DNA from: Streptacidiphilus pinicola | GTDB lineage: Bacteria; Actinomycetota; Actinomycetes; Streptomycetales; Streptomycetaceae | DNA: 64,000 nt | Direction of reading: 5' to 3' | Assembly (NCBI RefSeq): GCF_003258295.1 | Contig: NZ_QKYN01000053.1 | Location: forward strand, 5,538 to 69,537 | Part shown: one piece after another, positions 1-64,000 of the stretch | Position numbering within the stretch: the first letter of the stretch is position 1 | Layout of the letters: each line of letters begins with the position of its first letter | The notes under the pieces: model-generated | The model's database searches: none | The model's input: the letters and a program-made list of their open reading frames with translations, nothing else | Told to the model about the DNA's origin: nothing | Position numbers and translations under genes: made by a program

Positions 1-58
1 AGTTGTGGACCATGATGGAATCCGTCTTGACGACGGGCTTCTTGACGATCTTCAGCAT
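1..58 (-). CDS. mccA: Microcin C-like precursor peptide, second copy (cut by window edge)
   Basis: Reading leftward from ATG at 58, the frame gives MLKIVKKPVVKTDSIMVHN, identical to the copy at 103-162. The last Asn codon occupies 2-4 and base 1 supplies the first T of the stop, so only two bases of the stop codon are missing. One base differs from the other copy and is silent (GAT for GAC, Asp13), so the repeat is kept at protein level. A GGAGG ribosome site sits at 67-71, with 8 bases between it and the ATG. A C-terminal Asn is what MccB acts on in microcin C7. Repeat spacing is 104 bp and more copies may lie left of the window. The call rests on the neighbouring mccB and mccS-like genes. 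Confidence 0.8.
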   Translation of the reverse strand, partial: MLKIVKKPVVKTDSIMVHN

Positions 59-102
59 CTGGTTCACCTCCTTTCGGAGTGTGCTTGGCCTCGGACCGCT
101 TC

Positions 103-162
103 TCAGTTGTGGACCATGATGGAGTCCGTCTTGACGACGGGCTTCTTGACGATCTTCAGCAT
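103..162 (-). CDS. mccA: Microcin C-like precursor peptide, first copy
   Basis: Twenty codons encode MLKIVKKPVVKTDSIMVHN and a TGA stop. The gene starts 14 bases after the mccS-like stop and has a strong GGGAGG ribosome site at 171-176, so it is the third cistron of the operon. In the microcin C family an MccB enzyme adenylates or cytidylates the C-terminal Asn of a short ribosomal peptide. The rest of the peptide is a Trojan-horse carrier that sensitive cells import and degrade, releasing an aspartyl-tRNA synthetase inhibitor. This peptide is longer (19 residues) and more basic (four Lys) than the 7-residue E. coli MccA. It is far too short for ordinary gene callers. Product and target are inferred from the family, not seen. 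Confidence 0.85.
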   Translation of the reverse strand: MLKIVKKPVVKTDSIMVHN

Positions 163-176
163 CTGGTTCACCTCCC

Positions 177-908
177 TCAGAATTCGATTGCGCTCTTGAA
201 GCCGGCGATGAGGGCAAAGTTCAGGACTTTGATCACGCAGCCGACCTCGTTGAACCCGGCGTCGCGCAACAGTTCCTCGTTCTCGGAGACCGAGAGAGGA
301 ATGAGGACGTTTTCGATGTCCTCGCGCTTGCGCGCTATCTCCAGGTCCGAATAACCCTGCTCGCGCTTGAACTCATGGTGTATCGAAATGAGGCGCCGGG
401 TCAGGGACGAGTCGTCTTCGATCACCTTCTCCATGAGGACGAGCACCCCTCCGGGCCTGACGGCCCGACTCAGGGCGGTCAGGATGCTCTTGCGCCGGAG
501 CGGCCTGATGAACTGGAGGGTGAGATTGAGGAGCACAACATCGGCGGGCGGAAACTCGACCACTTCGCAGACATCCGCGCAGTAGAGGTCGACCCTCGTT
601 TCCGGCTCGAATGGCGCCAGCCGCTGGCGTGCCTGCTCGATCATGGGCGCGGAGTTGTCGTAGCCGATGAGGTGGGTTCCGGGGAACTTCCTGGCCAGGA
701 CCTCCATGGACGTTCCCGTCGCGCATCCGAGGTCGAGGACTGTTCCCACTGGGCCGGGAATGCTCCGAACAATGCGGTCCAGGCTCTCCTGCATGATGTC
801 GTAGCCGGGCACGCTGCGCTGGACCATGTCATCGAATACCGCTGCCACGCGACTGTTGAAGGAGAAGTCCGCAGGCACATGCTTTTCTAGGTAGATTGTG
901 TCTAGCAT
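177..908 (-). CDS. mccS: CmoA-like carboxy-SAM synthase (MccS-type)
   Basis: The 243-residue class I methyltransferase fold closely follows CmoA: FDDMVQRSVPGY at 25-36, SAM-binding LDLGCATG at 58-65, NLTLQFI near 128 and the ENVLIPLSVSENEELLRDAGF-type C-terminal region. CmoA converts SAM and prephenate to carboxy-S-adenosylmethionine. In the Bacillus amyloliquefaciens and Yersinia pseudotuberculosis mcc loci a CmoA homologue (MccS) supplies carboxy-SAM so that the MccB C-terminal domain can carboxymethylate the cytosine of the peptide-nucleotide. Here it lies directly behind an MccB with such a C-terminal domain (12 bases between genes, ribosome site GGAG before ATG 908), which supports the same role. 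A housekeeping CmoA for tRNA would not be expected here beside mccA genes. Confidence 0.85.
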   Translation of the reverse strand: MLDTIYLEKHVPADFSFNSRVAAVFDDMVQRSVPGYDIMQESLDRIVRSIPGPVGTVLDLGCATGTSMEVLARKFPGTHLIGYDNSAPMIEQARQRLAPFEPETRVDLYCADVCEVVEFPPADVVLLNLTLQFIRPLRRKSILTALSRAVRPGGVLVLMEKVIEDDSSLTRRLISIHHEFKREQGYSDLEIARKREDIENVLIPLSVSENEELLRDAGFNEVGCVIKVLNFALIAGFKSAIEF

Positions 909-920
909 TTCAGCGCTCCA

Positions 921-2765
921 CTACTTCGTTTCCGGAAGCATCAGGTCGAGCAGAAGGAAGTACGGGACCCGCATCGACTTCTCCAACAGGATCTCGGGGG
1001 CGTCGGCCTGGACCGTCGGCGCAGGCTCGTGGTATCCGAGCAGGGCAAACCCGGCGGAGAGGAACGCGTTGACGTAGGTGGTCGCGGTCCGCTTGAAGGT
1101 GACGGTCCGCTCCACGGTCGTCTCCCCGTGCGCATCCTCACGCGACTTCGCTATCGGACCTTCCGAGAAGTAGTGGCCGGTGACGGAGAAGTCGTCGTAG
1201 CGCCACCGGCGTCCGTCCCACTTCTTCAGCCAGCCCCCGCTGTCCTTGAAGGGATGGGGAACGGCGATGATCGCCCGCCCACCGGGCCTGAGTGAGCCTC
1301 GGATGGCGTCGATCGCGCCGTCGAGGTCCTCGACCCAGTCCAGGACGTTGAGGCAGAGCACCAGGTCGTTGGTCTGGCTGCGCGGGATCTCGTCGATGCC
1401 GGCGAGGCGGTACTCGATCCCTGCGTCCGCGGTCCGCTCGTTCGCGGTCCGCAGCATCGCCGGCTCGATGTCCACAGCGGTGACCCCGTAGCCGAGCGCG
1501 CCGAGCATCCTGGAGTTCTCGCCGGTCCCGCATCCGATGTCCAGAGCCCGCTGGCCGTCGCCGGCAGCGGACACGAGACGGGCTATCAGCGGATCGAGGA
1601 GCAGCGAGTTGAAGGACGCCTCCGCCCGCTCCGCGGCGTACTGCTCCGCGATCGCCGGCAGCTGGTCCAGCGAAGCCGCAGGAACCGGCGTCGCGGACAC
1701 CGGCCCCGCCGAGGAGCAGGTGGGGCAGTCGGCCCTGCGCTGGTAGTGCTCCTCCGTGGCCTCATAGGTGGCGAAGTCGATGGCCTGCCTGGTGCCCATC
1801 GTCCGGGTCGGGAGCCCGGTCAGGTACCGGATCGCCTCATTGACCTGGACGGACGCGACGTAGAAGTTCAACGGGCCGAAGCTGGGAGCCTGCCGCTTGG
1901 GATTGAGCTGGCGGAGCGAGGAGGCGTCACCGCGCAACTCGCCGAAGATGGCGTGCTCGTTCCGGCTGCATTCGTAGCACGCCGTCTCACCCGGGACTAC
2001 CAGGGGCCCGACCACGGCGTACCCCTCGATGTACCCGGCCGTGGAGTACGGGATCCCGAGCGCCACCGCCTTTGACGAGATCCATTCATGAATCTCACGG
2101 GGCGTATCGGCGGAGAGCACGATGAAATCGCAGTCAGCGAAGTAGTTCGAGACCAGGTCCGCGTTGTCGAACCCGAGCGGAACGGGCGTCACCTTCACTT
2201 CCGAGTTGATTTCTCGCAGCCTCGCCGCGGCCACCTCGACCTTGAGTTGGCCCACCGCCCCCTCGGAGTAGAGGGTCTGGCGGGTCAGGTTGGACAACTC
2301 CACGGTGTCCCCGTCGGAGATCACCATGTGCCCCACGCCCGCCGCGGCGAGCAGCGTTGCGACGTTGCTCCCGATCCCACCCGTTCCGATGAGGCCCACA
2401 GTGGACTGCGAAAGCTTGTGCTGGGCGTCCGCCGGGTCGATGCCCTGCGACTGGAAGTAGAGGTGATGCCTGGAGTACCTGGAGTCCGGATCAGGGAGCG
2501 CCCGGACAAGGAATCCGGCCTCCCGGAGCTCCTCGGTCACGGTGGCCGAATCCTCCGCACCCAGGCCGCGGTCCATGAGCCAGCGCTGCGCCTCGGCGAG
2601 TGTCCGCTCCCCGCTGAGGAAGGCGATGAAGTCAGGCAAGTATTCCGGGAAGTCCTCGATCACCGCGGCGTGAGGAGGCAGCCCACCCACGTGGATATCG
2701 CCGTCAACCTGCCACGCTGACAGGTAGGGAGCGAACTGGAATACCTGTGCTGGGTCCTGCGACAC
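921..2765 (-). CDS. mccB: MccB-like E1 adenylating enzyme fused to C-terminal methyltransferase
   Basis: GTG 2765 is chosen because GGAGG lies six bases upstream; longer frames to 2831 lack a site. The 614-residue protein has an N-terminal part (about 1-100) resembling a peptide-recognition winged-helix domain. A ThiF/MoeB-type adenylation domain follows, with GTGGIGSN near 127-134 and two zinc-binding CxxC pairs near 263/266 and 347/350. A C-terminal SAM methyltransferase domain (about 375-614) has DIGCGTG near 409-415. In microcin C systems MccB joins a nucleotide to the C-terminal Asn of MccA through an N-P bond; the fused domain transfers a carboxymethyl group in the cytidine variants. 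It is the first gene of mccB-mccS-mccA-mccA. Cytidylation rather than adenylation is inferred from the domain fusion and mccS. Confidence 0.87.
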   Translation of the reverse strand: MSQDPAQVFQFAPYLSAWQVDGDIHVGGLPPHAAVIEDFPEYLPDFIAFLSGERTLAEAQRWLMDRGLGAEDSATVTEELREAGFLVRALPDPDSRYSRHHLYFQSQGIDPADAQHKLSQSTVGLIGTGGIGSNVATLLAAAGVGHMVISDGDTVELSNLTRQTLYSEGAVGQLKVEVAAARLREINSEVKVTPVPLGFDNADLVSNYFADCDFIVLSADTPREIHEWISSKAVALGIPYSTAGYIEGYAVVGPLVVPGETACYECSRNEHAIFGELRGDASSLRQLNPKRQAPSFGPLNFYVASVQVNEAIRYLTGLPTRTMGTRQAIDFATYEATEEHYQRRADCPTCSSAGPVSATPVPAASLDQLPAIAEQYAAERAEASFNSLLLDPLIARLVSAAGDGQRALDIGCGTGENSRMLGALGYGVTAVDIEPAMLRTANERTADAGIEYRLAGIDEIPRSQTNDLVLCLNVLDWVEDLDGAIDAIRGSLRPGGRAIIAVPHPFKDSGGWLKKWDGRRWRYDDFSVTGHYFSEGPIAKSREDAHGETTVERTVTFKRTATTYVNAFLSAGFALLGYHEPAPTVQADAPEILLEKSMRVPYFLLLDLMLPETK

Positions 2766-3251
2766 GCCCAACCTCCATTGACTGATTGTCGAACATCCCG
2801 TCTTTCTGAGCTCGAAGAGGATGCTGAACAAACATTAGGAGCCGGGCTTATCGATGGGTTATGGAAGGGTTACCCTCACGTCACCGCGGTTGCGCCGGGG
2901 CCGCGCCTCGCCTGCCATCCTGCGTTCGTGGCCCGTCGGCCCCTCCCGCCGGCGACGGCTCGATCCAGCGTCAGGCGTGCTCCACCGCGCGCCTCGTCGG
3001 TGTCTTGCGGCCCATCCGAGCGCGCCTTGCGTCGGCACGGCGGCCGCCGTCGTCCCGGCCGGCCCCCGCTGCGGAAACTGAACGGGCTGTTCGACGCGGC
3101 ACGCCTCGGTGCCCTTGTTGAGATCGCGGTCGAGCCTGCACCCGAGAGCCATCAGGGGCCGGTGCTGTCGGAGAACGGGGACGATCTCATCGCGGCGCTC
3201 GCGAAGCAGGCGGAGGCCGGACGCCGGCTGGGCCAGGTCGTCCGCTGAGGA
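2766..3251. other. Intergenic region upstream of mccB
   Basis: About 485 bases hold the mcc promoter region but no convincing whole gene. On the plus strand 3070-3248 reads as a plausible protein tail (LNGLFDAARLGALVEIAVEP and onward to a TGA at 3246) without a credible start, so it may be the 3' stub of a lost gene. I see no clear promoter boxes. Confidence 0.4.
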
Positions 3252-3906
3252 CTACACCTTCCGCAGCACGGCGACGACCGTGCCGAGGATCAGGGCGCCC
3301 TTCGCCGGGATGGGCTCGTAGTTGCCGTTGGCGGGCACGAGCCAGGAGCCGCCGCGGCCGCCGTGGTGGAGCCGCTTGACGGTGGCTTCGGTCTCGTCGA
3401 CCAGGGCGGCGACGATGTCGCCGTGGTCGGCGGCCTGGGTGGCGCGGACGACGACGGTGTCGCCGTCGAGGATCCGCGCGCCGGTCATCGAGTCCCCACA
3501 CACCTTGAGTGCGAAGAACGGGCCGGCCGCTGGCAACAGCGTCGGCGGGACAGGGAGCAACTCCTCGACGTGCTCTTCGGCGGTGATGGGGACGCCGGCC
3601 GCGATCTGCCCCACCAAGGGCACCAGTACCGGCGCGGTCGGCTCGCCCTCCTCGGCCGCGAGCGCGGTGTCGTCGCCGCCCATAAGGTCGGTGAGGACGT
3701 AGACGCGGGGGCGGTGGGGGTCGCGTTGCAGGTAGCCGGCGCGCTCGAGGGGCCGGCCCGCGGCCACGCAGGTACCTGCGGATCGTAAGGCGGCTGACCC
3801 CGTACCAGGAGGCCTTGCTACAGATGACGTTGCGGCGCAGCACGGCCGGGTCGGTCTTCGGCTCGCCGCGGGTCGCGTCGTGCAACGCGATGGCGACGAG
3901 GAACAC
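3252..3906 (-). pseudogene. LexA-like S24 repressor, frameshifted
   Basis: The C-terminal two thirds encode a LexA/S24 self-cleaving domain: VGQIAAGVPI carries the Ala-Gly cleavage pair, CGDSM the catalytic Ser, and ATVKRL the Lys, ending in ALILGTVVAVLRKV. The matching N-terminal half (MFLVAIALHDATRGE, then HTH-like YGVSRLTIRRYLR) lies in another frame, and the join falls near 3755-3765 (RYLRGRG against GRPLERAGYLQRD). Real relatives read RRYLxxLERAGYLQRD, so a small indel has split the gene. A sequencing error would look the same. Whether it still makes a protein is doubtful. Confidence 0.65.
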
Positions 3907-4025
3907 GAGCTGCTCACGTGAGGTAGTCGGGATCGGCTACGCCCAGCAGGCCCGCTGCCGGGTCGGGTGGCTGCAAGTCATGTTCTGATGCGAGCGCGTC
4001 ACAACCAGAAGGCCTTTGGGACGGA

Positions 4026-4343
4026 GTGCGGTCGGAGCTTGCAGCGAGCATCGAAGAGCAGGGTGGCACGGCGACTCAGGAGTTCCACGAGCTCGGCATC
4101 GGACTGCGCGCCCACGTCCCGGTGGTGAGGCATGGCACCAGGCGCTTCGAGGTGGTCAGATTCGTGGGCTGCGACGGGCCTGGATGGCTGCTGCGGGGTG
4201 TTCTGACCGGAGCTGCCGTGAACAACTTGCAGGCCGCTCTTGAACTCGAACGAATCTTCCTGGACACGGTCGTCGTCAGAGGCACCGTCGATCTGCGTCC
4301 CAGGGATCAGCTTCTGTTGACGCCGTCTCAGCACACGGACTGA
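4026..4343 (+). pseudogene. DUF3710-like C-terminal fragment
   Basis: This 105-residue frame contains GPGWLLRGVLTGAA and then DTVVVRG and PRDQLLL, the order found at the end of DUF3710 proteins common in actinobacteria. Those are over 200 residues long, so the N-terminal half is missing. The frame opens at a GTG without a ribosome site. It most likely is a truncated remnant on the accessory region. Confidence 0.5.
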
Positions 4344-4481
4344 ACAACTCCCCTATAGGGCTGACGGTCGGCGGTGTGCCCGTCCCGAAAGCATCGGTTC
4401 GGCCGCCATGCTTGGCTGAACACGATGGCCCCGGTGCCCGCGATGGGTGGCCGGGGGCGTTCGGCCTGCCAGCCTTCAGGG

Positions 4482-4793
4482 CTACGGTGCCGCTTCGTTG
4501 AGGACCTCTAGGCTGCACTGGTTCGGATCCTCGGTCGGCTTGTTGGTCTTGCACCATGCGTTGATCTCGGCAAGGCAGTCGGTCGAACTTGCAGTGTCAA
4601 CCTGACTGGCACAGGTCGGCGCAGCCGACCGGGTGGGATGGCTTGGTCCGTGGATGACTAGAACGAGCGCAATGCACAGCCCGACGGCGCATACGACACC
4701 AAGTCGTAGGACTTGGCTCTTAGTGGTCGGCACAAACAGAAGCACGTAGGTCTCCCATGAAGTCCCTAGTCGGGGCGAGCGTCGCGTGATCAT
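4482..4793 (-). CDS. Small membrane-anchored protein of unknown function
   Basis: A protein of up to 103 residues has one hydrophobic segment (LRLGVVCAVGLCIALVLVI, about 30-48), followed by a polar tail with four Cys (TCASQ, DCLAE, WCKTN, QCSLE) that could form two disulphides outside the cell. The start is uncertain; a later GTG or ATG before the membrane segment is possible. No family recognised. Confidence 0.45.
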   Translation of the reverse strand: MITRRSPRLGTSWETYVLLFVPTTKSQVLRLGVVCAVGLCIALVLVIHGPSHPTRSAAPTCASQVDTASSTDCLAEINAWCKTNKPTEDPNQCSLEVLNEAAP

Positions 4794-4913
4794 ACGGGGG
4801 CGGCTTTGCCAGGCGGCAAGTGGTGTCTCGCTGTCCCTCGCAGGGGTCTGCGCGAGCTTGTCGCCCTTTCAGGGTGCGTAGGCCGACCAGCCGCTGACCT
4901 CTAGCGCGCCGCG

Positions 4914-6284
4914 TCATCCCACCCGAGCTCTGCCGCCCGCTCCCGGCCCTTCCGGCGCGGGGGACCGAACGGCTGCCCACTGGGCTCGCATTTGCGCCCG
5001 CAGTGTCGCACTGCGGGCGAACGCGCCGGCGTGTGCGCGATGCCGGCCTTTCACCATCCCCGCCCACCGGGATCCGGTGTCATCGACGGCGATGTCGATA
5101 ACTGGATAGACCGGGACGAGGTGGTCGGATGCGAGCCGCTGCTGGTCGAGGTCCCGCCAACGATCGAGGGCCTCGGCGAACGCGCGCTGCGCGCAGTAGG
5201 CGTCCCAGCGCTCCTCGAGAAGTCGGTCACCACCGAAGTCCGGAATCCGCGCGGCTTCTTCCTCAAAGCGTGGCAGGTCGACAGGGGCTTTGGCTGCGCC
5301 ACGCACGGGGACCCAGTCCACGGGTAGGTCGGTGCGCTGGGCGGGGCGGCTCAGGTGCGCTGCGAGGAAGCCCAGGGGACGGTGCACAGCCTGCAGAGCG
5401 CCGAGGGTGCGCAGTTCGTTGACCAGCGGCTGGATGGAGGTGGCGTTGAGCAGCCGGTCGCGCAGCTGGAAGGCGAGGCGTCGCGGGCAGGCCTTGGCTA
5501 GCCACGGGACGCTGGACTTGATCTGCTCGGCGGCAGCGATCAGGTGGGCGAGCTTGGTGGGTGTGACCGCGGTCCAGCGGCGGGCGTGGTTCGGTTGGGG
5601 GGAGGGGGTGGTCTCGCGCGTGCGCGTGTAGTTATTTCCACCCTTGTGCCGAAACTTCTCACTACTTGAGAAACCACTGACAGAAGGGGGGCAACGCCGC
5701 TCGCGTACCGCTGCGGCACTCGTGGTCCGGGTGAGCTGGGACAGGGCGGTTTCGTAGGCGCGGCCGAGGGCGTCGACAGCGATCAGGCGGGCGGTGTAGC
5801 CGTGGCCGGTGGTGGTGCGGCCCATTGCGCGATCCCAGTACGGGGGCGCGACGGCGGCGAAGATGGTCGCGGTCGCCTTGTAGCCGGCGGGCCGCCCGGT
5901 GGGGTTCTTGGTGCGCAGGATGTTGCGGCGAGTGCCGTGCTCGACCCAGACCAGCAGACCCAGTTCGCGCAGGACGCGGGTGTGGTTGCGGACGGTGCTC
6001 AGGCTGAGGTTCAGCTCTGCGGCCAGGCGCTCGCGGGCGTAAGCCATGTGACCGTCGCGGTTGATCTTCGCGGCCAGCTTCTGGGCGACCGTGACGGTGG
6101 TGGCGGTGGCGCGCGGGTGGAGTCCTTGCGCGACGGCCCAGTTGACGGCGTGCAGGAAGTCGGCCGGGTGGCGCAGCTGGCGCGAGTCGGTGCTGCCGAC
6201 CTCGTGCAGGGCGGGGTCCAGGACCAGCGGGAAGGCGGAGCGGTCCGATGGGAGGTGTACGTCGGTCTTGGGTTCGGGCAGCAC
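4914..6284 (-). CDS. Winged-helix protein, possible plasmid replication protein
   Basis: The roughly 456-residue protein has a helix-turn-helix in its N-terminal third (AYARERLAAELNLSLSTVRNH, then LRELGLLVW as the wing). A long middle and a C-terminal region end in basic residues. Similar helix-turn-helix proteins of this size occur on Streptomyces plasmids, so a role in replication or its control is a fair guess, supported by the nearby par operon and dyads. No catalytic motif is visible. GTG 6284 is chosen because the sequence before it is low-complexity, but no good ribosome site marks it and a TTG at 6353 is possible. Confidence 0.5.
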   Translation of the reverse strand: MLPEPKTDVHLPSDRSAFPLVLDPALHEVGSTDSRQLRHPADFLHAVNWAVAQGLHPRATATTVTVAQKLAAKINRDGHMAYARERLAAELNLSLSTVRNHTRVLRELGLLVWVEHGTRRNILRTKNPTGRPAGYKATATIFAAVAPPYWDRAMGRTTTGHGYTARLIAVDALGRAYETALSQLTRTTSAAAVRERRCPPSVSGFSSSEKFRHKGGNNYTRTRETTPSPQPNHARRWTAVTPTKLAHLIAAAEQIKSSVPWLAKACPRRLAFQLRDRLLNATSIQPLVNELRTLGALQAVHRPLGFLAAHLSRPAQRTDLPVDWVPVRGAAKAPVDLPRFEEEAARIPDFGGDRLLEERWDAYCAQRAFAEALDRWRDLDQQRLASDHLVPVYPVIDIAVDDTGSRWAGMVKGRHRAHAGAFARSATLRAQMRAQWAAVRSPAPEGPGAGGRARVG

Positions 6285-6477
6285 TGAACTAGCCCTGCGG
6301 CTGGCGCTCAACGCGACTCCTGGCGCGGCAGAGAGGGAAAGAGGCAATAACAAACCGGCTGACCGGCGTAGATGGGCTGGTCAGTGGGTCCGGCGGTATG
6401 CGGTTGTGGGGCGGGCGCCTCCTCGGGGCGGTGGTTAAGGGGCTGGTTCTAGGGGGTCATGCGTGGCCGGCCCGGGT

Positions 6478-6945
6478 TCAGGCGGCGGTCATGGGCGGTC
6501 GCGGCTTGCGCGGCCGGGACGTGGGCAACTGGGCGAGGGTCTGCGGGACCTGGGCGATCCACTCCCCCAGGGGCAGCCGGAATGCGGTGCGGCCGCGTAG
6601 CTGGTCCAGTTCGAGGGCGGCGCGCTCCCCCGCTGTCGTCGCGAGCAGCGCGGCGTCCTGCAGGACCCACAGGACCGTCTCCGCGCTGGTGAGCGGATCG
6701 CTCATGGCCTCGCGGGCGGCGTTGACGGCGAGGGACTGCCACAGCTCCAGGCCGTGCTTCTCGCTGCGCACGCGGCGCTCGCCGGGCCAGACGAGCTGGG
6801 CCACGCAGGCGTAGACCTGGAGGGCGATGACGTCCTCCTCGGTGTACGGGGCGTGGATGATGCCGGCGTCGCGGGCCTTCCAGGCCCAGGACTGGCTGAC
6901 GTGGGCCGCATTGGCCACGGCGTAGGCGGACAGTGTGGCGGCCAT
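6478..6945 (-). CDS. Hypothetical protein with MerR-like N-terminus
   Basis: 155 residues from ATG 6945, with GGAAGG about nine bases upstream. The N-terminal stretch (SAYAVANAAHVSQSWAWKARDAGII, then YTEEDVIALQVY) has the look of a MerR-type DNA-binding helix-turn-helix with a following helix. The rest is helical with no recognised family, and the tail is Pro/Arg rich. It precedes the winged-helix gene on the same strand and may be co-transcribed with it, which suggests control of plasmid maintenance. Confidence 0.5.
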   Translation of the reverse strand: MAATLSAYAVANAAHVSQSWAWKARDAGIIHAPYTEEDVIALQVYACVAQLVWPGERRVRSEKHGLELWQSLAVNAAREAMSDPLTSAETVLWVLQDAALLATTAGERAALELDQLRGRTAFRLPLGEWIAQVPQTLAQLPTSRPRKPRPPMTAA

Positions 6946-7090
6946 CGCGCTCCTTCCCTCAGGTCACAGGTGTTGCAGCGTCACAGTACCGCAGAACACC
7001 CCTAATTCTTCTCTCGGCACGAGAGAATCACCCACCTGATTGAGGAGGCCATGCCGCTGAATGTCCGTATTTTGGCGGGGTCTGAGCTCT

Positions 7091-7135
7091 CTTGGCGACA
7101 CTGCTTGTTCTATCGCCAAGGAGACAGTTGGCGAG
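7091..7135. repeat. TTGGCGA repeat cluster with inverted pair
   Basis: CTTGGCGA (7091-7098) and TCGCCAAG (7113-7120) form a perfect 8-bp inverted repeat; a third TTGGCGAG follows within 15 bases. The cluster lies between the par operon and the wHTH genes in a short low-GC stretch. It may be an operator, iteron or partition site; nothing here decides which. Confidence 0.5.
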
Positions 7136-7227
7136 TTGGTCCGTTCGGCCGATAGAGGGATCGACAGTCAGTCAGTTCGTTAGGCCGCAAGGTTTAGCGC
7201 TGCACTCATCACTGCATGGACAAAAAC

Positions 7228-7273
7228 ACCGATGGGTGCAGCCATCGATCTATCGATGACTGCACCCATCGGT
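7228..7273 (-). terminator. Large nested dyad after parB-like gene, probable terminator
   Basis: A perfect 14-bp inverted repeat (7228-7241 with 7260-7273) encloses a second perfect 7-bp repeat CATCGAT/ATCGATG (7243-7249, 7252-7258). On the minus strand the stem is followed by GTTTTTG, as expected for an intrinsic terminator 38 bases past the parB-like stop. The size and nested symmetry would also suit a protein-binding centromere site. Confidence 0.7.
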
Positions 7274-7311
7274 ATATGCCCAGGCCACCGGCCTGGGCTC
7301 TCAGCACGGGA

Positions 7312-8406
7312 TCAGCGGCCGGGGAGCTCCGGACGCTGCAACGCGCCGCCGCCGTCCAGCGCGCCCAGGAACGACTCGATCGACGCCGACACCACGTAGA
7401 TGCCCTTGCGCCCGTAGTCGGCCTCCTGCAGGCCCACGTTCATGTCCGACACCCACGCTGAGGCCTGTGGCCCCACACGGTACGTCGACTGCTTCCCGGC
7501 CTCCACGATGCCCATACGCGCCGTCAGGAACTCCTGGGCGAGAGCGATCTGCTCCTCCACGTCCGTCGGGGTGTGGCGAAGCACCGCGTCGAGATAGTGG
7601 CTGATGGCCAGCTTCGGGTTGCCGGTGCTGCGCCGGTCCGCGTTGATCCGGGTCTTCAGCAAGGTGAGTATCTCTGGCACGATCCGGAAGCCGTGCAGCT
7701 TCCAACTGCGGGACTGGATCGTGGCACTGGCGAAGCTCTCCAGCACCGCCTGGTGGGACCAGTGCGTCTGGCCCGCGCTGCGGCGCACCGCGGACGGCGG
7801 CCGTCTCCGAGGGGCCACCTTGGGCGCGGGTTCCACCACGGCCGGCACGGCCGGCGCATCTGCGGCCTGCGGCGCCATCGCGGCCGCCGGGGCCTCCGCG
7901 ATGGCGGGCGAGGGAAGCTCCTCTGCCGGCGCCGGCGCGCGGGGCGCGGTGACTGGGGCGACGCGGCTGGGCTCCGGGGACAACTCGGGTACGGGCGGCG
8001 CGGTTTGCGGCCTCGGCGCAACCGGTGCGACCGGTGCGACCGTTGCGACCGTCGCCTCGGGGACGGTCACGGCCGCGACGGGGGCCGGCTTCGCCACTGG
8101 CTGCGCCGCGGGCTCCTCGAGGACCGCCGGGGCCGCCACTGCAACCACGGGAGCGAGACTCGGCCCCGTGTCCTGCCCGCCCCCGTCCTGCTCGCCCGGG
8201 GCGCGCTCCGGGGCGGGGGCCCGCACAGGCGGCGCGGCGGCCGCCGTGTCAACTTCCGCGGCGGCGAAGGTCGATCCCGCGCTCGCGGCCTCCCGGGCGC
8301 CCGGGGCGGGCCCGGACGCGATGAAGGAGGCCGCGACCACCTCGTCGGCGTTCGCGACGACGTTCGCGAAGACGTTGGGGCGCTTCTTGGGACGACGCTC
8401 AGACAC
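7312..8406 (-). CDS. ParB-like partition partner with long Ala/Pro linker
   Basis: GTG 8406 overlaps the parA stop by eight bases, so the two are translationally coupled. The 364-residue protein begins with a basic segment (SERRPKKRPNVFANVV), runs through about 200 residues rich in Ala, Pro and Val, and ends in a folded domain (HWSHQAVLESFASATIQSR, HGFRIVPEILTLLKTRINADR) likely to be the DNA-binding part. No ParB/Srx nuclease-like domain is visible, so this is not a chromosomal ParB. In plasmids with this ParA type the partner is a small centromere-binding protein. Role inferred from operon position. Confidence 0.6.
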   Translation of the reverse strand: MSERRPKKRPNVFANVVANADEVVAASFIASGPAPGAREAASAGSTFAAAEVDTAAAAPPVRAPAPERAPGEQDGGGQDTGPSLAPVVAVAAPAVLEEPAAQPVAKPAPVAAVTVPEATVATVAPVAPVAPRPQTAPPVPELSPEPSRVAPVTAPRAPAPAEELPSPAIAEAPAAAMAPQAADAPAVPAVVEPAPKVAPRRRPPSAVRRSAGQTHWSHQAVLESFASATIQSRSWKLHGFRIVPEILTLLKTRINADRRSTGNPKLAISHYLDAVLRHTPTDVEEQIALAQEFLTARMGIVEAGKQSTYRVGPQASAWVSDMNVGLQEADYGRKGIYVVSASIESFLGALDGGGALQRPELPGR

Positions 8407-9289
8407 CGATCTCCTCCGTCGCCGGGGCTGGCGCCGGGGCGATCCGCCACTGGTCCACGGCGCTGTCCATCCGTACCAGCATCTCCTGCAGCAAGGCGGC
8501 GTACTGCTGGCCTGGGGCATGGTTGGTGTGCGTCAGCACGGCCGGGATACCCATCCCGTAGGCCTTCGAGATGAACTCACTGGTCCGGATGTCCGCGACG
8601 AAGGGCAGCAGGCCGGCGTCCACGACACCGGAACGCACCTCGATCTCCTGCTCCTTCCACTTCGACGGCGGGCTGGTCTTGTTCAAGATCACACCGAGGT
8701 ACTGCGGGTTGCACTCCCCCTCGGTGTTCTTGCTGACGAACTTCACCGAACCCGCCAGCGTGACCGCACCCTTGACCGTGGCGTACTCCGGATAGCACAG
8801 CGTCACGATCCAGTCGCCCGCCGCCCAGCCCACGGCTGCCAGCGCGTTGATCGCCGGCGGCACATCCACGATCGCGTAGTCGTACTGGTCGGCCACCGTC
8901 GCCAGCATGCGGCGAAGTATCGGCGTCGCCTTGTACCCCTCGGCCCCGACCAGGTTCTGCGCCGTGCTCATCGAGCCCTCATTGCACGCCAGCAGGTGCA
9001 GCGCCCCGCCGTACTCCTGGAACTCACCCATCAGGTGGCTGCGATCGAAGATCAGGTCATTGAGGTCCAGCTCGATGCCCTGCAACCGCGCCTGCAGCGC
9101 CCAGCCCAGCGAGCGCCCCGACTCGGAGATCGGCAGGTTCACCCCCACCGCGGTCCCGGCCTGCGCCTGGGGGTCGAGATCCACGATGAGGACCCGCTTG
9201 CCCATCAGCGCCAAGCCGGCGGCCATGTTCACGGTGGTGGTGGTCTTGCCGACCCCACCCTTCTGGTTCGCCACCGTGATGACTCTCAT
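8399..9289 (-). CDS. parA: ParA-family partition ATPase
   Basis: The 296-residue protein starts MRVITVANQKGGVGKTTT, with the deviant Walker A (KGGVGKT) at 10-16, Walker A' VLIVDLDPQAQ near 33-43, and Walker B YAIVDVPPA near 135. This is the ParA/Soj ATPase that segregates plasmids and chromosomes by cycling on nucleoid DNA. GGGAGGAG lies upstream of ATG 9289. No N-terminal HTH is present, so it resembles the short plasmid type whose operon is repressed by the partner protein. It heads a two-gene operon with the ParB-like gene. Confidence 0.9.
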   Translation of the reverse strand: MRVITVANQKGGVGKTTTTVNMAAGLALMGKRVLIVDLDPQAQAGTAVGVNLPISESGRSLGWALQARLQGIELDLNDLIFDRSHLMGEFQEYGGALHLLACNEGSMSTAQNLVGAEGYKATPILRRMLATVADQYDYAIVDVPPAINALAAVGWAAGDWIVTLCYPEYATVKGAVTLAGSVKFVSKNTEGECNPQYLGVILNKTSPPSKWKEQEIEVRSGVVDAGLLPFVADIRTSEFISKAYGMGIPAVLTHTNHAPGQQYAALLQEMLVRMDSAVDQWRIAPAPAPATEEIGV

Positions 9290-9499
9290 GACCTGCGCTC
9301 CTCCCATACCCCTGGCTCGGCCGACGCAAGAACAATCCACACCCGAACGATCCGCCACCGGCTGTTTCTTGTCCGGTTTTGTCGCACTTGAGTGCTGCCA
9401 GGTTGGCCGCACTCGCGAGATCATTGTTCTCTTGTCAGTCGATTTTTCAGGCATGAAGATAACAGGTGGGGCCACCGTTAGGTGGGACGCCTCGCGCAA

Positions 9500-10555
9500 T
9501 TCCTGCGCCTCCCCAAGGCCGAAGACACCCGAAAGGTCCCTGCGAACGGGCTCAGGCTAGGTGCCCTGCGGGCTCAATGTTGTTCCATTGACAGGACGTT
9601 GAAGTGCCCACTTCCCGCAAGGGAGAAGCGGCCGGACACCGCCTGCGCGGCTTGGACCGCTTCTTTGAAAAGTTCTCTCGTCGGCGCGCCGTGCTCGCGC
9701 CCGCCGCTGAGTGGCGCTCTCCGTCGTCCCGCGGGCCGGTGTGTGCCCGTCGGTCGCAGGGGCGGTGGTCGAAGCAGCGGTCTGCTGCGGGCGCAGGCGG
9801 GCAAGCAGGCTGACGGCGCGACGGGCGGACCGTCAGTCGGGTGGATCGCAGGGTCGTTCGAAGGACAGCCCGGTGAGCGGGCAGCCAGGGGCGTACATGG
9901 CGAGGCCGTCCGGTCGGGCGTCACATCGCCAGTGGGAGCGATGAGAAGACAGGAACCAAGCCCGACCGGCAGTCGGTCGGCTCGTTCGAGCGGCAGATGG
10001 GCGGAGCAGCCGGTGAGCCGCTAGGCAGCCGGGTCGGTCCATCGGCCGTCAGGCTGCTGCAGGACGAGGCCGACAGGAAGTCCGGCCGCACAGCGGTTCG
10101 CGCGACAGTGGCATCCAGGAGCGGTTCGTCAGGCAGGCGCGTAGACCGTGGGCGCGTCGGTTGGTCAAGTGAGCCGTCAGCGTGTCGAGCAGTGCGTCAG
10201 CCAGCAAGGTAGCCAGGCAGGCCGCTCGGCAGGGAGCTAGCAAGGCGGGGCGGGAGTCAGATCAGCGGGAAGCAGGTTCGTCGGTGGGACGAGCAGCTCG
10301 ATTGCGCGGCCGATCGCCTGACGGGCAGTCCAATGGGCTGTCAGTTCGTGGGTCAGCTGAATAGGCCGTCTGGCAGCAAGGCGGATCGTCAGCGGCATCG
10401 GCAGGGACGTCGGCAGAGGGGCAGGCGGCAAGACGGGCAGATCGACCGTCAGACCTATGAGCAGGCCGGTCGGTCAACACGGAGCTGAACAGCTGGCTGC
10501 GCAGGTGGGCAGGTGGGCAGATCCATCGCTAAGCAGTCAGCTAGTCCTATGGCAA
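9500..10555. other. Non-coding region rich in GCAG/GTCAG/CGGTC motifs
   Basis: About 1 kb upstream of parA has no credible gene in any frame. The plus strand is dominated by short recurring words (GGCAG, GTCAG, CGGTCGG, GGGCAG), giving a degenerate repeat texture unlike neighbouring coding DNA. No exact long repeat is seen. A partition centromere, origin or eroded DNA are all possible. Confidence 0.45.
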
Positions 10556-10850
10556 GGTGCATCGTAAGTTATAGCGGTACAGCTATAGATGCAGTGCGCG
10601 GTATGTCTAACGTTTGAAGTAAGAAGACACGTAAAGCAATGTCTGACGATGCATGACTACCTAGCTTCACCGCTGCACCTATCGATCTCTGTATCAACTT
10701 ATGCAAAGCTCTAGTCCTAGAAACATCTATCGTTATACCGAGCGAGGGGAAGCTGCTCCCGAGCCTTCCCCGTGGCTCGGAGCATCGAAGCATCCATCGT
10801 CGCACTCATCGTTATATCTCCATGTCAAAGGCAAGATTTGCGCGAGAGCG
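10556..10850. other. Low-GC island in the non-coding region
   Basis: A stretch of about 290 bases is visibly AT-richer than the rest of the window. It holds recurring CATCGTTATA/CATCTATCGTTATA, TATCGAT and GCATCGAAGCATC words and no gene. Low GC with short repeats next to a par operon is typical of plasmid origins or regulatory DNA, but this is only suggestive. Confidence 0.4.
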
Positions 10851-11176
10851 AAGGTGACGGGCCATGGGAGAACTCGGGGGGCTGACTCCGGACTCCGCGC
10901 TCACCGACCCTCACGCCAGCGCAGACAACGAGGTAGTTCCCCAGTGCGGTTGCACGTCCTGACATGGGCCACAGGGCTCGCCCGAGAAGCTGTCGGGAAG
11001 GCTTCGGAAGCGCCTCTGGGCGGGGCCACAATCCCGCATCTTCCACGCCCATACGCGGCGCAGGACCACGTGATCCGGGGCGTCACGAGCCAACAGAGAT
11101 GGCGCCTGAGAACCCGGAGAGGCGAAGTGCTCGGGCCTCTCCAAGTGGTCGCGGACCGACCCGAGTGGCCCGCCTA

Positions 11177-11974
11177 TCAACGGCTTTGCGCAACCGTGGC
11201 GCGGTCAACTGCGAGCCATTGGATGCTCGACGGCGGCCTTCGGCACGTCCAATTGCTGCGGTCAGGCCTCCTTGGACGCGATGTGGAGCTCTCCGGGAGG
11301 CCCGATTGTCCCCACGTGTCTGGGATTGAGAGGCCGAGTCGCATGGTGATCGGCCCGCTGTGACCTTCGGTGGCAGGCAAGATCCGGCAGGCGGCGGCGA
11401 CCGATCCGAAGGTGATCGCCTCCGCCCAGGCGAGTCGGCGGATGGCCTGCTCGGGGCTGGCGGCCGTATCGCCGTCGTTGACGCTGCCGCTCACCTGAGT
11501 GGAGCTGTTGGGGTCCAGCGACACCATCAGCTGCAAGCCGGGGTCGCTCGGGTCGTCCACGGCGACACCGTTGAACCGCAAGTTCACGTTCTGCGGATCG
11601 TTGGTGCCGTTTGTCACCGTGGCCGTGAACTCGTCGGTGCCGTTTCCGTCGCTGAGGCAGTCGGTCACCTTCGCGCCCACGCCCGGCACACCGCTGAACG
11701 TGGCGGAGCAACTGGCCAGGACGCCGCCGCCGAGCACCACTACCCCAAACGCCGCACCAATCACCACCCCGGCCTTCCCGGCTGTCGGCAGGCGGTCGAA
11801 CCAGGTGCTGCGGGGGATGACCGGCGGCTGCCAGCCGCACGGCTGCGCCTGCGGCTTGGGCAGCCACCACGTGGGCCGGCCCCGACCGGGGTCCTGCTGG
11901 AAACCTGCGAAGAGAGACGGCTGATCAACACGCTCGTCTTGGGTGCCCAAGGTGGGGGTCCTGTCGGTGGTCAT
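11177..11974 (-). CDS. Predicted single-pass membrane protein
   Basis: 265 residues from ATG 11974. The N-terminal cytoplasmic part is Pro/Trp rich (WWLPKPQAQPCGWQPP). One strong membrane segment follows (AGVVIGAAFGVVVLGGGVLA, about residues 72-91), then an exported beta-rich domain (TDEFTATVTNGTNDPQNVNL) resembling small immunoglobulin-like domains of actinobacterial surface proteins. The last 60 residues are Arg/Pro rich and look unlike the rest, so the true C-terminus may have been altered by a frameshift near 11370. Function unknown. Confidence 0.5.
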   Translation of the reverse strand: MTTDRTPTLGTQDERVDQPSLFAGFQQDPGRGRPTWWLPKPQAQPCGWQPPVIPRSTWFDRLPTAGKAGVVIGAAFGVVVLGGGVLASCSATFSGVPGVGAKVTDCLSDGNGTDEFTATVTNGTNDPQNVNLRFNGVAVDDPSDPGLQLMVSLDPNSSTQVSGSVNDGDTAASPEQAIRRLAWAEAITFGSVAAACRILPATEGHSGPITMRLGLSIPDTWGQSGLPESSTSRPRRPDRSNWTCRRPPSSIQWLAVDRATVAQSR

Positions 11975-12024
11975 GGCTGAGCCCGGACACCGTGGGCCGG
12001 GCGGGGTGTTGAGCGACGGGAGTC

Positions 12025-12447
12025 TCAACGGGGCAGGTAGTTGCGGTCATGGGCGGCAGCGATGTCCGCCAGGCTCGCGCCGTTGCTGACGCGCCACATC
12101 TGCGGGCCGTTGAAGCCGCTGCCGCGCTGCTTGCGTCGTTCGGCGTGTTCCGGCATCGCCAGTGCGTAAATGCTGGCCGCGAGGCCCGACAGGGAGTGCA
12201 TCTCCGGCGTGATGCCGGGGATGATCTGAGCGCCGCCCCAGCGCAGCACATAGGCACCCCGGGGGCCGGGCAGCCACACCGCGGTGGCGTGGTAGGGGTT
12301 CTCCTCCAACCACAGCGAGAACAGGTCGGGGCGGTCGACATCGATCATGTCGGTGGTGCCGTCGAGGCGGAGCACGGTCCCGGCGGGCAGCAGGTTGTCG
12401 TCGCGGAGCACATCGACGCACAGCGGGCTGCGGGTGGGATTCGTCAT
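12025..12447 (-). CDS. Hypothetical protein
   Basis: 140 residues from ATG 12447. The soluble protein has clear protein-like composition (DVLRDDNLLPAGTVLRLDG, RGAYVLRWGGAQIIPG) and ends RNYLPR. No family is recognised. It lies between two other unknown minus-strand genes (spacings of about 50 and 75 bases), so the three probably form an operon. Confidence 0.5.
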   Translation of the reverse strand: MTNPTRSPLCVDVLRDDNLLPAGTVLRLDGTTDMIDVDRPDLFSLWLEENPYHATAVWLPGPRGAYVLRWGGAQIIPGITPEMHSLSGLAASIYALAMPEHAERRKQRGSGFNGPQMWRVSNGASLADIAAAHDRNYLPR

Positions 12448-12523
12448 AGTTGGGCTTGGGTCTCCTTGGTCGTGGGAGCGCCCGGCCGCACGGAACGGGC
12501 AGGGCACCGGGATGACGGTGGGG

Positions 12524-12859
12524 TCAGTACGTCAGGTCGGCCCGCTGCTCCACGGTCGGCGTGAAGACCTTGCCTTCGGTCGTGTACCGCAGCCGTCCGA
12601 ACGTGGGCAGCCCGACCGCGCGCGCGGCCACCTCCACGTTCTGGGGGTTGACGGGCTCCGCTCCGAGGATGGCTCGGCCCACAGCAGCGGCCTCGTACAA
12701 ACCGGATCCGATGAGCACGTGGTACTGGAGCAAGTTCACGGCGCTGCTGTGCGCCGGGGTAAGGGTGAGCGCAGCGGTGGCGAAGTCTGCGGCGGTGACC
12801 GGGTGCGGGCCGCCGCCTTCCTTGCGGTAGAGGACTGCCGCGGTGGTGATGTCGGCCAT
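12524..12859 (-). CDS. Hypothetical protein
   Basis: 111 residues from ATG 12859 with GAAAGGAAT just upstream. It is soluble and Ala rich, mainly helical by composition, with no membrane segment or recognisable motif. It is the likely first gene of the three-gene minus-strand group ending at 11177. Confidence 0.5.
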   Translation of the reverse strand: MADITTAAVLYRKEGGGPHPVTAADFATAALTLTPAHSSAVNLLQYHVLIGSGLYEAAAVGRAILGAEPVNPQNVEVAARAVGLPTFGRLRYTTEGKVFTPTVEQRADLTY

Positions 12860-13151
12860 GGGATTCCTTTCATGGGCGCGCCCGGCCCACGGTGGCCGGG
12901 CGCAGGGCTGGGCTTGGGAGGGCTGGCTTCAACAAATCGTTGAACGATACCGCTATCGGTACGGCGGGTAAGGCGCGGGGTGCGCCAGGGGACAGGCGCT
13001 AAAACTCCGGCACCAAAGCGGGCCCATGGGAGCGCGTGCTGCCGCGGGCGGCAGCCGCGGGGCTGGCGAGGATCGACGATCCGGGTGACATCTTCTACCG
13101 ATTCGCGCGGTGAACGATCTGACGCCGGCGTTCTTGGGGACGAGAGGTTCC

Positions 13152-14465
13152 ATGAGCGAAGACCTGGTGCAGCCGCTCCCTGGATTTGCCGCCTTCTCGG
13201 AGCCTGCTGTCACGGAAACGCCGTCCGTCTCTCAGGCACTGCAGATGATCTACATCGGGGCGCAACTGAGCGGCCATCGATACCTGCTGGAGCCGGATGG
13301 CCTACGAGGCGCCAGCGTTGTGGGGGAGCTGGAGGTTCCCGTGGTTGCCGAGCTCGGAACCCGCGTCATCAGCATGCCCGAGTGCGCCGAGTATGTGGCC
13401 AGACGCCTTGGTGCCGACCCGGGGATCGTGACTGGCCTGAGCGCCGGCACATATCAACACGCCGGCGTGCGAGCAGATCTCTGGCAGGTACTGCGAGCAG
13501 GCCAAGATCTCGAAAGCGACCGCCAGGTCGCTGCGGTGGCTCTCTTGCGGGTAGCGCTTCAATCCACCACGGAGCACCAACTGCTGAGAGTCGTCGCGGC
13601 TTCAGAGCTGACCTGGTTGCAGAGCGAAGGGAGCCAACGACGAAGCGAGCGGACCGGCGCCGAGCCCGCAATCAGCAACACGCTCGACCTGGGTCTCACC
13701 TCCAACAGCGAGGACATTCGGCTGGTTGCCGACAACGCCCTGACCGGGATCCGGCAAGCGCGGGAGTCCTCGGCCGCGCAACCGTCGGCGGACGCCGCCG
13801 AGACCGAGGAGGAGGAAGAGCAGGAGAGCGCCACCTCTGCCGAAGGGGAGGAGCCCGCCAGCGGAGGTAACTCGCTGATCGTCCACGGCACCTGGGCGAA
13901 CAAGGGGAAGACCAAGGAGTGGTGGCGCCCCTCCAGCGGCGCCTTCCACACGTACCTGTCAGGGCACCCGCTTGGCACTGGTCTCTACGCCGGTGACCAG
14001 CCCTTTGAATGGTCCGGCGACTTCGACGACTACCAGCGTGAGGTGGCCGGCAAGGCCCTGCGCTGGTGGATGGATTCCGAGTGCGGAGCGACCAATTTGA
14101 ACGCGGCATTCGCCCACAGCCACGGTGGCACGGTGCTGCAGTGGGCGGTGGCCCATCGCGATCTGAGGCTCGGGCTCATGGTGGCTCTCGCATGCCCTGA
14201 CTACCGCTGGAGCAACGCCGAATCCCGGTCCATCGCACAGAGGGTCGGCGTGGTGGTCTCCGTCCGGGCCAGGCATGACCCCGTGCTTCTCGCCGACCGC
14301 TGCAGGCACTTCCTCCGCCGGCGCAGCAAGGCCTTCAAGGGCGCCTACGATCTGCCGCTCAAGGGTGCCGGGCACTCAGACGTGCACGACGCTGCCCTGT
14401 GGGGGAAGCACAACGTCGCAGACAAGGTTCTCAACGCTGCGGCCGGTCTCGGATGGTCTCCCTAG
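13152..14465 (+). CDS. Predicted alpha/beta-hydrolase with helical N-terminal half
   Basis: ATG 13152 is preceded by GAGAGG; a GTG at 13110 in the same frame lacks a site. Of 437 residues, the first ~200 are helical with HEAT-like pattern. Residues about 215-240 are an acidic linker (ETEEEEEQE). The C-terminal ~190 residues look like a lipase-type hydrolase: LIVHGTWANKG, nucleophile elbow FAHSHGGTV, a VVSVRARHDPV strand with a possible Asp, and a late GHSDVHD His. All three triad positions can be matched. It stands alone on the plus strand next to unknown genes. Substrate unknown; an effector or defence role is speculation. Confidence 0.6.
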   Translation: MSEDLVQPLPGFAAFSEPAVTETPSVSQALQMIYIGAQLSGHRYLLEPDGLRGASVVGELEVPVVAELGTRVISMPECAEYVARRLGADPGIVTGLSAGTYQHAGVRADLWQVLRAGQDLESDRQVAAVALLRVALQSTTEHQLLRVVAASELTWLQSEGSQRRSERTGAEPAISNTLDLGLTSNSEDIRLVADNALTGIRQARESSAAQPSADAAETEEEEEQESATSAEGEEPASGGNSLIVHGTWANKGKTKEWWRPSSGAFHTYLSGHPLGTGLYAGDQPFEWSGDFDDYQREVAGKALRWWMDSECGATNLNAAFAHSHGGTVLQWAVAHRDLRLGLMVALACPDYRWSNAESRSIAQRVGVVVSVRARHDPVLLADRCRHFLRRRSKAFKGAYDLPLKGAGHSDVHDAALWGKHNVADKVLNAAAGLGWSP

Positions 14466-14795
14466 GCGCTCCGTACCTCGCTGCCCGTCGGCGAGAAGGG
14501 ATCGACGCTGTGGGGCGCGGATGCCTCGGGGGCGGCGGCGGTCCGCAGCGGCGAGGCCGTCTGCCTCCGCTCAGTGCGCCTGCCCGCCGGGGCTTGGGGC
14601 CGGTTCGGCCGACGCAGCCGCCGATCTCGACCTGCGCCTGCACCTGCCGTCGATCTCGTCGGGCTCCCCTTGCACGGGCAGGTCGGCGGGGGAGAGGTCG
14701 ACTAGGGTGCCGAGCTCGTCTCCGCCCAGGCGACCGGGCATGCTTCGGGTGTGGCACAGCTGCGGGCCGAGAGGCGTCCATGCCCGTCAAGGCGC
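14466..14795. other. Intergenic region without visible gene
   Basis: About 330 GC-rich bases between convergent genes. Several frames are open but all are Arg/Pro/Gly-rich shadows of high GC. No terminator with a clear stem was found. Confidence 0.5.
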
Positions 14796-15203
14796 TCAGC
14801 CTGGGTGAGGGGCCAGGAAGCGGGTGTCCCAGGAGGCCAGCCGGTACATCTCCAGGACCTCGATCAGCAGCTCGCCGAGCTCGCCGTCGCCGGTGGGGTC
14901 GTCCGGGTCGCCGACGACCACCATCGGCGGGCCCTCCAGGCGCAGGTGGACCGCGAGGCGCCGGGCCGGGGCGTCGTCGATGTCGACGCCGTCGCGCAGC
15001 TCCCACACCTGGCCGGGGGCGGCCAGCACGAGTGGGTCGCCGTCGGTGGCGCGCTCGCAGGCCAGGCGTAGCGCGACGGGTTCGGGCAGCAGGTCCTGCT
15101 GCTGCAGCGTGGTGGCGATGCGGGTGAGGACGGCGGCGGCGTGTTCCGGGCCGAGGATCAGGTCCAGCGGCGCGGCCTGCCCGTGTCGGTCGTCTGTGCT
15201 CAC
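14796..15203 (-). CDS. Hypothetical protein
   Basis: 135 residues from GTG 15203 with GAAGGAG upstream. It is acidic and soluble (LILGPEHAAAVLTRIATTLQQQDLLPEPVALRLAC is typical helical sequence), with no known motif. It appears intact and stands alone. Confidence 0.5.
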   Translation of the reverse strand: MSTDDRHGQAAPLDLILGPEHAAAVLTRIATTLQQQDLLPEPVALRLACERATDGDPLVLAAPGQVWELRDGVDIDDAPARRLAVHLRLEGPPMVVVGDPDDPTGDGELGELLIEVLEMYRLASWDTRFLAPHPG

Positions 15204-15314
15204 GTCGTCGGCTCCTTCCGGTCTGGGGTGGGCGGGGTGAGCGTGCGGGGCAGCGGGTGCGGCGCGGAGGCTGTGCCTTTCATCCGTGTGCTCCTTCGAA
15301 TGGATGCGAGGACG

Positions 15315-15575
15315 CTACAGGTGGTCCGGCCCGCTCATGTGGGCGGGCCGGACCGCGTGGGCGGTCAGCGCTGGCGAGCTGCTGGTCTCGAAGATGCGGG
15401 GGAGCTGTCCGGTCTGCGCGTAGGTCGAGCAGGCCAGCGAAATGGCGGTCGTTCCCTGGGAGATCTGGGGCTTGAGGCTGGACCAGAGCTTGGGGAAGAC
15501 CAGCACGTTGATGCGGCCGGTGCCCAGGTCCGCCGTCGGTCGCAAGGCCGGGTCAGTGCTCGCCGCGTTGGCACC
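15315..15575 (-). pseudogene. 3' fragment of an unrecognised gene
   Basis: The frame encodes convincing protein sequence (GTGRINVLVFPKLWSSLKPQ, then GQLPRIFE) ending at a stop at 15315, but it runs upstream to about 15575 with no start or ribosome site before meeting the padR promoter. It looks like the tail of a larger protein whose 5' part was lost. Its last codons lie inside the hairpin at 15323-15354. The family is not recognised. Confidence 0.35.
15323..15354. terminator. Perfect 12-bp hairpin
   Basis: GGTCCGGCCCGC (15323-15334) and its exact complement (15343-15354) flank an 8-base loop. There is no T-run. It lies between the minus-strand gene at 14796-15203 and the padR operon and may stop transcription in either direction. 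Confidence 0.5.
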
Positions 15576-15590
15576 CCAGCTACTCAGTGA

Positions 15591-15628
15591 TACTGTGTAG
15601 CAGTACTCGGTACCACACAGTACCGAGT
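15591..15628 (+). promoter_or_regulatory. Palindromic operator upstream of padR
   Basis: TACTG-N5-CAGTA (15591-15605) joins a perfect 9-bp inverted repeat, ACTCGGTAC/GTACCGAGT (15605-15613, 15620-15628), just before the padR ribosome site. PadR proteins usually repress their own promoters through such dyads, so autoregulation is likely. Confidence 0.65.
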
Positions 15629-15647
15629 GGTTGGAGGAGGAGTAGCG

Positions 15648-15974
15648 GTGGAGGATCTGACGGAGATGCTGAAGGGCACGCTCGAAGGATGCGTGCTCCA
15701 GATCATCGCCAGCGAGGAGACCTACGGGTACGCCATCACCCGCCAGCTGAACGAACTCGGCTTCGCCGACGTCGTCGAGGGGACGGTCTACACGATCCTG
15801 CTGCGCCTGGAACGCAACCGACTCGTCCAGGTGAGCAAGCGGCCCTCCGGGGTCGGGCCACCGCGAAAGTTCTACGCGCTCAACGAGGCCGGACGCGAGG
15901 AACTCAACAAGTTCTGGGCGAAGTGGCAGTACCTCTCATCACGCATCGACAAGCTCAAGGAGGGCGGGCGATGA
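15648..15974 (+). CDS. PadR-family transcriptional regulator
   Basis: GTG 15648 is preceded by GGAGGAG. The 108-residue protein has the PadR winged helix: LKGTLEGCVLQIIASEETYGYAITRQLNE, then VVEGTVYTILLRLERNRLV and the wing GPPRKFYALNEAGREEL. PadR regulators commonly sense small molecules and control membrane or efflux genes. This one heads a three-gene operon with two DUF1048 proteins, a pairing seen in several bacteria, and overlaps the next gene by four bases (ATGA). Confidence 0.88.
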   Translation: MEDLTEMLKGTLEGCVLQIIASEETYGYAITRQLNELGFADVVEGTVYTILLRLERNRLVQVSKRPSGVGPPRKFYALNEAGREELNKFWAKWQYLSSRIDKLKEGGR

Positions 15975-16327
15975 ACTTCTGGGAGACCATCACCGGCAGC
16001 GACCTCACCAGGGAATGGAAGGCGTTCGAAGCCCGGGCCGAAACCCTGCCGGACGACTACCGGGCGGCGTGGGACCAGATCAAGCACTACCTCATCCCCC
16101 AAGGGGACTTCACCGGCCGCAGCCTGATGCCGATCCTCGACGCCGCCCTCGGGCTGCTCGAAGAGACCGCGGCAGAAGGGCAGAGCGTCCAGGAAGTGCT
16201 CGGCGACGACGTCCAGGGCTTCTGCACGGCGCTGACCGGCGGGCACGGGGCCCGAACCTATCGCGACCGCTGGCGTGAGCAGTTGAACAGGAACGTCGCA
16301 AGGAAACTGAGCCGGCTGGGAGGCTGA
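15971..16327 (+). CDS. DUF1048-family protein
   Basis: 118 residues, starting MNFWETITGSDLTREWKAFE. It is a short all-helical protein of the DUF1048 type, with the pattern YRAAWDQIKHYL and later DVQGFCTAL. The start overlaps the padR stop (ATGA), indicating coupled translation. DUF1048 genes often travel behind padR, and their function is unknown; they may be partners or sensors of the regulator. Confidence 0.75.
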   Translation: MNFWETITGSDLTREWKAFEARAETLPDDYRAAWDQIKHYLIPQGDFTGRSLMPILDAALGLLEETAAEGQSVQEVLGDDVQGFCTALTGGHGARTYRDRWREQLNRNVARKLSRLGG

Positions 16328-16328
16328 C

Positions 16329-16655
16329 GTGGGCATCCAGGACATCATCGAAGGCAAGAAGCAGTGGCGAGCGCACACGGCCCGGGTCAAGGCCCTCCCT
16401 GCGGACTATCGGATCGTCTACAAGGAGATGCAGAAGTACCTGTTCAAGGTCGGACCCGTCGACCTGCCCGACGGGCCCCTGCTCCCCGGAATCGTCGACT
16501 TCTTCGAAGAGGGCGTCGCCGCGGGTAAAGGAGTCCTGGAGCTCATCGGCAGCGACGTCGCCGCGTTCTGCGACGGCCTGATCCAGGACACACGCACCTA
16601 CGCGGATGTCTACCAGGAATCCATCAGCGCGCAGCCCGGCACAGCTGACAAGTAG
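16329..16655 (+). CDS. DUF1048-family protein, paralogue of preceding gene
   Basis: 108 residues, MGIQDIIEGKKQWRAHTARV. It shares the layout of the gene before it: YRIVYKEMQKYL against YRAAWDQIKHYL, and SDVAAFCDGL against DDVQGFCTAL. The two arose by duplication. The start is one base past the upstream stop. It closes the padR operon; convergent gene 16695-17168 follows. Confidence 0.75.
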   Translation: MGIQDIIEGKKQWRAHTARVKALPADYRIVYKEMQKYLFKVGPVDLPDGPLLPGIVDFFEEGVAAGKGVLELIGSDVAAFCDGLIQDTRTYADVYQESISAQPGTADK

Positions 16656-16694
16656 CACTGCCGCCCCACGCCAAACGGTGTAACAGGCGACCGG

Positions 16695-17168
16695 TCATGT
16701 GCGGGCCAGACTCGACCGGGCGGCGATCATGAAGGCGTCCTTGTGCTCTTCCAGGTGCTCGTTGACTTCCACATCGCCGGTCTCCCGCCAAACCGCCTGG
16801 TTGAGCGCGCGTCCGTAAGCACGGGCGGGGGCCTCCAGAGCTGGGTCGCACAGCAGGACGACCCCGCGGTCAGCCGTCCAAAGCTTGGTCATGACTGCCT
16901 GTGCCTCGGTCATCCAGCCGTCCTCGTCGGCACCCCACGGTTCCGGCCGGGAGTAGGCAGCCCGCTCGGCGAGCTGGGCACAGGCAAGGAACTCCTGGAT
17001 CGCCTGGACCTGTTCGGCCCGGCGCGTCTCAGCCGTCGCGGCCGACCGTCGCCGCTCCTCGGCCCGGTCGGCCGACCGCTGGGCGGCACGCTGGGTGAAC
17101 GCCGTCAGCGCCCCGCCCAGCGCCACACCCGCGAGCGAGAACGCCGAAACCCACAGTTCCCCCGCCAT
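16695..17168 (-). CDS. Small membrane-anchored hypothetical protein
   Basis: 157 residues from ATG 17168. The N-terminus MAGELWVSAFSLAGVALGGA is one membrane segment, followed by a charged helical region (SADRAEERRRSAATAETRRAEQV, likely coiled coil) and a helical soluble domain. This layout is common among short actinobacterial phage- or plasmid-encoded proteins. No function recognised. Confidence 0.55.
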   Translation of the reverse strand: MAGELWVSAFSLAGVALGGALTAFTQRAAQRSADRAEERRRSAATAETRRAEQVQAIQEFLACAQLAERAAYSRPEPWGADEDGWMTEAQAVMTKLWTADRGVVLLCDPALEAPARAYGRALNQAVWRETGDVEVNEHLEEHKDAFMIAARSSLART

Positions 17169-17389
17169 CCCGAACTCTTTCCCTGCAACCGGTCTTTGCG
17201 CCTCAGCGTGCACATCCTCCCGTATCGGCCGATCGCGGCGTCCTCCACCAGGCACGCCAGGCACGCCAGGCCCGCAGGCCCAGGCACCCCGAATCCGCGA
17301 GACCCAGGGTGCAGCCGAAGCTGCTGAACATCCGCTCTCGGAACGGAACTCGCAAACAAGGCCGTCACCCACACAGCCAGGCGGAACAC

Positions 17390-18208
17390 ATGACACACAA
17401 CCGTGCTCCCTCAACCGACTCCAAGTGGACCGGCATGGTGTCGATCGACGACACGGCCCTCGCCGTCACCGACACCGGCGGCTCCGGCATCCCCGTGATC
17501 TACCTCAACGGCCAGTTCGCCACCCAGCGATACTGGCGACACGTCATCGCCGACCTCGGCCCACGGTGGCGGCACATCACCTACGACGAACGAGCCCGCG
17601 GCAGAAAGTCCCGACGTTCAGCGGACTACTCATTCGAGGCCGCCGTCCGAGACGTCGACGCCGTCCTCGCCGCCCGCGGCGTGGACCGGGCGCTGGTCGT
17701 GGGCTGGTCCTACGGAGCGTTCGTCGCCGCCCACTGGGCCAGCCGCAATCCGGACCGCGCCATCGGCGCCATCCTGGTCGACGGCGCACAGCCGTACGAC
17801 TGGCTGACCGAAGACATGGAACAGGGCATCCGGAAAGCCTTTCGACGGTGGGCCTGGTTCATGCCGCTCCTGCGCCCGACGGGCCTGACGCCGCGGATGA
17901 CTGCTGAACAGATGGCCAACAGCAACATCGAGCTCGGCGAGCTCGCCCGCGCGCACACACTGGGTCCCGTCCTTGACCACATCACCGTCCCCGCCCGGTA
18001 TGTGGTCGCTTCGGGTGAGTCCTTCGGCAGCCAGGGCGGACACGAACAGATACGCACCAGCCTCCCCGCGGTGACCGAACGCAACCCGAACATCCAAATC
18101 AGTGCGAAAGTCCCCAGCAATCACGGTGCGATCCTGCGCAAGGACTTCCGCGCCGTCGCAGACGCTGTACGTGAGGTCGTCGCCCTCGACCACCTCAGGG
18201 ATCCCTGA
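17390..18208 (+). CDS. Alpha/beta-hydrolase
   Basis: 272 residues from ATG 17390. It has the canonical fold: IPVIYLNGQFA oxyanion strand, ITYDERARGRKSRR, nucleophile VVGWSYGAFVAAHWA (GWSYG, near 107), Asp in YVVASGESFG or nearby, and late His in VPSNHGAILRKD. The YDxRGRG-like segment and domain order resemble soluble epoxide-hydrolase or haloperoxidase-type hydrolases, but the substrate cannot be told. It is a single gene. Confidence 0.8.
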   Translation: MTHNRAPSTDSKWTGMVSIDDTALAVTDTGGSGIPVIYLNGQFATQRYWRHVIADLGPRWRHITYDERARGRKSRRSADYSFEAAVRDVDAVLAARGVDRALVVGWSYGAFVAAHWASRNPDRAIGAILVDGAQPYDWLTEDMEQGIRKAFRRWAWFMPLLRPTGLTPRMTAEQMANSNIELGELARAHTLGPVLDHITVPARYVVASGESFGSQGGHEQIRTSLPAVTERNPNIQISAKVPSNHGAILRKDFRAVADAVREVVALDHLRDP

Positions 18209-18467
18209 ACGGCGAGGGCAAGATCCACTACGGCCGGGCGCCGGTCGAGGCCCCCCGGAGCAGACCCCGGCCCCGCTGGGCGGGCTGTTCGCCGCGGTGT
18301 GAGCGGCCCTGCGGCCAAGCGCACTGCTGTCACGTTCTGCATGACGGGTTCGCCCTCGGCAGCAGTGCGGTACCGCGAGACACAGTTGTTGCAAACGGCA
18401 GACAACCTGATGATCCCCCTGCGGCGTTCTAGCGGGTACTACCGAACTGCCTTCAGGGGGAACCGCC

Positions 18468-19499
18468 ATGCTCGCCGTCTCGTCGTCACCTCGCCGCCCA
18501 GCCCGGAGCCGTGCCCACCTGCTGGGGGTCGGGCTGCTAGCCGCGGCTTGCGTCCTCGGCGTCGCGGGCTGCGGCACGAACAGCGCCACGCAGGCCGCCG
18601 CACCCGCCACGGCCACGCCCAATCCGTCCGCCGGGACCGCGACGCCCAGCGGCGGCGGGACGTCGAGCGCGAGCGGCTCGCCCTCCGCGGCTGCCCCGCG
18701 CGGCCCGGAGCCGGCCGTACTCGCCTCGGCGCGCCTCAACTTCGACGATGGCGCCAAGGTCGGTGTCGGCCTGCCGGTCTCGGTGACCTTCGACCGTCCG
18801 GTCTCCGACGACCAGCGGCGCGCCGTCGAGTCCTGGCTGCGGGTGACCACCTCCAGCGGCGTCACCGGCGCCTGGAGCTGGATCACCGACCGCACCCTGG
18901 GCCCCGGTCGGCGGGTGGACTTCCGGCCGGCGGCGTACTGGGCCCCGGGCACTACCGTCACAGTCGCCCTTGGCTCGCACGAGAGCCGGCACTTCACCGT
19001 CGCCCGCTCACTGATCGCCACCGTCGACCTCTCCACGCACCAGATGACCGTGGTCGACGACGGGACCACCAGCCACATCCCTGTCACCGCCGGGCGACCC
19101 GGCCTGGACACCTGGGAGGGCACCATGGTGGTGATGGACAAGTCCCCGGCCGTCTACATGAACTCACAGACCGTCGGCCTCGGCGACGCCTACCACGACT
19201 ACTACTACTGGGCCTCGCACCTGACCGAGTCCGGCACCTACCTGCACCAGAACGCCCGCGCCGACATCTACGCGGGCAAGCAGAACGTCACCCACGGCTG
19301 CATCGGCCTGGCCGACGACGGCACCGCCAAGCGCTTCTACAACATGGTGATGGTCGGCGACGTCGTCACGGTCGTCGGCTCCTCCGCCAAGCCAGTGGTG
19401 GCCACCGGCAACGGTTACGGCGACTGGAACCGCTCCTGGTCCCAGTGGCTGGCGAACAGCACCCTGGGCGCGGTCAGCACGGCGGCCACACCCTCCTGA
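18468..19499 (+). CDS. L,D-transpeptidase lipoprotein
   Basis: 343 residues from ATG 18468. The signal peptide ends in a lipobox (LLAAACVLGVAGCG, Cys near 42). A Ser/Thr/Ala linker follows, then an immunoglobulin-like domain (LNFDDGAKVGVGLPVSVTFDRPV) and a YkuD catalytic domain with VTHGCIGLADDG (Cys of HGC is the nucleophile). Such enzymes form 3-3 cross-links in actinobacterial peptidoglycan on the outer face of the membrane. Length and domain order are usual for Streptomyces Ldt proteins. Confidence 0.88.
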   Translation: MLAVSSSPRRPARSRAHLLGVGLLAAACVLGVAGCGTNSATQAAAPATATPNPSAGTATPSGGGTSSASGSPSAAAPRGPEPAVLASARLNFDDGAKVGVGLPVSVTFDRPVSDDQRRAVESWLRVTTSSGVTGAWSWITDRTLGPGRRVDFRPAAYWAPGTTVTVALGSHESRHFTVARSLIATVDLSTHQMTVVDDGTTSHIPVTAGRPGLDTWEGTMVVMDKSPAVYMNSQTVGLGDAYHDYYYWASHLTESGTYLHQNARADIYAGKQNVTHGCIGLADDGTAKRFYNMVMVGDVVTVVGSSAKPVVATGNGYGDWNRSWSQWLANSTLGAVSTAATPS

Positions 19500-20058
19500 C
19501 CGCCGGGCGACCTCGTCGAGGGCGGCCGTTCAGCCCCCGTGCGTGACGGTCCCGTTCGACATCGTCAACGCGACCAGGGACAGCGCAGTTCGTCCGGCGC
19601 GGCAGTCACCCGGTCCAGGGGAACCCGGTGAGGTCGGCGCGCAGGGCCGGGGCGATGGCGCCCGACCCTGCGCCGACTCCCCGGCGGCGAGCGCCGCCTG
19701 GGTGGTACGGCCCAGGGATAGCCGCAATGCCGCGTAGTGAGGACTTGAGACTCGTGCGCCAAGGGCCCTGAAAAGCAACGGAGCTCCCTGCTATGAACGG
19801 TGTCGACCAAGATCACTGGCTGGCTAGGAGCTCCGTTAGATGCTCAGTGGGGCCCGGGGTCGGCGTTCAGATGTCGCTGCGCTCGGCTTAGGCAGGCTGC
19901 TGTGCGGGTCTGGTCTTGACCTTCATCTGCAGGATCGGGGTGAGCAGGACCGGTCGGGTTGAAGGCGATCTCAATGTCCCTCGGATACCAGGGTAAGCTG
20001 CCCCGTTCGACGAACCCTGTGTGACCGTGGCGGGATCTGGCTGGGCGGAGCTTCTTGG
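19500..20058. other. Intergenic region with possible insertion-sequence remnant
   Basis: About 560 bases between convergent genes. No intact gene. The only structure seen is the 11-bp inverted repeat at 19777-19837. Confidence 0.45.
19777..19837. repeat. Perfect 11-bp inverted repeat
   Basis: AACGGAGCTCC (19777-19787) and GGAGCTCCGTT (19827-19837) are separated by 39 bases. The arrangement and the sequence around it resemble the non-coding end of an insertion sequence, but no transposase piece remains. It could also be a weak hairpin. Confidence 0.4.
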
Positions 20059-20664
20059 CTACTGGATGACCGGACCGTTCAAGCGGAGCCCGTAGTCCAA
20101 GATCGGGTTGCGGGCACCTGGCGCGCTGATGTGCATGCTCGTGTAGCGGCCGCCGGTGAGGCCGCTGACCGTCACGGTGGCGGAATTTGACGTAGAGCCA
20201 CCGACGGCGCAGTTCGGAACGCACGTGTTCTCTCGTAGCTGGCCGGTGGCGGTCGCGGTGGATCCTCCCCAGCCGGACCAGTTCAGGCTCTGCAGGGCCA
20301 CGCCCCCGTCGCCGCAGGCCAGAACGAACTCTGCGGGCTGGCCGACCGGCTGCCCATCGCACCCGTAAATCACAACGTGGGTCGCCGCCGAGGGTGAGGG
20401 ACCCTGCGAGCTCGGCGCGGCGTGGGGTGGGGTGGTGGTAGCGGTCACGGTCGGCTGTACCGGGTGCTCGCTCGTCGGCGGGGCCGAGATGTGCGCAGGC
20501 GATGCGGTGGCGGTGGCGCTCGGGGCGGGCGCGGCCTGGTGGGTGACAGTCGCAGTCACGGTGCGAGTCGGAGCCTTGACCGACTGGGAGGTGACACTGG
20601 ACGAGCAGGCCGCGACTGCGGCCAAGGTGCCCGCCATCGCGACAGCGACCAATACACCTTTCAC
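20059..20664 (-). CDS. Secreted lipoprotein, unknown function
   Basis: 201 residues from GTG 20664. The signal peptide has lipobox LAAVAACSS (Cys near 20). About 70 Thr/Pro/Ser/Ala residues form a wall-spanning linker. The folded C-terminal domain (VVIYGCDGQPVGQPAEFVLACGDGGVALQSLNWSGWG) carries four Cys, likely two disulphides. Closely similar secreted proteins of this layout are widespread in Streptomyces and lack an assigned role. Confidence 0.7.
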   Translation of the reverse strand: MKGVLVAVAMAGTLAAVAACSSSVTSQSVKAPTRTVTATVTHQAAPAPSATATASPAHISAPPTSEHPVQPTVTATTTPPHAAPSSQGPSPSAATHVVIYGCDGQPVGQPAEFVLACGDGGVALQSLNWSGWGGSTATATGQLRENTCVPNCAVGGSTSNSATVTVSGLTGGRYTSMHISAPGARNPILDYGLRLNGPVIQ

Positions 20665-20859
20665 TTCTTCAGGCTAGGCCGAGCAGGGGGCGAAGGCGCT
20701 CATTGAATGCCGCCTGGGTTGCCCAGCTTCCTCAGTTGCTTGAAGGGACAACGGTGTGGGGAGCCGGAGCTGTTGCTCTCCGTCGTGCCCAGGGCGAGTG
20801 GCTTCGAAAGCGGTGCCGTAGGTTGTGGCCGTTCGGCAGGTCGCGTGGGCGGAGACGAG

Positions 20860-21000
20860 ATGAAGACCGTGAGCGACTTCGTGCCGGTGCTGGGTGCACC
20901 AGTGCGGCAGGCGGAGGGCCCGCTGATCGAGGAGATCGGCAAGTCTTGGTCGGTCTCCCTGCCGGCGGACTTCGTGGAGATCGCGGGCGCCTACGGCGAC
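20860..21000 (+). pseudogene. SMI1/KNR4-like N-terminal stub
   Basis: From ATG 20860 the frame reads FVPVLGAPVRQAEGPLIEEI and WSVSLPADFVEIAGAYGD, the opening of SMI1/KNR4 (SUKH-type) immunity proteins. After about 46 residues the resemblance ends and the sequence becomes Arg/Pro/Ser-rich, so the gene has been cut by deletion or recombination. Confidence 0.6.
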
Positions 21001-21172
21001 ACGGGCCGAAGCACTTCAAGAGCCGCGTCGCCCCGCTCAAGCCCGACGCGAAGACCGTCAAGGTTGGTGCTGGAATCCCTGGCGCAACTCTGTGCGGAGC
21101 TGGCCGTCGCGCCGCGCCGACGCCAAGGGCCAGGACGACGGGGACGACCGGGACGCGCTGCGCCGGGGCCGC

Positions 21173-22495
21173 CTAGCTCCCAGCTTCGGCTCCCGCCGCC
21201 ATCCCGGTCCCCGCCTCCGACATCGGTTGCGGCGTCAGCCGCCTCAGCCCCTTGCGGTCGTAGTACTGCGTCATCGCGAAGCCGAAGATCAGCGCGAGCA
21301 CGGCCCCGATGGCGATCATGGCCCAGGCGCGGTAAAGGCCGGCGTCGGCGCGGGCGTCGAAGTACAGGATCGAGCGCACGCCGCCGCTGAGCTGCCGCGC
21401 GGGTTCGAACGTCCCGAGGAAGCGGTAGACGGTCGGCGTCGCCTGCAGCGGGACGGTTGCACCGGAGGACGGTAGGGCCAGGGCGATGAAGACGAACATC
21501 GACACCAGCTGGCCGATGCCACCGAACGCCGCGTTGATGGCCTGGACGCCGAGGCCGATCGCGAGGCACGCGCAGTAGGAGAAGATCCACAGCAGCGGGA
21601 TGTGCGAGGCTCCCATGCCCAGGATGGCAATGCAGGCCAGCATCACCGTCGAGGTGGTGAGCACCGTGATGCCGGCAGTCATCAGCATCTTCAGCAGCAG
21701 GGTCTGGGTTCGGTCGATCGGGACCGTAAGGCGGCGGGTGTGCCAGGGGCCTAGCTCGCTGTCGGCGTAGCCGAGCGCGCTGTCCACGCCGGAGCTGATC
21801 AGGTTGCCTCCGACGAAGCCGGCCAGGATCAGCAGCAAGGTGTAGTAGAACGCGGTCAGGCCCAGGCCGCTGTACTGGCCGATGGAGTGGCCCACCTGCG
21901 TGGTCACCGCCACCGGGTCGGCCAGCAGCAGGCGCGTGGTGGGGTCGGCGCCAGGCACCGCCGCGGTCAGCTGCTTGCCGATGGCCAGCGACGCCTGGTG
22001 GGCCGCGAACTGGTTGATCTGGGACGCCAGCGACGAGCCCAAGCTGCCCAGCCCCGGGTTGGTCAGGACCGTGATGGTCGGGCGCACCGAGGCCTGCGTC
22101 GTGGTGAGCGCCCCGACCGAGGCGGTGAAGTCCGGCGGGATCACCAGCGCCCCGTAGACCTTGCCCGAGGCCAGCATGCCCGGCGCCTCCGCTGGGCTGA
22201 CCCTGTTCCACTGCACCGAGCCCGACGGCGAGCCCGCGACCACCGCCTGCGCCACCTGCGTGCCCAGGTTCTGCTGCTGGCCGGGCGGTGGGGCGCCGGT
22301 GTCGGCGTTGACCAGGGCGATCGGCAGGTGGTGGAGGTTGCCGTTCGGGTTCAGGATGCCGCCCATGTAGAGCAGCGCCAGGGACAGCGCGACCAGCGTG
22401 GCCAGGACGGAGGGGAACAGCCACAGCTTCGGACGGCGCACCAGCGCGGTGGCGCGCGCGAGGCCGAGGGGCTTGGCCGGGGGCACGGTCGTCAC
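21173..22495 (-). CDS. YhgE/Pip-type (DUF3533-like) membrane protein
   Basis: 440 residues from GTG 22495. One N-terminal membrane segment (WLFPSVLATLVALSLALLYMGG) is followed by a large extracellular domain (LPIALVNADTGA, VYGALVIPPDFTAS, TITVLTNPG) and five or more C-terminal membrane segments (FYYTLLLILAGFVGGNL, VLTTSTVMLACIAILGMG, LVSMFVFIALALPSSG). This is the layout of YhgE/Pip and ABC-2-type permeases. It may be an exporter component, but no ATPase gene lies next to it. Remnants of other genes flank it on both sides. Confidence 0.75.
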   Translation of the reverse strand: MTTVPPAKPLGLARATALVRRPKLWLFPSVLATLVALSLALLYMGGILNPNGNLHHLPIALVNADTGAPPPGQQQNLGTQVAQAVVAGSPSGSVQWNRVSPAEAPGMLASGKVYGALVIPPDFTASVGALTTTQASVRPTITVLTNPGLGSLGSSLASQINQFAAHQASLAIGKQLTAAVPGADPTTRLLLADPVAVTTQVGHSIGQYSGLGLTAFYYTLLLILAGFVGGNLISSGVDSALGYADSELGPWHTRRLTVPIDRTQTLLLKMLMTAGITVLTTSTVMLACIAILGMGASHIPLLWIFSYCACLAIGLGVQAINAAFGGIGQLVSMFVFIALALPSSGATVPLQATPTVYRFLGTFEPARQLSGGVRSILYFDARADAGLYRAWAMIAIGAVLALIFGFAMTQYYDRKGLRRLTPQPMSEAGTGMAAGAEAGS

Positions 22496-22581
22496 CGTAG
22501 TACGTCGCCGCAGGTGAAGCCAGGTGCGACACGTGCGAAGGTACCGTGGCGGAATATCGAACGACGGGATCGCAGGATGCG

Positions 22582-22900
22582 ATGCAGATCCGATCCGTGG
22601 TCTTCGATGTCGGCGAGACACTCATCGACGACTCAACGTTCTGGCTGTCATGGGCGCCGCGGATCGGCGTTCCCACCACACTCTGGCTGCGCTGATCGGC
22701 GCGGTGACGGCACTGGGACGCAATGACGCTGAGGCTCGTACAGCCAGACTTCGACCTGGACACAGAGCGCTCTGCTCGTGAAGCGAGAGTACGGTGAGTA
22801 AATTGCTGAGCAGGACCTCTGCCTCGCCCTTCGCCCTGCGTTGTCTCAATTGCGTGCGGCAGGATCCTCAAGGCGGACACGTTGCGCATCCTGGCGTTGG
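22582..22900 (+). pseudogene. HAD-family hydrolase remnant with frameshifts
   Basis: ATG 22582 opens MQIRSVVFDVGETLIDDSTF, the HAD motif I (DVGET). The frame is broken near 22665, and the expected continuation (HTLAALIGAVTALGRNDAEA) is found in another frame. A stop at about 22795 follows, and EQDLCLALRPALSQLRAAG appears further on. The middle of a HAD protein is thus still readable across at least two frames, but the second half is absent. Confidence 0.7.
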
Positions 22901-23030
22901 AGCAGGCGGCGGCAAGGGCAGGAGGCCGGGGAAGCCGGTAGTGCTCCGGGCTGGACGACGAACCGGGGCGTACCTCCGAATGGGCCTGTACCGGTGGCCG
23001 GGTCGGGGCGCCCGCGCGGACACTGACGCC

Positions 23031-24683
23031 ATGGCAGCAGAGTCTGAGTCCTCCCCAAGGTTCGCCGACGTCGTGTTCACTTCCGGCGTCGTGCTCACGA
23101 TGAATCCCGATCAGCCGCTGGCCGAGGCGGTCGCGGTGCGGGACGGCCGCATCGTGGCGGTCGGCACCGGCGCCGAGATCGAACCGCTGACCGACCGCTC
23201 GACCCGGATCGTCGACCTGGGCGGCCGGTGCCTGATGCCCGGTTTCGTCGAGCCACACGGCCACGTCACCGAGGAAGCCTTCGTACTCGGACCGGCCGTC
23301 GACGACATCCGGCCCGCGACGATCCCCGCCGCCGACGACGTGGTGGCGGCTATCAAGGCCGCGGTCGCCAAGCGCGGCGGAGGTGGAACCTGCTGCTACG
23401 GCTGGGACCCGCTGCTGCAGAAGGGACTCCCGACCCCGAATCTGGCCTGGCTGGACTCGGTGGCGCCCGACACGCCCCTGGTAATCATGCACAACTCCGG
23501 GCACCTGGCCTTCTTCAACAGCGCCGCGGCGACATGGCTCGGGCTGTCGAAGGACACGCCGGATCCCGCTGGCGCACGCTTCGGCCGCACCGCCGATGGC
23601 TCCCTCGACGGCGCCGCGTACGAAGCCCGGGCCGTCGGGGCGTGCCTGCATCCGTTCATGCCGAAGCCCGGCGAATGGCCGGCAGTGCTGAACGCCGAGT
23701 ACGCACGGCTGAACAAGGCCGGGGTCACGACGTGCTCGGACATGGCCTTCGACGCCAAGCTGCGACCGGCGCTGGCCGCCAGCAGCCCGACCGTCAGAGT
23801 GCGGATGTACGAGATGTCCGGGCCGAAGATGGGATCGGACATCACCCCCGACAACGGCGACGACCTCGTCAAGCAGGTCGGCATCAAGACCTGGGCCGAC
23901 GGCTCGCCCTGGGTCGGGAACATCGCCACCTCCTTCCCCTACCTCACCAACGACACCACCCGGGCCCTGGGCCTGGAGCCGAACCACCGCGGCCGGGCCA
24001 ACTACACGCCCGAGCAGCTGAAGGCGATCGGCGAGGCGTACTTCCCGGCCGGCTGGCAGCTGGCCTGCCATGCCCACGGCGACGAAGCCGTGGACATGGT
24101 CCTGGACGTGTGGGGGAAGCTACTCGCCGCGTATCCGCGGGACGACCACCGGCTGCGCCTGGACCACGTCGGAACCATGCGCCCGGACCAGTTCGAGCGA
24201 GCCGCGGCCCTCGGCATCACCGCCACGATCTTCGTCGACCACCTGTACTACTGGGGCGACGTCCTCGTCGACGACCTGTTCGGACCCGAGCACGGCGCCC
24301 ACTACGCGAACGCCGGCTCGGCCCTGAAGGCGGGTCTGCGGATCTCCTTCCACAACGACGCCCCGGTCACGCCGGTCGAGCCGCTGCGGAACATCACCGA
24401 GGCGGTGACGCGGCTGTCGAAGTCGGGTCGGGTCCTGGCGCCCGAAGAACGGATCACTGTCGACCAGGCTCTGCGGGCGCAGACCATCGACGCCGCCTGG
24501 CAGCTGTTCGCCGACGACATCACCGGCTCCATCGAGGTCGGGAAGTACGCCGACTTCGTTGTCCTGGACGGGGACCCGCGCACCGTCGATCCGGCGCGCA
24601 TCGCCGACATCCTCGTCGACGCCACGTGGCTGGCCGGACAGTGCGTATACAGCCGACACGCGCCGGGCGAAACCGAATCCTGA
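23031..24683 (+). CDS. Amidohydrolase-family enzyme (YtcJ-like)
   Basis: 550 residues from ATG 23031. The metal-dependent hydrolase signature is intact: GGRCLMPGFVEPHGHV (His pair), LACHAHGDEAVD, LRLDHVGTMRPD, and FHNDAPVTPVEPL with the late Asp. A composite beta domain closes with GKYADFVVLDGDPRTVDP. YtcJ-like proteins hydrolyse N-acyl or N-aryl amides and often sit in catabolic loci; the substrate cannot be predicted. It is a single gene of normal length, preceded by a decayed HAD gene. Confidence 0.85.
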   Translation: MAAESESSPRFADVVFTSGVVLTMNPDQPLAEAVAVRDGRIVAVGTGAEIEPLTDRSTRIVDLGGRCLMPGFVEPHGHVTEEAFVLGPAVDDIRPATIPAADDVVAAIKAAVAKRGGGGTCCYGWDPLLQKGLPTPNLAWLDSVAPDTPLVIMHNSGHLAFFNSAAATWLGLSKDTPDPAGARFGRTADGSLDGAAYEARAVGACLHPFMPKPGEWPAVLNAEYARLNKAGVTTCSDMAFDAKLRPALAASSPTVRVRMYEMSGPKMGSDITPDNGDDLVKQVGIKTWADGSPWVGNIATSFPYLTNDTTRALGLEPNHRGRANYTPEQLKAIGEAYFPAGWQLACHAHGDEAVDMVLDVWGKLLAAYPRDDHRLRLDHVGTMRPDQFERAAALGITATIFVDHLYYWGDVLVDDLFGPEHGAHYANAGSALKAGLRISFHNDAPVTPVEPLRNITEAVTRLSKSGRVLAPEERITVDQALRAQTIDAAWQLFADDITGSIEVGKYADFVVLDGDPRTVDPARIADILVDATWLAGQCVYSRHAPGETES

Positions 24684-25044
24684 CGGCTTCGTCACCAGCG
24701 GGCCCTCGGTCCGGTCCGGCGTAGCCGACTGGGCTAGGAGCACGACGATCGGGAGCTCCGGCTCATCGCCCTCGGCGGTCTCGCGCGTGCGCGGGCACCG
24801 CGGACGCGAGCCCCTGGGCCGGTGCGTCACCAGATACGTGAGCAGCTGCTGCTTCATGACGAGAGAGCCGCCTGCCGGTGATGGCTTCGGGCCCTGGCTG
24901 CGGCTGGGGCTGTGAGCCTGGCACTGAGGCGTGGACCGGCCGATGTGCGGGCGCTGCCGCGGCCAGGGCGGACACAGGCGCACGGCCTCGGCTGCCCGGC
25001 GTGGGGTATGCACCCAGCGCGGTGGTGCTGGATACCTTGAGGTC
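24684..25044. other. Intergenic region without visible gene
   Basis: About 360 GC-rich bases; open frames here are out-of-frame shadows. No clear hairpin or promoter was found. Confidence 0.5.
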
Positions 25045-25311
25045 ATGACAGCCAGGCTCGTTAGCGATGTGCATCCGTTCCCCGAGGAGACCGAGACCGA
25101 TCCACGCCACCACACCTGGATTCTGACCATCACGGAGCCTGTGCCGGTCGGGTGGTGGATCAATGTGGGCAGCGGGCACAACACCGAGGTCGCGCAGGTG
25201 GACGCCTGCGACCGCGCGGCCCCGTACTACGTGTGCCGGCTCGCCACCCGTATCGCGAACGCTCATGCGGCCGGAGAGGCGGTAACGGTGATCGGTGAGC
25301 TTCCGGACTGA
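25045..25311 (+). CDS. Small hypothetical protein
   Basis: 88 residues from ATG 25045. The composition is protein-like (HHTWILTITEPVPVGWWINV, NTEVAQVDACDRAAPYYVC), mostly beta, with no membrane segment. A TTGAGG-like ribosome site is weak. Not recognised. Confidence 0.5.
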   Translation: MTARLVSDVHPFPEETETDPRHHTWILTITEPVPVGWWINVGSGHNTEVAQVDACDRAAPYYVCRLATRIANAHAAGEAVTVIGELPD

Positions 25312-25698
25312 CGGTGGCTCCGCGCCAGGGAGCCGGCGGTGCCTGGGCGCCCTACCAGCGAGGCAACGGCCTGTCACAGCCCCACTCATCGACAGGGGAT
25401 CGTGACAGATCCCTCGCCCAACCAGCTCATCGGGTGTCTGGCAAGACGTTGCGGTACAGCCCAGTCGCCCGTTGGTCACCGTCGAACGGTCACTTCGCAG
25501 GCGCGAGGCCGCGATCAAGCGGCCATCCTCCGCGCACGCTGCACTATCAGCGCCCGCAGGGCCAGCCCCTGCGGACCCAGTACGACTGGCAACTGACGAG
25601 GCGACGATCAACCTCAAGACCAGATCGCCGCCCGCGGCCCCGTCACGGATCCGGTCCGCTGGGGTGGGACCGGACCCGCGGTACTGGTGGGGGTGGGC
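25312..25698. other. Intergenic region without visible gene
   Basis: About 390 bases between convergent genes with no credible coding frame and no strong stem-loop. Confidence 0.5.
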
Positions 25699-27477
25699 TC
25701 AGCCGGTGACCTGCAGGGTGAGTTCGTGGTCGTCGAGGTTGGCGCTGCCGGCGTTGTGGGTGACGGCGGTGAACTTCTGTTCCTTGGTGGTGCAGCCGCT
25801 CTGGTAGCAGGCGCCGGGCTGCGCCTTGTACTGCAGTTCGAGGCGTACGCCCTTGCTGCCGCTGCCCATCAGGACCTGACTGGTGGGTCGGCCGCAGAAC
25901 ACCCTGCCCGGGGTGATGGAGTCGGGTTCGCAGGTGAAGTCGGCGAGCTTGCGGCCGTTGTGCACGTTCTCGTAGGCGGTCATCTTGACGAGTTTGTAGG
26001 CGCCGGTGTCGGCGCGCAGGTTCGAGAACAGGGTGTGGCGTGCGTCGTCGGTGTCGAAGGCGGTGATGGCGTTGGTGGTGGTGCCGCCGGGATCCAGGAC
26101 GGTGCGTCGCTCGTCGCGGGTGGTGGCCCAGCGGACGATGACGCCGCCTGCGGAGCTGACGTAGTCGTCGGGTAGGGCGCTGCCGGACGGGGTGGGGATG
26201 GTTTCGACGGTGAACCACGAGAGCATGAGTTTGATCGCGGTGTAGCCGATCATGACGAACTCGACAGTGGCGCCCAGCGGCGGGCAGACCGTGGCGGCGA
26301 CGATGCCGACCAGGGAGAGCGTGTTGACCGCGATGGATTCGGCGTCCTGCTTGTCGATGCCGCTGGCGATGCCGATGACCTCGCCGAGCACGGGGACGCC
26401 GCCGACGACCGCGTAGGCCTTGTCGAGGTTGGTGGCGTTCTTGTCGCTCCAGGTGTGGGAATTGGCCAGGGCGTTGCTCAGCAGCGAGCCCCAGCTGATC
26501 ATCTTCTGGTTGTTGATGGCCTTGAGGGCCTTCTTGACGCCGGAGGTCTTGGTGCTCTTCTCCAGGAAGTCCTCGCTGGTGCTGACCAGGCGGGTCACAT
26601 CTGCTTCAGGCATGGCCTTGCCCGCGGCCGGCCGGGCGGGTGCCGTCGCGCGGAACTCCGCGCTGCCGTCGATGTCCTGCGCGATGTTCATGGAGCGGTC
26701 ATAGGCGTCCTTCCAGTTCACCTTGCACAGGGGGCCGCCGAACTGCTGGCATTGCTCGTTGTAGGTGTCGATCTGGGCCTGGAGCGCCGATCCGATCCCC
26801 GCGGAGCCGGCACCGGCGCGAGTCGCGGAGATGCGTGCCACCGGAGCCTGGTCACTGCTCGGGAACTGTTCGACGACGGTGGCCTGGGTCATGGTCTGGC
26901 CGGCGGAGGGCCAGGGCAGCAGCGTGCGGGTGTGGATGACCTGGTCGCCCACCGTCTCGGTCAGCCGGACCACGAACGTGCCTTGCGCGGCCAGCCCGTC
27001 CATCAACGGAGTGGTGGAGGGGATGTGGAACTGCTTCTCGAGCTGGGCTGCGACCGCGTCCAGGCCGGTGCTGCCGCCGGGGTACGTTACGTCGATCTCG
27101 CGGGGGGTGGAGGTGGTCGGCGTGAAGCCGAGTTGGAGGACGTCGCCGGCGTGCGGGGTCTGGTACCCGGCGGCGTCGGTGCTGTAGTCGATGCTGTCGA
27201 TGTCCGCGTCGGACCGGCTGCTCTCCACTTCAAGGGCGGTCCACTGGTCGTGCTGGGCCGGCCCGTGGACGTTCTTGGGCCAATCGGCGACCGTGCTCAA
27301 CTTCTCGGGCGTGACGCCGAACCAGCCGGTGAACGCCTGGGCGGTAGTGGTGGTCACGGTGATGGTGTCGGCGCCGGGAGCTGCCGGAGTCGGGCTCGCT
27401 TGGGGACTGGTCGCGGCGGTGAGGGCGAGCAGCACTCCGCCGCACAGGGCGGTCCTCACGAGTACAGGAATCCGCAA
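25699..27477 (-). CDS. Large secreted protein with internal hydrophobic helices, possible toxin-like
   Basis: The most likely start is TTG 27477 (GGAG 11 bases upstream), giving 592 residues with a Sec signal peptide (VRTALCGGVLLALTAATSPQ). A soluble region to about 330 is followed by Lys/Asn-rich helices (KKALKAINNQKMISWGSLLSN) and two hydrophobic helical stretches (AYAVVGGVPVLGEVIGIASG, VNTLSLVGIVAATVCPPLGA). The C-terminal beta domain has two Cys pairs and ends LTLQVTG. Hydrophobic hairpins inside a secreted protein recall pore-forming toxins, but no family could be matched. The function is unknown. Confidence 0.6.
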   Translation of the reverse strand: MRIPVLVRTALCGGVLLALTAATSPQASPTPAAPGADTITVTTTTAQAFTGWFGVTPEKLSTVADWPKNVHGPAQHDQWTALEVESSRSDADIDSIDYSTDAAGYQTPHAGDVLQLGFTPTTSTPREIDVTYPGGSTGLDAVAAQLEKQFHIPSTTPLMDGLAAQGTFVVRLTETVGDQVIHTRTLLPWPSAGQTMTQATVVEQFPSSDQAPVARISATRAGAGSAGIGSALQAQIDTYNEQCQQFGGPLCKVNWKDAYDRSMNIAQDIDGSAEFRATAPARPAAGKAMPEADVTRLVSTSEDFLEKSTKTSGVKKALKAINNQKMISWGSLLSNALANSHTWSDKNATNLDKAYAVVGGVPVLGEVIGIASGIDKQDAESIAVNTLSLVGIVAATVCPPLGATVEFVMIGYTAIKLMLSWFTVETIPTPSGSALPDDYVSSAGGVIVRWATTRDERRTVLDPGGTTTNAITAFDTDDARHTLFSNLRADTGAYKLVKMTAYENVHNGRKLADFTCEPDSITPGRVFCGRPTSQVLMGSGSKGVRLELQYKAQPGACYQSGCTTKEQKFTAVTHNAGSANLDDHELTLQVTG

Positions 27478-27595
27478 GTTGCACCTATCTCCTAATTGGG
27501 GCAAGTAGGACGAAGCTAGCTGCGGCAGGATCGATATCGCCGCTCCCGCGCATGCCTTCACCCCAACCAGTGATCACCGACCCCGCCCTGCTGAC

Positions 27596-28648
27596 ATGGC
27601 CCTTCGAAGACGTCTAGTCGTTGCAGTCAGGCCGCCATGGCGGTCACGACCGTTCCCGGTCGCAGAGCCGGTGACCGTCCATGACTACGGCGCCGACAGT
27701 CACCGAAAGGAGCGCATCGCCCATGCGGCCGAGGCGGGCGGCTTCGCCGCAGAGATCGAGGCGCGCACGCCCGACGGCAAGGCTCGCTCCGACGTCCGCA
27801 TCATCGGGGCCGACGGCCGCGAGTTCGGCTTCGAGCCCCAACTGCAGAAGAGCTCGGCGTTAGCGATTCGCCGTCGCGACCGGGCGCGGCGGGACAACGG
27901 GATCCTGCCGGTGTGGCATGTGACCGACCCGTACCACGAGTTGATCGACCAGGCGGCGTGGGCGCGAACCGACAAGGATCTGCCGGCGCAGTACATCCGC
28001 GAGGCTCAGCGCCTGGAGGTCCGCGGGGGCATCTATGAGCTGATCATGGAGAAGTGCGACCGGCGGAGTTCCTCCATCTGCCCGGTCCAGCGCACCGGAC
28101 GCTGCGGCCAGTACCACCCGACCTGGAAGATCGCCGCGCGGCAGCTCGACGATCTCGTCAGGGACATCGCTGCCGGCACCTGGGTGTCCGTGGTGGAGCG
28201 GTTCGGGCGCATCACGCGTTGGTTCTGGACCTCTGAGAAGAACCGCCGCACCTACGTCGACAGCGGCGGTGAGTTCCTGGAATCCGAGCAGGTGATCCGG
28301 GCCAGCGTCCCGCGTCAACGGGACCGTCGCGCCATCGGTCCCCGCGATGTCGAGTGCATCCGCGACCGAACGGAGGCCTTCGTCCCCGGGGAGAAGCAGC
28401 CTCCACGGGACACGGGCGAGTCATTTCGACCCGTGATCACCTTGTCCGCCACCGCCGCGACGGGGAAGCCGGCGGGGCAGGCCTGCGATCTGGACGGCAG
28501 TGAGCGTCTGGAGCTGGCTGCGGCGTTGGGGTGCTCGCCGATGGACATCGGTCCGTGCGGGCGCCGCGGCGCGCCGATCGTTCGGTACGGAGACAAGGCC
28601 CGCGGAACGCTCTGCGTCGACTGCAAGGTGGGGCTGCCGTCGGTTTGA
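27596..28648 (+). CDS. CoiA-like competence/nuclease-domain protein
   Basis: 350 residues if ATG 27596 is used; a GTG near 27671 would give a neater start at VTVHDYGADSHRKERI. The segment SHRKERIAHAAEAGGF, then SDVRIIGADGREFGFEPQLQ, matches CoiA-like proteins, whose D...E-x-Q pattern is of the restriction-endonuclease type. A Cys pair occurs near CPVQRTGRCGQYHPTW and another at CGRRGAPIVRYG...CVDC. In actinobacteria such genes are common on mobile DNA. The N-terminus is shorter than typical, so partial loss is possible. Confidence 0.6.
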   Translation: MALRRRLVVAVRPPWRSRPFPVAEPVTVHDYGADSHRKERIAHAAEAGGFAAEIEARTPDGKARSDVRIIGADGREFGFEPQLQKSSALAIRRRDRARRDNGILPVWHVTDPYHELIDQAAWARTDKDLPAQYIREAQRLEVRGGIYELIMEKCDRRSSSICPVQRTGRCGQYHPTWKIAARQLDDLVRDIAAGTWVSVVERFGRITRWFWTSEKNRRTYVDSGGEFLESEQVIRASVPRQRDRRAIGPRDVECIRDRTEAFVPGEKQPPRDTGESFRPVITLSATAATGKPAGQACDLDGSERLELAAALGCSPMDIGPCGRRGAPIVRYGDKARGTLCVDCKVGLPSV

Positions 28649-28745
28649 CGGCAGGGCCGCACCCGGGGTCGTCGGCATGGCTTCCGCTGTCGTCGCCTTC
28701 GTCTTGACCTTGGCCCAGAAAGGTATTCGCTGGTATTCTCCCACC

Positions 28746-29009
28746 ATGGCTGACACGACCATCAAGATCAGCGAAGAGGTGCGCGACCATCTGCGCGAGG
28801 TTGCCGAGGAACGCGGCATCTCGACGCGCGCGCTGGTCGAGGAGCTCGCAGCCTCGCTGCAGACCAAGTCCGAGCGCGAGGCCGCGGTGCAGCGCAACAT
28901 CGCCACCGTCCGCGAACGGTTCGGTGTCGAGCTCACCCCGGAGGGCATCGCCGCGACCCGCAGCAAGCTCGACCAGCTCCGCGAGCAGGCCCGGGGCCGC
29001 GCCGCGTGA
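28746..29009 (+). CDS. VapB-like antitoxin
   Basis: 87 residues from ATG 28746. The N-terminal ribbon-helix-helix region (MADTTIKISEEVRDHLREVAEERGIS) binds DNA in this family, and the Arg-rich C-terminus neutralises the toxin. The stop overlaps the next start by four bases (GTGA), typical of toxin-antitoxin operons. Two GGTATTC words ten bases apart, immediately upstream, may be the operator. Confidence 0.72.
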   Translation: MADTTIKISEEVRDHLREVAEERGISTRALVEELAASLQTKSEREAAVQRNIATVRERFGVELTPEGIAATRSKLDQLREQARGRAA

Positions 29010-29401
29010 TCGTCCTGGACCACACCACGGCCCCACTGGCTACGCGCCATCCGACGCTGCTGGGCATCGCGGCCAGCGCCCCGATAGACCCGCGGGACCG
29101 GGTCGTCATCCCACTGCTCTGCCTGGTCTCAGCACTGGGTGACAAGCAGGCCGGCCTGGTGGCGAACGATCTCGGCGCCCTGGAGGGCCTCGACTTCGCG
29201 CCGCTCGACTTCACGGCATTCCACCACGTCGAGCAGCTCGCTGCCGCCGGGGCTCCTTGGGGCCTCGGGCACGCAGTCCATGTCGTTCAAGCCTCCGGGC
29301 CGCGGGCGCACGACCGGTACGACTCGGTGATCATCACGACCGACCCCGACGCCTACTCACGCTTCACGGGCATCGTGGCCATCGACCTGGCCGGCCTGTA
29401 A
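29006..29401 (+). CDS. VapC-like PIN-domain toxin (putative)
   Basis: 131 residues from GTG 29006, starting MIVLDHTTAPLATRHPTL. The N-terminal IVLD Asp and the late DRYDSVIITTDPDAY Asp pair fit a PIN nuclease site, though the central Glu/Asp is less clear. It is coupled to the antitoxin gene. PIN toxins cut RNA and stabilise plasmids. A 44-bp piece spanning the antitoxin-toxin junction recurs at 31487-31530. Confidence 0.62.
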   Translation: MIVLDHTTAPLATRHPTLLGIAASAPIDPRDRVVIPLLCLVSALGDKQAGLVANDLGALEGLDFAPLDFTAFHHVEQLAAAGAPWGLGHAVHVVQASGPRAHDRYDSVIITTDPDAYSRFTGIVAIDLAGL

Positions 29402-29436
29402 CAGGTGGCCAGACCGCTCCCGCTTGCGGACTGGGC

Positions 29437-30609
29437 TCAGGAGATGCGTCGCAGGTACACGCCGGCGGCGTCCCTGTCTGGGGTGCTCTCGCAGGCGTAG
29501 TTCTGGGTGGCGGGCTGGCCGGTGACCAGGGAGAGACAGCGCCCGAGGCCGAGCTGGCCGTAGTAGTTGGGGTGGAAGGACTCCTGCAGCGAAGGCTGGT
29601 CCACCCCTGCGAGGAAGCGGGTCCATTCGCTGGTGGCCGGGGACGGCCCCTGGCCGGGTGTGGCGAGCCGTGCGTGCTTGGTGCACACCTCGTGGGCCTG
29701 CAGGAAGTCCCGCAGGTCGAGGAACTGCACTCCGCGGCTTGCCGCGACCTGGGCGAGGTGCCGGGCGATCTGCGGGACGAGCTGGAACCGGGCCCAGTGC
29801 GAGTCGTCGTCGCGCAGCGGGCAGCCGCCCAGCAAGGTACGGTCCCAACCGCTCTGCGGGTACCGGTAGTCGGAAGCGCGCGGGATCGGGGAGGGGTAGG
29901 ACTGCAGCACGAACCGGTAGCTGGAGGGTGCGCGGCCGGCGGCGGACATCACGGCGTGGATCTCGTCGATCGCTTTGCCGACGTTCCCCATCACCTTGTC
30001 GATCTTCTCGTCGATCTCCCGCTGCTGGCCCGGTTGGCAGGGCGTCTCGAGGTATTCGTAGTGCCAGACGCAGGTCTCGATGACGTCCTTGAAGTCGAGG
30101 TCGTTGCCGCCGATCGACAGGGCGATCACCCTAACGTCGTAGCGGGCGGCAATTTGCGCCAGCTGGTCGGCCTGGGGCGCCTCGCGCTTGAAGGCTTTGC
30201 CGCCGTGGCTTGTCCGGAAGATGTTGATCGTGCTCGCGCCCGAACAGGCGATGTTCAGCGCGCGGCTGGGGCCGAAGGCGCTGCGGATCTCTGCCGAGTC
30301 GGAGCGGTCGCAGCCGTTGCGGTAGCTCGCTCCGTAGACGCGCTCCGGGTCGTAGCCGTTGCCCGTCCAGGCGCGGTCGGTGCCCGCCCGGCTGCCGCTG
30401 GACGTGTCACTGTTTCCGGCCCAGCGTCCACCCTCACCGGAGATGTAGCTGTCCCCCATCGAGACCATGACGGGTGGCCCGGCGCTCGGACTGTGGGCCT
30501 GCGCGGGCACGGTGGCGCCCACGAGGCAGGTGGCGGCGAGGGGAAGCGCGAGCACGGCGGCAGAGAACCGCCTCAGGCCGCGGAGGCCGATGGCTCTAAT
30601 TTCTGACAT
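29437..30609 (-). CDS. Secreted SGNH/GDSL hydrolase
   Basis: 390 residues from ATG 30609, with an N-terminal signal peptide (LRRFSAAVLALPLAATCLVGA, cut near AQA). Block I MVSMGDSYISGEGGRW holds the nucleophile Ser, block III has SIGGNDLDF (Gly/Asn oxyanion), and block V QESFHPNYYGQLGLG holds the Asp/His pair in FHPNxxG. SGNH enzymes are exported lipases or esterases. It probably forms an operon with the secreted protein at 30717-31259, upstream on the same strand. Confidence 0.85.
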   Translation of the reverse strand: MSEIRAIGLRGLRRFSAAVLALPLAATCLVGATVPAQAHSPSAGPPVMVSMGDSYISGEGGRWAGNSDTSSGSRAGTDRAWTGNGYDPERVYGASYRNGCDRSDSAEIRSAFGPSRALNIACSGASTINIFRTSHGGKAFKREAPQADQLAQIAARYDVRVIALSIGGNDLDFKDVIETCVWHYEYLETPCQPGQQREIDEKIDKVMGNVGKAIDEIHAVMSAAGRAPSSYRFVLQSYPSPIPRASDYRYPQSGWDRTLLGGCPLRDDDSHWARFQLVPQIARHLAQVAASRGVQFLDLRDFLQAHEVCTKHARLATPGQGPSPATSEWTRFLAGVDQPSLQESFHPNYYGQLGLGRCLSLVTGQPATQNYACESTPDRDAAGVYLRRIS

Positions 30610-30716
30610 GGTGACACTCCTGACTGGGCCCGCGCTGCACCGGACTGCAGGGCACGACGGCGCGGGCGGAGAGCTCAGACCGGGGCATGGCAAGATCGCA
30701 CACGAACTTACTGCCG

Positions 30717-31259
30717 TCAGGGGCCGACTCTGTCGTAGCTGAGCGCGGTGTAACCGACGCTGTCGGAGTAGATCTGTGAGGTGCTGGCCGCCCCGTAGGA
30801 GTTGACGGCCTCGGCCTGCAGCCGGATCGTGGTCGGGCCGGTGACCTTGATCAGCTCGCTGATCGGTGCGGTGGCGTTGCCACCATCCAGTGCGTTGTCC
30901 GTACGGTTGTCGATGATCTGATAGACGAGCCGTTCGCTCTGCGGCACCTCGGCGCCGGAGGTGGCATCCCACAGTCGCGCGACGATGTAGGAGTTGAACG
31001 GCGCGTTGCCGATGAGACGTCCGCGGACGTCCGCGTCGAGTTCGTAGGTGCCGGCCCTGGGCAGGGTGACCTCCAGCGGGGTGTCGGTCCAGCCGCCCGG
31101 AGCGCCTGCTGGCAAGTTCATGGCCGTGCCCAGCTTCGCGATGCCGCTGGCGCCAGGGCACCGCGGTGCCGCACTCGCAGTGCCGGCTGCGGCCGCGAGG
31201 GACACCGCGCTCCCCAGCAACACACTGATGGCAATGCGGCTCGTAGGCCGGATTGGCAT
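30717..31259 (-). CDS. Small secreted beta-rich protein
   Basis: 180 residues from ATG 31259, with a Sec signal peptide (ISVLLGSAVSLAAAAGTASA). The mature part has alternating beta strands (GTYELDADVRGRLIG, SYIVARLWDATSGAEVP, TTIRLQAEAVNSYG) like a small beta-sandwich carbohydrate- or wall-binding domain. It lies upstream of the SGNH hydrolase, so a joint extracellular role is likely. Family not identified. Confidence 0.65.
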   Translation of the reverse strand: MPIRPTSRIAISVLLGSAVSLAAAAGTASAAPRCPGASGIAKLGTAMNLPAGAPGGWTDTPLEVTLPRAGTYELDADVRGRLIGNAPFNSYIVARLWDATSGAEVPQSERLVYQIIDNRTDNALDGGNATAPISELIKVTGPTTIRLQAEAVNSYGAASTSQIYSDSVGYTALSYDRVGP

Positions 31260-31486
31260 GGTTCCTCCGTAGAGATGGCGACCGGATCAATAGTCAATCC
31301 AGCAAAGCGGCGCAGAAAATTACCCCTGCTGGACTTGTTCGTGCACGTTATCCAGTCAGTGGTGGAATTCCGAAATTTCGACCAGAGTTGCTCCCTCCCT
31401 CCCCATTTCGTTCGTCAGGAACTGAGTGGGCAGGGAGCGAGCGAGGAAGCGTGCGGAGCGGCGCGGCGACCGCCAGACGCAACCTT

Positions 31487-31530
31487 CGCGAGCAGGCCCG
31501 GGGCCGCGCGGCGTGATCGTCCTGGGCCAC
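31487..31530 (+). repeat. Partial duplicate of antitoxin-toxin junction
   Basis: These 44 bases match 28980-29023 at 42 positions. The source covers the last codons of the VapB-like gene (REQARGRAA), its stop and the first codons of the toxin. No other part of the toxin-antitoxin operon is present, so this is a recombination scar. Confidence 0.85.
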
Positions 31531-31571
31531 CCCCATCCAGGCGCCCGAGAGGGCCGTCGGCTGAACCTCCG

Positions 31572-31790
31572 TCACCGGCCCTGCAGGTACGCCCGGCGAG
31601 CCAGGACGAGGTGGCGCCAGCGCTGCCGGATGATGTCCTCGCCGTCGAGACAGCGCACCGGCTGCGCACCATTGGCCCGCGGCAGGTCAGCCATGAAAGC
31701 GCCGATGTCCGCGAGGTAGGCGAAGTCCCAGCCGGCGGTGCGCCGCTGGAGCTCGGCCACAGCCTGCTCGACGTCCGCGTGGTCCGTCAC
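31572..31790 (-). pseudogene. 3' part of an unrecognised gene
   Basis: GTG 31790 opens VTDHADVEQAVAELQRRTAG, then WRHLVLARRAYLQGR. The same frame stays open and protein-like upstream to about 31910 (EARYRGLAAEIEQAGVSALG) but offers no start, so the true gene was longer at its 5' end. It is a truncated or rearranged gene of unknown function. Confidence 0.4.
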
Positions 31791-31929
31791 GGCGTAGTGG
31801 AAGCCGCGGGCGAGCAGCAGGTCGGCGCCGAGAGCGGAGACGCCCGCCTGCTCGATCTCCGCGGCGAGCCCGCGGTAGCGGGCCTCAAACGGGCTCGCCC
31901 GGGCACCGAAGTGCCCGGCCCAGCGTCAG

Positions 31930-32091
31930 CCCACGCAGGTCCGCGACCCGCTGGAGCCGACCGCGACACGGAACTGCCCGCACTGCCAGCAGCCGATCAC
32001 GATCGTCGCGCTGCTGGCCACCCCAGAGGCCGCTCGGCCGACCACGCCCCGTCACCGCACCGACGTCGTCCCGCTGCGGCGGACCCCATGA
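31930..32091 (+). pseudogene. Tail of a small zinc-ribbon protein
   Basis: The plus-strand frame reads RNCPHCQQPITIVALLATPE and ends at TGA 32089. Only one CxxC and no start are present, so this is a fragment. It abuts the other truncated gene, head to head, suggesting a recombination junction near 31925. Confidence 0.35.
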
Positions 32092-32106
32092 CCCGCAGGT
32101 CGGTGG

Positions 32107-32619
32107 TCACTCGAACGGCTCGTCGCTCCAGCGGAACCAAGCTCGATCACCGTCGATATGCAGCAAGAACTCCGCAACCGGGCCAGCAGGGGCAACCAAC
32201 TGGAACGTCTCCCTGATCTCGCGGAACACCGCATCCCACTCGTCGAGGTCTTCCTCCTCGACGAGCGCGAGTTCACGGTCGAACAGCGGCTTAACGTCGG
32301 CGAATCCCCCTGCCGGAACGAAGCGCCCGGACAGCCAGGGGAAGTCGCCCTCCTCGATGACGATCTCGCCGACGACCTCTTCCGCCCGGCGAAGCTGCCA
32401 GACATCCCCTTCGTTCCACACACCAGCCGGCTCTCCAAAGACACGGGACCGCACGCAGCCTGCCATCCGGGTCTGACACTGGCGCGGCGAGGGTCCAACT
32501 GCTCCGTCAAAGACCACCAGGGCCTGGCGACTTTCGGTCGCCAGGCCCTCAACCCGTCGCTGCCCGCTCCCCAGATTCCCCACTTCGTTGCCCATCGGAC
32601 GAACTGAGGCGACCAGCAT
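32107..32619 (-). CDS. Hypothetical protein
   Basis: Up to 170 residues. The first half is Arg/Ser/Gly-rich, while the second half (VVGEIVIEEGDFPWLSGRFVPAGGF, ALVEEEDLDEWDAVFREIRET) is clearly protein-like, so the true start is probably an internal GTG or ATG near 32415-32450. It is acidic and soluble. The gene ends near the left end of the ISL3 element and its own 5' region may have been affected by the insertion. Confidence 0.5.
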   Translation of the reverse strand: MLVASVRPMGNEVGNLGSGQRRVEGLATESRQALVVFDGAVGPSPRQCQTRMAGCVRSRVFGEPAGVWNEGDVWQLRRAEEVVGEIVIEEGDFPWLSGRFVPAGGFADVKPLFDRELALVEEEDLDEWDAVFREIRETFQLVAPAGPVAEFLLHIDGDRAWFRWSDEPFE

Positions 32620-32632
32620 CCCCGGTCAATTT

Positions 32633-34335
32633 CGAGGGTCTGACAGGAGTTCCGTGAAACGCCAGGTCAGGGCCGTGCATGCAGGATCGTTTCCTTATGG
32701 GATCACCTCCTCATGGAGCCTGGTGCCATCGAGCAGGTGCTGTTTCACGGAGCCGTTGTTGAGCTGAAGCAGCTGAGCATCTGCGCTGATCTGGTCACCG
32801 CGGAGATGACGGCTCGGGGCGATCCGCCCCCGTGCCCGGATTGCTCCGTCCGCGCGAAGCGCGTCCACTCCTGGTACTGGCGCACTCTCGCTGAACGGCC
32901 CTTGATCGGCAGGCGGCTGACGATACGCCTTTGCGTGCGGCGCTTCTTCTGCGACCGTCGTCAGTGTCGTCGGCTGACTTTCGTCGAGCAGGTCCAGGGC
33001 CTGAGCGAGCGCCACCGCCGGTCCGCCCTCGGGTTGAAGCTGTGGCTGCAGGCGATCGCCACCGAGCTCGGAGGTCGCCCGGGGGAACGCCTCTGCCGGA
33101 GGATCAATCTGCAGGCCAGCCGCACCCAGTTGCTGGGACTCCTGCTGGCACCGGAGGTCCAACAGCAGGCCCCCCGCGTTCTGGGCGTCGACGAGTTCGC
33201 GTTCCGCAGGGGCAAGACCTACGGCACTGTGCTCGTGGACATCGAGGCCGGCCGTGTCGTAGACGTGCTGCCCGACCGCACCTCGGAGACGTTCGCGGAC
33301 TGGCTGCGGAGCCACCCCGGGGTTGAGGTCGTCTGCCGGGACCGGGCCACCGCCTACACGAAGGCGATCAAGGAAGCCGCACCGCATGCCACCGAGGTCG
33401 CCGACCGTTGGCACCTCTTGCAGAACCTGGCCGCCGCAGTCGAGAAGACCTGCCACCAGCACCGCTCCTGCCTGCGCAAGAGCATCGAACAGCACGAGCC
33501 GCCCGAACCGCCGGCCATCGATCTGCCGCCGCTTCAACTGCCCCGCACCCCGATCGTCGAGCGCACCCGCGACCGCTATGCGGATGTGCACCGACTGCTG
33601 GACGAGAAATGGACGATCAGCGCGATCGCCCGCCAACTCGGCCTGGATCGCAAGACGATCCGACATTTCAGGGAGACCAGCCTGGACGAACTCCTGGCCC
33701 GAGCCTGCGACCGCAGCCCCAACGGCGTCCTGGACCCTTTCAAGCCGTACCTGAACAGCCGCTTCGTCGCCGAATGCACCACCAGCCGGCAGCTGTTCAC
33801 CGAGATCTGCGCTCGCGGCTACCACGGCGGTTACTCGACTCTCAACGCTTACCTGGCCAAGCTCCGCACCGGCACCGCCGAACCCGTCCGCGCAGAGATC
33901 CCCAGCCCCCGCCGCATCACCTCCTGGATCATGCGACCTCGCGAGACACTCAGCGAACGGGACGAAGAGCGCCTGCTCGACGTCAAGATCGCCTGCCCAG
34001 ACATCGCCCGTGTCTGCGACCTCGCGAGGGTCTTCCGTGACTTGGTCGTCAACCGTCGCGGGCGACTCCTGCCGGACTGGATCCGCCAGGCCGAACAAGA
34101 CGCCCCCGCACCGATGAGCTCGTTCGCCGGCTTCCTGCGCCAGGACCTCGACGCCGTCACCGCTGGCCTCACCCTCGAATGGAGCTCGGGCAAGGTCGAA
34201 GGGCACGTCAACCGGATCAAGACCCTCAAGCGAGCAATGTACGGACGGGCCACCTTCCGACTACTGCGGACCCGGATCCTCACCGGTGCGCAGCCCCTGG
34301 CTGGTCACGGAATCCAGCCGGCTGTCACTCGCTCA
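32633..34335 (+). mobile_element. ISL3-family insertion sequence
   Basis: The element contains one transposase. Imperfect inverted ends can be aligned: the left end near 32635-32668 and the complement of 34293-34332 share TGACAG and TTCCGTGA at matching positions. No clear target duplication is visible. The right end falls inside the coding frame of the gene at 34305-35039, showing that it has replaced that gene's original C-terminus. Confidence 0.6.
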
Positions 34336-34389
34336 GGCACCGAGAAATCGGTCCGGCAGTCAGGACAGTCGGCCCGTCCGAACACGTAA
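32713..34389 (+). CDS. ISL3-family transposase
   Basis: 558 residues from ATG 32713. An N-terminal zinc ribbon (PPPCPDCS and FFCDRRQCRRLTF) is followed by an HTH, then the ISL3 DDE core: VLGVDEFAFRRGKTYGTVLVD (first Asp), VCRDRATAYTKAIKEAAP (second Asp), and EWSSGKVEGHVNRIKTLKRAMYG (Glu). All catalytic positions are present, so it may be active. The last ~25 residues read past the inverted repeat into flanking DNA, so the original stop may have been lost. Confidence 0.88.
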   Translation: MEPGAIEQVLFHGAVVELKQLSICADLVTAEMTARGDPPPCPDCSVRAKRVHSWYWRTLAERPLIGRRLTIRLCVRRFFCDRRQCRRLTFVEQVQGLSERHRRSALGLKLWLQAIATELGGRPGERLCRRINLQASRTQLLGLLLAPEVQQQAPRVLGVDEFAFRRGKTYGTVLVDIEAGRVVDVLPDRTSETFADWLRSHPGVEVVCRDRATAYTKAIKEAAPHATEVADRWHLLQNLAAAVEKTCHQHRSCLRKSIEQHEPPEPPAIDLPPLQLPRTPIVERTRDRYADVHRLLDEKWTISAIARQLGLDRKTIRHFRETSLDELLARACDRSPNGVLDPFKPYLNSRFVAECTTSRQLFTEICARGYHGGYSTLNAYLAKLRTGTAEPVRAEIPSPRRITSWIMRPRETLSERDEERLLDVKIACPDIARVCDLARVFRDLVVNRRGRLLPDWIRQAEQDAPAPMSSFAGFLRQDLDAVTAGLTLEWSSGKVEGHVNRIKTLKRAMYGRATFRLLRTRILTGAQPLAGHGIQPAVTRSGTEKSVRQSGQSARPNT

Positions 34390-35039
34390 CGGACGCCGCG
34401 GGCCACACTCGCCTGCCCGTCCGCCGTGGCCCGGGTGAACAACCTGCGCGAAAGCCCCTCCAAGTCCTGCGTCTGCGCCGGTCGCAGGGGCGTCTTCTGT
34501 GCCTCGTTCAAGGCGTCTTCGTCGCTGGTGCAGAAGCCGTCGTCCTGCCCGATGACGAGGAGGACGTTCACGCCGCAGTAGGGGCAAGCGACTTCGTACT
34601 CCCCGGTGTGCAGACCGTCCAGGCAGCGATCCCAGACCTCGACTCCTTCGAAGGAGAGAAGGGCCTGAAGCAGGTTCACGTACTCCTCGGGCTCGGCCGA
34701 CTGGCTCAGGCGACGATCAGCGAGATCACGCAGCACTGCGATCGACGTGGCGAAGACCGTCAGCGGGCTGTCGGCCTCCGACAGGCTGGGAGAGCAAGCT
34801 GCGATCGCTCCGGCTGCCAGCAGCACCCAGCCCTGATCGTCTGTGCTGCACGCTGCCGCCATCTCGGACAGTCGCGGGAGAGCTGCGAAGCTGGCGGTGA
34901 AAGCGGTGTCCAGCTGCGGGCACAAGTGATCCATCAGCTCGGACCACACACCGCTCGGATCGGCCTCGAAGCGGTCCAAGAGACCGGGCACGTGCTCCGC
35001 GGAGCCGCACGCGTCGTCAAGGGTCGACCAGTCCACCAT
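34305..35039 (-). CDS. Hypothetical protein truncated by ISL3 end
   Basis: About 244 residues from ATG 35039. It is a soluble helical protein with a CPYCGVNVLLVIG CxxC and a second CPDC near the end, probably one zinc site. The last dozen residues (ERVTAGWIP) are encoded by the inverted repeat of the ISL3 element, so the natural C-terminus is gone. Similar cysteine-bearing proteins are common in Streptomyces genomes; the function is unknown. Confidence 0.55.
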   Translation of the reverse strand: MVDWSTLDDACGSAEHVPGLLDRFEADPSGVWSELMDHLCPQLDTAFTASFAALPRLSEMAAACSTDDQGWVLLAAGAIAACSPSLSEADSPLTVFATSIAVLRDLADRRLSQSAEPEEYVNLLQALLSFEGVEVWDRCLDGLHTGEYEVACPYCGVNVLLVIGQDDGFCTSDEDALNEAQKTPLRPAQTQDLEGLSRRLFTRATADGQASVARGVRYVFGRADCPDCRTDFSVPERVTAGWIP

Positions 35040-35196
35040 GCGCACATCCAACCAGGCGCCCCCCGAGTGGACGGCATCAGGTCAAGCGGCGGATCCAAGA
35101 TCCTTCACGGAACTCCTGCCAGACCCAATTTCGACCGTCCCCATCATGGTCAAGGTGATCGCGCGCAGGTTGACTTGGTGTCCCGCCTGGCTCAGG

Positions 35197-37740
35197 TCAG
35201 AGGGTCGTCGCCACGCTGGGGTCGGGCAGCAGGGTGGCAAGCGGCCATAGTCGCGCCGTCCCGTCCATGCTCGCTGTGGCGAGCAGGCGGTTGTCGGGGG
35301 AGAACACCACTGACCGGACGCTGTTGCTGTGGCCGATCAGGGCTTTGCCGTGGGGGTGGCCGGTGACCGGGTCCCACAACCGCACCCTGACGTCGCCATC
35401 GGTGGTAGTGAGCGCGCGACCGTCGGAGGCGAAGGCCGCCGTCCCGTCCCTGCTTGCGACGGCGAGGAGGCGGTTGTCGGGGGAGAACGCCACTGATGGG
35501 GCGCCGCCGGAGTGGCCGGTGAGGGGTTCGCGGATGGGTTGGCCGGTGGCTGGGTCACACAGCCACACCGTGCCGTCGGCGCCTGCAGTGGCGAGGAGGC
35601 GGCCGTCGGGGGAGAACGCCACCGACCAGACGCCACCGATGTGGCGGCTGAGGGGTTGACCGTGGGGTCGGCCGGTCGCCGGGTTCCATAGCCGCACCGT
35701 GCCCTCGGCGCCGTCGGCACCTGCGGTGGCGAGGAGGCGGCCGTCGGGGGAGAACGCCAGCGACGCGACGCCACCGTAGTGGCCGCTGAGGGGTTCACGG
35801 GTGGGTTGTCCGGTGACCGGGTCCCACAGCCACACCGTGCCGTCGCCTACGGCGGCGGCGAGGAGGCGGTTGTCGGGGGAGAACGCCACCGAGAAGACGG
35901 TGCCGGAGTGGCCAGTGAGGGGTTCGCGGATGGGTTGTCCGGTGGCCGGGTCCCACAACCGTACCGTGCAGTCGGCGCCGGCGGTGGCGAGGAGGCGGTT
36001 GTCGGGGGAGAACGCCACCGACCAGACACTGTTGGTGTGTCCGGTGAGGGGCTGGCTGTGGGGTCGGCCGGTGGCCGGGTCCCACAGCCGTACCGTGCAG
36101 TCGTTGCCGGCGGTGGCGAGGAGGCGGCCGTCGGGGGAGAACGCCACCGAGAAGACGGTGCCGATGTGGCCGATGAGGGGGAGCCCGTACGACGGCAGCC
36201 TCGTATACAGGGAACTGACCAGCGCTTCTATACGATCCTGCGTCAGCTCTGCCGCGGCGTGCAGGCGCGCGACCTGAAGTACAAGCCCGTCGCGTTCCTT
36301 CTGCAACGAGGCGAAATCCTCAGAGACGGCGGAGCCCTCGGTGCCCTGGATAAGAGCCCCGGGCTCGGGTACGGCACCCGTCTCCCGTCGCCACAGCCGC
36401 ACCGTGTGGTCGTCGCCGGCGGTGGCGAGGAGGCGGGCGTCGGGGGAGAAGGCCACCGAGCGGACGCCGCCGGTGTGGCCGGTTAGGGCTTCGCCAACGG
36501 GTTGGCCGGTGGCCGGGTCCCACACCCGCACCGTGCCGTCGCTGCCGGCGGTGGCGAGCAGGTGCCCGTCGGGGGAGAACGCCACCGCGTAGACGGGGCC
36601 GGTGTGGCCGTTGAGGGGTTCGCTGACGGGTTGGCCGGTGACGGGGTCCCACAGCCGCGTGCCTTCGCTGCCGGCGGTGGCGAGCAGGTGCCCGTGCGGG
36701 GAAAAGGCCGCCGACCAGACGGGGTGGGTGTGGCCGTTGAGGGGTTGGCCGTGGGGTTGGCCGGTGACGGCGTCCCACAACCGCACCGTGAGGTCATGGC
36801 TCGTGGTGGCGAGGAGGTGCCCGTCGGGCGAGAAGGCCGCCGACCAGACTGGACCGGTGTGGCCGTTGAGGGGTTGGCCGTGGGCGTGGCCGGTGACGGG
36901 GTCCCACAGCCGCGTGCCTTCGCTGCCGGCGGTGGCGAGCAGGTGCCCGTCGGGGGAGAACGCCACCGACCAGACGGGGCCGATGTGGCAGATGAGGGGT
37001 TGGCCGACGGCTTGGCCTGTGGCTGGGTCCCACAGCCGAACTCCGGTGTTGCCTGCGGTGGCGGCGAGCAGGTGCCCGTCGGGGGAGAACGCCACCGACC
37101 GGACGATGCCGTTGTGGCCGATGAGGGGTTTGCGAGCGGGTTGGCCGGTGGCCGGGTTCCACAGCCGCACCGTCCCGTCGTTGCCGGCGGTGGCGAGGAG
37201 GTGCCCGTCGGGGGAAAACGCCACCGAAAGGACCTCGTCGGAGTGGGCCTTCAGGATGCGGTTCGCCGAATACGTCCCCAACGTGGGATCCGGCATGGGG
37301 GACAGGGGATCGGGCTGCCGAGGGGCGTGTTCTTCGTCGGGGTCGGTCCGACGCGGCTCGGTGGCGTCGGGTACGAGCCGGGGGCGCGGCACAGGCATTA
37401 GGCGGGCGTCGACGCGTGAGCGTTCGAGTTCCTGCCAGCGGGTGCGGAACTGCTTCACCCGTGCGTCGTCACGGCTTACGGGGTGGCCGTCCTCAAGCAT
37501 GAGCAGGGTCTGGACCAGGGCGATCAGGAAGTCCAGGCGTGGCAGGCGTTTGCCCGCCAGGGCCTCGCTGACTGCGGAGGCCGACAGCGGCCGCGCTTTC
37601 GGCGCGGCCTTCTCCACCTCGCGCAGCGAAGGGTTGCCGCAGGTGATCCGCAGCTGGCGCAGTTCCCCCGCGAAGACGGCGAGCTCCTGCGCATAGCTGG
37701 CCGGGACCGGCTGCTGCGGGTCGGTGGTCGGGTCGGCCAC
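35197..37740 (-). CDS. HTH-WD40 protein with 14 repeats
   Basis: 847 residues from GTG 37740 (GGGGGAC upstream). Residues about 15-100 form an XRE-like HTH ([20 protein letters not shown]). A Pro/Arg-rich linker follows, then seven WD40 repeats ([20 protein letters not shown] pattern), a spacer of about 65 residues with likely coiled coil ([20 protein letters not shown]), then seven more repeats. This predicts two seven-bladed propellers. Related actinobacterial proteins usually carry a STAND NTPase between HTH and WD40; none is seen here. Repeats are nearly identical in DNA, implying recent expansion. It is probably a signalling or scaffolding protein. Confidence 0.82.
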
Positions 37741-37941
37741 GAGTGTCCCCCTGACAGTGTGTGAGGATCACCGTAGAAGCCCCGAGAACGGCAGGCACCG
37801 AAAACGGCCGAACAGCATCGGATGCGAGCGTTGTTCGGCCGATCCGCTGTGGCGTACGGTCCTGGCCAGTGCCGATCGGTCTCGCGCGGGATCGTTCGTG
37901 TGGTGGTGGGTCGCCGCCGGATCGGGGCTGCACTGGTGGGC

Positions 37942-38229
37942 ATGGACACCAACGACCCCACCCAGCAGACCGCGGCGGCTTCCGCTGCCGCGACCGTCGC
38001 GCCGTCGCCAGCCCCCCGGATCTCGGACGACACTGCCGTCCGCCCGGCCAACCCCGTCCCGCCGGCCCCGACCCACGAGCGGGTGCTGGACCTGGTGGCC
38101 CTGCTGGTCCTGATCGCCCTGGCCGCCGCCGTGTTCACCCTGGCCGGCCCCGGCGCTTTCACCGCCGTCACCAGCGTGGGCATGGGCCTGTTCGCCACCT
38201 GGCGCTCACACCGGCCCCCGCGCCAGTGA
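37942..38229 (+). CDS. Small membrane protein
   Basis: 95 residues from ATG 37942. A Pro/Ala-rich N-terminus precedes hydrophobic helices (VLDLVALLVLIALAAAVFTL, then AFTAVTSVGMGLFATW). It has no motif. It starts about 200 bases from the WD40 gene on the opposite strand and may share its control region. Confidence 0.5.
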   Translation: MDTNDPTQQTAAASAAATVAPSPAPRISDDTAVRPANPVPPAPTHERVLDLVALLVLIALAAAVFTLAGPGAFTAVTSVGMGLFATWRSHRPPRQ

Positions 38230-38337
38230 CGAGGTGCAGGCGGGGCCGCGCCGGGGGCCCCAGGGGGCCGGCCGCGGTCGTCGGCGTCGTCGTGGACGGC
38301 CGGGCAGGGCCTGAGCCGCGGCGACCCGGATGGGGTT

Positions 38338-38540
38338 GAGTGGCAAGGGGCCATAGTCGCGCCGTCCCGTCGCTGCTCGCGGTGGCGAGCAGGCGGCTGT
38401 CGGGGGAGAACATCACCGACCGAATGCTGTTGCTGTGGCCGATCAGGGGTTTGCCGTGGGGCTGGCCGGTGACTGGGTCCCACAACCGCACCCTGACGTC
38501 GCCTCTGGTGGTGGTGAGCGCGCGACCGTCAGAGGCGGAC
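38338..38540 (-). pseudogene. Duplicated 3' end of the WD40 gene
   Basis: These bases encode [20 protein letters not shown] and [20 protein letters not shown], closely matching the last two repeats of the 847-residue WD40 protein (35233-35430). There is no start and no upstream repeats, so this is a duplicated fragment. It shows that the 3' region was once copied about 3 kb away or that a second WD40 gene was deleted. Confidence 0.8.
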
Positions 38541-38580
38541 GGCGCGCCGGCGCCGGCGCCGGCGCCGGCGCCGGCGGGGG
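38541..38580. repeat. GGCGCC/GCGCCG hexamer tandem repeat
   Basis: About five perfect GCGCCG units lie directly next to the WD40 fragment, a likely slippage product. It has no coding meaning in any intact gene. Confidence 0.8.
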
Positions 38581-38629
38581 CGAGGAGGCCGTCTGGGGAA
38601 CCGGTCAGGGTGCACCCAAGCACTGCGAT

Positions 38630-38676
38630 GTATCGATTCCTACCCATGTTGCTTGGAGGTGGGTAGAATTTGATAC
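38630..38676 (+). promoter_or_regulatory. Long imperfect operator of abiEi, with leaderless promoter
   Basis: Arms 38630-38646 and 38660-38676 are inverted repeats with two mismatches (GTATC, ATTC and TACCCA shared). A -10-like TAGAAT lies within the right arm, and the ATG at 38677 follows at once, so the mRNA is probably leaderless. AbiEi proteins bind inverted repeats in their own promoters, so this fits autorepression. Confidence 0.65.
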
Positions 38677-39285
38677 ATGGATGCGTCTGGCAGGCTCGAA
38701 TCACGGTTGAGCGCCCTGCCGCCGACATTCACGACCGCCCAGGCACGCAGGGCTGGGCTGGCATCAAGGGATCTCGCGACGCTGGTTGCCGACGGCGAGA
38801 TCGAGGAGCTGTCCAGAGGCGTCTATCGTCTCGCGTCCGCCCCTGAGGCCGCTCATCTCGACTTGGTGGCTGTCGCGCGTCGTGCCCCGTCGGCGGTGGT
38901 GTGCGGCGAGTCCGCTCTGGCGTTGCACGATCTGATCGACGACGTCCCCTCGGCTGTCCATATCGCGGTGCCTCGTGGCTCGCACCGCCCGAAGATCTCC
39001 TATCCGCCCACGGTCGTCTCTCAGTACGCGGCGGAGACCTTCATGATTGGTGTCGAACCGTTTGAGGTCGCCCCTGGTGAGACAGTCCAGGTGTACGGCC
39101 GGGCGAGGTCGGTTGTAGACGCCATGCGCTTGCGACACCAAGTCGGGGACTCCTTGGCCCTGTCGGCCCTGGGACGCTTTCTGCGAACCGCAGGACCCGG
39201 TCCGGTCGCCGAACTGACCAGGATCGCCCGTGAGCTCGATGCCCTGGCGACGATCCGGCCCTCGGTGCAGGCGGTGCTGGCCTGA
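38677..39285 (+). CDS. AbiEi-type antitoxin
   Basis: 202 residues from ATG 38677. The N-terminal winged helix (FTTAQARRAGLASRDLATLV, GEIEELSRGVYRL) and the C-terminal AbiEi domain (VCGESALALHDLIDDVPSAVHIAVPRG, ARSVVDAMRLRHQVG) are intact. AbiEi neutralises the nucleotidyltransferase AbiEii and represses the operon; the pair gives phage abortive infection or plasmid stabilisation. The expected abiEii start overlaps the stop (TGATGG at 39283-39288), but the toxin gene is cut after about eight codons, leaving an orphan antitoxin. Confidence 0.82.
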   Translation: MDASGRLESRLSALPPTFTTAQARRAGLASRDLATLVADGEIEELSRGVYRLASAPEAAHLDLVAVARRAPSAVVCGESALALHDLIDDVPSAVHIAVPRGSHRPKISYPPTVVSQYAAETFMIGVEPFEVAPGETVQVYGRARSVVDAMRLRHQVGDSLALSALGRFLRTAGPGPVAELTRIARELDALATIRPSVQAVLA

Positions 39286-39310
39286 TGGCGAACATTCCAC
39301 GCGACACAAC
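39285..39310 (+). pseudogene. Stub of AbiEii toxin gene
   Basis: ATG 39285 gives MANIPRDT, the usual opening of AbiEii-like nucleotidyltransferases in Streptomyces, then unrelated sequence. The remaining toxin (around 280 residues) is missing. Bases 39311-39668 hold no other gene that I can see. Confidence 0.55.
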
Positions 39311-39668
39311 CCTCGACCTTCCACCGGTTCCACGGGGCGCCGAGCGCCCGGGTATTACCGCTGTCCGCGACGGCTATGTCATACGTCACGACGTTCATGA
39401 TGGCATCGGTGGGCTAAGGAACGGCCCCATTCCACGTGGTACGTGGTACCGCCGCGACAGGCGGGAACCGGGACTCCGGGCAGTGTCGGGTGCTGGCCGG
39501 GTGAGGTGCTCAGGCCGGGCAGGCAGCTTGGAAGCCTTGGCCATCAACCCTGGAGCGTGGCCATCTACCGTGCAAAGTCACGGAGGCGAGAAGGCTTCCG
39601 TTTGGCGTGCACGGCCCGATACATTCATGACTTGCAATAGATTGCGATAGAGTGCTAGTCTTGGCTCC

Positions 39669-40013
39669 ATGGCGTTGTATCGGGACATCTACACCGACCT
39701 CCGCCGGCGGATCGCCGCCGGCGAGTGGGCGGTTGGGGAGCAACTCCCCGATCTGGGCGCACTCAGGGAGTGTTATGGGGCCTCTCTGAACACCGTCCGC
39801 AGGGCGACCAACGATCTGCGCGACGAAGGCGTGCTCCGGATTTCCCAAGGCGAGGGCACCTTCGTGGCGGCACTGCCGCAGCCGACAGGCGAGGAGCTGC
39901 TGGAGCGACTGCGTCGCGCCCAAGTGGCGATCGGCGACGCCATCGCCGCCCTGGAGGCCGTGAACCGGCTGCCCGCGACCACCATGCCAGAAGGGGAGCC
40001 TGATGCCCGGTAG
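39669..40013 (+). CDS. GntR-type winged-helix regulator
   Basis: 114 residues from ATG 39669. It is a GntR winged helix (YRDIYTDLRRRIAAGEWAVG, LREC YGASLNTVRRATNDLRDEG, GEGTFVA), with no effector domain beyond a short helical tail. Plasmid-type short GntR proteins act as transfer or copy regulators. It overlaps tap by 11 bases and therefore probably controls the terminal-protein operon. Confidence 0.78.
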   Translation: MALYRDIYTDLRRRIAAGEWAVGEQLPDLGALRECYGASLNTVRRATNDLRDEGVLRISQGEGTFVAALPQPTGEELLERLRRAQVAIGDAIAALEAVNRLPATTMPEGEPDAR

Positions 40014-42261
40014 CGACGACGACATGTTCGCCGGCGTCGACGCGCTGCTGGCCGCCGTGAAGACCGGGACCGTACTGCCCGTCCCTACCGAGCGAGTTCG
40101 CCTGCGGGAGGCCGCAGGGCTGACTGTCGCCGCAGTGGCACAGGCTCTGGGCACCCGCACCGCGACATTGGAGTCCTGGGAAGCCGGCCGCACCGAGCCG
40201 ACCGGCGACCGACTGACCGCCTACCGGCGACTGTTGGAGGGCCTGGCCCAGCGCTACTCCGCCACGCCAGCCCCCGCGGAGTCGCCCGCCCCGGCCCCCG
40301 CGTCGACGGCGACTTCCGCTCCAGACCGCGCCGCCGACCCGATGCGGCCCGTCCCGGTCGTCACGGCCGCACCCCAGCCCCCGGCTGCGCCTGTCGCAGC
40401 TCCCGCCCCCGCTCACGCGCAGCCGCCCCGCCCCAACACGCGGGCCGATACGCCCTCCCGGCGTCCTACTCCGGCCCGCACCAGCGGTCGGCCAGCCACG
40501 CAACGCCCCGGCGAGTCCGCTGCTCGGTGGTGGCCCGCGGTCGCCCTGGACGTCGCGGCGGACGGCTGGGTGCTGGACGTGCCGCAGGTCCCGGCTCCGG
40601 CCGGACCGAAGTTGACCGACCTGTTCACCTGGTTGGGCACCGGCCTGCCGCTGCGGATCGAGCGGCTCCACGCCGCGGGCCGGGGCGGCGACGGCATGGT
40701 GGTGCTGACCGCCGGCGCGCTCGCCCAGCTCGGCCTGCCGACCACGCTGCCGTCCACGGACAGGGCCCTGACGGCGCTGCAGGTCAGGCTCGCGAAGGCT
40801 GCCGCGAGCGTCGGGATGGAGGTCTCCGACCAGATCGGCCCGACGTTCCGCGCGTTCCGCCGCAAGGGCTCGGCCGGCGGCCCCCGCACTTCGCTGGGCG
40901 TGCTGGTCGCGCCCTGGCTGGGGCAGGGCGACGCCCGTCAGCAGGCCACCAGCGCCCTGGCCGCGCCACTCGCCACCGGACCCGACGGCAGCTTGGACGG
41001 GCTCACTTTGGCGCGCCGGATCCGCGCCTTCACCGCGGACCTGGGCGTCGCCCCGGGCGCGAGCACGGCGTCGACCGCGATGCTGCTCCTGGACGCGGTC
41101 CGTCCCCGGATCGAGTGGGTGCGGGACGAGACGACGGGGGAGTGGACCTCGCATCTGCGCGACGGCGCGCTCCCGGCGGGCGACCTGTGCGTCGCGCCGG
41201 CGGCCGGGGCGCGGCACCCGCTGACCCGTCAGCTGCTGTCCCAGGGTGGGGTGGTGTGTGAGGAGGAGGACTACAAGTGGTGGGCCCGGCCGCTCACCGA
41301 GGACGAGGCGAAGAAGCCGTTCGCGGTCGCGGTCGACGTGTGCGCCTCCTATCTGTCCGTCACCGAGTCCCTGCGCCTGCCGGTCGGCCCGCTCAAGCTG
41401 GTAAAGCAGCCGGTGTGGGACGAGAAGATCGCCGGACTGTGGTGGTGCGATTTCACCGCCACGCCCGTGGACGAGTTGCTGCCGCACCCGGCGACGTTCC
41501 ACGGGATGCCGCCGACCGGACCGGGCTGGTACGCCACCCCCACCGTCGCCTACATGGCCAGCACCTACGGCTTCAACCCGGGCACGATCACCGATGCCTA
41601 CCTGTCCGTGCACACGGCGCCGATGTTGAAGGAGTGGACGGGCCGCGTACGGGCGGGGTACAAGCGCGCCTACGCCGTCCTCGGCCTGGTCGACGGCCTC
41701 GGCCCCGAGGCGTTCCTCGCCATCTACGCCCTCCACAAGGACATCGGCTCCGACCCCGAGTTGGCTGACGCGCTGACGCTGGCCGGGCTGTACAAGAACG
41801 TCTACAAGGGCGGGATCGGCAAGTGGGCCGACTCCGCACGCCACCTGGACGACCAGACGTGGCTGGAGAAGGTCGCCGCCTCCTGGGCGTACCGGCCGGA
41901 GATCCGGTTCCACATCATCGCCGCCGCCCGCATCGCCGCGCACCGCCGGCTGCGCAAGACGCTCCAGCTGACCGGCCGGGCCCCGATCGCGGTCAACGTC
42001 GACTCCTACCTCTACGCCGCCGACGCCCCGTCACCGATCGAGCTGCTGCCGGTCAAGGAGGACGGCTCCCCAGTGCCCGGCGCGCTGCGCCTGGGTATCG
42101 CCCCCGGCTCTCACAAGCACGAGTCCTCCTTCCCGCTGGCTGCGGCGGTGGCGGTGATGGAGCGCCGTGAGCATCCGTCCCGTCTGGTCCACCAGTACGG
42201 CACCGACGGCGGCCTTCTCGCCCAGGCCGAGGGCGGCATCGCGGAAGACGGTGAGTTCTGA
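40003..42261 (+). CDS. tap: Telomere-associated protein Tap
   Basis: 752 residues from ATG 40003 (GGGGAG upstream), close to the usual ~740. An N-terminal XRE-type HTH (LREAAGLTVAAVAQALGTRT, SWEAGR) is followed by a Pro/Ala linker and the long Tap domain (WWPAVALDVAADGWVLDVP, HPLTRQLLSQGGVVCEEEDY, VAVDVCASYLSV). Tap binds the 3' overhang of linear Streptomyces replicons and recruits the terminal protein to prime end replication. It overlaps the tpg start (TGATG). Its presence argues that this replicon is linear. Confidence 0.9.
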   Translation: MPGSDDDMFAGVDALLAAVKTGTVLPVPTERVRLREAAGLTVAAVAQALGTRTATLESWEAGRTEPTGDRLTAYRRLLEGLAQRYSATPAPAESPAPAPASTATSAPDRAADPMRPVPVVTAAPQPPAAPVAAPAPAHAQPPRPNTRADTPSRRPTPARTSGRPATQRPGESAARWWPAVALDVAADGWVLDVPQVPAPAGPKLTDLFTWLGTGLPLRIERLHAAGRGGDGMVVLTAGALAQLGLPTTLPSTDRALTALQVRLAKAAASVGMEVSDQIGPTFRAFRRKGSAGGPRTSLGVLVAPWLGQGDARQQATSALAAPLATGPDGSLDGLTLARRIRAFTADLGVAPGASTASTAMLLLDAVRPRIEWVRDETTGEWTSHLRDGALPAGDLCVAPAAGARHPLTRQLLSQGGVVCEEEDYKWWARPLTEDEAKKPFAVAVDVCASYLSVTESLRLPVGPLKLVKQPVWDEKIAGLWWCDFTATPVDELLPHPATFHGMPPTGPGWYATPTVAYMASTYGFNPGTITDAYLSVHTAPMLKEWTGRVRAGYKRAYAVLGLVDGLGPEAFLAIYALHKDIGSDPELADALTLAGLYKNVYKGGIGKWADSARHLDDQTWLEKVAASWAYRPEIRFHIIAAARIAAHRRLRKTLQLTGRAPIAVNVDSYLYAADAPSPIELLPVKEDGSPVPGALRLGIAPGSHKHESSFPLAAAVAVMERREHPSRLVHQYGTDGGLLAQAEGGIAEDGEF

Positions 42262-42890
42262 TGGCGGGCAGGGGCATGTTCGGCCGGGTCCGCGAGGCGC
42301 TGTTCCCTTCACGCAAGGCCCCGGTGCACACCACCACGCAGGCCGCGCAGGTGAGGGACAAGATGTTCGGCGGCTCCACCAGGGCCATGGCCGTCGCCTA
42401 CGGCGTCAGCCAGCGCACGGTGGAACGCTGGATCAAGGGGACCCGCACACCCCCGGAGCTTTCCCGCGCCGCCGAGCGGCGCTGGGAGAAGGAGAACGCC
42501 GCCCGAGCCCGCCAGGGCCGGCCACCGCTCCCGCGCCCGACCACCTCGGCCGACCGGCTGGCCAACGACGCGGTCCGCGTGCAGACCACCGACCGCGGCC
42601 GCGGGCGCAAGGCCAGGCAGCTGGCACAGCTTGGCGCCTTCTCCGGCCACACCGCGCGCGTCGGCCGGGCCACCACCTTCAACATCCGCGGTTCGGACGC
42701 GGTCCGCTCCCGCGACGTCCACGTCACCTTGACCGGCGAGCAGGCCGCCGCCCTGGCCCTGGCCGACAACGAGGATGAGGTCCGCGTCGTCATCGGCCAG
42801 GCGTTGGCCGACTACTTCAACGGCGGCCCGTACGGAGGCTTCGTCGCCCAGGACTTCGAATGGGACGAGGGCGACTTCGACGTCCGCTGA
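42261..42890 (+). CDS. tpg: Telomere terminal protein Tpg
   Basis: 209 residues from ATG 42261. Matches Tpg layout: basic N-terminal HTH (AVAYGVSQRTVERWIKGTRTPPE), then RGRKARQLAQLGAFSGHTARVGR and an acidic C-terminus (DEVRVVIGQALADYFNGGPYG). Tpg is covalently bound to the 5' ends of linear Streptomyces DNA and primes fill-in. The tap-tpg overlap is the usual arrangement. The gene appears complete. Confidence 0.9.
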   Translation: MAGRGMFGRVREALFPSRKAPVHTTTQAAQVRDKMFGGSTRAMAVAYGVSQRTVERWIKGTRTPPELSRAAERRWEKENAARARQGRPPLPRPTTSADRLANDAVRVQTTDRGRGRKARQLAQLGAFSGHTARVGRATTFNIRGSDAVRSRDVHVTLTGEQAAALALADNEDEVRVVIGQALADYFNGGPYGGFVAQDFEWDEGDFDVR

Positions 42891-43107
42891 CCGGGGCACC
42901 GGGGGTATTGACCTGGCGGCATCGGGCTCGGGAGGGCTTGCATGCCGAGCGCGGTCTTCCACTCGTTGGCGGCCAGGGCGAGGTCGCCTGACGGGCGACG
43001 CTCGCCGTGGAGCAGAAGGGGTGTGCCCTTCCGACAGGCCCGGCCGGGCCGAGGCGGCTTTCCCTTCTTGCCGTCCCCGCCTCGTCAAGGTTCGTGGCGG
43101 TGCGTGG

Positions 43108-43623
43108 TCAGCTGACCGTCAGTTGCCATCTGATCTCCCCGTCGTGCCATTGGTCGGTGGGAGCGAGGCCGGCTGCGGCGGCCACGGCGGCGGATGCCTT
43201 GTTGTCCGGGTGGATGTGGGCGCTGACGGTGTGCACCGGCTGTTCCCTGAGCCAGTTGACGAGTCCTTGGGCCGCCTCGGTGGCGATGCCTCGCCGCTGC
43301 CAGGCAGTTCCCACGACCCATGCGATCTCCGCGGTGGCTCCCCGGTCGTCCTCGATGATCGTGGCCTGGACGTAGCCGGTCAGACAGGCCGTCTCGCGGA
43401 GCCGGATCACCCAGTTGCACCAGGATTCGGTGGGGCGGGCTGAGCCGGCCGTCCAGCGTTCGTAGCGGACGCGCAAAGCCTGGGCCGTGTCCGGGGCGCC
43501 GCCGGTGAAGGTGTGCAGTTCGGGGTCGGACAGCACCGTGGCCATCTCGTCGGCGTGCTCGACCCGCAGGGGAATTAACGACAGCCGGTCGGTGTGGATG
43601 GTTTCGGGCTTGCGGGTGTTCAC
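43108..43623 (-). CDS. RimJ/RimL-type GNAT acetyltransferase
   Basis: 171 residues from GTG 43623 with GGAGG upstream. Typical N-acetyltransferase: TDRLSLIPLRVEHADEM at the start, ACLTGYVQATII, EIAWVVGTAWQRRGIATEAAQGLV (acetyl-CoA loop) and VSAHIHPDNKASAAVAAAAGL. Relatives acetylate protein N-termini, antibiotics or small amines. It stands between tpg and the serine hydrolase and is not clearly linked to either. Confidence 0.85.
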   Translation of the reverse strand: MNTRKPETIHTDRLSLIPLRVEHADEMATVLSDPELHTFTGGAPDTAQALRVRYERWTAGSARPTESWCNWVIRLRETACLTGYVQATIIEDDRGATAEIAWVVGTAWQRRGIATEAAQGLVNWLREQPVHTVSAHIHPDNKASAAVAAAAGLAPTDQWHDGEIRWQLTVS

Positions 43624-43723
43624 TCGGCCTCCTGGTTGGGATGTTCGACGAAGCTACCGCTGCCTCAGCGGGGGCGATTCACGCTCGTGCGGGTGTTGCA
43701 CCCGCGCGGCGCCGCCACACCCG

Positions 43724-45109
43724 TCATTCGGAGGCAGCCGGCACCCGGTTGAACACCCGCCCGGCCAGGTCGATCGCGACGACCGCGCCGTTCTCGTCGC
43801 GGCTGAAGAAGCCGCGCTGCCCCGTGAGGCCGCCCTCGGTGATGATGTACTCGTCCCCGTCGCCGGGGAGCAAGCCCATGGCGGCCGGCTCGTAGTCCGC
43901 GGGCATCTCGTCCGTCGAGGCCGCACGGATCTCCGGCTTGATCGCGGCCGCGAGTGTCAGCCCGTTCCCGTCCGTCGCGATGGTGAGCGTCATGACATCG
44001 ATGTCGTACCCGCCCACGATCTCCTGGGCGCGCGCCGCGTCGTACGGGATCGGCTCGGGGTCCCGGTCGAGAATGCCAAGGTAGTTCTCCAGCGCCCAGC
44101 GGACGATGGCCTGGTTGCACGTGGTGCCGTCCGGGCCGGCATTGGACGTCACGACGATGGCGAAGTTCCGGTCGGGCACGATGAGGAACTCGGCGAACTG
44201 GCCGTTCGCCGACCCGCCGTGCCCGAACGTGTGAACGCCGTCCACGTCGCGCAGGAACCAGCAGATGCCCAAAGCGTCGCCGAGCGAGCTGGCCTGCAGC
44301 GCGACGGTCGGGACCCGCATGTGCCGCACCGCCTCGGCGGGCAGCACCTGGGCACCGCTCGGTGTGCGACCGTCGGCGAGGTGGACCTGGGCCCAGCGAA
44401 GCAGGTCCGACACCGTGGAGTTCAGGCCCCCGCCCGGGTTCTGACAGCGTGGCACCTGCCATTCCTGTGCGACGGAGAGCGTCCCGTCCTCAGCGCGGTT
44501 GTGCCCTTCCGCGAACCGGCGGGCGCGGACGTCCTCGGGGGCGAAGAAGCTGTTGGACAGGCCCGCGGGCTCGAGTACGAGAGCGGAGACGGCCTGCTCG
44601 TACGTCAGACCCGTGACCTTCTCCAGGATTCGCCCGACCAGGTTGTATCCCGCCTGGCTGTAGGAGGACCGGGTCCCGGGGGGCGCGATCTGCCTCAGCT
44701 CGGGGAACTTCGCCACGAACTGGGCCAGGGCGTCGTCCCCGTCACCGGTGTCGACGAGGAGGTTCCACTCCAGCCCAGCGGTGTGGTTGAGCAGGTTCAA
44801 GACGGTGATCTCCGTAGCGGCCTGCTCGTCTGCCAGTTCGAGCTCGGGCACGTATCGGCGCACCGGCGCCTCCAGCTCGACCCGCCCGTCCGCGACCAGG
44901 CGCATCAGCGCGGTCGCGGTGAACGACTTGGTGATCGAGCCGATCTGGAACAGCGTGTGCTGGTCGACGGGCAGTGGGTTGTCGAGGCTGGTCATACCGT
45001 GGGCGGCGAAGATCTCCTGGCCGTCGGCCCAGATGCCGACGGCGACGCCCGGGATGCCGAACTTGGCGGCCGTGGCCTGGACGACATCGGACAGCTTGTC
45101 CTGGGACAT
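43724..45109 (-). CDS. Serine beta-lactamase-like hydrolase
   Basis: 461 residues from ATG 45109 with GGGGAA upstream. Class C-like beta-lactamase/DD-peptidase fold: Ser-x-x-Lys in FQIGSITKSFTATAL, Tyr-x-Asn in SYSQAGYNLVGRIL, and a late HTFGHGGSANGQFA (HGG replacing KTG). No signal peptide is visible, so it is likely an intracellular esterase, amidase or peptidase. A divergent tetR gene shares a long operator, suggesting induction by a small molecule. Confidence 0.85.
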   Translation of the reverse strand: MSQDKLSDVVQATAAKFGIPGVAVGIWADGQEIFAAHGMTSLDNPLPVDQHTLFQIGSITKSFTATALMRLVADGRVELEAPVRRYVPELELADEQAATEITVLNLLNHTAGLEWNLLVDTGDGDDALAQFVAKFPELRQIAPPGTRSSYSQAGYNLVGRILEKVTGLTYEQAVSALVLEPAGLSNSFFAPEDVRARRFAEGHNRAEDGTLSVAQEWQVPRCQNPGGGLNSTVSDLLRWAQVHLADGRTPSGAQVLPAEAVRHMRVPTVALQASSLGDALGICWFLRDVDGVHTFGHGGSANGQFAEFLIVPDRNFAIVVTSNAGPDGTTCNQAIVRWALENYLGILDRDPEPIPYDAARAQEIVGGYDIDVMTLTIATDGNGLTLAAAIKPEIRAASTDEMPADYEPAAMGLLPGDGDEYIITEGGLTGQRGFFSRDENGAVVAIDLAGRVFNRVPAASE

Positions 45110-45178
45110 TCCGTTCCCCTGTTCGCGCTATGTGTGCGGCGTCGAGCTCGGTCGCGCGGCGCCCCTGCGGAGACTGCA

Positions 45179-45255
45179 CTTGCACTGTGTTCAAGTAGAA
45201 CGGTACGGCAGTACTTGAACACAGTGCAAGTCCCTTCCTGAACTATGTTCAAGTC
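45179..45255. promoter_or_regulatory. Perfect 19-bp operator dyad between serine hydrolase and tetR
   Basis: The arms 45179-45197 and 45212-45230 are exact complements, separated by 14 bases. A third related site (TGAACTATGTTCAAG, about 45239-45253) lies just before tetR. The common core is GTTCAAG. The arrangement predicts TetR binding that represses both genes. Confidence 0.8.
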
Positions 45256-45270
45256 CGCTATGTTGAGCGC

Positions 45271-45972
45271 ATGCCCCGCGACACCCTGACCCGCGAACAG
45301 ATCGTCCACGCCGCCGTCGAACTACTGGACGCCGAAGGCATGGAAGGCCTGAACATGCGCGCCCTGGGCAAGCGGCTGGGCGCCGCGGCCACCGCCGTCT
45401 ACTGGCACGTGGGCAGCAAGGACGACCTCATCGCACTGGCCGGGGACCACGTGTGGAACGAGATCGCACTGCCCGACCTGCAACGATGCAGCCCCGACGA
45501 CTGGCGGCCGGCCGCCACCGACATGGCAGACGGCCTACACGCGATGCTCACCCGCCACCCCTGGCTCGTGCAGGCATTCGGCTCCTTGCTGATGGCCGGC
45601 CCCGGAAAGGCCCGGCACGACGACCACAACCTCGCCCTCTACGAGGCGGCAGGATTCACCGGCGCGCGCGCAGACCAGGCGGCGGCCGCCGTCTTCACCT
45701 TCGTGCTCGGAAACGCCGTTGGGACGGCCGCCGCTGCCTCCCTCACCCGCAAGCTCGACCGTGAGGGCGACAACGCCGCCCAGTCGATGCGTGAAGGCAT
45801 GGCGAAGGCCCGCGAGGTCGCTTCCTCCTTCCCGCGGTTGCGCGCGCGCCTGGAAACGGCCGCCGCCGACTACGGCGCGGCGCCGGACGACACCTTCGCG
45901 TTCGGCCTGCGCGCCGTCCTCGCCGGGCTGGAAAGCCAACGCGACGCTGCCGACAGCTTCGAAAGCGCGTAA
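45271..45972 (+). CDS. TetR-family regulator (TetR_C class)
   Basis: 233 residues from ATG 45271. N-terminal HTH (TREQIVHAAVELLDAEGMEGLNMRALGKRLG, VYWHVGSKDDL) is followed by a TetR-type C-terminal domain (LTRHPWLVQAFGS, VFTFVLGNAVGTAA). It is divergent from the serine hydrolase and probably controls it and itself. A paralogue lies at 49141-49887 (shared LLDAEG.EGL.MR.LG.RL.AAATA.YW.V.SK). Confidence 0.88.
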   Translation: MPRDTLTREQIVHAAVELLDAEGMEGLNMRALGKRLGAAATAVYWHVGSKDDLIALAGDHVWNEIALPDLQRCSPDDWRPAATDMADGLHAMLTRHPWLVQAFGSLLMAGPGKARHDDHNLALYEAAGFTGARADQAAAAVFTFVLGNAVGTAAAASLTRKLDREGDNAAQSMREGMAKAREVASSFPRLRARLETAAADYGAAPDDTFAFGLRAVLAGLESQRDAADSFESA

Positions 45973-46169
45973 TCCACGCCCGGAAACCGCAGGCTTACGA
46001 CGACCACCGCAGTGTGCGACCCCCCGTTCGATGATGGGACCTGGTCATGACCGCGGTCTGCGGCGCGAGTTCGTGACCGGTCGAGCGCTGAGCTGCGTGT
46101 CCGCTCGGCGGACCGGCCCCCTCGCTCTCCCCGCAACAGGTGGTGCGGGCCGAGCGTACTCGCACCCTC

Positions 46170-46303
46170 CCGGGGGCGCCGCCCCCGGACCCCCGCCAGC
46201 GCCCAGGCGGCGCTGGACCCGCCCTACCTGGGGGAGCCTTGCGGCTTCCCCCAGACCCCCTTACGCCACGCACGGCGCCGTGCCGGGCCGAGGGCGGCCC
46301 GGC
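46170..46303. repeat. Array of five GC-rich palindromes, telomere-like
   Basis: Adjacent perfect or near-perfect hairpins: CCGGGGGC/GCCCCCGG (46170-46188, 3-base loop); CCAGCGCC/GGCGCTGG (46196-46216); CTGGGGGAGCC with GGCTTCCCCCAG (46228-46254, one bulge); GCACGGCGCCGTGC (46270-46283); and GCCGGGCC/GGCCCGGC (46282-46303). Linear Streptomyces ends show comparable packed palindromes with small loops. Clusters of hairpins that terminate transcription are an alternative. Confidence 0.6.
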
Positions 46304-46680
46304 ACAGCACCGTGCCCAGATGCAGCGGGTTGCTGTCGAAGGGGGCTGAGGAGCAACCCCCCGATCGCCGTCGCCTGCCCTCGCGTGTGGCTCACGAGAA
46401 CTGACAGAGGATCGCGGCGAAAGACAGGTCAGTCCAGGACCAGGATCAGACCCGGAACGACGACCACCCGGCACCTCCCTTACGGGTACAAGAGGGGGTG
46501 CTGGAAAGCCCTTGGGGCGCCTGGGTCTATGAGGAACCAAGGGCAACTCAAGGGGCGATCAACAGCCGTACGTGTTCTCCTACGGGGCCGGTGACGGGAA
46601 GTCACAGACCCGTTGAGAGGAAGGAAGCAGCCGCTTAAGGGGAAATCAACGACCGCTCGAGAGGATGCTGACAACAGGTC

Positions 46681-46899
46681 ACTGTTGCTCCACGAGCCAG
46701 TCTGAGGATCCAAGAGACCCTTCCTCCTCGCCCCCACGACCCGCTTCGTGCCAGCATTTGTATTAGTCCTTGTGCGGAGGTCCGTTGGGGCTGACGCCAA
46801 CGGGGGAAGCGGGCTCCACCCCACTGATGCACGGACTGTTGCTGCGTGAGCCAGCGATGTGAAACCCTCGCTCGAACCTGTTGCTGTACGAGCCACAGA
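46681..46899 (+). repeat. Three 23-bp iteron-like repeats upstream of winged-helix genes
   Basis: Copies at 46681, 46835-46857 and 46877-46899 share ACTGTTGCT, four variable bases, then GAGCCAG. The last two are 42 bp apart (four helix turns) and end just before the ribosome site of the first winged-helix gene. Two further copies flank the pair downstream. They may bind the encoded proteins. Confidence 0.75.
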
Positions 46900-46911
46900 A
46901 AGGAGGTGGCG

Positions 46912-47394
46912 ATGGGCAAGATGAAGCCGCAGACCGCGCAGCTGGTGAACGCGGACACCGGAGAGCTCGTGGAGGTGACCACGACCTTCAGGGCGCTCCA
47001 GGAGACGTACCTCTTCGACGGGGCCTACACCCCGCAGAGCGACGGGTTGTGGCTGAAGCTGCTCGACAAGAGGTCAGGGCTCACGCCAACTGATCGGGAC
47101 ATCCTCCTGCTGCATGTCGTGGCAGCCCACGGAAAGCGTTCCACTGGTCCGCTGCGGTGGATGCGCGCGGAGATCGCCCAGTTCCTGGGAGTCACCCCGC
47201 GGACCGTCGCGGGCTCCATCCGCAAGCTCGCCAAGCTGGATCTGCTCGTCGAGGCCGAGCGGCACGGACGGATCGTCTACTACAAGCCGACGCCGCATCT
47301 CGCCAGCAGGGCCGGCGGTGAACAGCAGCGCAGGGATGCGCAGGCCGCACCGCCGCCGAACCTTCCGACGATCCAGGAGCGAAGGGCATCCTGA
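46912..47394 (+). CDS. Winged-helix protein, candidate replication initiator or repressor
   Basis: 160 residues from ATG 46912 with AAAGGAGGTGGC upstream. The fold reads LWLKLLDKRSGLTPTDRDILLLH, then AEIAQFLGVTPRTVAGSIRKLAKLDLLVE and a wing GRIVYYKPTP. The tail is Ala/Pro/Arg. It overlaps the next gene (TGATG) and is framed by five direct repeats, a layout seen in small plasmid replication modules. Regulation of the operon through the repeats is equally possible. The family is not identified. Confidence 0.62.
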   Translation: MGKMKPQTAQLVNADTGELVEVTTTFRALQETYLFDGAYTPQSDGLWLKLLDKRSGLTPTDRDILLLHVVAAHGKRSTGPLRWMRAEIAQFLGVTPRTVAGSIRKLAKLDLLVEAERHGRIVYYKPTPHLASRAGGEQQRRDAQAAPPPNLPTIQERRAS

Positions 47395-47741
47395 TGAACG
47401 ATGACTTCACTTTCCGCTCCTTGGCCGAGCTGGCCTTGCCCCCTGACCGGGTCGGCGAATGGCTCAGCATGTCTGCTCCCCAGTTGCGGATCATGAACTT
47501 CTACCTGCTGGTGGAGGTGCACCCGGACTACGGTGCAGTGATGAGCCCGGCGATGAAGATCGCTGCCTACCTCGGCATGAACCGGTCCCAGTTCGCCCGG
47601 GACGTGCGAGAGCTCGCCGTCGAAGGCTGGCTTCAGGAGATCACCCGCATCGGCAACATCCGCTACTACGGCGTCGGCCCGAAGGTGACCGGGGCCGGCT
47701 CCAAGTCCAATGTGGTGGAGCTGCGGCAACGCACTGCGTGA
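47394..47741 (+). CDS. Second winged-helix protein of the repeat-flanked pair
   Basis: 115 residues from ATG 47394. Winged helix: SMSAPQLRIMNFYLLVEVHP, AMKIAAYLGMNRSQFARDVREL, then LQEITRIGNIRYYGVG. Distantly similar in layout to the preceding protein. The two are translationally coupled and lie between repeats at 46877-46899 and 47771-47845. Likely a partner in DNA binding. Confidence 0.62.
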   Translation: MNDDFTFRSLAELALPPDRVGEWLSMSAPQLRIMNFYLLVEVHPDYGAVMSPAMKIAAYLGMNRSQFARDVRELAVEGWLQEITRIGNIRYYGVGPKVTGAGSKSNVVELRQRTA

Positions 47742-47770
47742 CTTGTCCGCCCGCCTGGCCGAGCAGCCTG

Positions 47771-47845
47771 ACTGTTGCTGAACGGGCCAGCGAGAGGAAA
47801 ACCGAACGGCATCCTTCCACTCACTGTTGCTGAGGGAGCCAGTGA
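47771..47845 (+). repeat. Two iteron-like repeats downstream of the pair
   Basis: Copies at 47771-47793 and 47823-47845 match the upstream set (ACTGTTGCTG then GAGCCAG or GGGCCAG) and are 52 bp apart. The same orientation is kept. Confidence 0.75.
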
Positions 47846-47850
47846 AGGAC

Positions 47851-47892
47851 GGCCCTGTGTCCTGTCCTGTTGCCAGGACAGGACACAGGGCC
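47851..47892. terminator. Perfect 19-bp hairpin between convergent genes
   Basis: The arms 47851-47869 and 47874-47892 are exact complements around a 4-base TTGC loop. There is no T-run. It separates the plus-strand winged-helix pair from the minus-strand beta-repeat gene and is probably a bidirectional terminator. Confidence 0.8.
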
Positions 47893-47915
47893 GTGTCGCG
47901 GCAGGGGGCGTCCGG

Positions 47916-48755
47916 TCAGGAGCCGCTGGGCGCCCGCTGGACCATGACGTCGCCGAGGTTCGTCGACCCGGTGATCCGAACGTCGTTCAGGTCCGAGTCC
48001 GGGAGGTCCAGGCCTTCGAGAGCGTTGTGGATTCTCCCCAACTGCGTGTGCACGTCCAAATGGGCAGAGCTGCCCTCGCGGACGCCGATCTCAAGATTGC
48101 CGAGGTTACTGCGCAGGTCGATGGTGCCGCGGACCACTTCCCTGACCTTCACGTGCCCGCTGGAGGTCGTCGCCACGACGCAGGCCCCGGCACGGCCGAT
48201 GGTGATGTTCCCGTTGGTTCCCTGCACCTCAACGTCGCCGGCGGCGAGTCCGACCTGAGTGTCACCGTTGGTGTTCGTCAGCCGGGCGTTGCCGTCCACC
48301 GAGTCGATCCGCAGGTGGCCCGATCCGGCGCTGACCTCCACCTGGCCCAGGGCCCGGCCGACGTCTATGTTCCCGTGCTGGGTCAGGACCCGGACGGCGT
48401 TGCCCTGGGCGATGCGGACGTTTCCGGTGCCGGTGCGGACCTCGCAGTCCCCAAGGACGCCGGTGCTGGTCAAGTGGCCCGCCGTCACGTCCGCCTCAAG
48501 CCTGGAACCTTGGGGGAGCGAGACTTTGAGCGAGACAGAGCCACGCAGATCGAAGAGCGGTGTCCTGACCGTCAGCCGGCCGCCGGCGTACTTGACCTGA
48601 GTTGCCTCGGCAACACGGATGTCGTCCGCGTTCCCGGCGGTGGACGGGCGGACTTCGACGGAGGTCTCGCCCTGGTTCGACACGGTGATCTCCGCGCTGC
48701 CGGCCCCAAGATGGATGGTGGCGTCAACGGGCCCTGCGCTTCTGAAAGAAGACAT
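47916..48755 (-). CDS. DUF4097-type beta-repeat protein
   Basis: 279 residues from ATG 48755. The sequence is a run of short beta-strand repeats (GSAEITVSNQG, TGNVRIAQGNAVRVLTQHGN, SGHLRIDSVDGNARLTNTNGD), the signature of DUF4097 adhesin-like proteins thought to form a beta-helix. No signal peptide is seen. In actinobacteria these are often near toxin-like or regulatory genes; the function is unknown. Confidence 0.78.
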   Translation of the reverse strand: MSSFRSAGPVDATIHLGAGSAEITVSNQGETSVEVRPSTAGNADDIRVAEATQVKYAGGRLTVRTPLFDLRGSVSLKVSLPQGSRLEADVTAGHLTSTGVLGDCEVRTGTGNVRIAQGNAVRVLTQHGNIDVGRALGQVEVSAGSGHLRIDSVDGNARLTNTNGDTQVGLAAGDVEVQGTNGNITIGRAGACVVATTSSGHVKVREVVRGTIDLRSNLGNLEIGVREGSSAHLDVHTQLGRIHNALEGLDLPDSDLNDVRITGSTNLGDVMVQRAPSGS

Positions 48756-49140
48756 GACTGATCCGTTCTCACGAGTGATGGTGGGAAGCGCTGCCTGCCG
48801 GGGCGGGCAGCCCGGACAAGGGCCATGGCGGCGCATCGGCGTGCGCCTGTGTACTCGATCTGGCGTCAGATGCGCTGCTGGACCTGCAGGTTCAGCAAGA
48901 GGAACTGGTCGGCCGTGGCATGGCGTCATGTGTGCAGGACGACGGTGGTCACCAGCGACTGGCGCGCGTCCCCGCTCGCACGCGTCCCCCTTGGACCCGG
49001 GGGCCGCTACCCCCTCAGTTTCCGGATTCTCGCAGACCAGAACGGGTATCCCTGACACGCGCAGGCTATTATTTGGAACTTCGATAACTGGCCGATAGCG
49101 GTCCGGCCTAACGTCGATGGAGTGCAGGCAAACGGCACCC
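48756..49140. other. Intergenic region without visible gene
   Basis: About 385 bases containing the promoter region of the DUF4097 gene. A short AT-richer stretch near 49065-49095 contains TTCGATAACTGG. No gene is supported. Confidence 0.5.
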
Positions 49141-49887
49141 TCAAGGGCAGGGAGTGCAGGCTTGGAGAGTGTTCAGAGCCACCGGGACGGCGTGGTTCGA
49201 CGGTGGGAGCGGTCGGGTTCTGATTCTGTGCTCGAGTCCGTCCAGGACCGCCCTGAGGCCGAACTCGAAGCTACGCCCGGGCGCAGACCCGTAGCCGGTC
49301 TCGGTGGCCCCTTCCAAGCGTTCCCGCAGCCGGGGAAAACGCAGAGCGACTTCTTTGGCTTCCTCCAACGATTGCTGGACCCGAGACTGGGAGTTTCCAC
49401 TCCCGCGACTGAGCTGACGATTCAGGGAATCGGAGGTGGATCCGCCGAGAGCATGGCCGAGAACGAACATGAAGACCGTGGTCGCTGCGTCGTCGACCTC
49501 CGCGCCGACGAATCCGGCCTTCTCGTAGACCGCGAGAATGCGGTCGTCGTGGCGGGCCTTGTTCTCTCCGTAGACAGGCTGGGATGCGAAGGCGGTCACG
49601 AGCCAGGGATGCTGGCTGACCATGCGGTGGAGGCCGCCGGCCATGTCTGCCGCCGCCGTTCGCCAATCGACCCGATCAAGATCGGGGAGTACCACCTCGC
49701 CCCATACCTCGTTGCTCGCCAGTATGAGAAGATGACTCTTGCTCGTGACATACCAATACATGGCTGTGGCGGCGGCATCGAGCCGGTCGCCGAGGCGGCG
49801 CATGGACAAGCCTTCCAATCCTTCGGCGTCCAGCAGCTCAATAGCGGCCTGAATGATGATCTCTTTGCTCAAGTCATCTCGCGACAT
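49141..49887 (-). CDS. TetR-family regulator, paralogue of the gene at 45271
   Basis: 248 residues from ATG 49887. HTH KEIIIQAAIELLDAEGLEGLSMRRLGDRLDAAATAMYW, then MVSQHPWLVTAFASQ and VFMFVLGHALGG, matching the TetR_C class. The last ~25 residues are extra. It is closely related to the TetR at 45271-45972. No obvious divergent target is next to it; the nearest gene on the right is a TrmB/LuxR-type regulator. Confidence 0.85.
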   Translation of the reverse strand: MSRDDLSKEIIIQAAIELLDAEGLEGLSMRRLGDRLDAAATAMYWYVTSKSHLLILASNEVWGEVVLPDLDRVDWRTAAADMAGGLHRMVSQHPWLVTAFASQPVYGENKARHDDRILAVYEKAGFVGAEVDDAATTVFMFVLGHALGGSTSDSLNRQLSRGSGNSQSRVQQSLEEAKEVALRFPRLRERLEGATETGYGSAPGRSFEFGLRAVLDGLEHRIRTRPLPPSNHAVPVALNTLQACTPCP

Positions 49888-50028
49888 GGCGTCAGGTTAG
49901 CGCCGATTTTAGAATTACACAGTCCGGGAAGGCAGATCTCGCGCCATGCGAGCGGACCTTCCTGTCGTACATACACAATGCAGAGTGCGAAATTAATGAT
50001 CAGCAATGAATGCCTCGCGGGGCAGGGC

Positions 50029-51003
50029 TTAGAGCCATCCGCGCTTCGCCGCGTTGATGCCGGCCTGGAATCGACTCGAGGCGTCCAGGCGGAACATCAG
50101 GCCGGACATGATCCTGCGCACGGTGCGCAGCGAGACTCCGAGTTTCCGGGCCGCCGCGTCGTCGGTGCACCCGGTGCTGATCAGGTCGAGCAGAGCCCTC
50201 TCCATCGGGTTGCACCCGTGCTCGTCGATCGGGGCGGTCTCGCCGAAGGGTGTGGCGACGGCCCAGACACTCTCGAACAGTGCATGAACGACGGCGACCA
50301 CGGACGGACTGTGGACCTCGAGCGCGCCGATGCGCGGATCACTGACGTCCAGGGGCAGGATGGCGAGCTTGCGGTCGACGACGATCAGCGGGATAGGGAC
50401 GGAGGGGACCGTGCGCATCTGGCCGCCGAGCCTGGTCAACCACTCGGCGTAGGCCAGGGTGTCGGGGTCGTTGCGGAAGCTTTCGCGGGACACCGAACGG
50501 ATCACCACGCCCCGCTTGAGCGCCTGCTCGTTCAGGGGACCGGAGGCGTCACGGGCGTCGGGCCGGTCGGCGCCACCGGGGTTCAGCGAGAGGATCTCGG
50601 TCTCGGTCAGGCGCTGGATTTCCTCCAGCCTGCTGCGGACGGCGTCGATCCCTTCCAGCCGGAGCGCGCCGTCCCAGTCGCGCGTGCGCTCGTGCTGGGC
50701 CGCGATGGCGGCGATCTCGGCCCGGGTCGCTTCGATCTGCGCCTGCCGAGCGGCGGCATCTGCTTCTGCGGCGGCGAGCAGCGCGGCCAGGCCCACCTCG
50801 GGGCTGACCGGTCTGACGCCCCCTCCGGCACGCGACGAGGGTCTCAGCAGTTCCAGATCGCCCAGTTCGTCGAGCGCGCATCGGATGTCGTCCTCGGGGA
50901 GTCCGGTGTCCGCCGCCAGATCCGCGACGCCGTGGTCGGGATGGCCGAGCATGCTGCGGTAGACGGCCTCGGCGCGGGCAGACAGCCCCAAGAACTGCAG
51001 CAT
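50029..51003 (-). CDS. TrmB-LuxR hybrid regulator
   Basis: ATG 51003 is chosen (GGGGGAG upstream); a start at 51027 is less likely. 324 residues: N-terminal TrmB-like winged helix (GLSARAEAVYRSMLGHPDHGVADLAADTGL), a helical region (LAALLAAAEADAAARQAQIEATRAEIAAI, likely coiled coil), a ligand-type central domain, and a C-terminal LuxR HTH (LLDLISTGCTDDAAARKLGVSLRTVRRIMSGLM). Such proteins act as pathway-specific regulators in Streptomyces clusters. The divergently placed small peptide gene at 51300 is a candidate partner. Confidence 0.83.
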   Translation of the reverse strand: MLQFLGLSARAEAVYRSMLGHPDHGVADLAADTGLPEDDIRCALDELGDLELLRPSSRAGGGVRPVSPEVGLAALLAAAEADAAARQAQIEATRAEIAAIAAQHERTRDWDGALRLEGIDAVRSRLEEIQRLTETEILSLNPGGADRPDARDASGPLNEQALKRGVVIRSVSRESFRNDPDTLAYAEWLTRLGGQMRTVPSVPIPLIVVDRKLAILPLDVSDPRIGALEVHSPSVVAVVHALFESVWAVATPFGETAPIDEHGCNPMERALLDLISTGCTDDAAARKLGVSLRTVRRIMSGLMFRLDASSRFQAGINAAKRGWL

Positions 51004-51299
51004 CAGCTCCCCCTGATGGGGGCACACCTACCCCGCTGTGCAGCGATTTTTACACGAATAGGCAACTCGATCAAGGGTTTCGGGAGTGGACGCGTCAAGA
51101 TCTCGTCAAGACGCTCAACGAAACGACAGGAGACTTCGTCAAGTCCTGTCCCCAAGGTGTCAGGCCACATGGTGACAGCCAGAACCCGGTGACACCGTTC
51201 GGCAACGGCGGACAGGCTAGGGATCACTTCGAAGTCGCCTCCCAAACGGGATGAAGACTCCGAAATCCCTGTTCCCATCCAGTCTCGGGGGAGTCTGTC

Positions 51300-51464
51300 G
51301 TGCCCAAGAAAATCTGCATTGTCCTGAACCTCCTCGCAGCGCTCGGTATTGCGACCGTGCTCTGTGCAGGTCCCGTCTCAGCGGCGGCTCCGGCCAGCGG
51401 AACAACCGCCAGCGACACCTCGTCCCCCGGCACCGGTCTGGGGTGGGGCGCAGCGCCGAGATAG
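51300..51464 (+). CDS. Small secreted peptide with GLGWG C-terminal region
   Basis: 54 residues from GTG 51300 (GGGGGAG upstream), too short for most gene callers. A basic start (PKKICIVLNLLAALGIATVL) is a signal peptide; the exported part is Thr/Ser/Ala rich and ends PGTGLGWGAAPR. It is divergent from the TrmB-LuxR regulator. The second peptide at 63166-63345 has the same layout and ends DDGLPWGG. A signalling peptide or precursor is possible; function not known. Confidence 0.6.
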   Translation: MPKKICIVLNLLAALGIATVLCAGPVSAAAPASGTTASDTSSPGTGLGWGAAPR

Positions 51465-51547
51465 TCCGCGCGTTGTGCTCTCACTCTCAGCCTCAGTGGG
51501 GGCAGGGACGGACCTCCCTCGACTAGTGGCCGCTACGGAGAGCACCT

Positions 51548-51811
51548 ATGCACATGATCACCCTGCACCTGTCCGGCCCCGCCGGTGAGCAGCCGGATCC
51601 CGACCAACTCGCCCAGGCGATGTGGGCCCAGGCCGAGACGACCGACCGAGTGGAGCACCTGCGGATCAGGTCGCATCCCGGACGCGTTGACGTCGTCGCG
51701 TTCCTCCTGGCCGACGAGGCGGAAGCGGCGCGGGCCAGGGCACGGGAACTCGGGCGGCGGACCATCACGGGCACAGCCTGGCTGGCGGGCTGGAGCCTGG
51801 AGGACACCTGA
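51548..51811 (+). CDS. Small hypothetical protein
   Basis: 87 residues from ATG 51548. Alpha/beta composition (MITLHLSGPAGEQPDPDQLA, VDVVAFLLADEAEAARARAREL, GTAWLAGWSLEDT). A GAG-type site is weak. It lies between the peptide gene and the E1-like enzyme, and its small size and position suggest membership in the cluster. No family recognised. Confidence 0.55.
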   Translation: MHMITLHLSGPAGEQPDPDQLAQAMWAQAETTDRVEHLRIRSHPGRVDVVAFLLADEAEAARARARELGRRTITGTAWLAGWSLEDT

Positions 51812-51855
51812 GAAACCGGAGCCGTCCTGCCGACCTTAGCCGGTGAGCCGCATTC

Positions 51856-51886
51856 CGGTATTCGGACCCCACCCGGCCGAATACCG
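51856..51886. promoter_or_regulatory. 10-bp inverted repeat upstream of E1-like gene
   Basis: CGGTATTCGG (51856-51865) and CCGAATACCG (51877-51886) are exact complements, 11 bases apart, about 80 bases before the E1-like start. A related CGGTAACCGAATG follows. Likely an operator or stem-loop. Confidence 0.55.
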
Positions 51887-51966
51887 AGCGGTAACCGAAT
51901 GGCCGGCCAGGAACAGGGACGCCGGGGCCGCACACCTCTTCACTCCCTGCGTAAGGAAGCCCAGAA

Positions 51967-53148
51967 ATGCTGTCACTGGATTCGAGAGTCCGCGTCAAGA
52001 GGATCTACCCGGTTACCCGGATCGACGACATCCAGTTCCGCATCGGCGCCCGATTCGGGCCGTCCATGGAAGTGACCGACCCGAAACAGCACCTTTGGAC
52101 CCTCGTGGCCGCGCTCAACGGCGAATCGCCACTGAACGAGGTGATCCGACGGGTCTGCGAATCCTTCCCGGAGCTCACGGTCGAGGGCGTCATCGACGCG
52201 GTGCAGTACCTCGACCGGCAAGGCGTCCTGGAGGACGCGATCGCCACGCCCTACGACGAGCGCGGCGAACTGGATCGCTACCTCGGGAACGTCGACTACC
52301 TCAGCTCCTACGCCACGGCCTCCGAGCGACGAGGCGCGGAGCAGGACCGGCTGCGTGACGCACGCGTGGTCCTGTTCGGCCTCGGCGGCGAGGGATCCCT
52401 CGCTCTTCCGCTGCTGCTCGCGACCGGATTCGGCAGCATCACGGCAGTGGACCACGGCCGGGTCGAGCGGACCGACCTGAACCGGCAGTTCCTGCACAAG
52501 GAGAGCGACGTCGGGGCGCTGCGGACGGAGGTGGCCGCGCGCCTTGCGGCCGAGACCAACCCCCATGTCCCCTTCACCGCGGTGCAGCAGCAGATCCGGT
52601 CCGCGGACGAGGTGGCCGAGCTCGTGCACGGAGCCGACATCGCGATTGGCGCCATCGACGAACGTCCCTTGCTGACACAGCGATACCTCAACGCGGGCTG
52701 TGTGGCCGAAGGCGTGCCCTACGTCTGCGGTGGCTCCTTCATCACCAGCGGGGGGATGTTCTCTGTCCTTCCCGGGACGACCGGATGCCTCGAATGCCTC
52801 CACCGCCACCACATGCGCATGGACCCGCGCTATCTCAGCCGGCTGGAGGCTTCGGCGAGCATCGACACCGCCCACGCCTCAGCCGTTCCCGCTTTCGCCC
52901 CCCACGTGGCCCTGATCGCATCTCTGGTCGTCGCCGAAGCCGTCCGCATGGTCACCCGGCACGCCGAGCCACTGGCGCTCGGACAGCAGATCGACATCCA
53001 CTACGAGACCGGCCGTCTCGAGCGCCTCACCACATGGGACCGCGACCCGCAGGGGTGTCCCGTCTGCGGCGACGGCGTCGACGGACCCGTGCTCGACAAG
53101 CTCAGGGGCATGGCGCCGGGCGACTGGCTCTCAGAGGCGGTTGCGTGA
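51967..53148 (+). CDS. Second MccB-like E1-type adenylating enzyme (ThiF family)
   Basis: 393 residues from ATG 51967 (AAGGAAG upstream). The N-terminal ~100 residues resemble a peptide-recognition winged helix. The ThiF/MoeB adenylation domain follows, with VVLFGLGGEGSLA near 134-146, DLNRQF near 170-175, IGAIDERPL near 227-235, and zinc-binding CxxC pairs near 274/277 and 364/367. The layout parallels the N-terminal two thirds of the mccB product but lacks a methyltransferase. Enzymes of this class modify or activate the C-terminus of peptides or carry out leader-guided reactions in RiPP pathways. The small peptides in this region are possible substrates, but no Asn-ended peptide gene was found nearby. 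Confidence 0.72.
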   Translation: MLSLDSRVRVKRIYPVTRIDDIQFRIGARFGPSMEVTDPKQHLWTLVAALNGESPLNEVIRRVCESFPELTVEGVIDAVQYLDRQGVLEDAIATPYDERGELDRYLGNVDYLSSYATASERRGAEQDRLRDARVVLFGLGGEGSLALPLLLATGFGSITAVDHGRVERTDLNRQFLHKESDVGALRTEVAARLAAETNPHVPFTAVQQQIRSADEVAELVHGADIAIGAIDERPLLTQRYLNAGCVAEGVPYVCGGSFITSGGMFSVLPGTTGCLECLHRHHMRMDPRYLSRLEASASIDTAHASAVPAFAPHVALIASLVVAEAVRMVTRHAEPLALGQQIDIHYETGRLERLTTWDRDPQGCPVCGDGVDGPVLDKLRGMAPGDWLSEAVA

Positions 53149-53215
53149 CTGCGGGATGAAGCAGGCACACGGCCGGAACGGGCGTGCGCGTGCGGTCCGC
53201 ACACTCACGCGGTGG

Positions 53216-53851
53216 TCAGTCCTGGGTCTCGGCGAAAACCTCTGCCCCGCGGGTGCCCGAGAGGTCGAGGGACACCAGGACCGGGGCCGTCGCGATGCTC
53301 GGAAGCAGGTGCCTGAGCAGCGCACAGGTACGGGTCATCAGGTCCTCGTAGCTGGTGAGGATCAGTGACATCGACTGCACGCCGGTGAAGCCCCCGACCA
53401 GCACCTCGGCGGTTCCAGCCGGGTCGACGGTCGCCAGCAGCTCGCCCTGGGCCTGCGCCTGCTCCAGCAGACGGAGCATGATGGTGCGCCACCGCAGGTA
53501 TGGTTCCCGGCGGTCCAGCGCGGGTGACACCTGGTCCATGGCCAGCCGCGCACGGGCACGGACCAGCGCATCGGTCTGCAGCCGGTGCGCGTAGACCAGC
53601 AGAGTGTCCACCAGCTGCTGGGTCCTGCAGGCCCTTTCGGGCACCAGGGCGGCCTCGTCCTGCTCCTGTAGCAGGCCCTGGGCCAGCTCCTCCTTGCCGG
53701 AGAAGTGGAAGTACAGGGCACCCTTGGTCACATTGGTGTTGCGCAGGATCTCGGTGACCGTCGTGGCCTCGTAGCCGCGCTGTTCGAAGACCTCCGCCGC
53801 GGCGGTGAGGATGGTCTGGCGTGTGCGGGTGCCACGCTCCTGCTTCCCCAT
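53216..53851 (-). CDS. Gamma-butyrolactone receptor-like TetR regulator
   Basis: 211 residues from ATG 53851. N-terminal HTH (TRTRQTILTAAAEVFEQRGYEATTVTEILRNTNVTKGALYFHFSGKEEL) fits ArpA/ScbR-type receptors, and the C-terminal region (CALLRHLLPSIATAPVL) agrees. These bind butyrolactone or butenolide hormones and release antibiotic cluster promoters. A dyad at 53890-53916 upstream of its start may be its own site. A second member lies at 55214-55834. Confidence 0.82.
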   Translation of the reverse strand: MGKQERGTRTRQTILTAAAEVFEQRGYEATTVTEILRNTNVTKGALYFHFSGKEELAQGLLQEQDEAALVPERACRTQQLVDTLLVYAHRLQTDALVRARARLAMDQVSPALDRREPYLRWRTIMLRLLEQAQAQGELLATVDPAGTAEVLVGGFTGVQSMSLILTSYEDLMTRTCALLRHLLPSIATAPVLVSLDLSGTRGAEVFAETQD

Positions 53852-53889
53852 CGCGCCTCCTTCGTCCGCCGAATGTCACAGGCCACCGG

Positions 53890-53916
53890 AAATAAGGTAC
53901 CGCAGGGTACGCATTT
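53890..53916 (-). promoter_or_regulatory. Possible autoregulatory element of the TetR receptor gene
   Basis: AAAT-AAG-GTACC, then GGTAC-GC-ATTT, forms an imperfect dyad immediately upstream of the receptor gene. ScbR-type proteins bind such imperfect dyads near their own start. Low sequence match to the consensus; only position supports it. Confidence 0.4.
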
Positions 53917-53978
53917 TCCTCAGAGCCGGCGGCGTCCGTGGATCCCCTCCGCGCCGTGGCCGGTGAGGACCTGGTGCG

Positions 53979-54482
53979 CTACTCCAGGTCCTGGCCGGCG
54001 TCGAGGATGTACCCGCGGCCCCACACCGTACGGACGGACAGCCCCAGCGGGCTGATGCGCTGGCGGATACGCATCATGTGCAGGTCGAGGGCGTTGCGGG
54101 TCATGGACCCCTCCTCCTGGCCGAGCCGGAACCGGAGCGCCTCACGCGGAACGACCTGCCCGAAGCGCGTGACGAGCATCGACAGCAGCTCGGCCTGTAA
54201 CGGGGAGAGCATCACGGAGTCCTCCCCAAGGCGCAGCACTCCGTTCTCGTCGAGCTGCGGCAGGTGGTTGCGGCGGAAGCGCTCGGCCAGCGCGTCGGCG
54301 CGTGCCTGAAGGTCGTGGGTCGGAATCGGTTGCCGCACCCAGTCCTCGTAGATGTCGTCGCAGATCGGCGCCCCAAGGCCGGCCTCGACCACCAGGATTC
54401 GGGGGACGCCGAGGGAGCGGTACTCCTCGCGCAGGTCCTGCTGGGCGGGCCACCGCAGCAGCTGTACTTCGGGGGTGATCAT
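53979..54482 (-). CDS. OmpR/PhoB-type winged-helix regulator without full receiver
   Basis: 167 residues from ATG 54482. The first ~60 residues are short and lack a canonical receiver. The C-terminal winged helix is typical of OmpR/PhoB (MLSPLQAELLSMLVTRFGQVVPREAL, MTRNALDLHMMRIRQRISPLGLSVRTVWGRGYIL). No phosphorylatable Asp is apparent, so it may act without a kinase. Confidence 0.75.
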   Translation of the reverse strand: MITPEVQLLRWPAQQDLREEYRSLGVPRILVVEAGLGAPICDDIYEDWVRQPIPTHDLQARADALAERFRRNHLPQLDENGVLRLGEDSVMLSPLQAELLSMLVTRFGQVVPREALRFRLGQEEGSMTRNALDLHMMRIRQRISPLGLSVRTVWGRGYILDAGQDLE

Positions 54483-55213
54483 TCGAGCCCCGCTTCCTCG
54501 GCTCTATCTTCGGGCTCCACGGGACCTCCTGGGCACAGGCCTTGACGCGTGGTGGCGCGATGGGTCGACAGAAGAAGGGCGGAAGAGGGCCGTACTTCTG
54601 CTGATCCTCTTTCGCTCTCGCCAACAAACATACCAGCGTGCACGTACGCTAGCTACCTGTTGGCACCGATTGTTCGATGCCGAAGCCACTGCCTGACGCG
54701 GCCTCAGGGGACCTATGTGCAACGAAGTATGCAGGCAGATGGCATCCCTGCAGCGGGTTGGAGACAGGCGTCAGGGTGGCATGGAGGGCGCAGATCCGCC
54801 GGAGTGCGGGCCACTTTTACGTACCAGCAGTTCAGATTCTTGCGGTCGGGCCGGGGGGCCTCAACGCATCGCCCGGCCTCCGGGGACTCCTGGCCCGCAG
54901 CCGCGCGTCCGGGGGAGACAGCGCGGCTGCGGGAGTCGGGGATCAGGAGGGTGGCGGGCGGAACCCGGCAACGACGACTCCTGAGCGGGCGACGGAATTC
55001 GGAAGTGAATCCCGGGCCGGCGGAGGCTTCCGGGGCGGAATTGGAAACCGAATCCATGGAAGCACGACCGCGTCGGGGGAATCAACCGCGCGCCTGTCCA
55101 GCGGATCTTTCTCTCCAACCTCTTTCTGTGGACCTCCCGTTCGTAAGAGCGGAGCACTAGGTTCGACCGCAGCACGTTTGCAGCAGATCCCGTTCGATTC
55201 GAGGAGCCGCGAC
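54483..55213. other. Intergenic region without visible gene
   Basis: About 730 bases containing the promoter regions of the two divergent regulators. A stretch near 54621-54650 (ACAAACATACC, then AGCGT-N6-ACGCT) resembles a butyrolactone-receptor site and may be the operator. No gene is supported. Confidence 0.45.
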
Positions 55214-55834
55214 ATGAAACAGCAACGCGCCGTCCGGACCCGCGAGTCGCTGGTCCGAGCGGCTGCCGAGGCGTTCGACGAGCAGGGCTACGACCAGGCG
55301 AAACTGGCAGACATCAGTGCCGGGGCGGGAGTCACGCGGGGGGCGCTGACTTTCCACTTCGCGAGCAAGTCCGCCATGGCCTTAACGGTCGAGACGACCG
55401 CCGCCGTCACCCTGCGGCGCGTGGCGCTCGCCGCGCAGAAGCCGAGTATGAATGCCATGCAGCGACTGCTCGACATTTCCCTGGCGCTGGCCGGGGAAAT
55501 ACGGGACAACGTCGTCGCTCGTGCGGGATTCCGACTGAATTGTGAGACGCCACAGCGAGCCGGCCTCGACCTTCGCCGTGAATGGTTCGCATGCATTCGC
55601 CGGCTCCTGGCGCAGGCCGAGGCCGAGGGGTTGCTGACGCCGGGGCTCGACCCGCAGGACGCCGCTCTCTCCATCGCGGCGGCGACCACGGGCCTCGAGG
55701 TACTCGGCCGACGTCAGCCCGGCTGGCTCTCCCCAGCGGTGGTCGACCGGTTCTGGCGGTTCGCACTCCCGCAGATCACCGCCGAGGAGTCACGGCCCGG
55801 GCTCGGCCCGGACCTGGTCTGCCCCTGCCGGTGA
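55214..55834 (+). CDS. Second gamma-butyrolactone receptor-like TetR regulator
   Basis: 206 residues from ATG 55214. HTH (RTRESLVRAAAEAFDEQGYDQAKLADISAGAGVTRGALTFHFASKSAMAL) matches the receptor family; C-terminal RLLAQAEAEGLLTPGLDPQDAALSIAAATTG. Paired receptors and pseudo-receptors are common in Streptomyces clusters (one binding hormone, one responding to antibiotics). It converges on trpA. Confidence 0.82.
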   Translation: MKQQRAVRTRESLVRAAAEAFDEQGYDQAKLADISAGAGVTRGALTFHFASKSAMALTVETTAAVTLRRVALAAQKPSMNAMQRLLDISLALAGEIRDNVVARAGFRLNCETPQRAGLDLRREWFACIRRLLAQAEAEGLLTPGLDPQDAALSIAAATTGLEVLGRRQPGWLSPAVVDRFWRFALPQITAEESRPGLGPDLVCPCR

Positions 55835-55854
55835 GGCCGGGAACGGGTGCGCCG

Positions 55855-56670
55855 TCAGCGGCGACGCATCCCCGTCGCGAGCTCGCCCGCGAGCTCGCGA
55901 AGTGCCTTGAGTCCCGCCGCCGTGTCCGTGCCTGCGTCCAGCAGGCACTGGACGAACGCCGAGCCGACGATGACACCGTCGGCGAAGGCGGCCACCTCGG
56001 CGGCCTGTTCGGCGTCCGAGACACCCAGGCCCACACAGACCGGCAGGTCGGTCAGAAGGCGGGCACGGCGGACGAGATCCGCCGCCTGAGCGCCCACCTT
56101 GGCCCGGGCACCGGTCACACCCATGAGCGAAGCGGCGTAGACGAAACCGGATCCGGCCGCCGTGATGGTCGCAAGACGCTCGTTCTGACTGCTCGGCGCG
56201 ACCACGAAGACCGTCGCCAGGCCGTGCGCCTTCGCCGCCGTACGCCAGGCGAGGGATTCCTCGACCGGCAGGTCCGGCAGGATGCAGCCCGCGCCACCGG
56301 CAGCCGCGAGGTCCGCGGCGAAGCGTTCGGCCCCGTACCGGTCCACGGGATTCCAGTAGGTCATGCACAGCACCGGCGCGCCGGTGCGATCCCGCACCTC
56401 CCGGACCGTACGCAGCACGTCCACGATGCGCAGGCCGCCGCGCAGCGCGATGTCGTCGGCGGCCTGGATGACGGGACCGTCGAGTACCGGGTCGGAGTGG
56501 GGCAGGCCCACTTCGACGATGTCGCAGCCGCCTTCAACGAGCGCGGCTATCGCGTCGATTCCGCTTTCGAGGTCGGGAAAGCCCGCGGGGAGGTAGCCGA
56601 TCAGAGCGGCGCGGTCCTGCGCCCGTGCCTGGGCCAGTGCGCCTGCCAGGCTCGCTATGCCGTCGGTCAC
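55855..56670 (-). CDS. trpA: Tryptophan synthase alpha chain
   Basis: 271 residues from ATG 56670, overlapping the trpB stop by four bases. Hallmarks: [10 protein letters not shown], the catalytic Glu in [48 protein letters not shown] and [20 protein letters not shown]. It cleaves indole-3-glycerol phosphate to indole for TrpB. Last gene of a lmbU-sORF-trpC-trpB-trpA operon inside a specialised-metabolite cluster, implying a dedicated tryptophan supply. Confidence 0.92.
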
Positions 56671-57962
56671 CGTACGTTCCCCTCTCCGGGGGTGACACGG
56701 TCCGGGGTCCGCCCGCGTGCCTCGCCCTCCGCCTGGTCCTGGTCGTAGAGCCCGAAGTAGCGTGCCGCCGTGTCCATGTCCTTGTCCCCGCGGCCGGACA
56801 GGTTCACCAGCACCACCCCATCCGGTCCCAACTCCCGTCCGACATCCAGGGCGCCGGCCAGCGCGTGCGCGCTCTCGATCGCCGCGATGATGCCTTCGGT
56901 GCGGGCCAGCAGCCGCAACGCCTGCATCGCCTGGTCGTCCGTCACCGCGCGGTACTCGGCGCGTCCGGCGTCCTTGAGATAGGCGTGCTCCGGGCCGATG
57001 CCCGGATAGTCGAGGCCCGCGGAGATCGAGTAGGTGTCGGTGATCTGGCCGTCCTCGTCCTGCAGCACGTAGGACCGGGAGCCGTGCAGGATCCCCGGCT
57101 CGCCGACGCTCAACGTCGCTGCGTGCCGGCCCTCCTCCGGCCCGAGGCCTCCGGGCTCGCAGCCGACCAGCCGGACCGACGGGTCGTCGAGAAAGGCGTG
57201 GAACAGCCCGATGGCGTTCGATCCGCCGCCGACGCAGGCGACTGCGGCGTCCGGCAGGCGCCCCACCCGCTCCAGCAGCTGGCCGCGGGCCTCGACACCG
57301 ATGACGCGGTGCAGGTCGCGGACCATCGCAGGGAACGGGTGCGGCCCGGCGACCGTGCCGAAGAGGTAGTGCGTCGAGTCGACGTTGGCGACCCAGTCGC
57401 GGAAGGCCTCGTTGATGGCGTCCTTCAGGGTGCGGCTGCCGGAAGCCACCGCGATCACCTCGGCGCCCAGGATGCGCATGCGGGCGACGTTGAGTGCCTG
57501 CCGCCGGGTGTCGATCTCACCCATATAGATGGTGCAGTCGAGACCGAACAGCGCACACGCGGTGGCGGTCGCGACGCCGTGCTGGCCGGCGCCGGTCTCT
57601 GCGATCACGCGCGTCTTGCCCATGCGCTTGGTGAGCAGCGCCTGGCCCAGGACGTTGTTGATCTTGTGTGAGCCGGTGTGGTTCAAGTCCTCGCGCTTGA
57701 GGAACACCCGTGCCCCGCCCGCCTGCCGGGCGAACCTCGGTACCTCGGTCATCGCGGACGGCCGACCGGTGTAGTGCCGCAGCAGCTCACCCAGCTCGGC
57801 GGCGAAGGACGGGTCGTCCTTCGCCTTGTCGAACTCGACGGCAACTTCCTCCACCGCGGCGACCAGCGCCTCGGGGATGAACCTGCCACCGAACGCGCCG
57901 AAGTAGCCCTCGGCGCTCGGGACTCGACCGGTCCGGTCGGGGACGAAGAAGGCCGGTGCCAT
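56667..57962 (-). CDS. trpB: Tryptophan synthase beta chain
   Basis: 431 residues from ATG 57962. Signature segments: [29 protein letters not shown] (PLP Lys), [22 protein letters not shown] and [11 protein letters not shown]. Condenses indole with serine. The gap to trpC is 23 bases and it overlaps trpA by four. Full length with intact catalytic residues. Confidence 0.94.
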
Positions 57963-57985
57963 CCGACGTGTGCTCCTTGAGTAGC

Positions 57986-58795
57986 TCAGCTGCTTGGTTG
58001 CCGGCGTGCGGCACGGGAGCCGACGGAGACCAGTTCGGTCACCGCGGCGCGCGCGTCATCACCGGTGACCAGGGACTCGCCGACGAGAACGGCGTCGGCG
58101 CCGTGTTCGGCGTAGGCGATGACGTCCTGCGGCCCGCGCACACCCGACTCGGCGACCTTCACGATGTGCCGCGGGATGACCGGGGCGACCCGCGCGAACG
58201 TGCCGCGGTCGACTTCCAGCGTCCTGAGATTGCGGGCGTTCACCCCGATGATGCTCGCGCCGGCCGCGACCGCCCGGGCGGCCTCCTCCTGGTCGTGCAC
58301 CTCCACCAGCGCGCTCAACCCGATGGTCCGCGCCTCCTCCAGGAGCGACACCAGCGCCTGCTGCTCCAGCGCCGCCACGATCAGCAGGGCGAGGTCGGCG
58401 CCGTACGCTCGCGCCTCCCACAACTGGTAGGGCGTCACGATGAAGTCCTTGCGCAGCACGGGGACATCGACCTTGGCACGCACCGCCTCGAGGTCGGCCA
58501 GGGAACCGCCGAAGCGCCGCCCCTCGGTGAGGACCGAGATGACCGCGGCGCCGCCCGCCTCGTACTGGGCCGCGAGTGCGGCCGGGTCCGGGATCGCGGC
58601 GAGCGCGCCCTTGGACGGGCTGGACCGCTTGACCTCGCAGATCGCGGCGACACCCGCGCCGCGCAGCGCCGCCAGACCGTCCCGCGGCCGGGAGGCACGT
58701 GCGGCCCGGTCCTGCAGCTCCGCCAGACTGACGCGGGACTGCCGCTCGGCGAGGTCCTCGCGGACTCCGTCGATGATGTCGTCGAGCACGCTCAC
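57986..58795 (-). CDS. trpC: Indole-3-glycerol phosphate synthase
   Basis: 269 residues from GTG 58795, the usual Streptomyces start ([19 protein letters not shown]), with GAAAGG upstream. Key parts: [13 protein letters not shown] (active-site Lys), [36 protein letters not shown] and [13 protein letters not shown] longer frame to 58855 is less likely. The operon lacks other trp genes here, so chorismate-derived precursor must come from elsewhere. Confidence 0.92.
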
Positions 58796-58879
58796 AGGAG
58801 CGGACACCTTTCGGAAGCGGGGGTGGTCGGGGACGTGCGCCGCGCCTGGGGCCAACCGTGCGTGGCCCCGGACGACCCG

Positions 58880-59068
58880 TCAGGCAGCGGACGAGGAAGC
58901 GGGCTCACCGAACTGGCAACCCGTCTCCTGCGGCCGTCGAACGATGCGCGTCACCGGTCGAATCGCAGACGCCGGAGAGCACCGGTCGAGCGCCTCGTGC
59001 AGGCGCTCCAACGTCCACGACTGTCCGGGCGTGCGGGCCAGCAGACGGTCTTCGATCCAGGTGGTCAC
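58880..59068 (-). CDS. Small protein between lmbU and trpC
   Basis: 62 residues from GTG 59068, with AAGGAGG directly upstream, so translation is well supported. Sequence MTTWIEDRLLARTPGQSWTL begins; no family recognised. It is the second cistron of the lmbU-trpC operon and may have a regulatory or peptide role. It does not have the Trp-codon run of a leader peptide. Confidence 0.6.
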   Translation of the reverse strand: MTTWIEDRLLARTPGQSWTLERLHEALDRCSPASAIRPVTRIVRRPQETGCQFGEPASSSAA

Positions 59069-59128
59069 GCCGCTTCCTCCTTGGGGCAGTAGTCAACGCT
59101 CACAGGACGATGGGACAACGGACTGCGC

Positions 59129-59884
59129 TCACACCTCGGCACCTGGGTACTCCTCCTCTGCGGCGGAGCTCTCCGGGTCGGCACCGACCTGGTCGGAACC
59201 GGTCAGTGACGCGACCTCCTCGGCGGCGGCCAGGACGGACTCGGCCGCCGAGTCGAGCGTGGCAAGCACCCACTCCTCCATGTCGACGCCGGTGCTCGCG
59301 GCGGCCTGGTGCCAGCGCTCCAGGCGGTCACCGGGCACCGGCAGCCGGTGCACCGGGACCGGCTGAGCCGACCCCACCTGGTCGCGGTTCCTGGCGTCGC
59401 GGAGGGCACAGCGAAGCTGCTTGGTGGTCCACGTCTGCTCCTCGGCCCGGGTGAGCCAGAGGTCCGCCTCCTCCGGAGGCAGGGAGGCAACCTCCGCGTG
59501 GTGCTGGAATGTCAGGAGTGCGTGCCGACGATCCATGTCGAACCGGCGGGCCACCCAGGCGTAGTTGCGAAGCGTCTGGTACTGCAGACCGACGGCCTGG
59601 ATGCCCTTCTGGTAACGGTCGGAGTAGTGGTCCTTGCCGTAGGCCAGCCAGTCGCCCAGCCACCACGACGAGGAGTCGAGGACCCCGGCGAGCTGACGTC
59701 CGGCCCGTTCCCACGACTCGAAGGTGAACAGGTCGGGGATCAACAGGCCTACCCGCGTGGTCAGGACCTGGTCCGATCGCGGCGGACCCGAGCGGACAAC
59801 CCGCTGCGGAGCCACTCTCCCCACCGCCGAGGCGGGTTCCAGGGGTGTCGCCACTCTGCCGTCGGCGCTCCTGTTCGAGATCAT
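59129..59884 (-). CDS. LmbU/NovE-family transcriptional activator
   Basis: 251 residues from ATG 59884. Diagnostic core: RVGLLIPDLFTFESWERAGRQL, SSWWLGDWLAYGKDHYSDRY, QYQTLRNYAWVARRFDMDRRH, then LTFQHHAEVASLPPEEADLW. LmbU and NovE activate the lincomycin and novobiocin clusters. It opens the operon that ends in trpA, so it likely drives a Trp-related pathway. A longer frame to 60172 is low-complexity and rejected. Confidence 0.88.
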   Translation of the reverse strand: MISNRSADGRVATPLEPASAVGRVAPQRVVRSGPPRSDQVLTTRVGLLIPDLFTFESWERAGRQLAGVLDSSSWWLGDWLAYGKDHYSDRYQKGIQAVGLQYQTLRNYAWVARRFDMDRRHALLTFQHHAEVASLPPEEADLWLTRAEEQTWTTKQLRCALRDARNRDQVGSAQPVPVHRLPVPGDRLERWHQAAASTGVDMEEWVLATLDSAAESVLAAAEEVASLTGSDQVGADPESSAAEEEYPGAEV

Positions 59885-60059
59885 CTGCCGGCCCCCGTCC
59901 CGGTGAGTCCTGCGCACGTGTCGAAGTGGCGCTCGCGTGTACGGGCACAAAGCAGCCCGTTGCGGTGCCTCGCAGGGAACTGTCGCAGTCAAGCCCGCCT
60001 CCTGCCGGTCTCGGGAAAGAGCTCGGAAAGGGGCTTGAAGGGCAAGGGCGCTCATGCGG

Positions 60060-60106
60060 CCGGCGGATGTGCCCGCGCCGGTCAGGCGCGGCGGCACATC
60101 CGCCGG
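60060..60106 (-). terminator. Nested GC-rich hairpin after ferredoxin reductase gene
   Basis: Outer arms 60060-60073 and 60093-60106 are exact 14-bp complements; inner CGCGCC/GGCGCG (60074-60079, 60085-60090) extends the stem around a 5-base loop. It lies between the reductase stop and lmbU and probably isolates the two operons. Confidence 0.75.
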
Positions 60107-60204
60107 GAGGGGGACCGAGGGGTGGGCCGGTCCGCGAAGGGCGCTGCCGGTCGATCGGACCAGCACCACCACCTGCTCGTGCGGGGCGCGTTCTGCGCCC
60201 CTGG

Positions 60205-61467
60205 TCAGACGGCAGCCAGCGCGGAGCCTCCGGTGTGCGCCTTGAGGTGACCGCTGAGGCTGAAGTCGGCAGCCGTCGCGTCCCGCCGGCTCAGCGGGAT
60301 GCGGTTGTCCAGCAGCCGACGCGCCGCGAGATGGTCCGCGGGTCGGTTGACCGACTCGACGGCGAGCAGCTCGTCCCCACGGAAGAGCAACACCGAGAAC
60401 GCGTCCGGCGAGTCGACCACGTAGACCTCGGCGTCGAAGCCCTGGCCCAGCCCGGCGATCTGCAGCGACGTGCCGAACTGCTTGCTCCAGAACCAGGGCA
60501 GCGCCTCGTAGGGGTGGGAGGAACCGGTCAGCCGTGCCGCGACCAGGCGCGCCTGGTCGGCGGCGTTCTGCACGGACTCGATGCGCACCGGCGTCCCCGT
60601 GCGCGGGCTCGGGAACACCGCGCAGTCGCCGACGGCCGAGATGCCCGGGTCGCTGGTCAGCAGATGGCTGTCGGTGACGATCCCGCCGTCCACGGTCAGC
60701 CCGGCCGCCTCCGCGAGACGGGTGTCCGGCGTCACTCCCACCCCGACCAGGACGAGATCGGCGGGCAGCCGCCGTCCGTCGGACAGCTCCACCGCGGCGA
60801 CCCGTCCGTCACGCCCGTGGAAGGCCGTCACGGACTGCTGGAAGAGCGACTCGACGCCGCGCTGGTGCTGCAGGGACAACAGATGGGCGGCGGTCGTCGT
60901 CGAGGTGATCCCCATCAGGGGACGCTCCCTGGCCTCCACGATGGTCACCTCGCACCCCGACTCACGGGCCGAAGCGGCAAACTCCAGCCCGATGAACCCG
61001 GCGCCGATCACCACGACGTGTGCGGCCTCGGCGAGTTCAGCGCGGACCAGTCGGGCGTCGGCGAGCGTGCGCAGGGTCCGGATGCCCTTCAGGCCCGAGC
61101 CCGGCGCCTGCAGGGTCCTGGCCCGGGCACCAGTGGCAAGGACGAGGTGGTCGTAGCCCCGGATGCCTCCGTCGTCGAGGAGCGCCGTCCGCCCAGCGCG
61201 GTCGATGTCCACCGCAAACGCGGTGACCCGCTCGATCGAATGGCGTGCGTAGTACGTCTCGGGCCGCAGCCACAGTCGGCTCTCGTCGCCGGCTCCTTGC
61301 AGGTAGCTCTTGGAGAGCGGCGGGCGCTCGTAGGGCAGCTCGTCCTCTCCGCAGACCAGCGTGACGTCGCCCTCGTAACCGCGCTCGCGCAGCGAAGCGG
61401 CGACCTGGTGGCCGGCCTGCCCGCCGCCGACCACCACGACCCGGTTCTGTCGTCGCTCCACGCCCAT
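60205..61467 (-). CDS. Ferredoxin reductase (P450-type, FAD/NADH)
   Basis: 420 residues from ATG 61467. Rossmann sites VVVVGGGQAGHQVAASL (FAD) and VVVIGAGFIGLEFAASA (NADH), LATGARARTLQ, and SAVGDCAVFPSPRTG. C-terminal domain matches putidaredoxin/rhodocoxin-type reductases. It overlaps the ferredoxin stop by one base, so the pair likely feeds electrons to a cytochrome P450, not in this window. Confidence 0.88.
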   Translation of the reverse strand: MGVERRQNRVVVVGGGQAGHQVAASLRERGYEGDVTLVCGEDELPYERPPLSKSYLQGAGDESRLWLRPETYYARHSIERVTAFAVDIDRAGRTALLDDGGIRGYDHLVLATGARARTLQAPGSGLKGIRTLRTLADARLVRAELAEAAHVVVIGAGFIGLEFAASARESGCEVTIVEARERPLMGITSTTTAAHLLSLQHQRGVESLFQQSVTAFHGRDGRVAAVELSDGRRLPADLVLVGVGVTPDTRLAEAAGLTVDGGIVTDSHLLTSDPGISAVGDCAVFPSPRTGTPVRIESVQNAADQARLVAARLTGSSHPYEALPWFWSKQFGTSLQIAGLGQGFDAEVYVVDSPDAFSVLLFRGDELLAVESVNRPADHLAARRLLDNRIPLSRRDATAADFSLSGHLKAHTGGSALAAV

Positions 61468-61793
61468 CAGAGGATCTGCCGGGCCGGCAGGACGACCACC
61501 AGGCCGTCCACTCCGTCAGTTACCTCCAGCTGGCAGCTCAGCCGGCTGGTGGTCAGCCGCTCGCTGGCGGTGAACTCCAGCATGCCGTCCTCGTCGGCCT
61601 CCATGGCCTTCAGCTCGCTCGCGGACTCGGGTGCGACGTACACGTGGCAGGTGGCGCACTGCGCGTACCCGCCGCACTCGGCTGCGATGCCGTCGACGTC
61701 GTTCATGAGCGCGCCACGCATGACGCTCGTACCCACCGGGACGTCGAACGTCTGCGTGGTGTTGTCCGTGGACACATAGGTGATCTGTGGCAT
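61467..61793 (-). CDS. 2Fe-2S ferredoxin (putidaredoxin type)
   Basis: 108 residues from ATG 61793. Cluster ligands in AAECGGYAQCATCHVYV (C-x5-C-x2-C) and a fourth Cys in TSRLSCQLEV. Starts MPQITYVSTDNTTQTFDVP. A vertebrate/putidaredoxin-type partner for P450 systems. Coupled to the reductase gene (TGATG). Confidence 0.9.
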   Translation of the reverse strand: MPQITYVSTDNTTQTFDVPVGTSVMRGALMNDVDGIAAECGGYAQCATCHVYVAPESASELKAMEADEDGMLEFTASERLTTSRLSCQLEVTDGVDGLVVVLPARQIL

Positions 61794-62008
61794 CGAGTAC
61801 TCCTCGAACGTCGGCCGGACACGCCGGAAACCGGGTGAATCGGCGTTCGGGTGCCGATCGCGCGGAGCAAGGCAGCAGGATCGGCGAAATTGACGCGGTA
61901 GCGCCCGGCCCGGCACCGCCGCGGGGAATGCCGCGTTAAAGCAACGGCAGCTGTGCAGCGTACCGGGCGGGCAGCTGAGCCGTCTGCACTACGGGTGTTG
62001 ACCGCCCG

Positions 62009-62932
62009 TCACACCAGCGCGGTCACCTGGGACCTGGCCCCGGACGAATCCGGTGTCCGGGGCACCTCCGTCGACAGAACACGCACCACACGGGACCGCA
62101 GCCGGTCCGGTGCGGGACCGCCCGCGGAGACGCCCGCCGGCAACAGCGGCAGGAGCTCCACGCTCTCGTGCACAGTCGGCAGCACCGTGCTCACACCCAG
62201 CGCGGCGACCGCGGCGTGGTAGTCCGCGTCCAGCGCAATGTCGGCGATAGCCGGGACAGGACGGCCACCGTCCGCCGGATGCCAGCCGAGCAGCACCGGC
62301 GGCTGATCGGGCCCGGACAAGGAAAAGTCGGTCATCGGGGTATTGAGACCCTCCCCAGTCGCCTTCAGCACCGCCTCCTTACGCGTCCAGTAACTCAACG
62401 CGGCACGCGCGCGCCGCTCCTGAGGAATGCGATCCAATGCCGCCCGCTCCGCGGCGGTGAGCACCAGGTCGTACTCCGGAGGCAGCCCCGACCCCTGCCA
62501 CGGCTCGAACCGCTCGATGTCGACGCCCAACGGAACACCCTCGCTGACGGCCACCACGACCCGCTCGTCCGAGTGCGAGATCGACAGCTCCCATCCCTCG
62601 GCCGCGCCGAGGACCCGCGGTTTGCCGTGCGGCCCGCCGCAGTCCGGGCACCGGGCCAGCAGCCGCACGGCCTCCGGGCCGCTGCCCACCAGGAAGGCCA
62701 GCGCCGTCTTGGCCAGCACCCGGCCCGTCACGAACCGCGCGAGGTCGGCCTCCTGGCGGAAGGAGGAGCAGCGCGCGACCTCCGTGCTGTCGAGCAGCCC
62801 GAACCAGGAGGACGGCCGGCTCAGCGGCGCCAGGGCCCATACATGGCAGCTCGCAGTGGACCCGGGGAGCCGAGAGGTTCCGGCGGCAGAAGCGGGGAGC
62901 GCTGTCGTGTGGGTGGAGCGGTTGGGCGTCAT
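62009..62932 (-). CDS. 4'-Phosphopantetheinyl transferase (Sfp type)
   Basis: 307 residues from ATG 62932, with GGAGG ~8 bases upstream. Motifs: RVLAKTALAFLVG, WELSISHSDERVVVAV, LGVDIERFEPW and SYWTRKEAVLKATGEGLNTPM (catalytic Lys/Glu). It activates acyl- or peptidyl-carrier proteins by adding phosphopantetheine, so a carrier-protein pathway (NRPS or PKS) is expected nearby. It is divergent from the small peptide gene. Confidence 0.9.
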   Translation of the reverse strand: MTPNRSTHTTALPASAAGTSRLPGSTASCHVWALAPLSRPSSWFGLLDSTEVARCSSFRQEADLARFVTGRVLAKTALAFLVGSGPEAVRLLARCPDCGGPHGKPRVLGAAEGWELSISHSDERVVVAVSEGVPLGVDIERFEPWQGSGLPPEYDLVLTAAERAALDRIPQERRARAALSYWTRKEAVLKATGEGLNTPMTDFSLSGPDQPPVLLGWHPADGGRPVPAIADIALDADYHAAVAALGVSTVLPTVHESVELLPLLPAGVSAGGPAPDRLRSRVVRVLSTEVPRTPDSSGARSQVTALV

Positions 62933-63055
62933 CGCGGTTTCACCTCCGTATCGCAGCAGCCCGTCTGCCGCCCTTCGAGTCTTCGTCCGAACGCCCCCTC
63001 GGCGGCAGCCGGAAATCCTCCGCATTCGGGGGTGGAAAACCCTCCCGCTGACAGG

Positions 63056-63096
63056 CGTTATCGGTGCTCCCGGCAGGCAAAACCGGATCGATAACG
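63056..63096. promoter_or_regulatory. 8-bp inverted repeat in divergent promoter region
   Basis: CGTTATCG (63056-63063) and CGATAACG (63089-63096) are exact complements in the region between the Sfp-type gene and the peptide gene. May be an operator. Confidence 0.4.
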
Positions 63097-63165
63097 AGCC
63101 GAAAATGGCCAAACCTAGCGTTTCTCCCAGACGCAGAAACCGCAGCTCGAAAGGGAGAAACGAAG

Positions 63166-63345
63166 ATGAAGACCAAGCTGATCGTCCTCGTGAAGACCGT
63201 CGCCCTGGCGGGCACCGCGATGGCCGCCCTCACCGTGGCCAACGGCACGTCGGCGCAGACCCCCGGACTCGCGGCGGCCACCCCGACCACCGTCGTCGCC
63301 CAGACCACCGTGACCCCCGACGACGGCCTCCCGTGGGGCGGATGA
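63166..63345 (+). CDS. Small secreted peptide with GLPWGG C-terminus
   Basis: 59 residues from ATG 63166, with GGGAGAAACG upstream. Signal peptide MKTKLIVLVKTVALAGTAMA with following Ala/Thr/Val-rich region, ending TPDDGLPWGG. Layout matches the peptide at 51300-51464. It lies between the Sfp-type gene and the SARP. Export is clear; whether it is a signal, precursor or something else is not. Confidence 0.7.
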   Translation: MKTKLIVLVKTVALAGTAMAALTVANGTSAQTPGLAAATPTTVVAQTTVTPDDGLPWGG

Positions 63346-63493
63346 GCCGCGGCACTTAATCCCGCGTTACACCCGGCCGCGCCCAACGGAATTCAGCGAA
63401 GGCGTTCGGCCGTCGACCGAGGCGGGAACCGTCGCCCGGTGGCCTATATTGGCGGGTATCCGTTCAGGGGGATTCCATCCAAAGGGGGCCGGA

Positions 63494-64000
63494 GTGGCTG
63501 AACACCTTGAGTTCAATGTCCTGGGGCCGCTCACCGTCACCGTCGGAGGCGCCAGCATCCCGCTCGGTGGCCCACGGCAACGAACGATCCTCGCCCTACT
63601 GCTCGTCGTCCCCGGCCGCGTCGTCCCACTGGACACCCTCGTGGACGCCGTATGGAACAGCACCCCGCCCTCGACAGCGCGCACACAGGTAGCGATCTGC
63701 GTCGGGGCGCTCCGCAAGATCTTCAAGAACGCCGGCATCGAGGAAGACGTCCTCGTCACCGCGCATCCCGGATACCGGTTGGAAACCGCCGGACACCGCT
63801 TCGACTCCACCGACTTCGCCCAACTCGTCCACACCGGCGAGCAGTACGCCAACGAAGGACGGTTCGAGGAAGCCGCACAGGCCTACACCGAGGCACTCGA
63901 CATCTGGCGCGGACCCGCGTTCGCCGGAGTGACCGGCCCGCTGATCGAGGACGAATCCGCCAGGCTCGAGGAACTGCGGCTCAACGCCGTTGACGACTCC
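63494..64000 (+). CDS. SARP-family regulator (cut by window end)
   Basis: 169 codons visible from GTG 63494 (GGGGGCCGGA upstream). Starts EHLEFNVLGPLTVTVGGASIP and LGGPRQRTILALLLVVPGRV, then the winged helix VAICVGALRKIFKNAG and the BTAD region (FAQLVHTGEQYANEGRFEEA, LDIWRGPAFAGV). Streptomyces antibiotic regulatory proteins activate cluster genes. The coding frame continues past 64000. Confidence 0.88.
   Translation, partial: MAEHLEFNVLGPLTVTVGGASIPLGGPRQRTILALLLVVPGRVVPLDTLVDAVWNSTPPSTARTQVAICVGALRKIFKNAGIEEDVLVTAHPGYRLETAGHRFDSTDFAQLVHTGEQYANEGRFEEAAQAYTEALDIWRGPAFAGVTGPLIEDESARLEELRLNAVDDS

Follow-up and report, generated by a model that had tools for sequence, protein, structure and literature searches.

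Microcin C7 of Escherichia coli shares with the locus analyzed here an MccB-type enzyme, an Asn-ended precursor, an MFS exporter and a GNAT acetyltransferase (in MccE, for immunity), and it differs from the locus in its 7-residue peptide and, according to the prediction made below, in its use of AMP; to our knowledge it has no fused methyltransferase and no MccS. The microcin C analogue of Bacillus amyloliquefaciens, a carboxymethyl-cytidine compound, is described with a 19-residue precursor, a fused MccB-carboxymethyltransferase and MccS, as here, and with only four key genes (PMC12250964); the present locus has tandem mccA copies after mccS, an MccX-like protein and a GNAT protein. Among actinobacteria, the mcc clusters of Nocardia vaccinii and Mycobacteroides abscessus are described as having a fused MccB, MccS, an exporter and MccX, as here, the N. 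vaccinii cluster also carrying mccD, mccE1 and the S51 peptidase gene mccG, and the M. abscessus cluster mccG; for N. vaccinii MccB, cytidylation and carboxymethylation of the cognate 21-residue peptide have been shown in vitro (PMC9239234). The present cluster shows no mccD, mccE1 or mccG, has a GNAT gene, and falls in a separate clade. The sequence-only reading had proposed an actinobacterial carboxymethyl microcin C, and the cluster type is supported by our results, but the actinobacterial occurrence is not new because such clusters have been described from N. vaccinii and M. abscessus; both the chemistry and its occurrence in actinobacteria are already known (PMC9239234; for Bacillus, PMC12250964).

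The window, i.e., the whole stretch of DNA that was analyzed, comprises 64,000 nt of a Streptacidiphilus pinicola contig that is 115,444 bases long, in which it starts at base 5538, and features beyond its edge are given in coordinates of the first 8500 bases of the same contig (L008; window coordinate = L008 coordinate - 5537). All genes of the cluster are on a single strand (minus), transcribed in the order mccB-MTase, mccS, the mccA array, the MccX-like gene, the MFS transporter gene and the GNAT gene, and successive coding frames are separated by 12, 14, 59, 5 and 9 bases, respectively. An E1-methyltransferase fusion, a CmoA-like enzyme and tandem genes for 19-residue Asn-ended peptides, closely spaced on one strand, had been read from the sequence beforehand, and the frames, gaps and profile matches confirmed each of these elements. 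The interval 1..2765 proposed for the locus does hold the genes inside the window, but the operon continues outside it for about 2.7 kb (L008 2853-5537), with four further features past the window edge. The mccB-MTase gene (window 921-2765, minus, 614 aa) has several in-frame start candidates, and its mechanical frame opens at a TTG at 2831; the GTG start was chosen because GGAGG lies six bases before it. A promoter scan of the locus, limited to the sigma-70 type, found none. A short ABC-transporter fragment adjoins the cluster.

The fusion enzyme consists of an E1 (MccB) part (residues 93-354; window 1704..2489, minus) and a C-terminal SAM-type methyltransferase part (residues 366-614; 921..1670, minus), the latter predicted to be a carboxymethyltransferase. 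A closer match of the E1 domain to non-MccB ThiF groups had been named in advance as the outcome that would speak against the MccB assignment; the results showed that the best match among solved structures is E. coli MccB (5e-44), with MoeB at 4e-23 and ThiF at 1e-20, and that fold matches 1-24 of the structural model (mean pLDDT 86.0, pTM 0.58) are all MccB. A non-MccB ThiF enzyme (MoeB, ThiF or TOMM) was rejected as a candidate, being weaker than MccB in both sequence and fold. Residue conservation was assessed over 25 fused proteins picked from the best 120 of 122 hits, and R162, K175 and D220, which we take to be catalytic residues of E1/MccB enzymes, were identical in all 25, as were C263, C266 and C347, which together with C350 (identical in 21/25) are presumably the zinc ligands of these enzymes. 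In the methyltransferase part, H504, P505, K507 and D508 were likewise identical in 25/25 of the aligned fused proteins. End-to-end alignments gave 40-41% identity with a protein named Bacillus amyloliquefaciens (P0022) and 39-40% with one named Nocardia vaccinii (P0040).

The adjacent mccS gene (window 177-908, minus) encodes a protein of 243 aa which scores 210 bits against TIGR00740, the CmoA family (cut-off 193); none of the other three TIGR00740 matches in the genome exceeds the cut-off, and solved CmoA-family proteins align to its residues 13-238. The profile Methyltransf_9, which we take to represent the CmoB family, the tRNA partner, gave nothing above the Pfam cut-off in the genome (best score 22.9 against 23.8). 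A role of MccS in tRNA wobble modification is therefore unlikely, and the possibility that it is a stray tRNA-modification gene was rejected on these grounds. The two markers of the carboxymethyl branch, the fused methyltransferase and the genome's only CmoA-family protein above cut-off, are both found in the cluster, as had been anticipated.

The mccA array follows mccS. Copy 1 (window 103-162, minus, TGA stop) and copy 2 (window 1-58, minus) encode an identical 19-residue peptide, MLKIVKKPVVKTDSIMVHN, which ends in Asn, and have the strong ribosome-binding sites GGGAGGTGA and AGGAGGTGA, respectively; 44 bases separate the two copies and the repeat period is 104 bp. The stop codon of copy 2 lies inside an assembly gap, a run of 99 N immediately preceding the window start, and the same gap holds the start and the ribosome-binding site of copy 3, of which the last 13 residues and the stop are seen (L008 5395-5438, minus). 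Over comparable positions, one synonymous base (GAC/GAT) differs among the copies. When a 39-base stretch of the 3' part of the repeat was searched against its own genome with 3 mismatches allowed, there were 3 matches, all in the array, and none for the reversed control. The number of mccA copies is at least three, a minimum because the assembly breaks within the repeat. Beyond the last copy lies a perfect 10-bp hairpin (L008 5356-5384), and the 66-nt stretch containing it folds at -30.9 kcal/mol (z -2.6, with 3/200 shuffles as good). It might end part of the transcripts or shield their 3' end, which we offer as a suggestion only, because a scan for consensus terminators did not list it and it has no clear U run. 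In the open-licence microcin literature searched, H. minutum has two mccA genes that differ from each other, along with two mccB genes (PMC7157772), and no account of tandem identical mccA genes was found, which is weak evidence of absence.

The peptide contains four Lys and no Arg, and both its C-terminal Asn and its resemblance to other mccA peptides support the microcin C reading. A scan near E1 genes for short frames that end in Asn and follow a Shine-Dalgarno-like motif covered 73 loci, and 19-residue peptides of the form MLK..N were found at 8 of these (7 distinct places when the window is included), all 8 ranking among the top 16 E1 loci by score. The peptide is MLKIIKVVAARAVSGRAFN in three Streptomyces-family genomes and MLKLKRL[AT]KRRSKLNFVFN in three Arthrobacter/Paenarthrobacter records, and outside the window each MLK..N peptide occurs as one copy, 75-290 bases upstream of the called mccB frame. 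At six of the 73 loci, less than 1 kb of sequence precedes the gene, so a peptide could be overlooked there. At one streptomycete locus (L097) the mccB frame is called too long, and peptide and mccB are separated by an MFS frame.

A further comparison is provided by a fused cluster in a Streptomyces genome (G931; locus L096), which has a YqcI/YcgG-type protein, an MFS protein, a fused MccB, an Asn-ended peptide downstream of mccB, and MccS, as here. Unlike the present cluster, it has a single 22-residue mccA, placed directly after mccB, together with an S51 peptidase, a methyltransferase and an MccE1-type PLP decarboxylase, and its MccX is longer by about 190 residues at the N-terminus. The decarboxylase profile PF02784 has 5 matches in the S. 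pinicola genome and none on the contig that carries the cluster, and no further methyltransferase was found among the 7 proteins of L008 that were scanned.

The candidate exporter (L008 3420-4724, minus, its ATG start chosen among several in frame) was assigned by Pfam as MFS only. The last gene of the operon (L008 2853-3410, minus), which begins 9 bases past the MFS gene, encodes a GNAT acetyltransferase whose best matches among solved proteins are other acetyltransferases (1e-9), with MccE a weak sixth of seven (6.9e-5). One homologue of the fusion enzyme, P0081, is a 567-residue E1-GNAT fusion, which supports a tie of GNAT domains to MccB enzymes, and MccE2 is stated to acetylate the processed compound (PMC9239234). 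The GNAT gene is likely an immunity gene.

The 201-aa MccX-like protein (L008 4730-5335, minus) has no Pfam match of its own. Its fold was found to be the sandwich of AglA, and Cys12, invariant in 11/11 aligned relatives, falls in the alignment on the cysteine of the [FY]xC motif in 7/7 canonical YqcI/YcgG members, corresponding to AglA position 44. With the profile PF08892 (cut-off 27 bits), two of its relatives passed (L096, 33.4; P0131, 30.2 bits), while P0121 gave no match up to E 10, P0122 none, P0123 19.4 and P0124 15.7 bits; when a profile of the 201-aa family was compared with solved structures, AglA ranked only second (E 0.14), after a match at 0.074 that was put down to chance. Immunity proteins of the S51 (MccG) or HIT (MccH) type were rejected as identities for this protein, which has no Pfam match and the fold of AglA. 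AglA and other YqcI/YcgG proteins are haem-thiolate guanidine N-hydroxylases (PMC12866846), and the MccX-like protein shares their fold and has Cys12 at the haem-ligand position, at about 15% identity to AglA. From this alignment it is predicted that the protein binds haem through Cys12, and it may add an oxygen to one of the nitrogens in the product.

Since the characterized members of this type hydroxylate guanidine nitrogens (PMC12866846), and the mccA peptide has no arginine and hence no guanidine, either some other nitrogen must serve as substrate or the role must differ. The mass of m/z 553.163 given for the Yersinia processed product (PMC9239234) fits isoAsn-CMP with carboxymethyl and aminopropyl groups (calculated 553.165; 569.160 with an oxygen) and does not allow for an additional oxygen, which speaks against hydroxylation of the warhead by MccX there. 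It is only tentatively, and with more doubt than belief, that we put forward a further actinobacterial branch in which the tandem mccA array would lift the supply of precursor and MccX would be a haem-thiolate N-oxygenase of the peptide-nucleotide, the amine of a lysine or the amidine of the cytosine being the likeliest sites given the lack of arginine.

To place the enzyme among its relatives, a FastTree of 104 proteins was built from the first 400 residues, with local support values only and long branches flagged. The MccB of the window belongs to a six-member clade of fused proteins (P0001-P0006, support 99), which stands apart from both the N. vaccinii/M. abscessus and the Bacillus groups; those of its proteins that carry a name come from Streptomyces sp. 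NPDC058286 and NPDC048521 (58% identity). The gene is rare. At E 1e-60, mccB-MTase was found in 1/14 genomes of the genus and 1/396 genomes of a phylum sample, in both cases the source genome. In draws from Streptomycetaceae and Streptomyces that did not include the closest relatives P0003-P0006, the same threshold gave 3/394 genomes of the family (the source genome and two matching over the E1 part only) and 3/392 Streptomyces genomes (one fused, G931, and two over the E1 part only). G931 carries two mccB-MTase copies, near both chromosome ends, and was again the single match at 1e-100 in a largely overlapping Streptomyces draw (1/393). A scan of genome contigs gave at least 80 loci, dominated by general ThiF genes; plasmid records gave no mccB-MTase match at 1e-40 and viral contigs gave no match.

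We consider it highly probable that this operon-like run of MccB-MTase, MccS and at least three tandem mccA genes makes a peptide that bears a carboxymethyl-cytidylate tag and is likely a Trojan-horse antibiotic; the formation of the product, the identity of its nucleotide and its target are what we infer from the genes. The repeated mccA genes and their strong ribosome-binding sites would provide far more substrate than enzyme. MccB would activate the C-terminal Asn and link it by a P-N bond, likely to CMP, MccS would convert SAM and prephenate to carboxy-SAM, and the fused methyltransferase domain would transfer the carboxymethyl group to the cytosine. The MFS protein would export the product, peptidases in target cells would release the isoasparaginyl-nucleotide, which would block aspartyl-tRNA synthetase, and the GNAT protein would acetylate escaped warhead inside the producer.

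The patchy spread of the gene, the adjoining ABC-transporter fragment, and the lower G+C of the array (0.539) and of mccS (0.607) compared with the window beyond 2765 (0.689) would also suit an acquired cluster that is decaying or silent, but no frame outside the gap is interrupted, the catalytic residues in the alignment are preserved and the base change between mccA copies is synonymous, and we regard decay or silence as unlikely. It is also rather improbable that the cluster is of the microcin C type but joins AMP or another nucleotide, the fused domain being a plain or a peptide-acting methyltransferase: nucleotide choice cannot be revealed by alignment and the microcin C of E. coli is a peptidyl-adenylate (PMC9239234), but the characterized fused relatives yield carboxymethyl cytidylates (PMC9239234, PMC12250964), and the operon carries its own CmoA-type protein. 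That the E1 enzyme makes some other C-terminal change, such as a thioester, lactam or indolylamide, is very improbable, because although ThiF-type enzymes are described as performing several reactions (PMC12150305, PMC12250964), the E1 part is nearest MccB in sequence and fold and the peptide has the Asn end stated for MccA precursors.

With the predicted carboxymethyl-cytidylate cluster described here, the small antibiotic family that blocks aspartyl-tRNA synthetase gains a separate clade, unusual in its layout, and the mccA array would meet, through gene dosage, the need for peptide in large excess over enzyme. The 19-mer and the two-domain enzyme are ready reagents for testing. In addition, the function of MccX has so far been unassigned, and the link to haem-thiolate N-hydroxylases poses a concrete enzymatic question for a gene that is present in clusters already studied.

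The fused mccB gene was found twice in one Streptomyces genome, in which one copy is located by each chromosome end (C1 17474-19267, locus L092, and C1 10355594-10357387, locus L095); the two copies probably sit in terminal inverted repeats, which would therefore account for the gene being present in duplicate. Unfused MccB proteins were also found with 19-residue precursors. In four Streptomyces-family loci (L097, L098, L090, and L091), a single copy of one such peptide, MLKIIKVVAARAVSGRAFN, lies ahead of an unfused MccB, and in L009, L010, and L015, which carry an unfused Arthrobacter-type mccB, the sequence MLKLKRL[AT]KRRSKLNFVFN ahead of the gene represents a further 19-residue precursor.

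Among the other homologues, the 567-aa protein P0081 contains an E1 domain and a GNAT domain in a single chain, combining a nucleotidyltransferase with a likely immunity function. In a Bartonella sp. DB5-6 record (L011, 9001-11992), matches to MccB, MccS, and the MccX-like protein were found in the same order as in the microcin C-type operon, and the MccB-like stretch, when translated from its first base, contains a stop codon.

The window also carries a second ThiF/E1-type protein of 393 aa (51967-53148, plus strand), which shares 29% identity with the MccB part of the fusion and whose gene is preceded by an 87-aa frame. Downstream of it, the opposite strand encodes TrpA, a PLP enzyme resembling TrpB, and indole-glycerol-phosphate synthase (55855-58855), and this neighbourhood is possibly another peptide- or Trp-related cluster.

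On the far side of the microcin C-type operon, a short ABC-transporter ATPase fragment lies on the other strand immediately past the GNAT gene (2506-2877 of L008, the first 8500 bases of the contig).

Plasmid- or element-like genes adjoin the microcin C-type cluster of the window; the genes observed are those for an S24/LexA-like protein (3252-3917), a ParA-type ATPase (8399-9499), and an ISL3 transposase (32713-34389).
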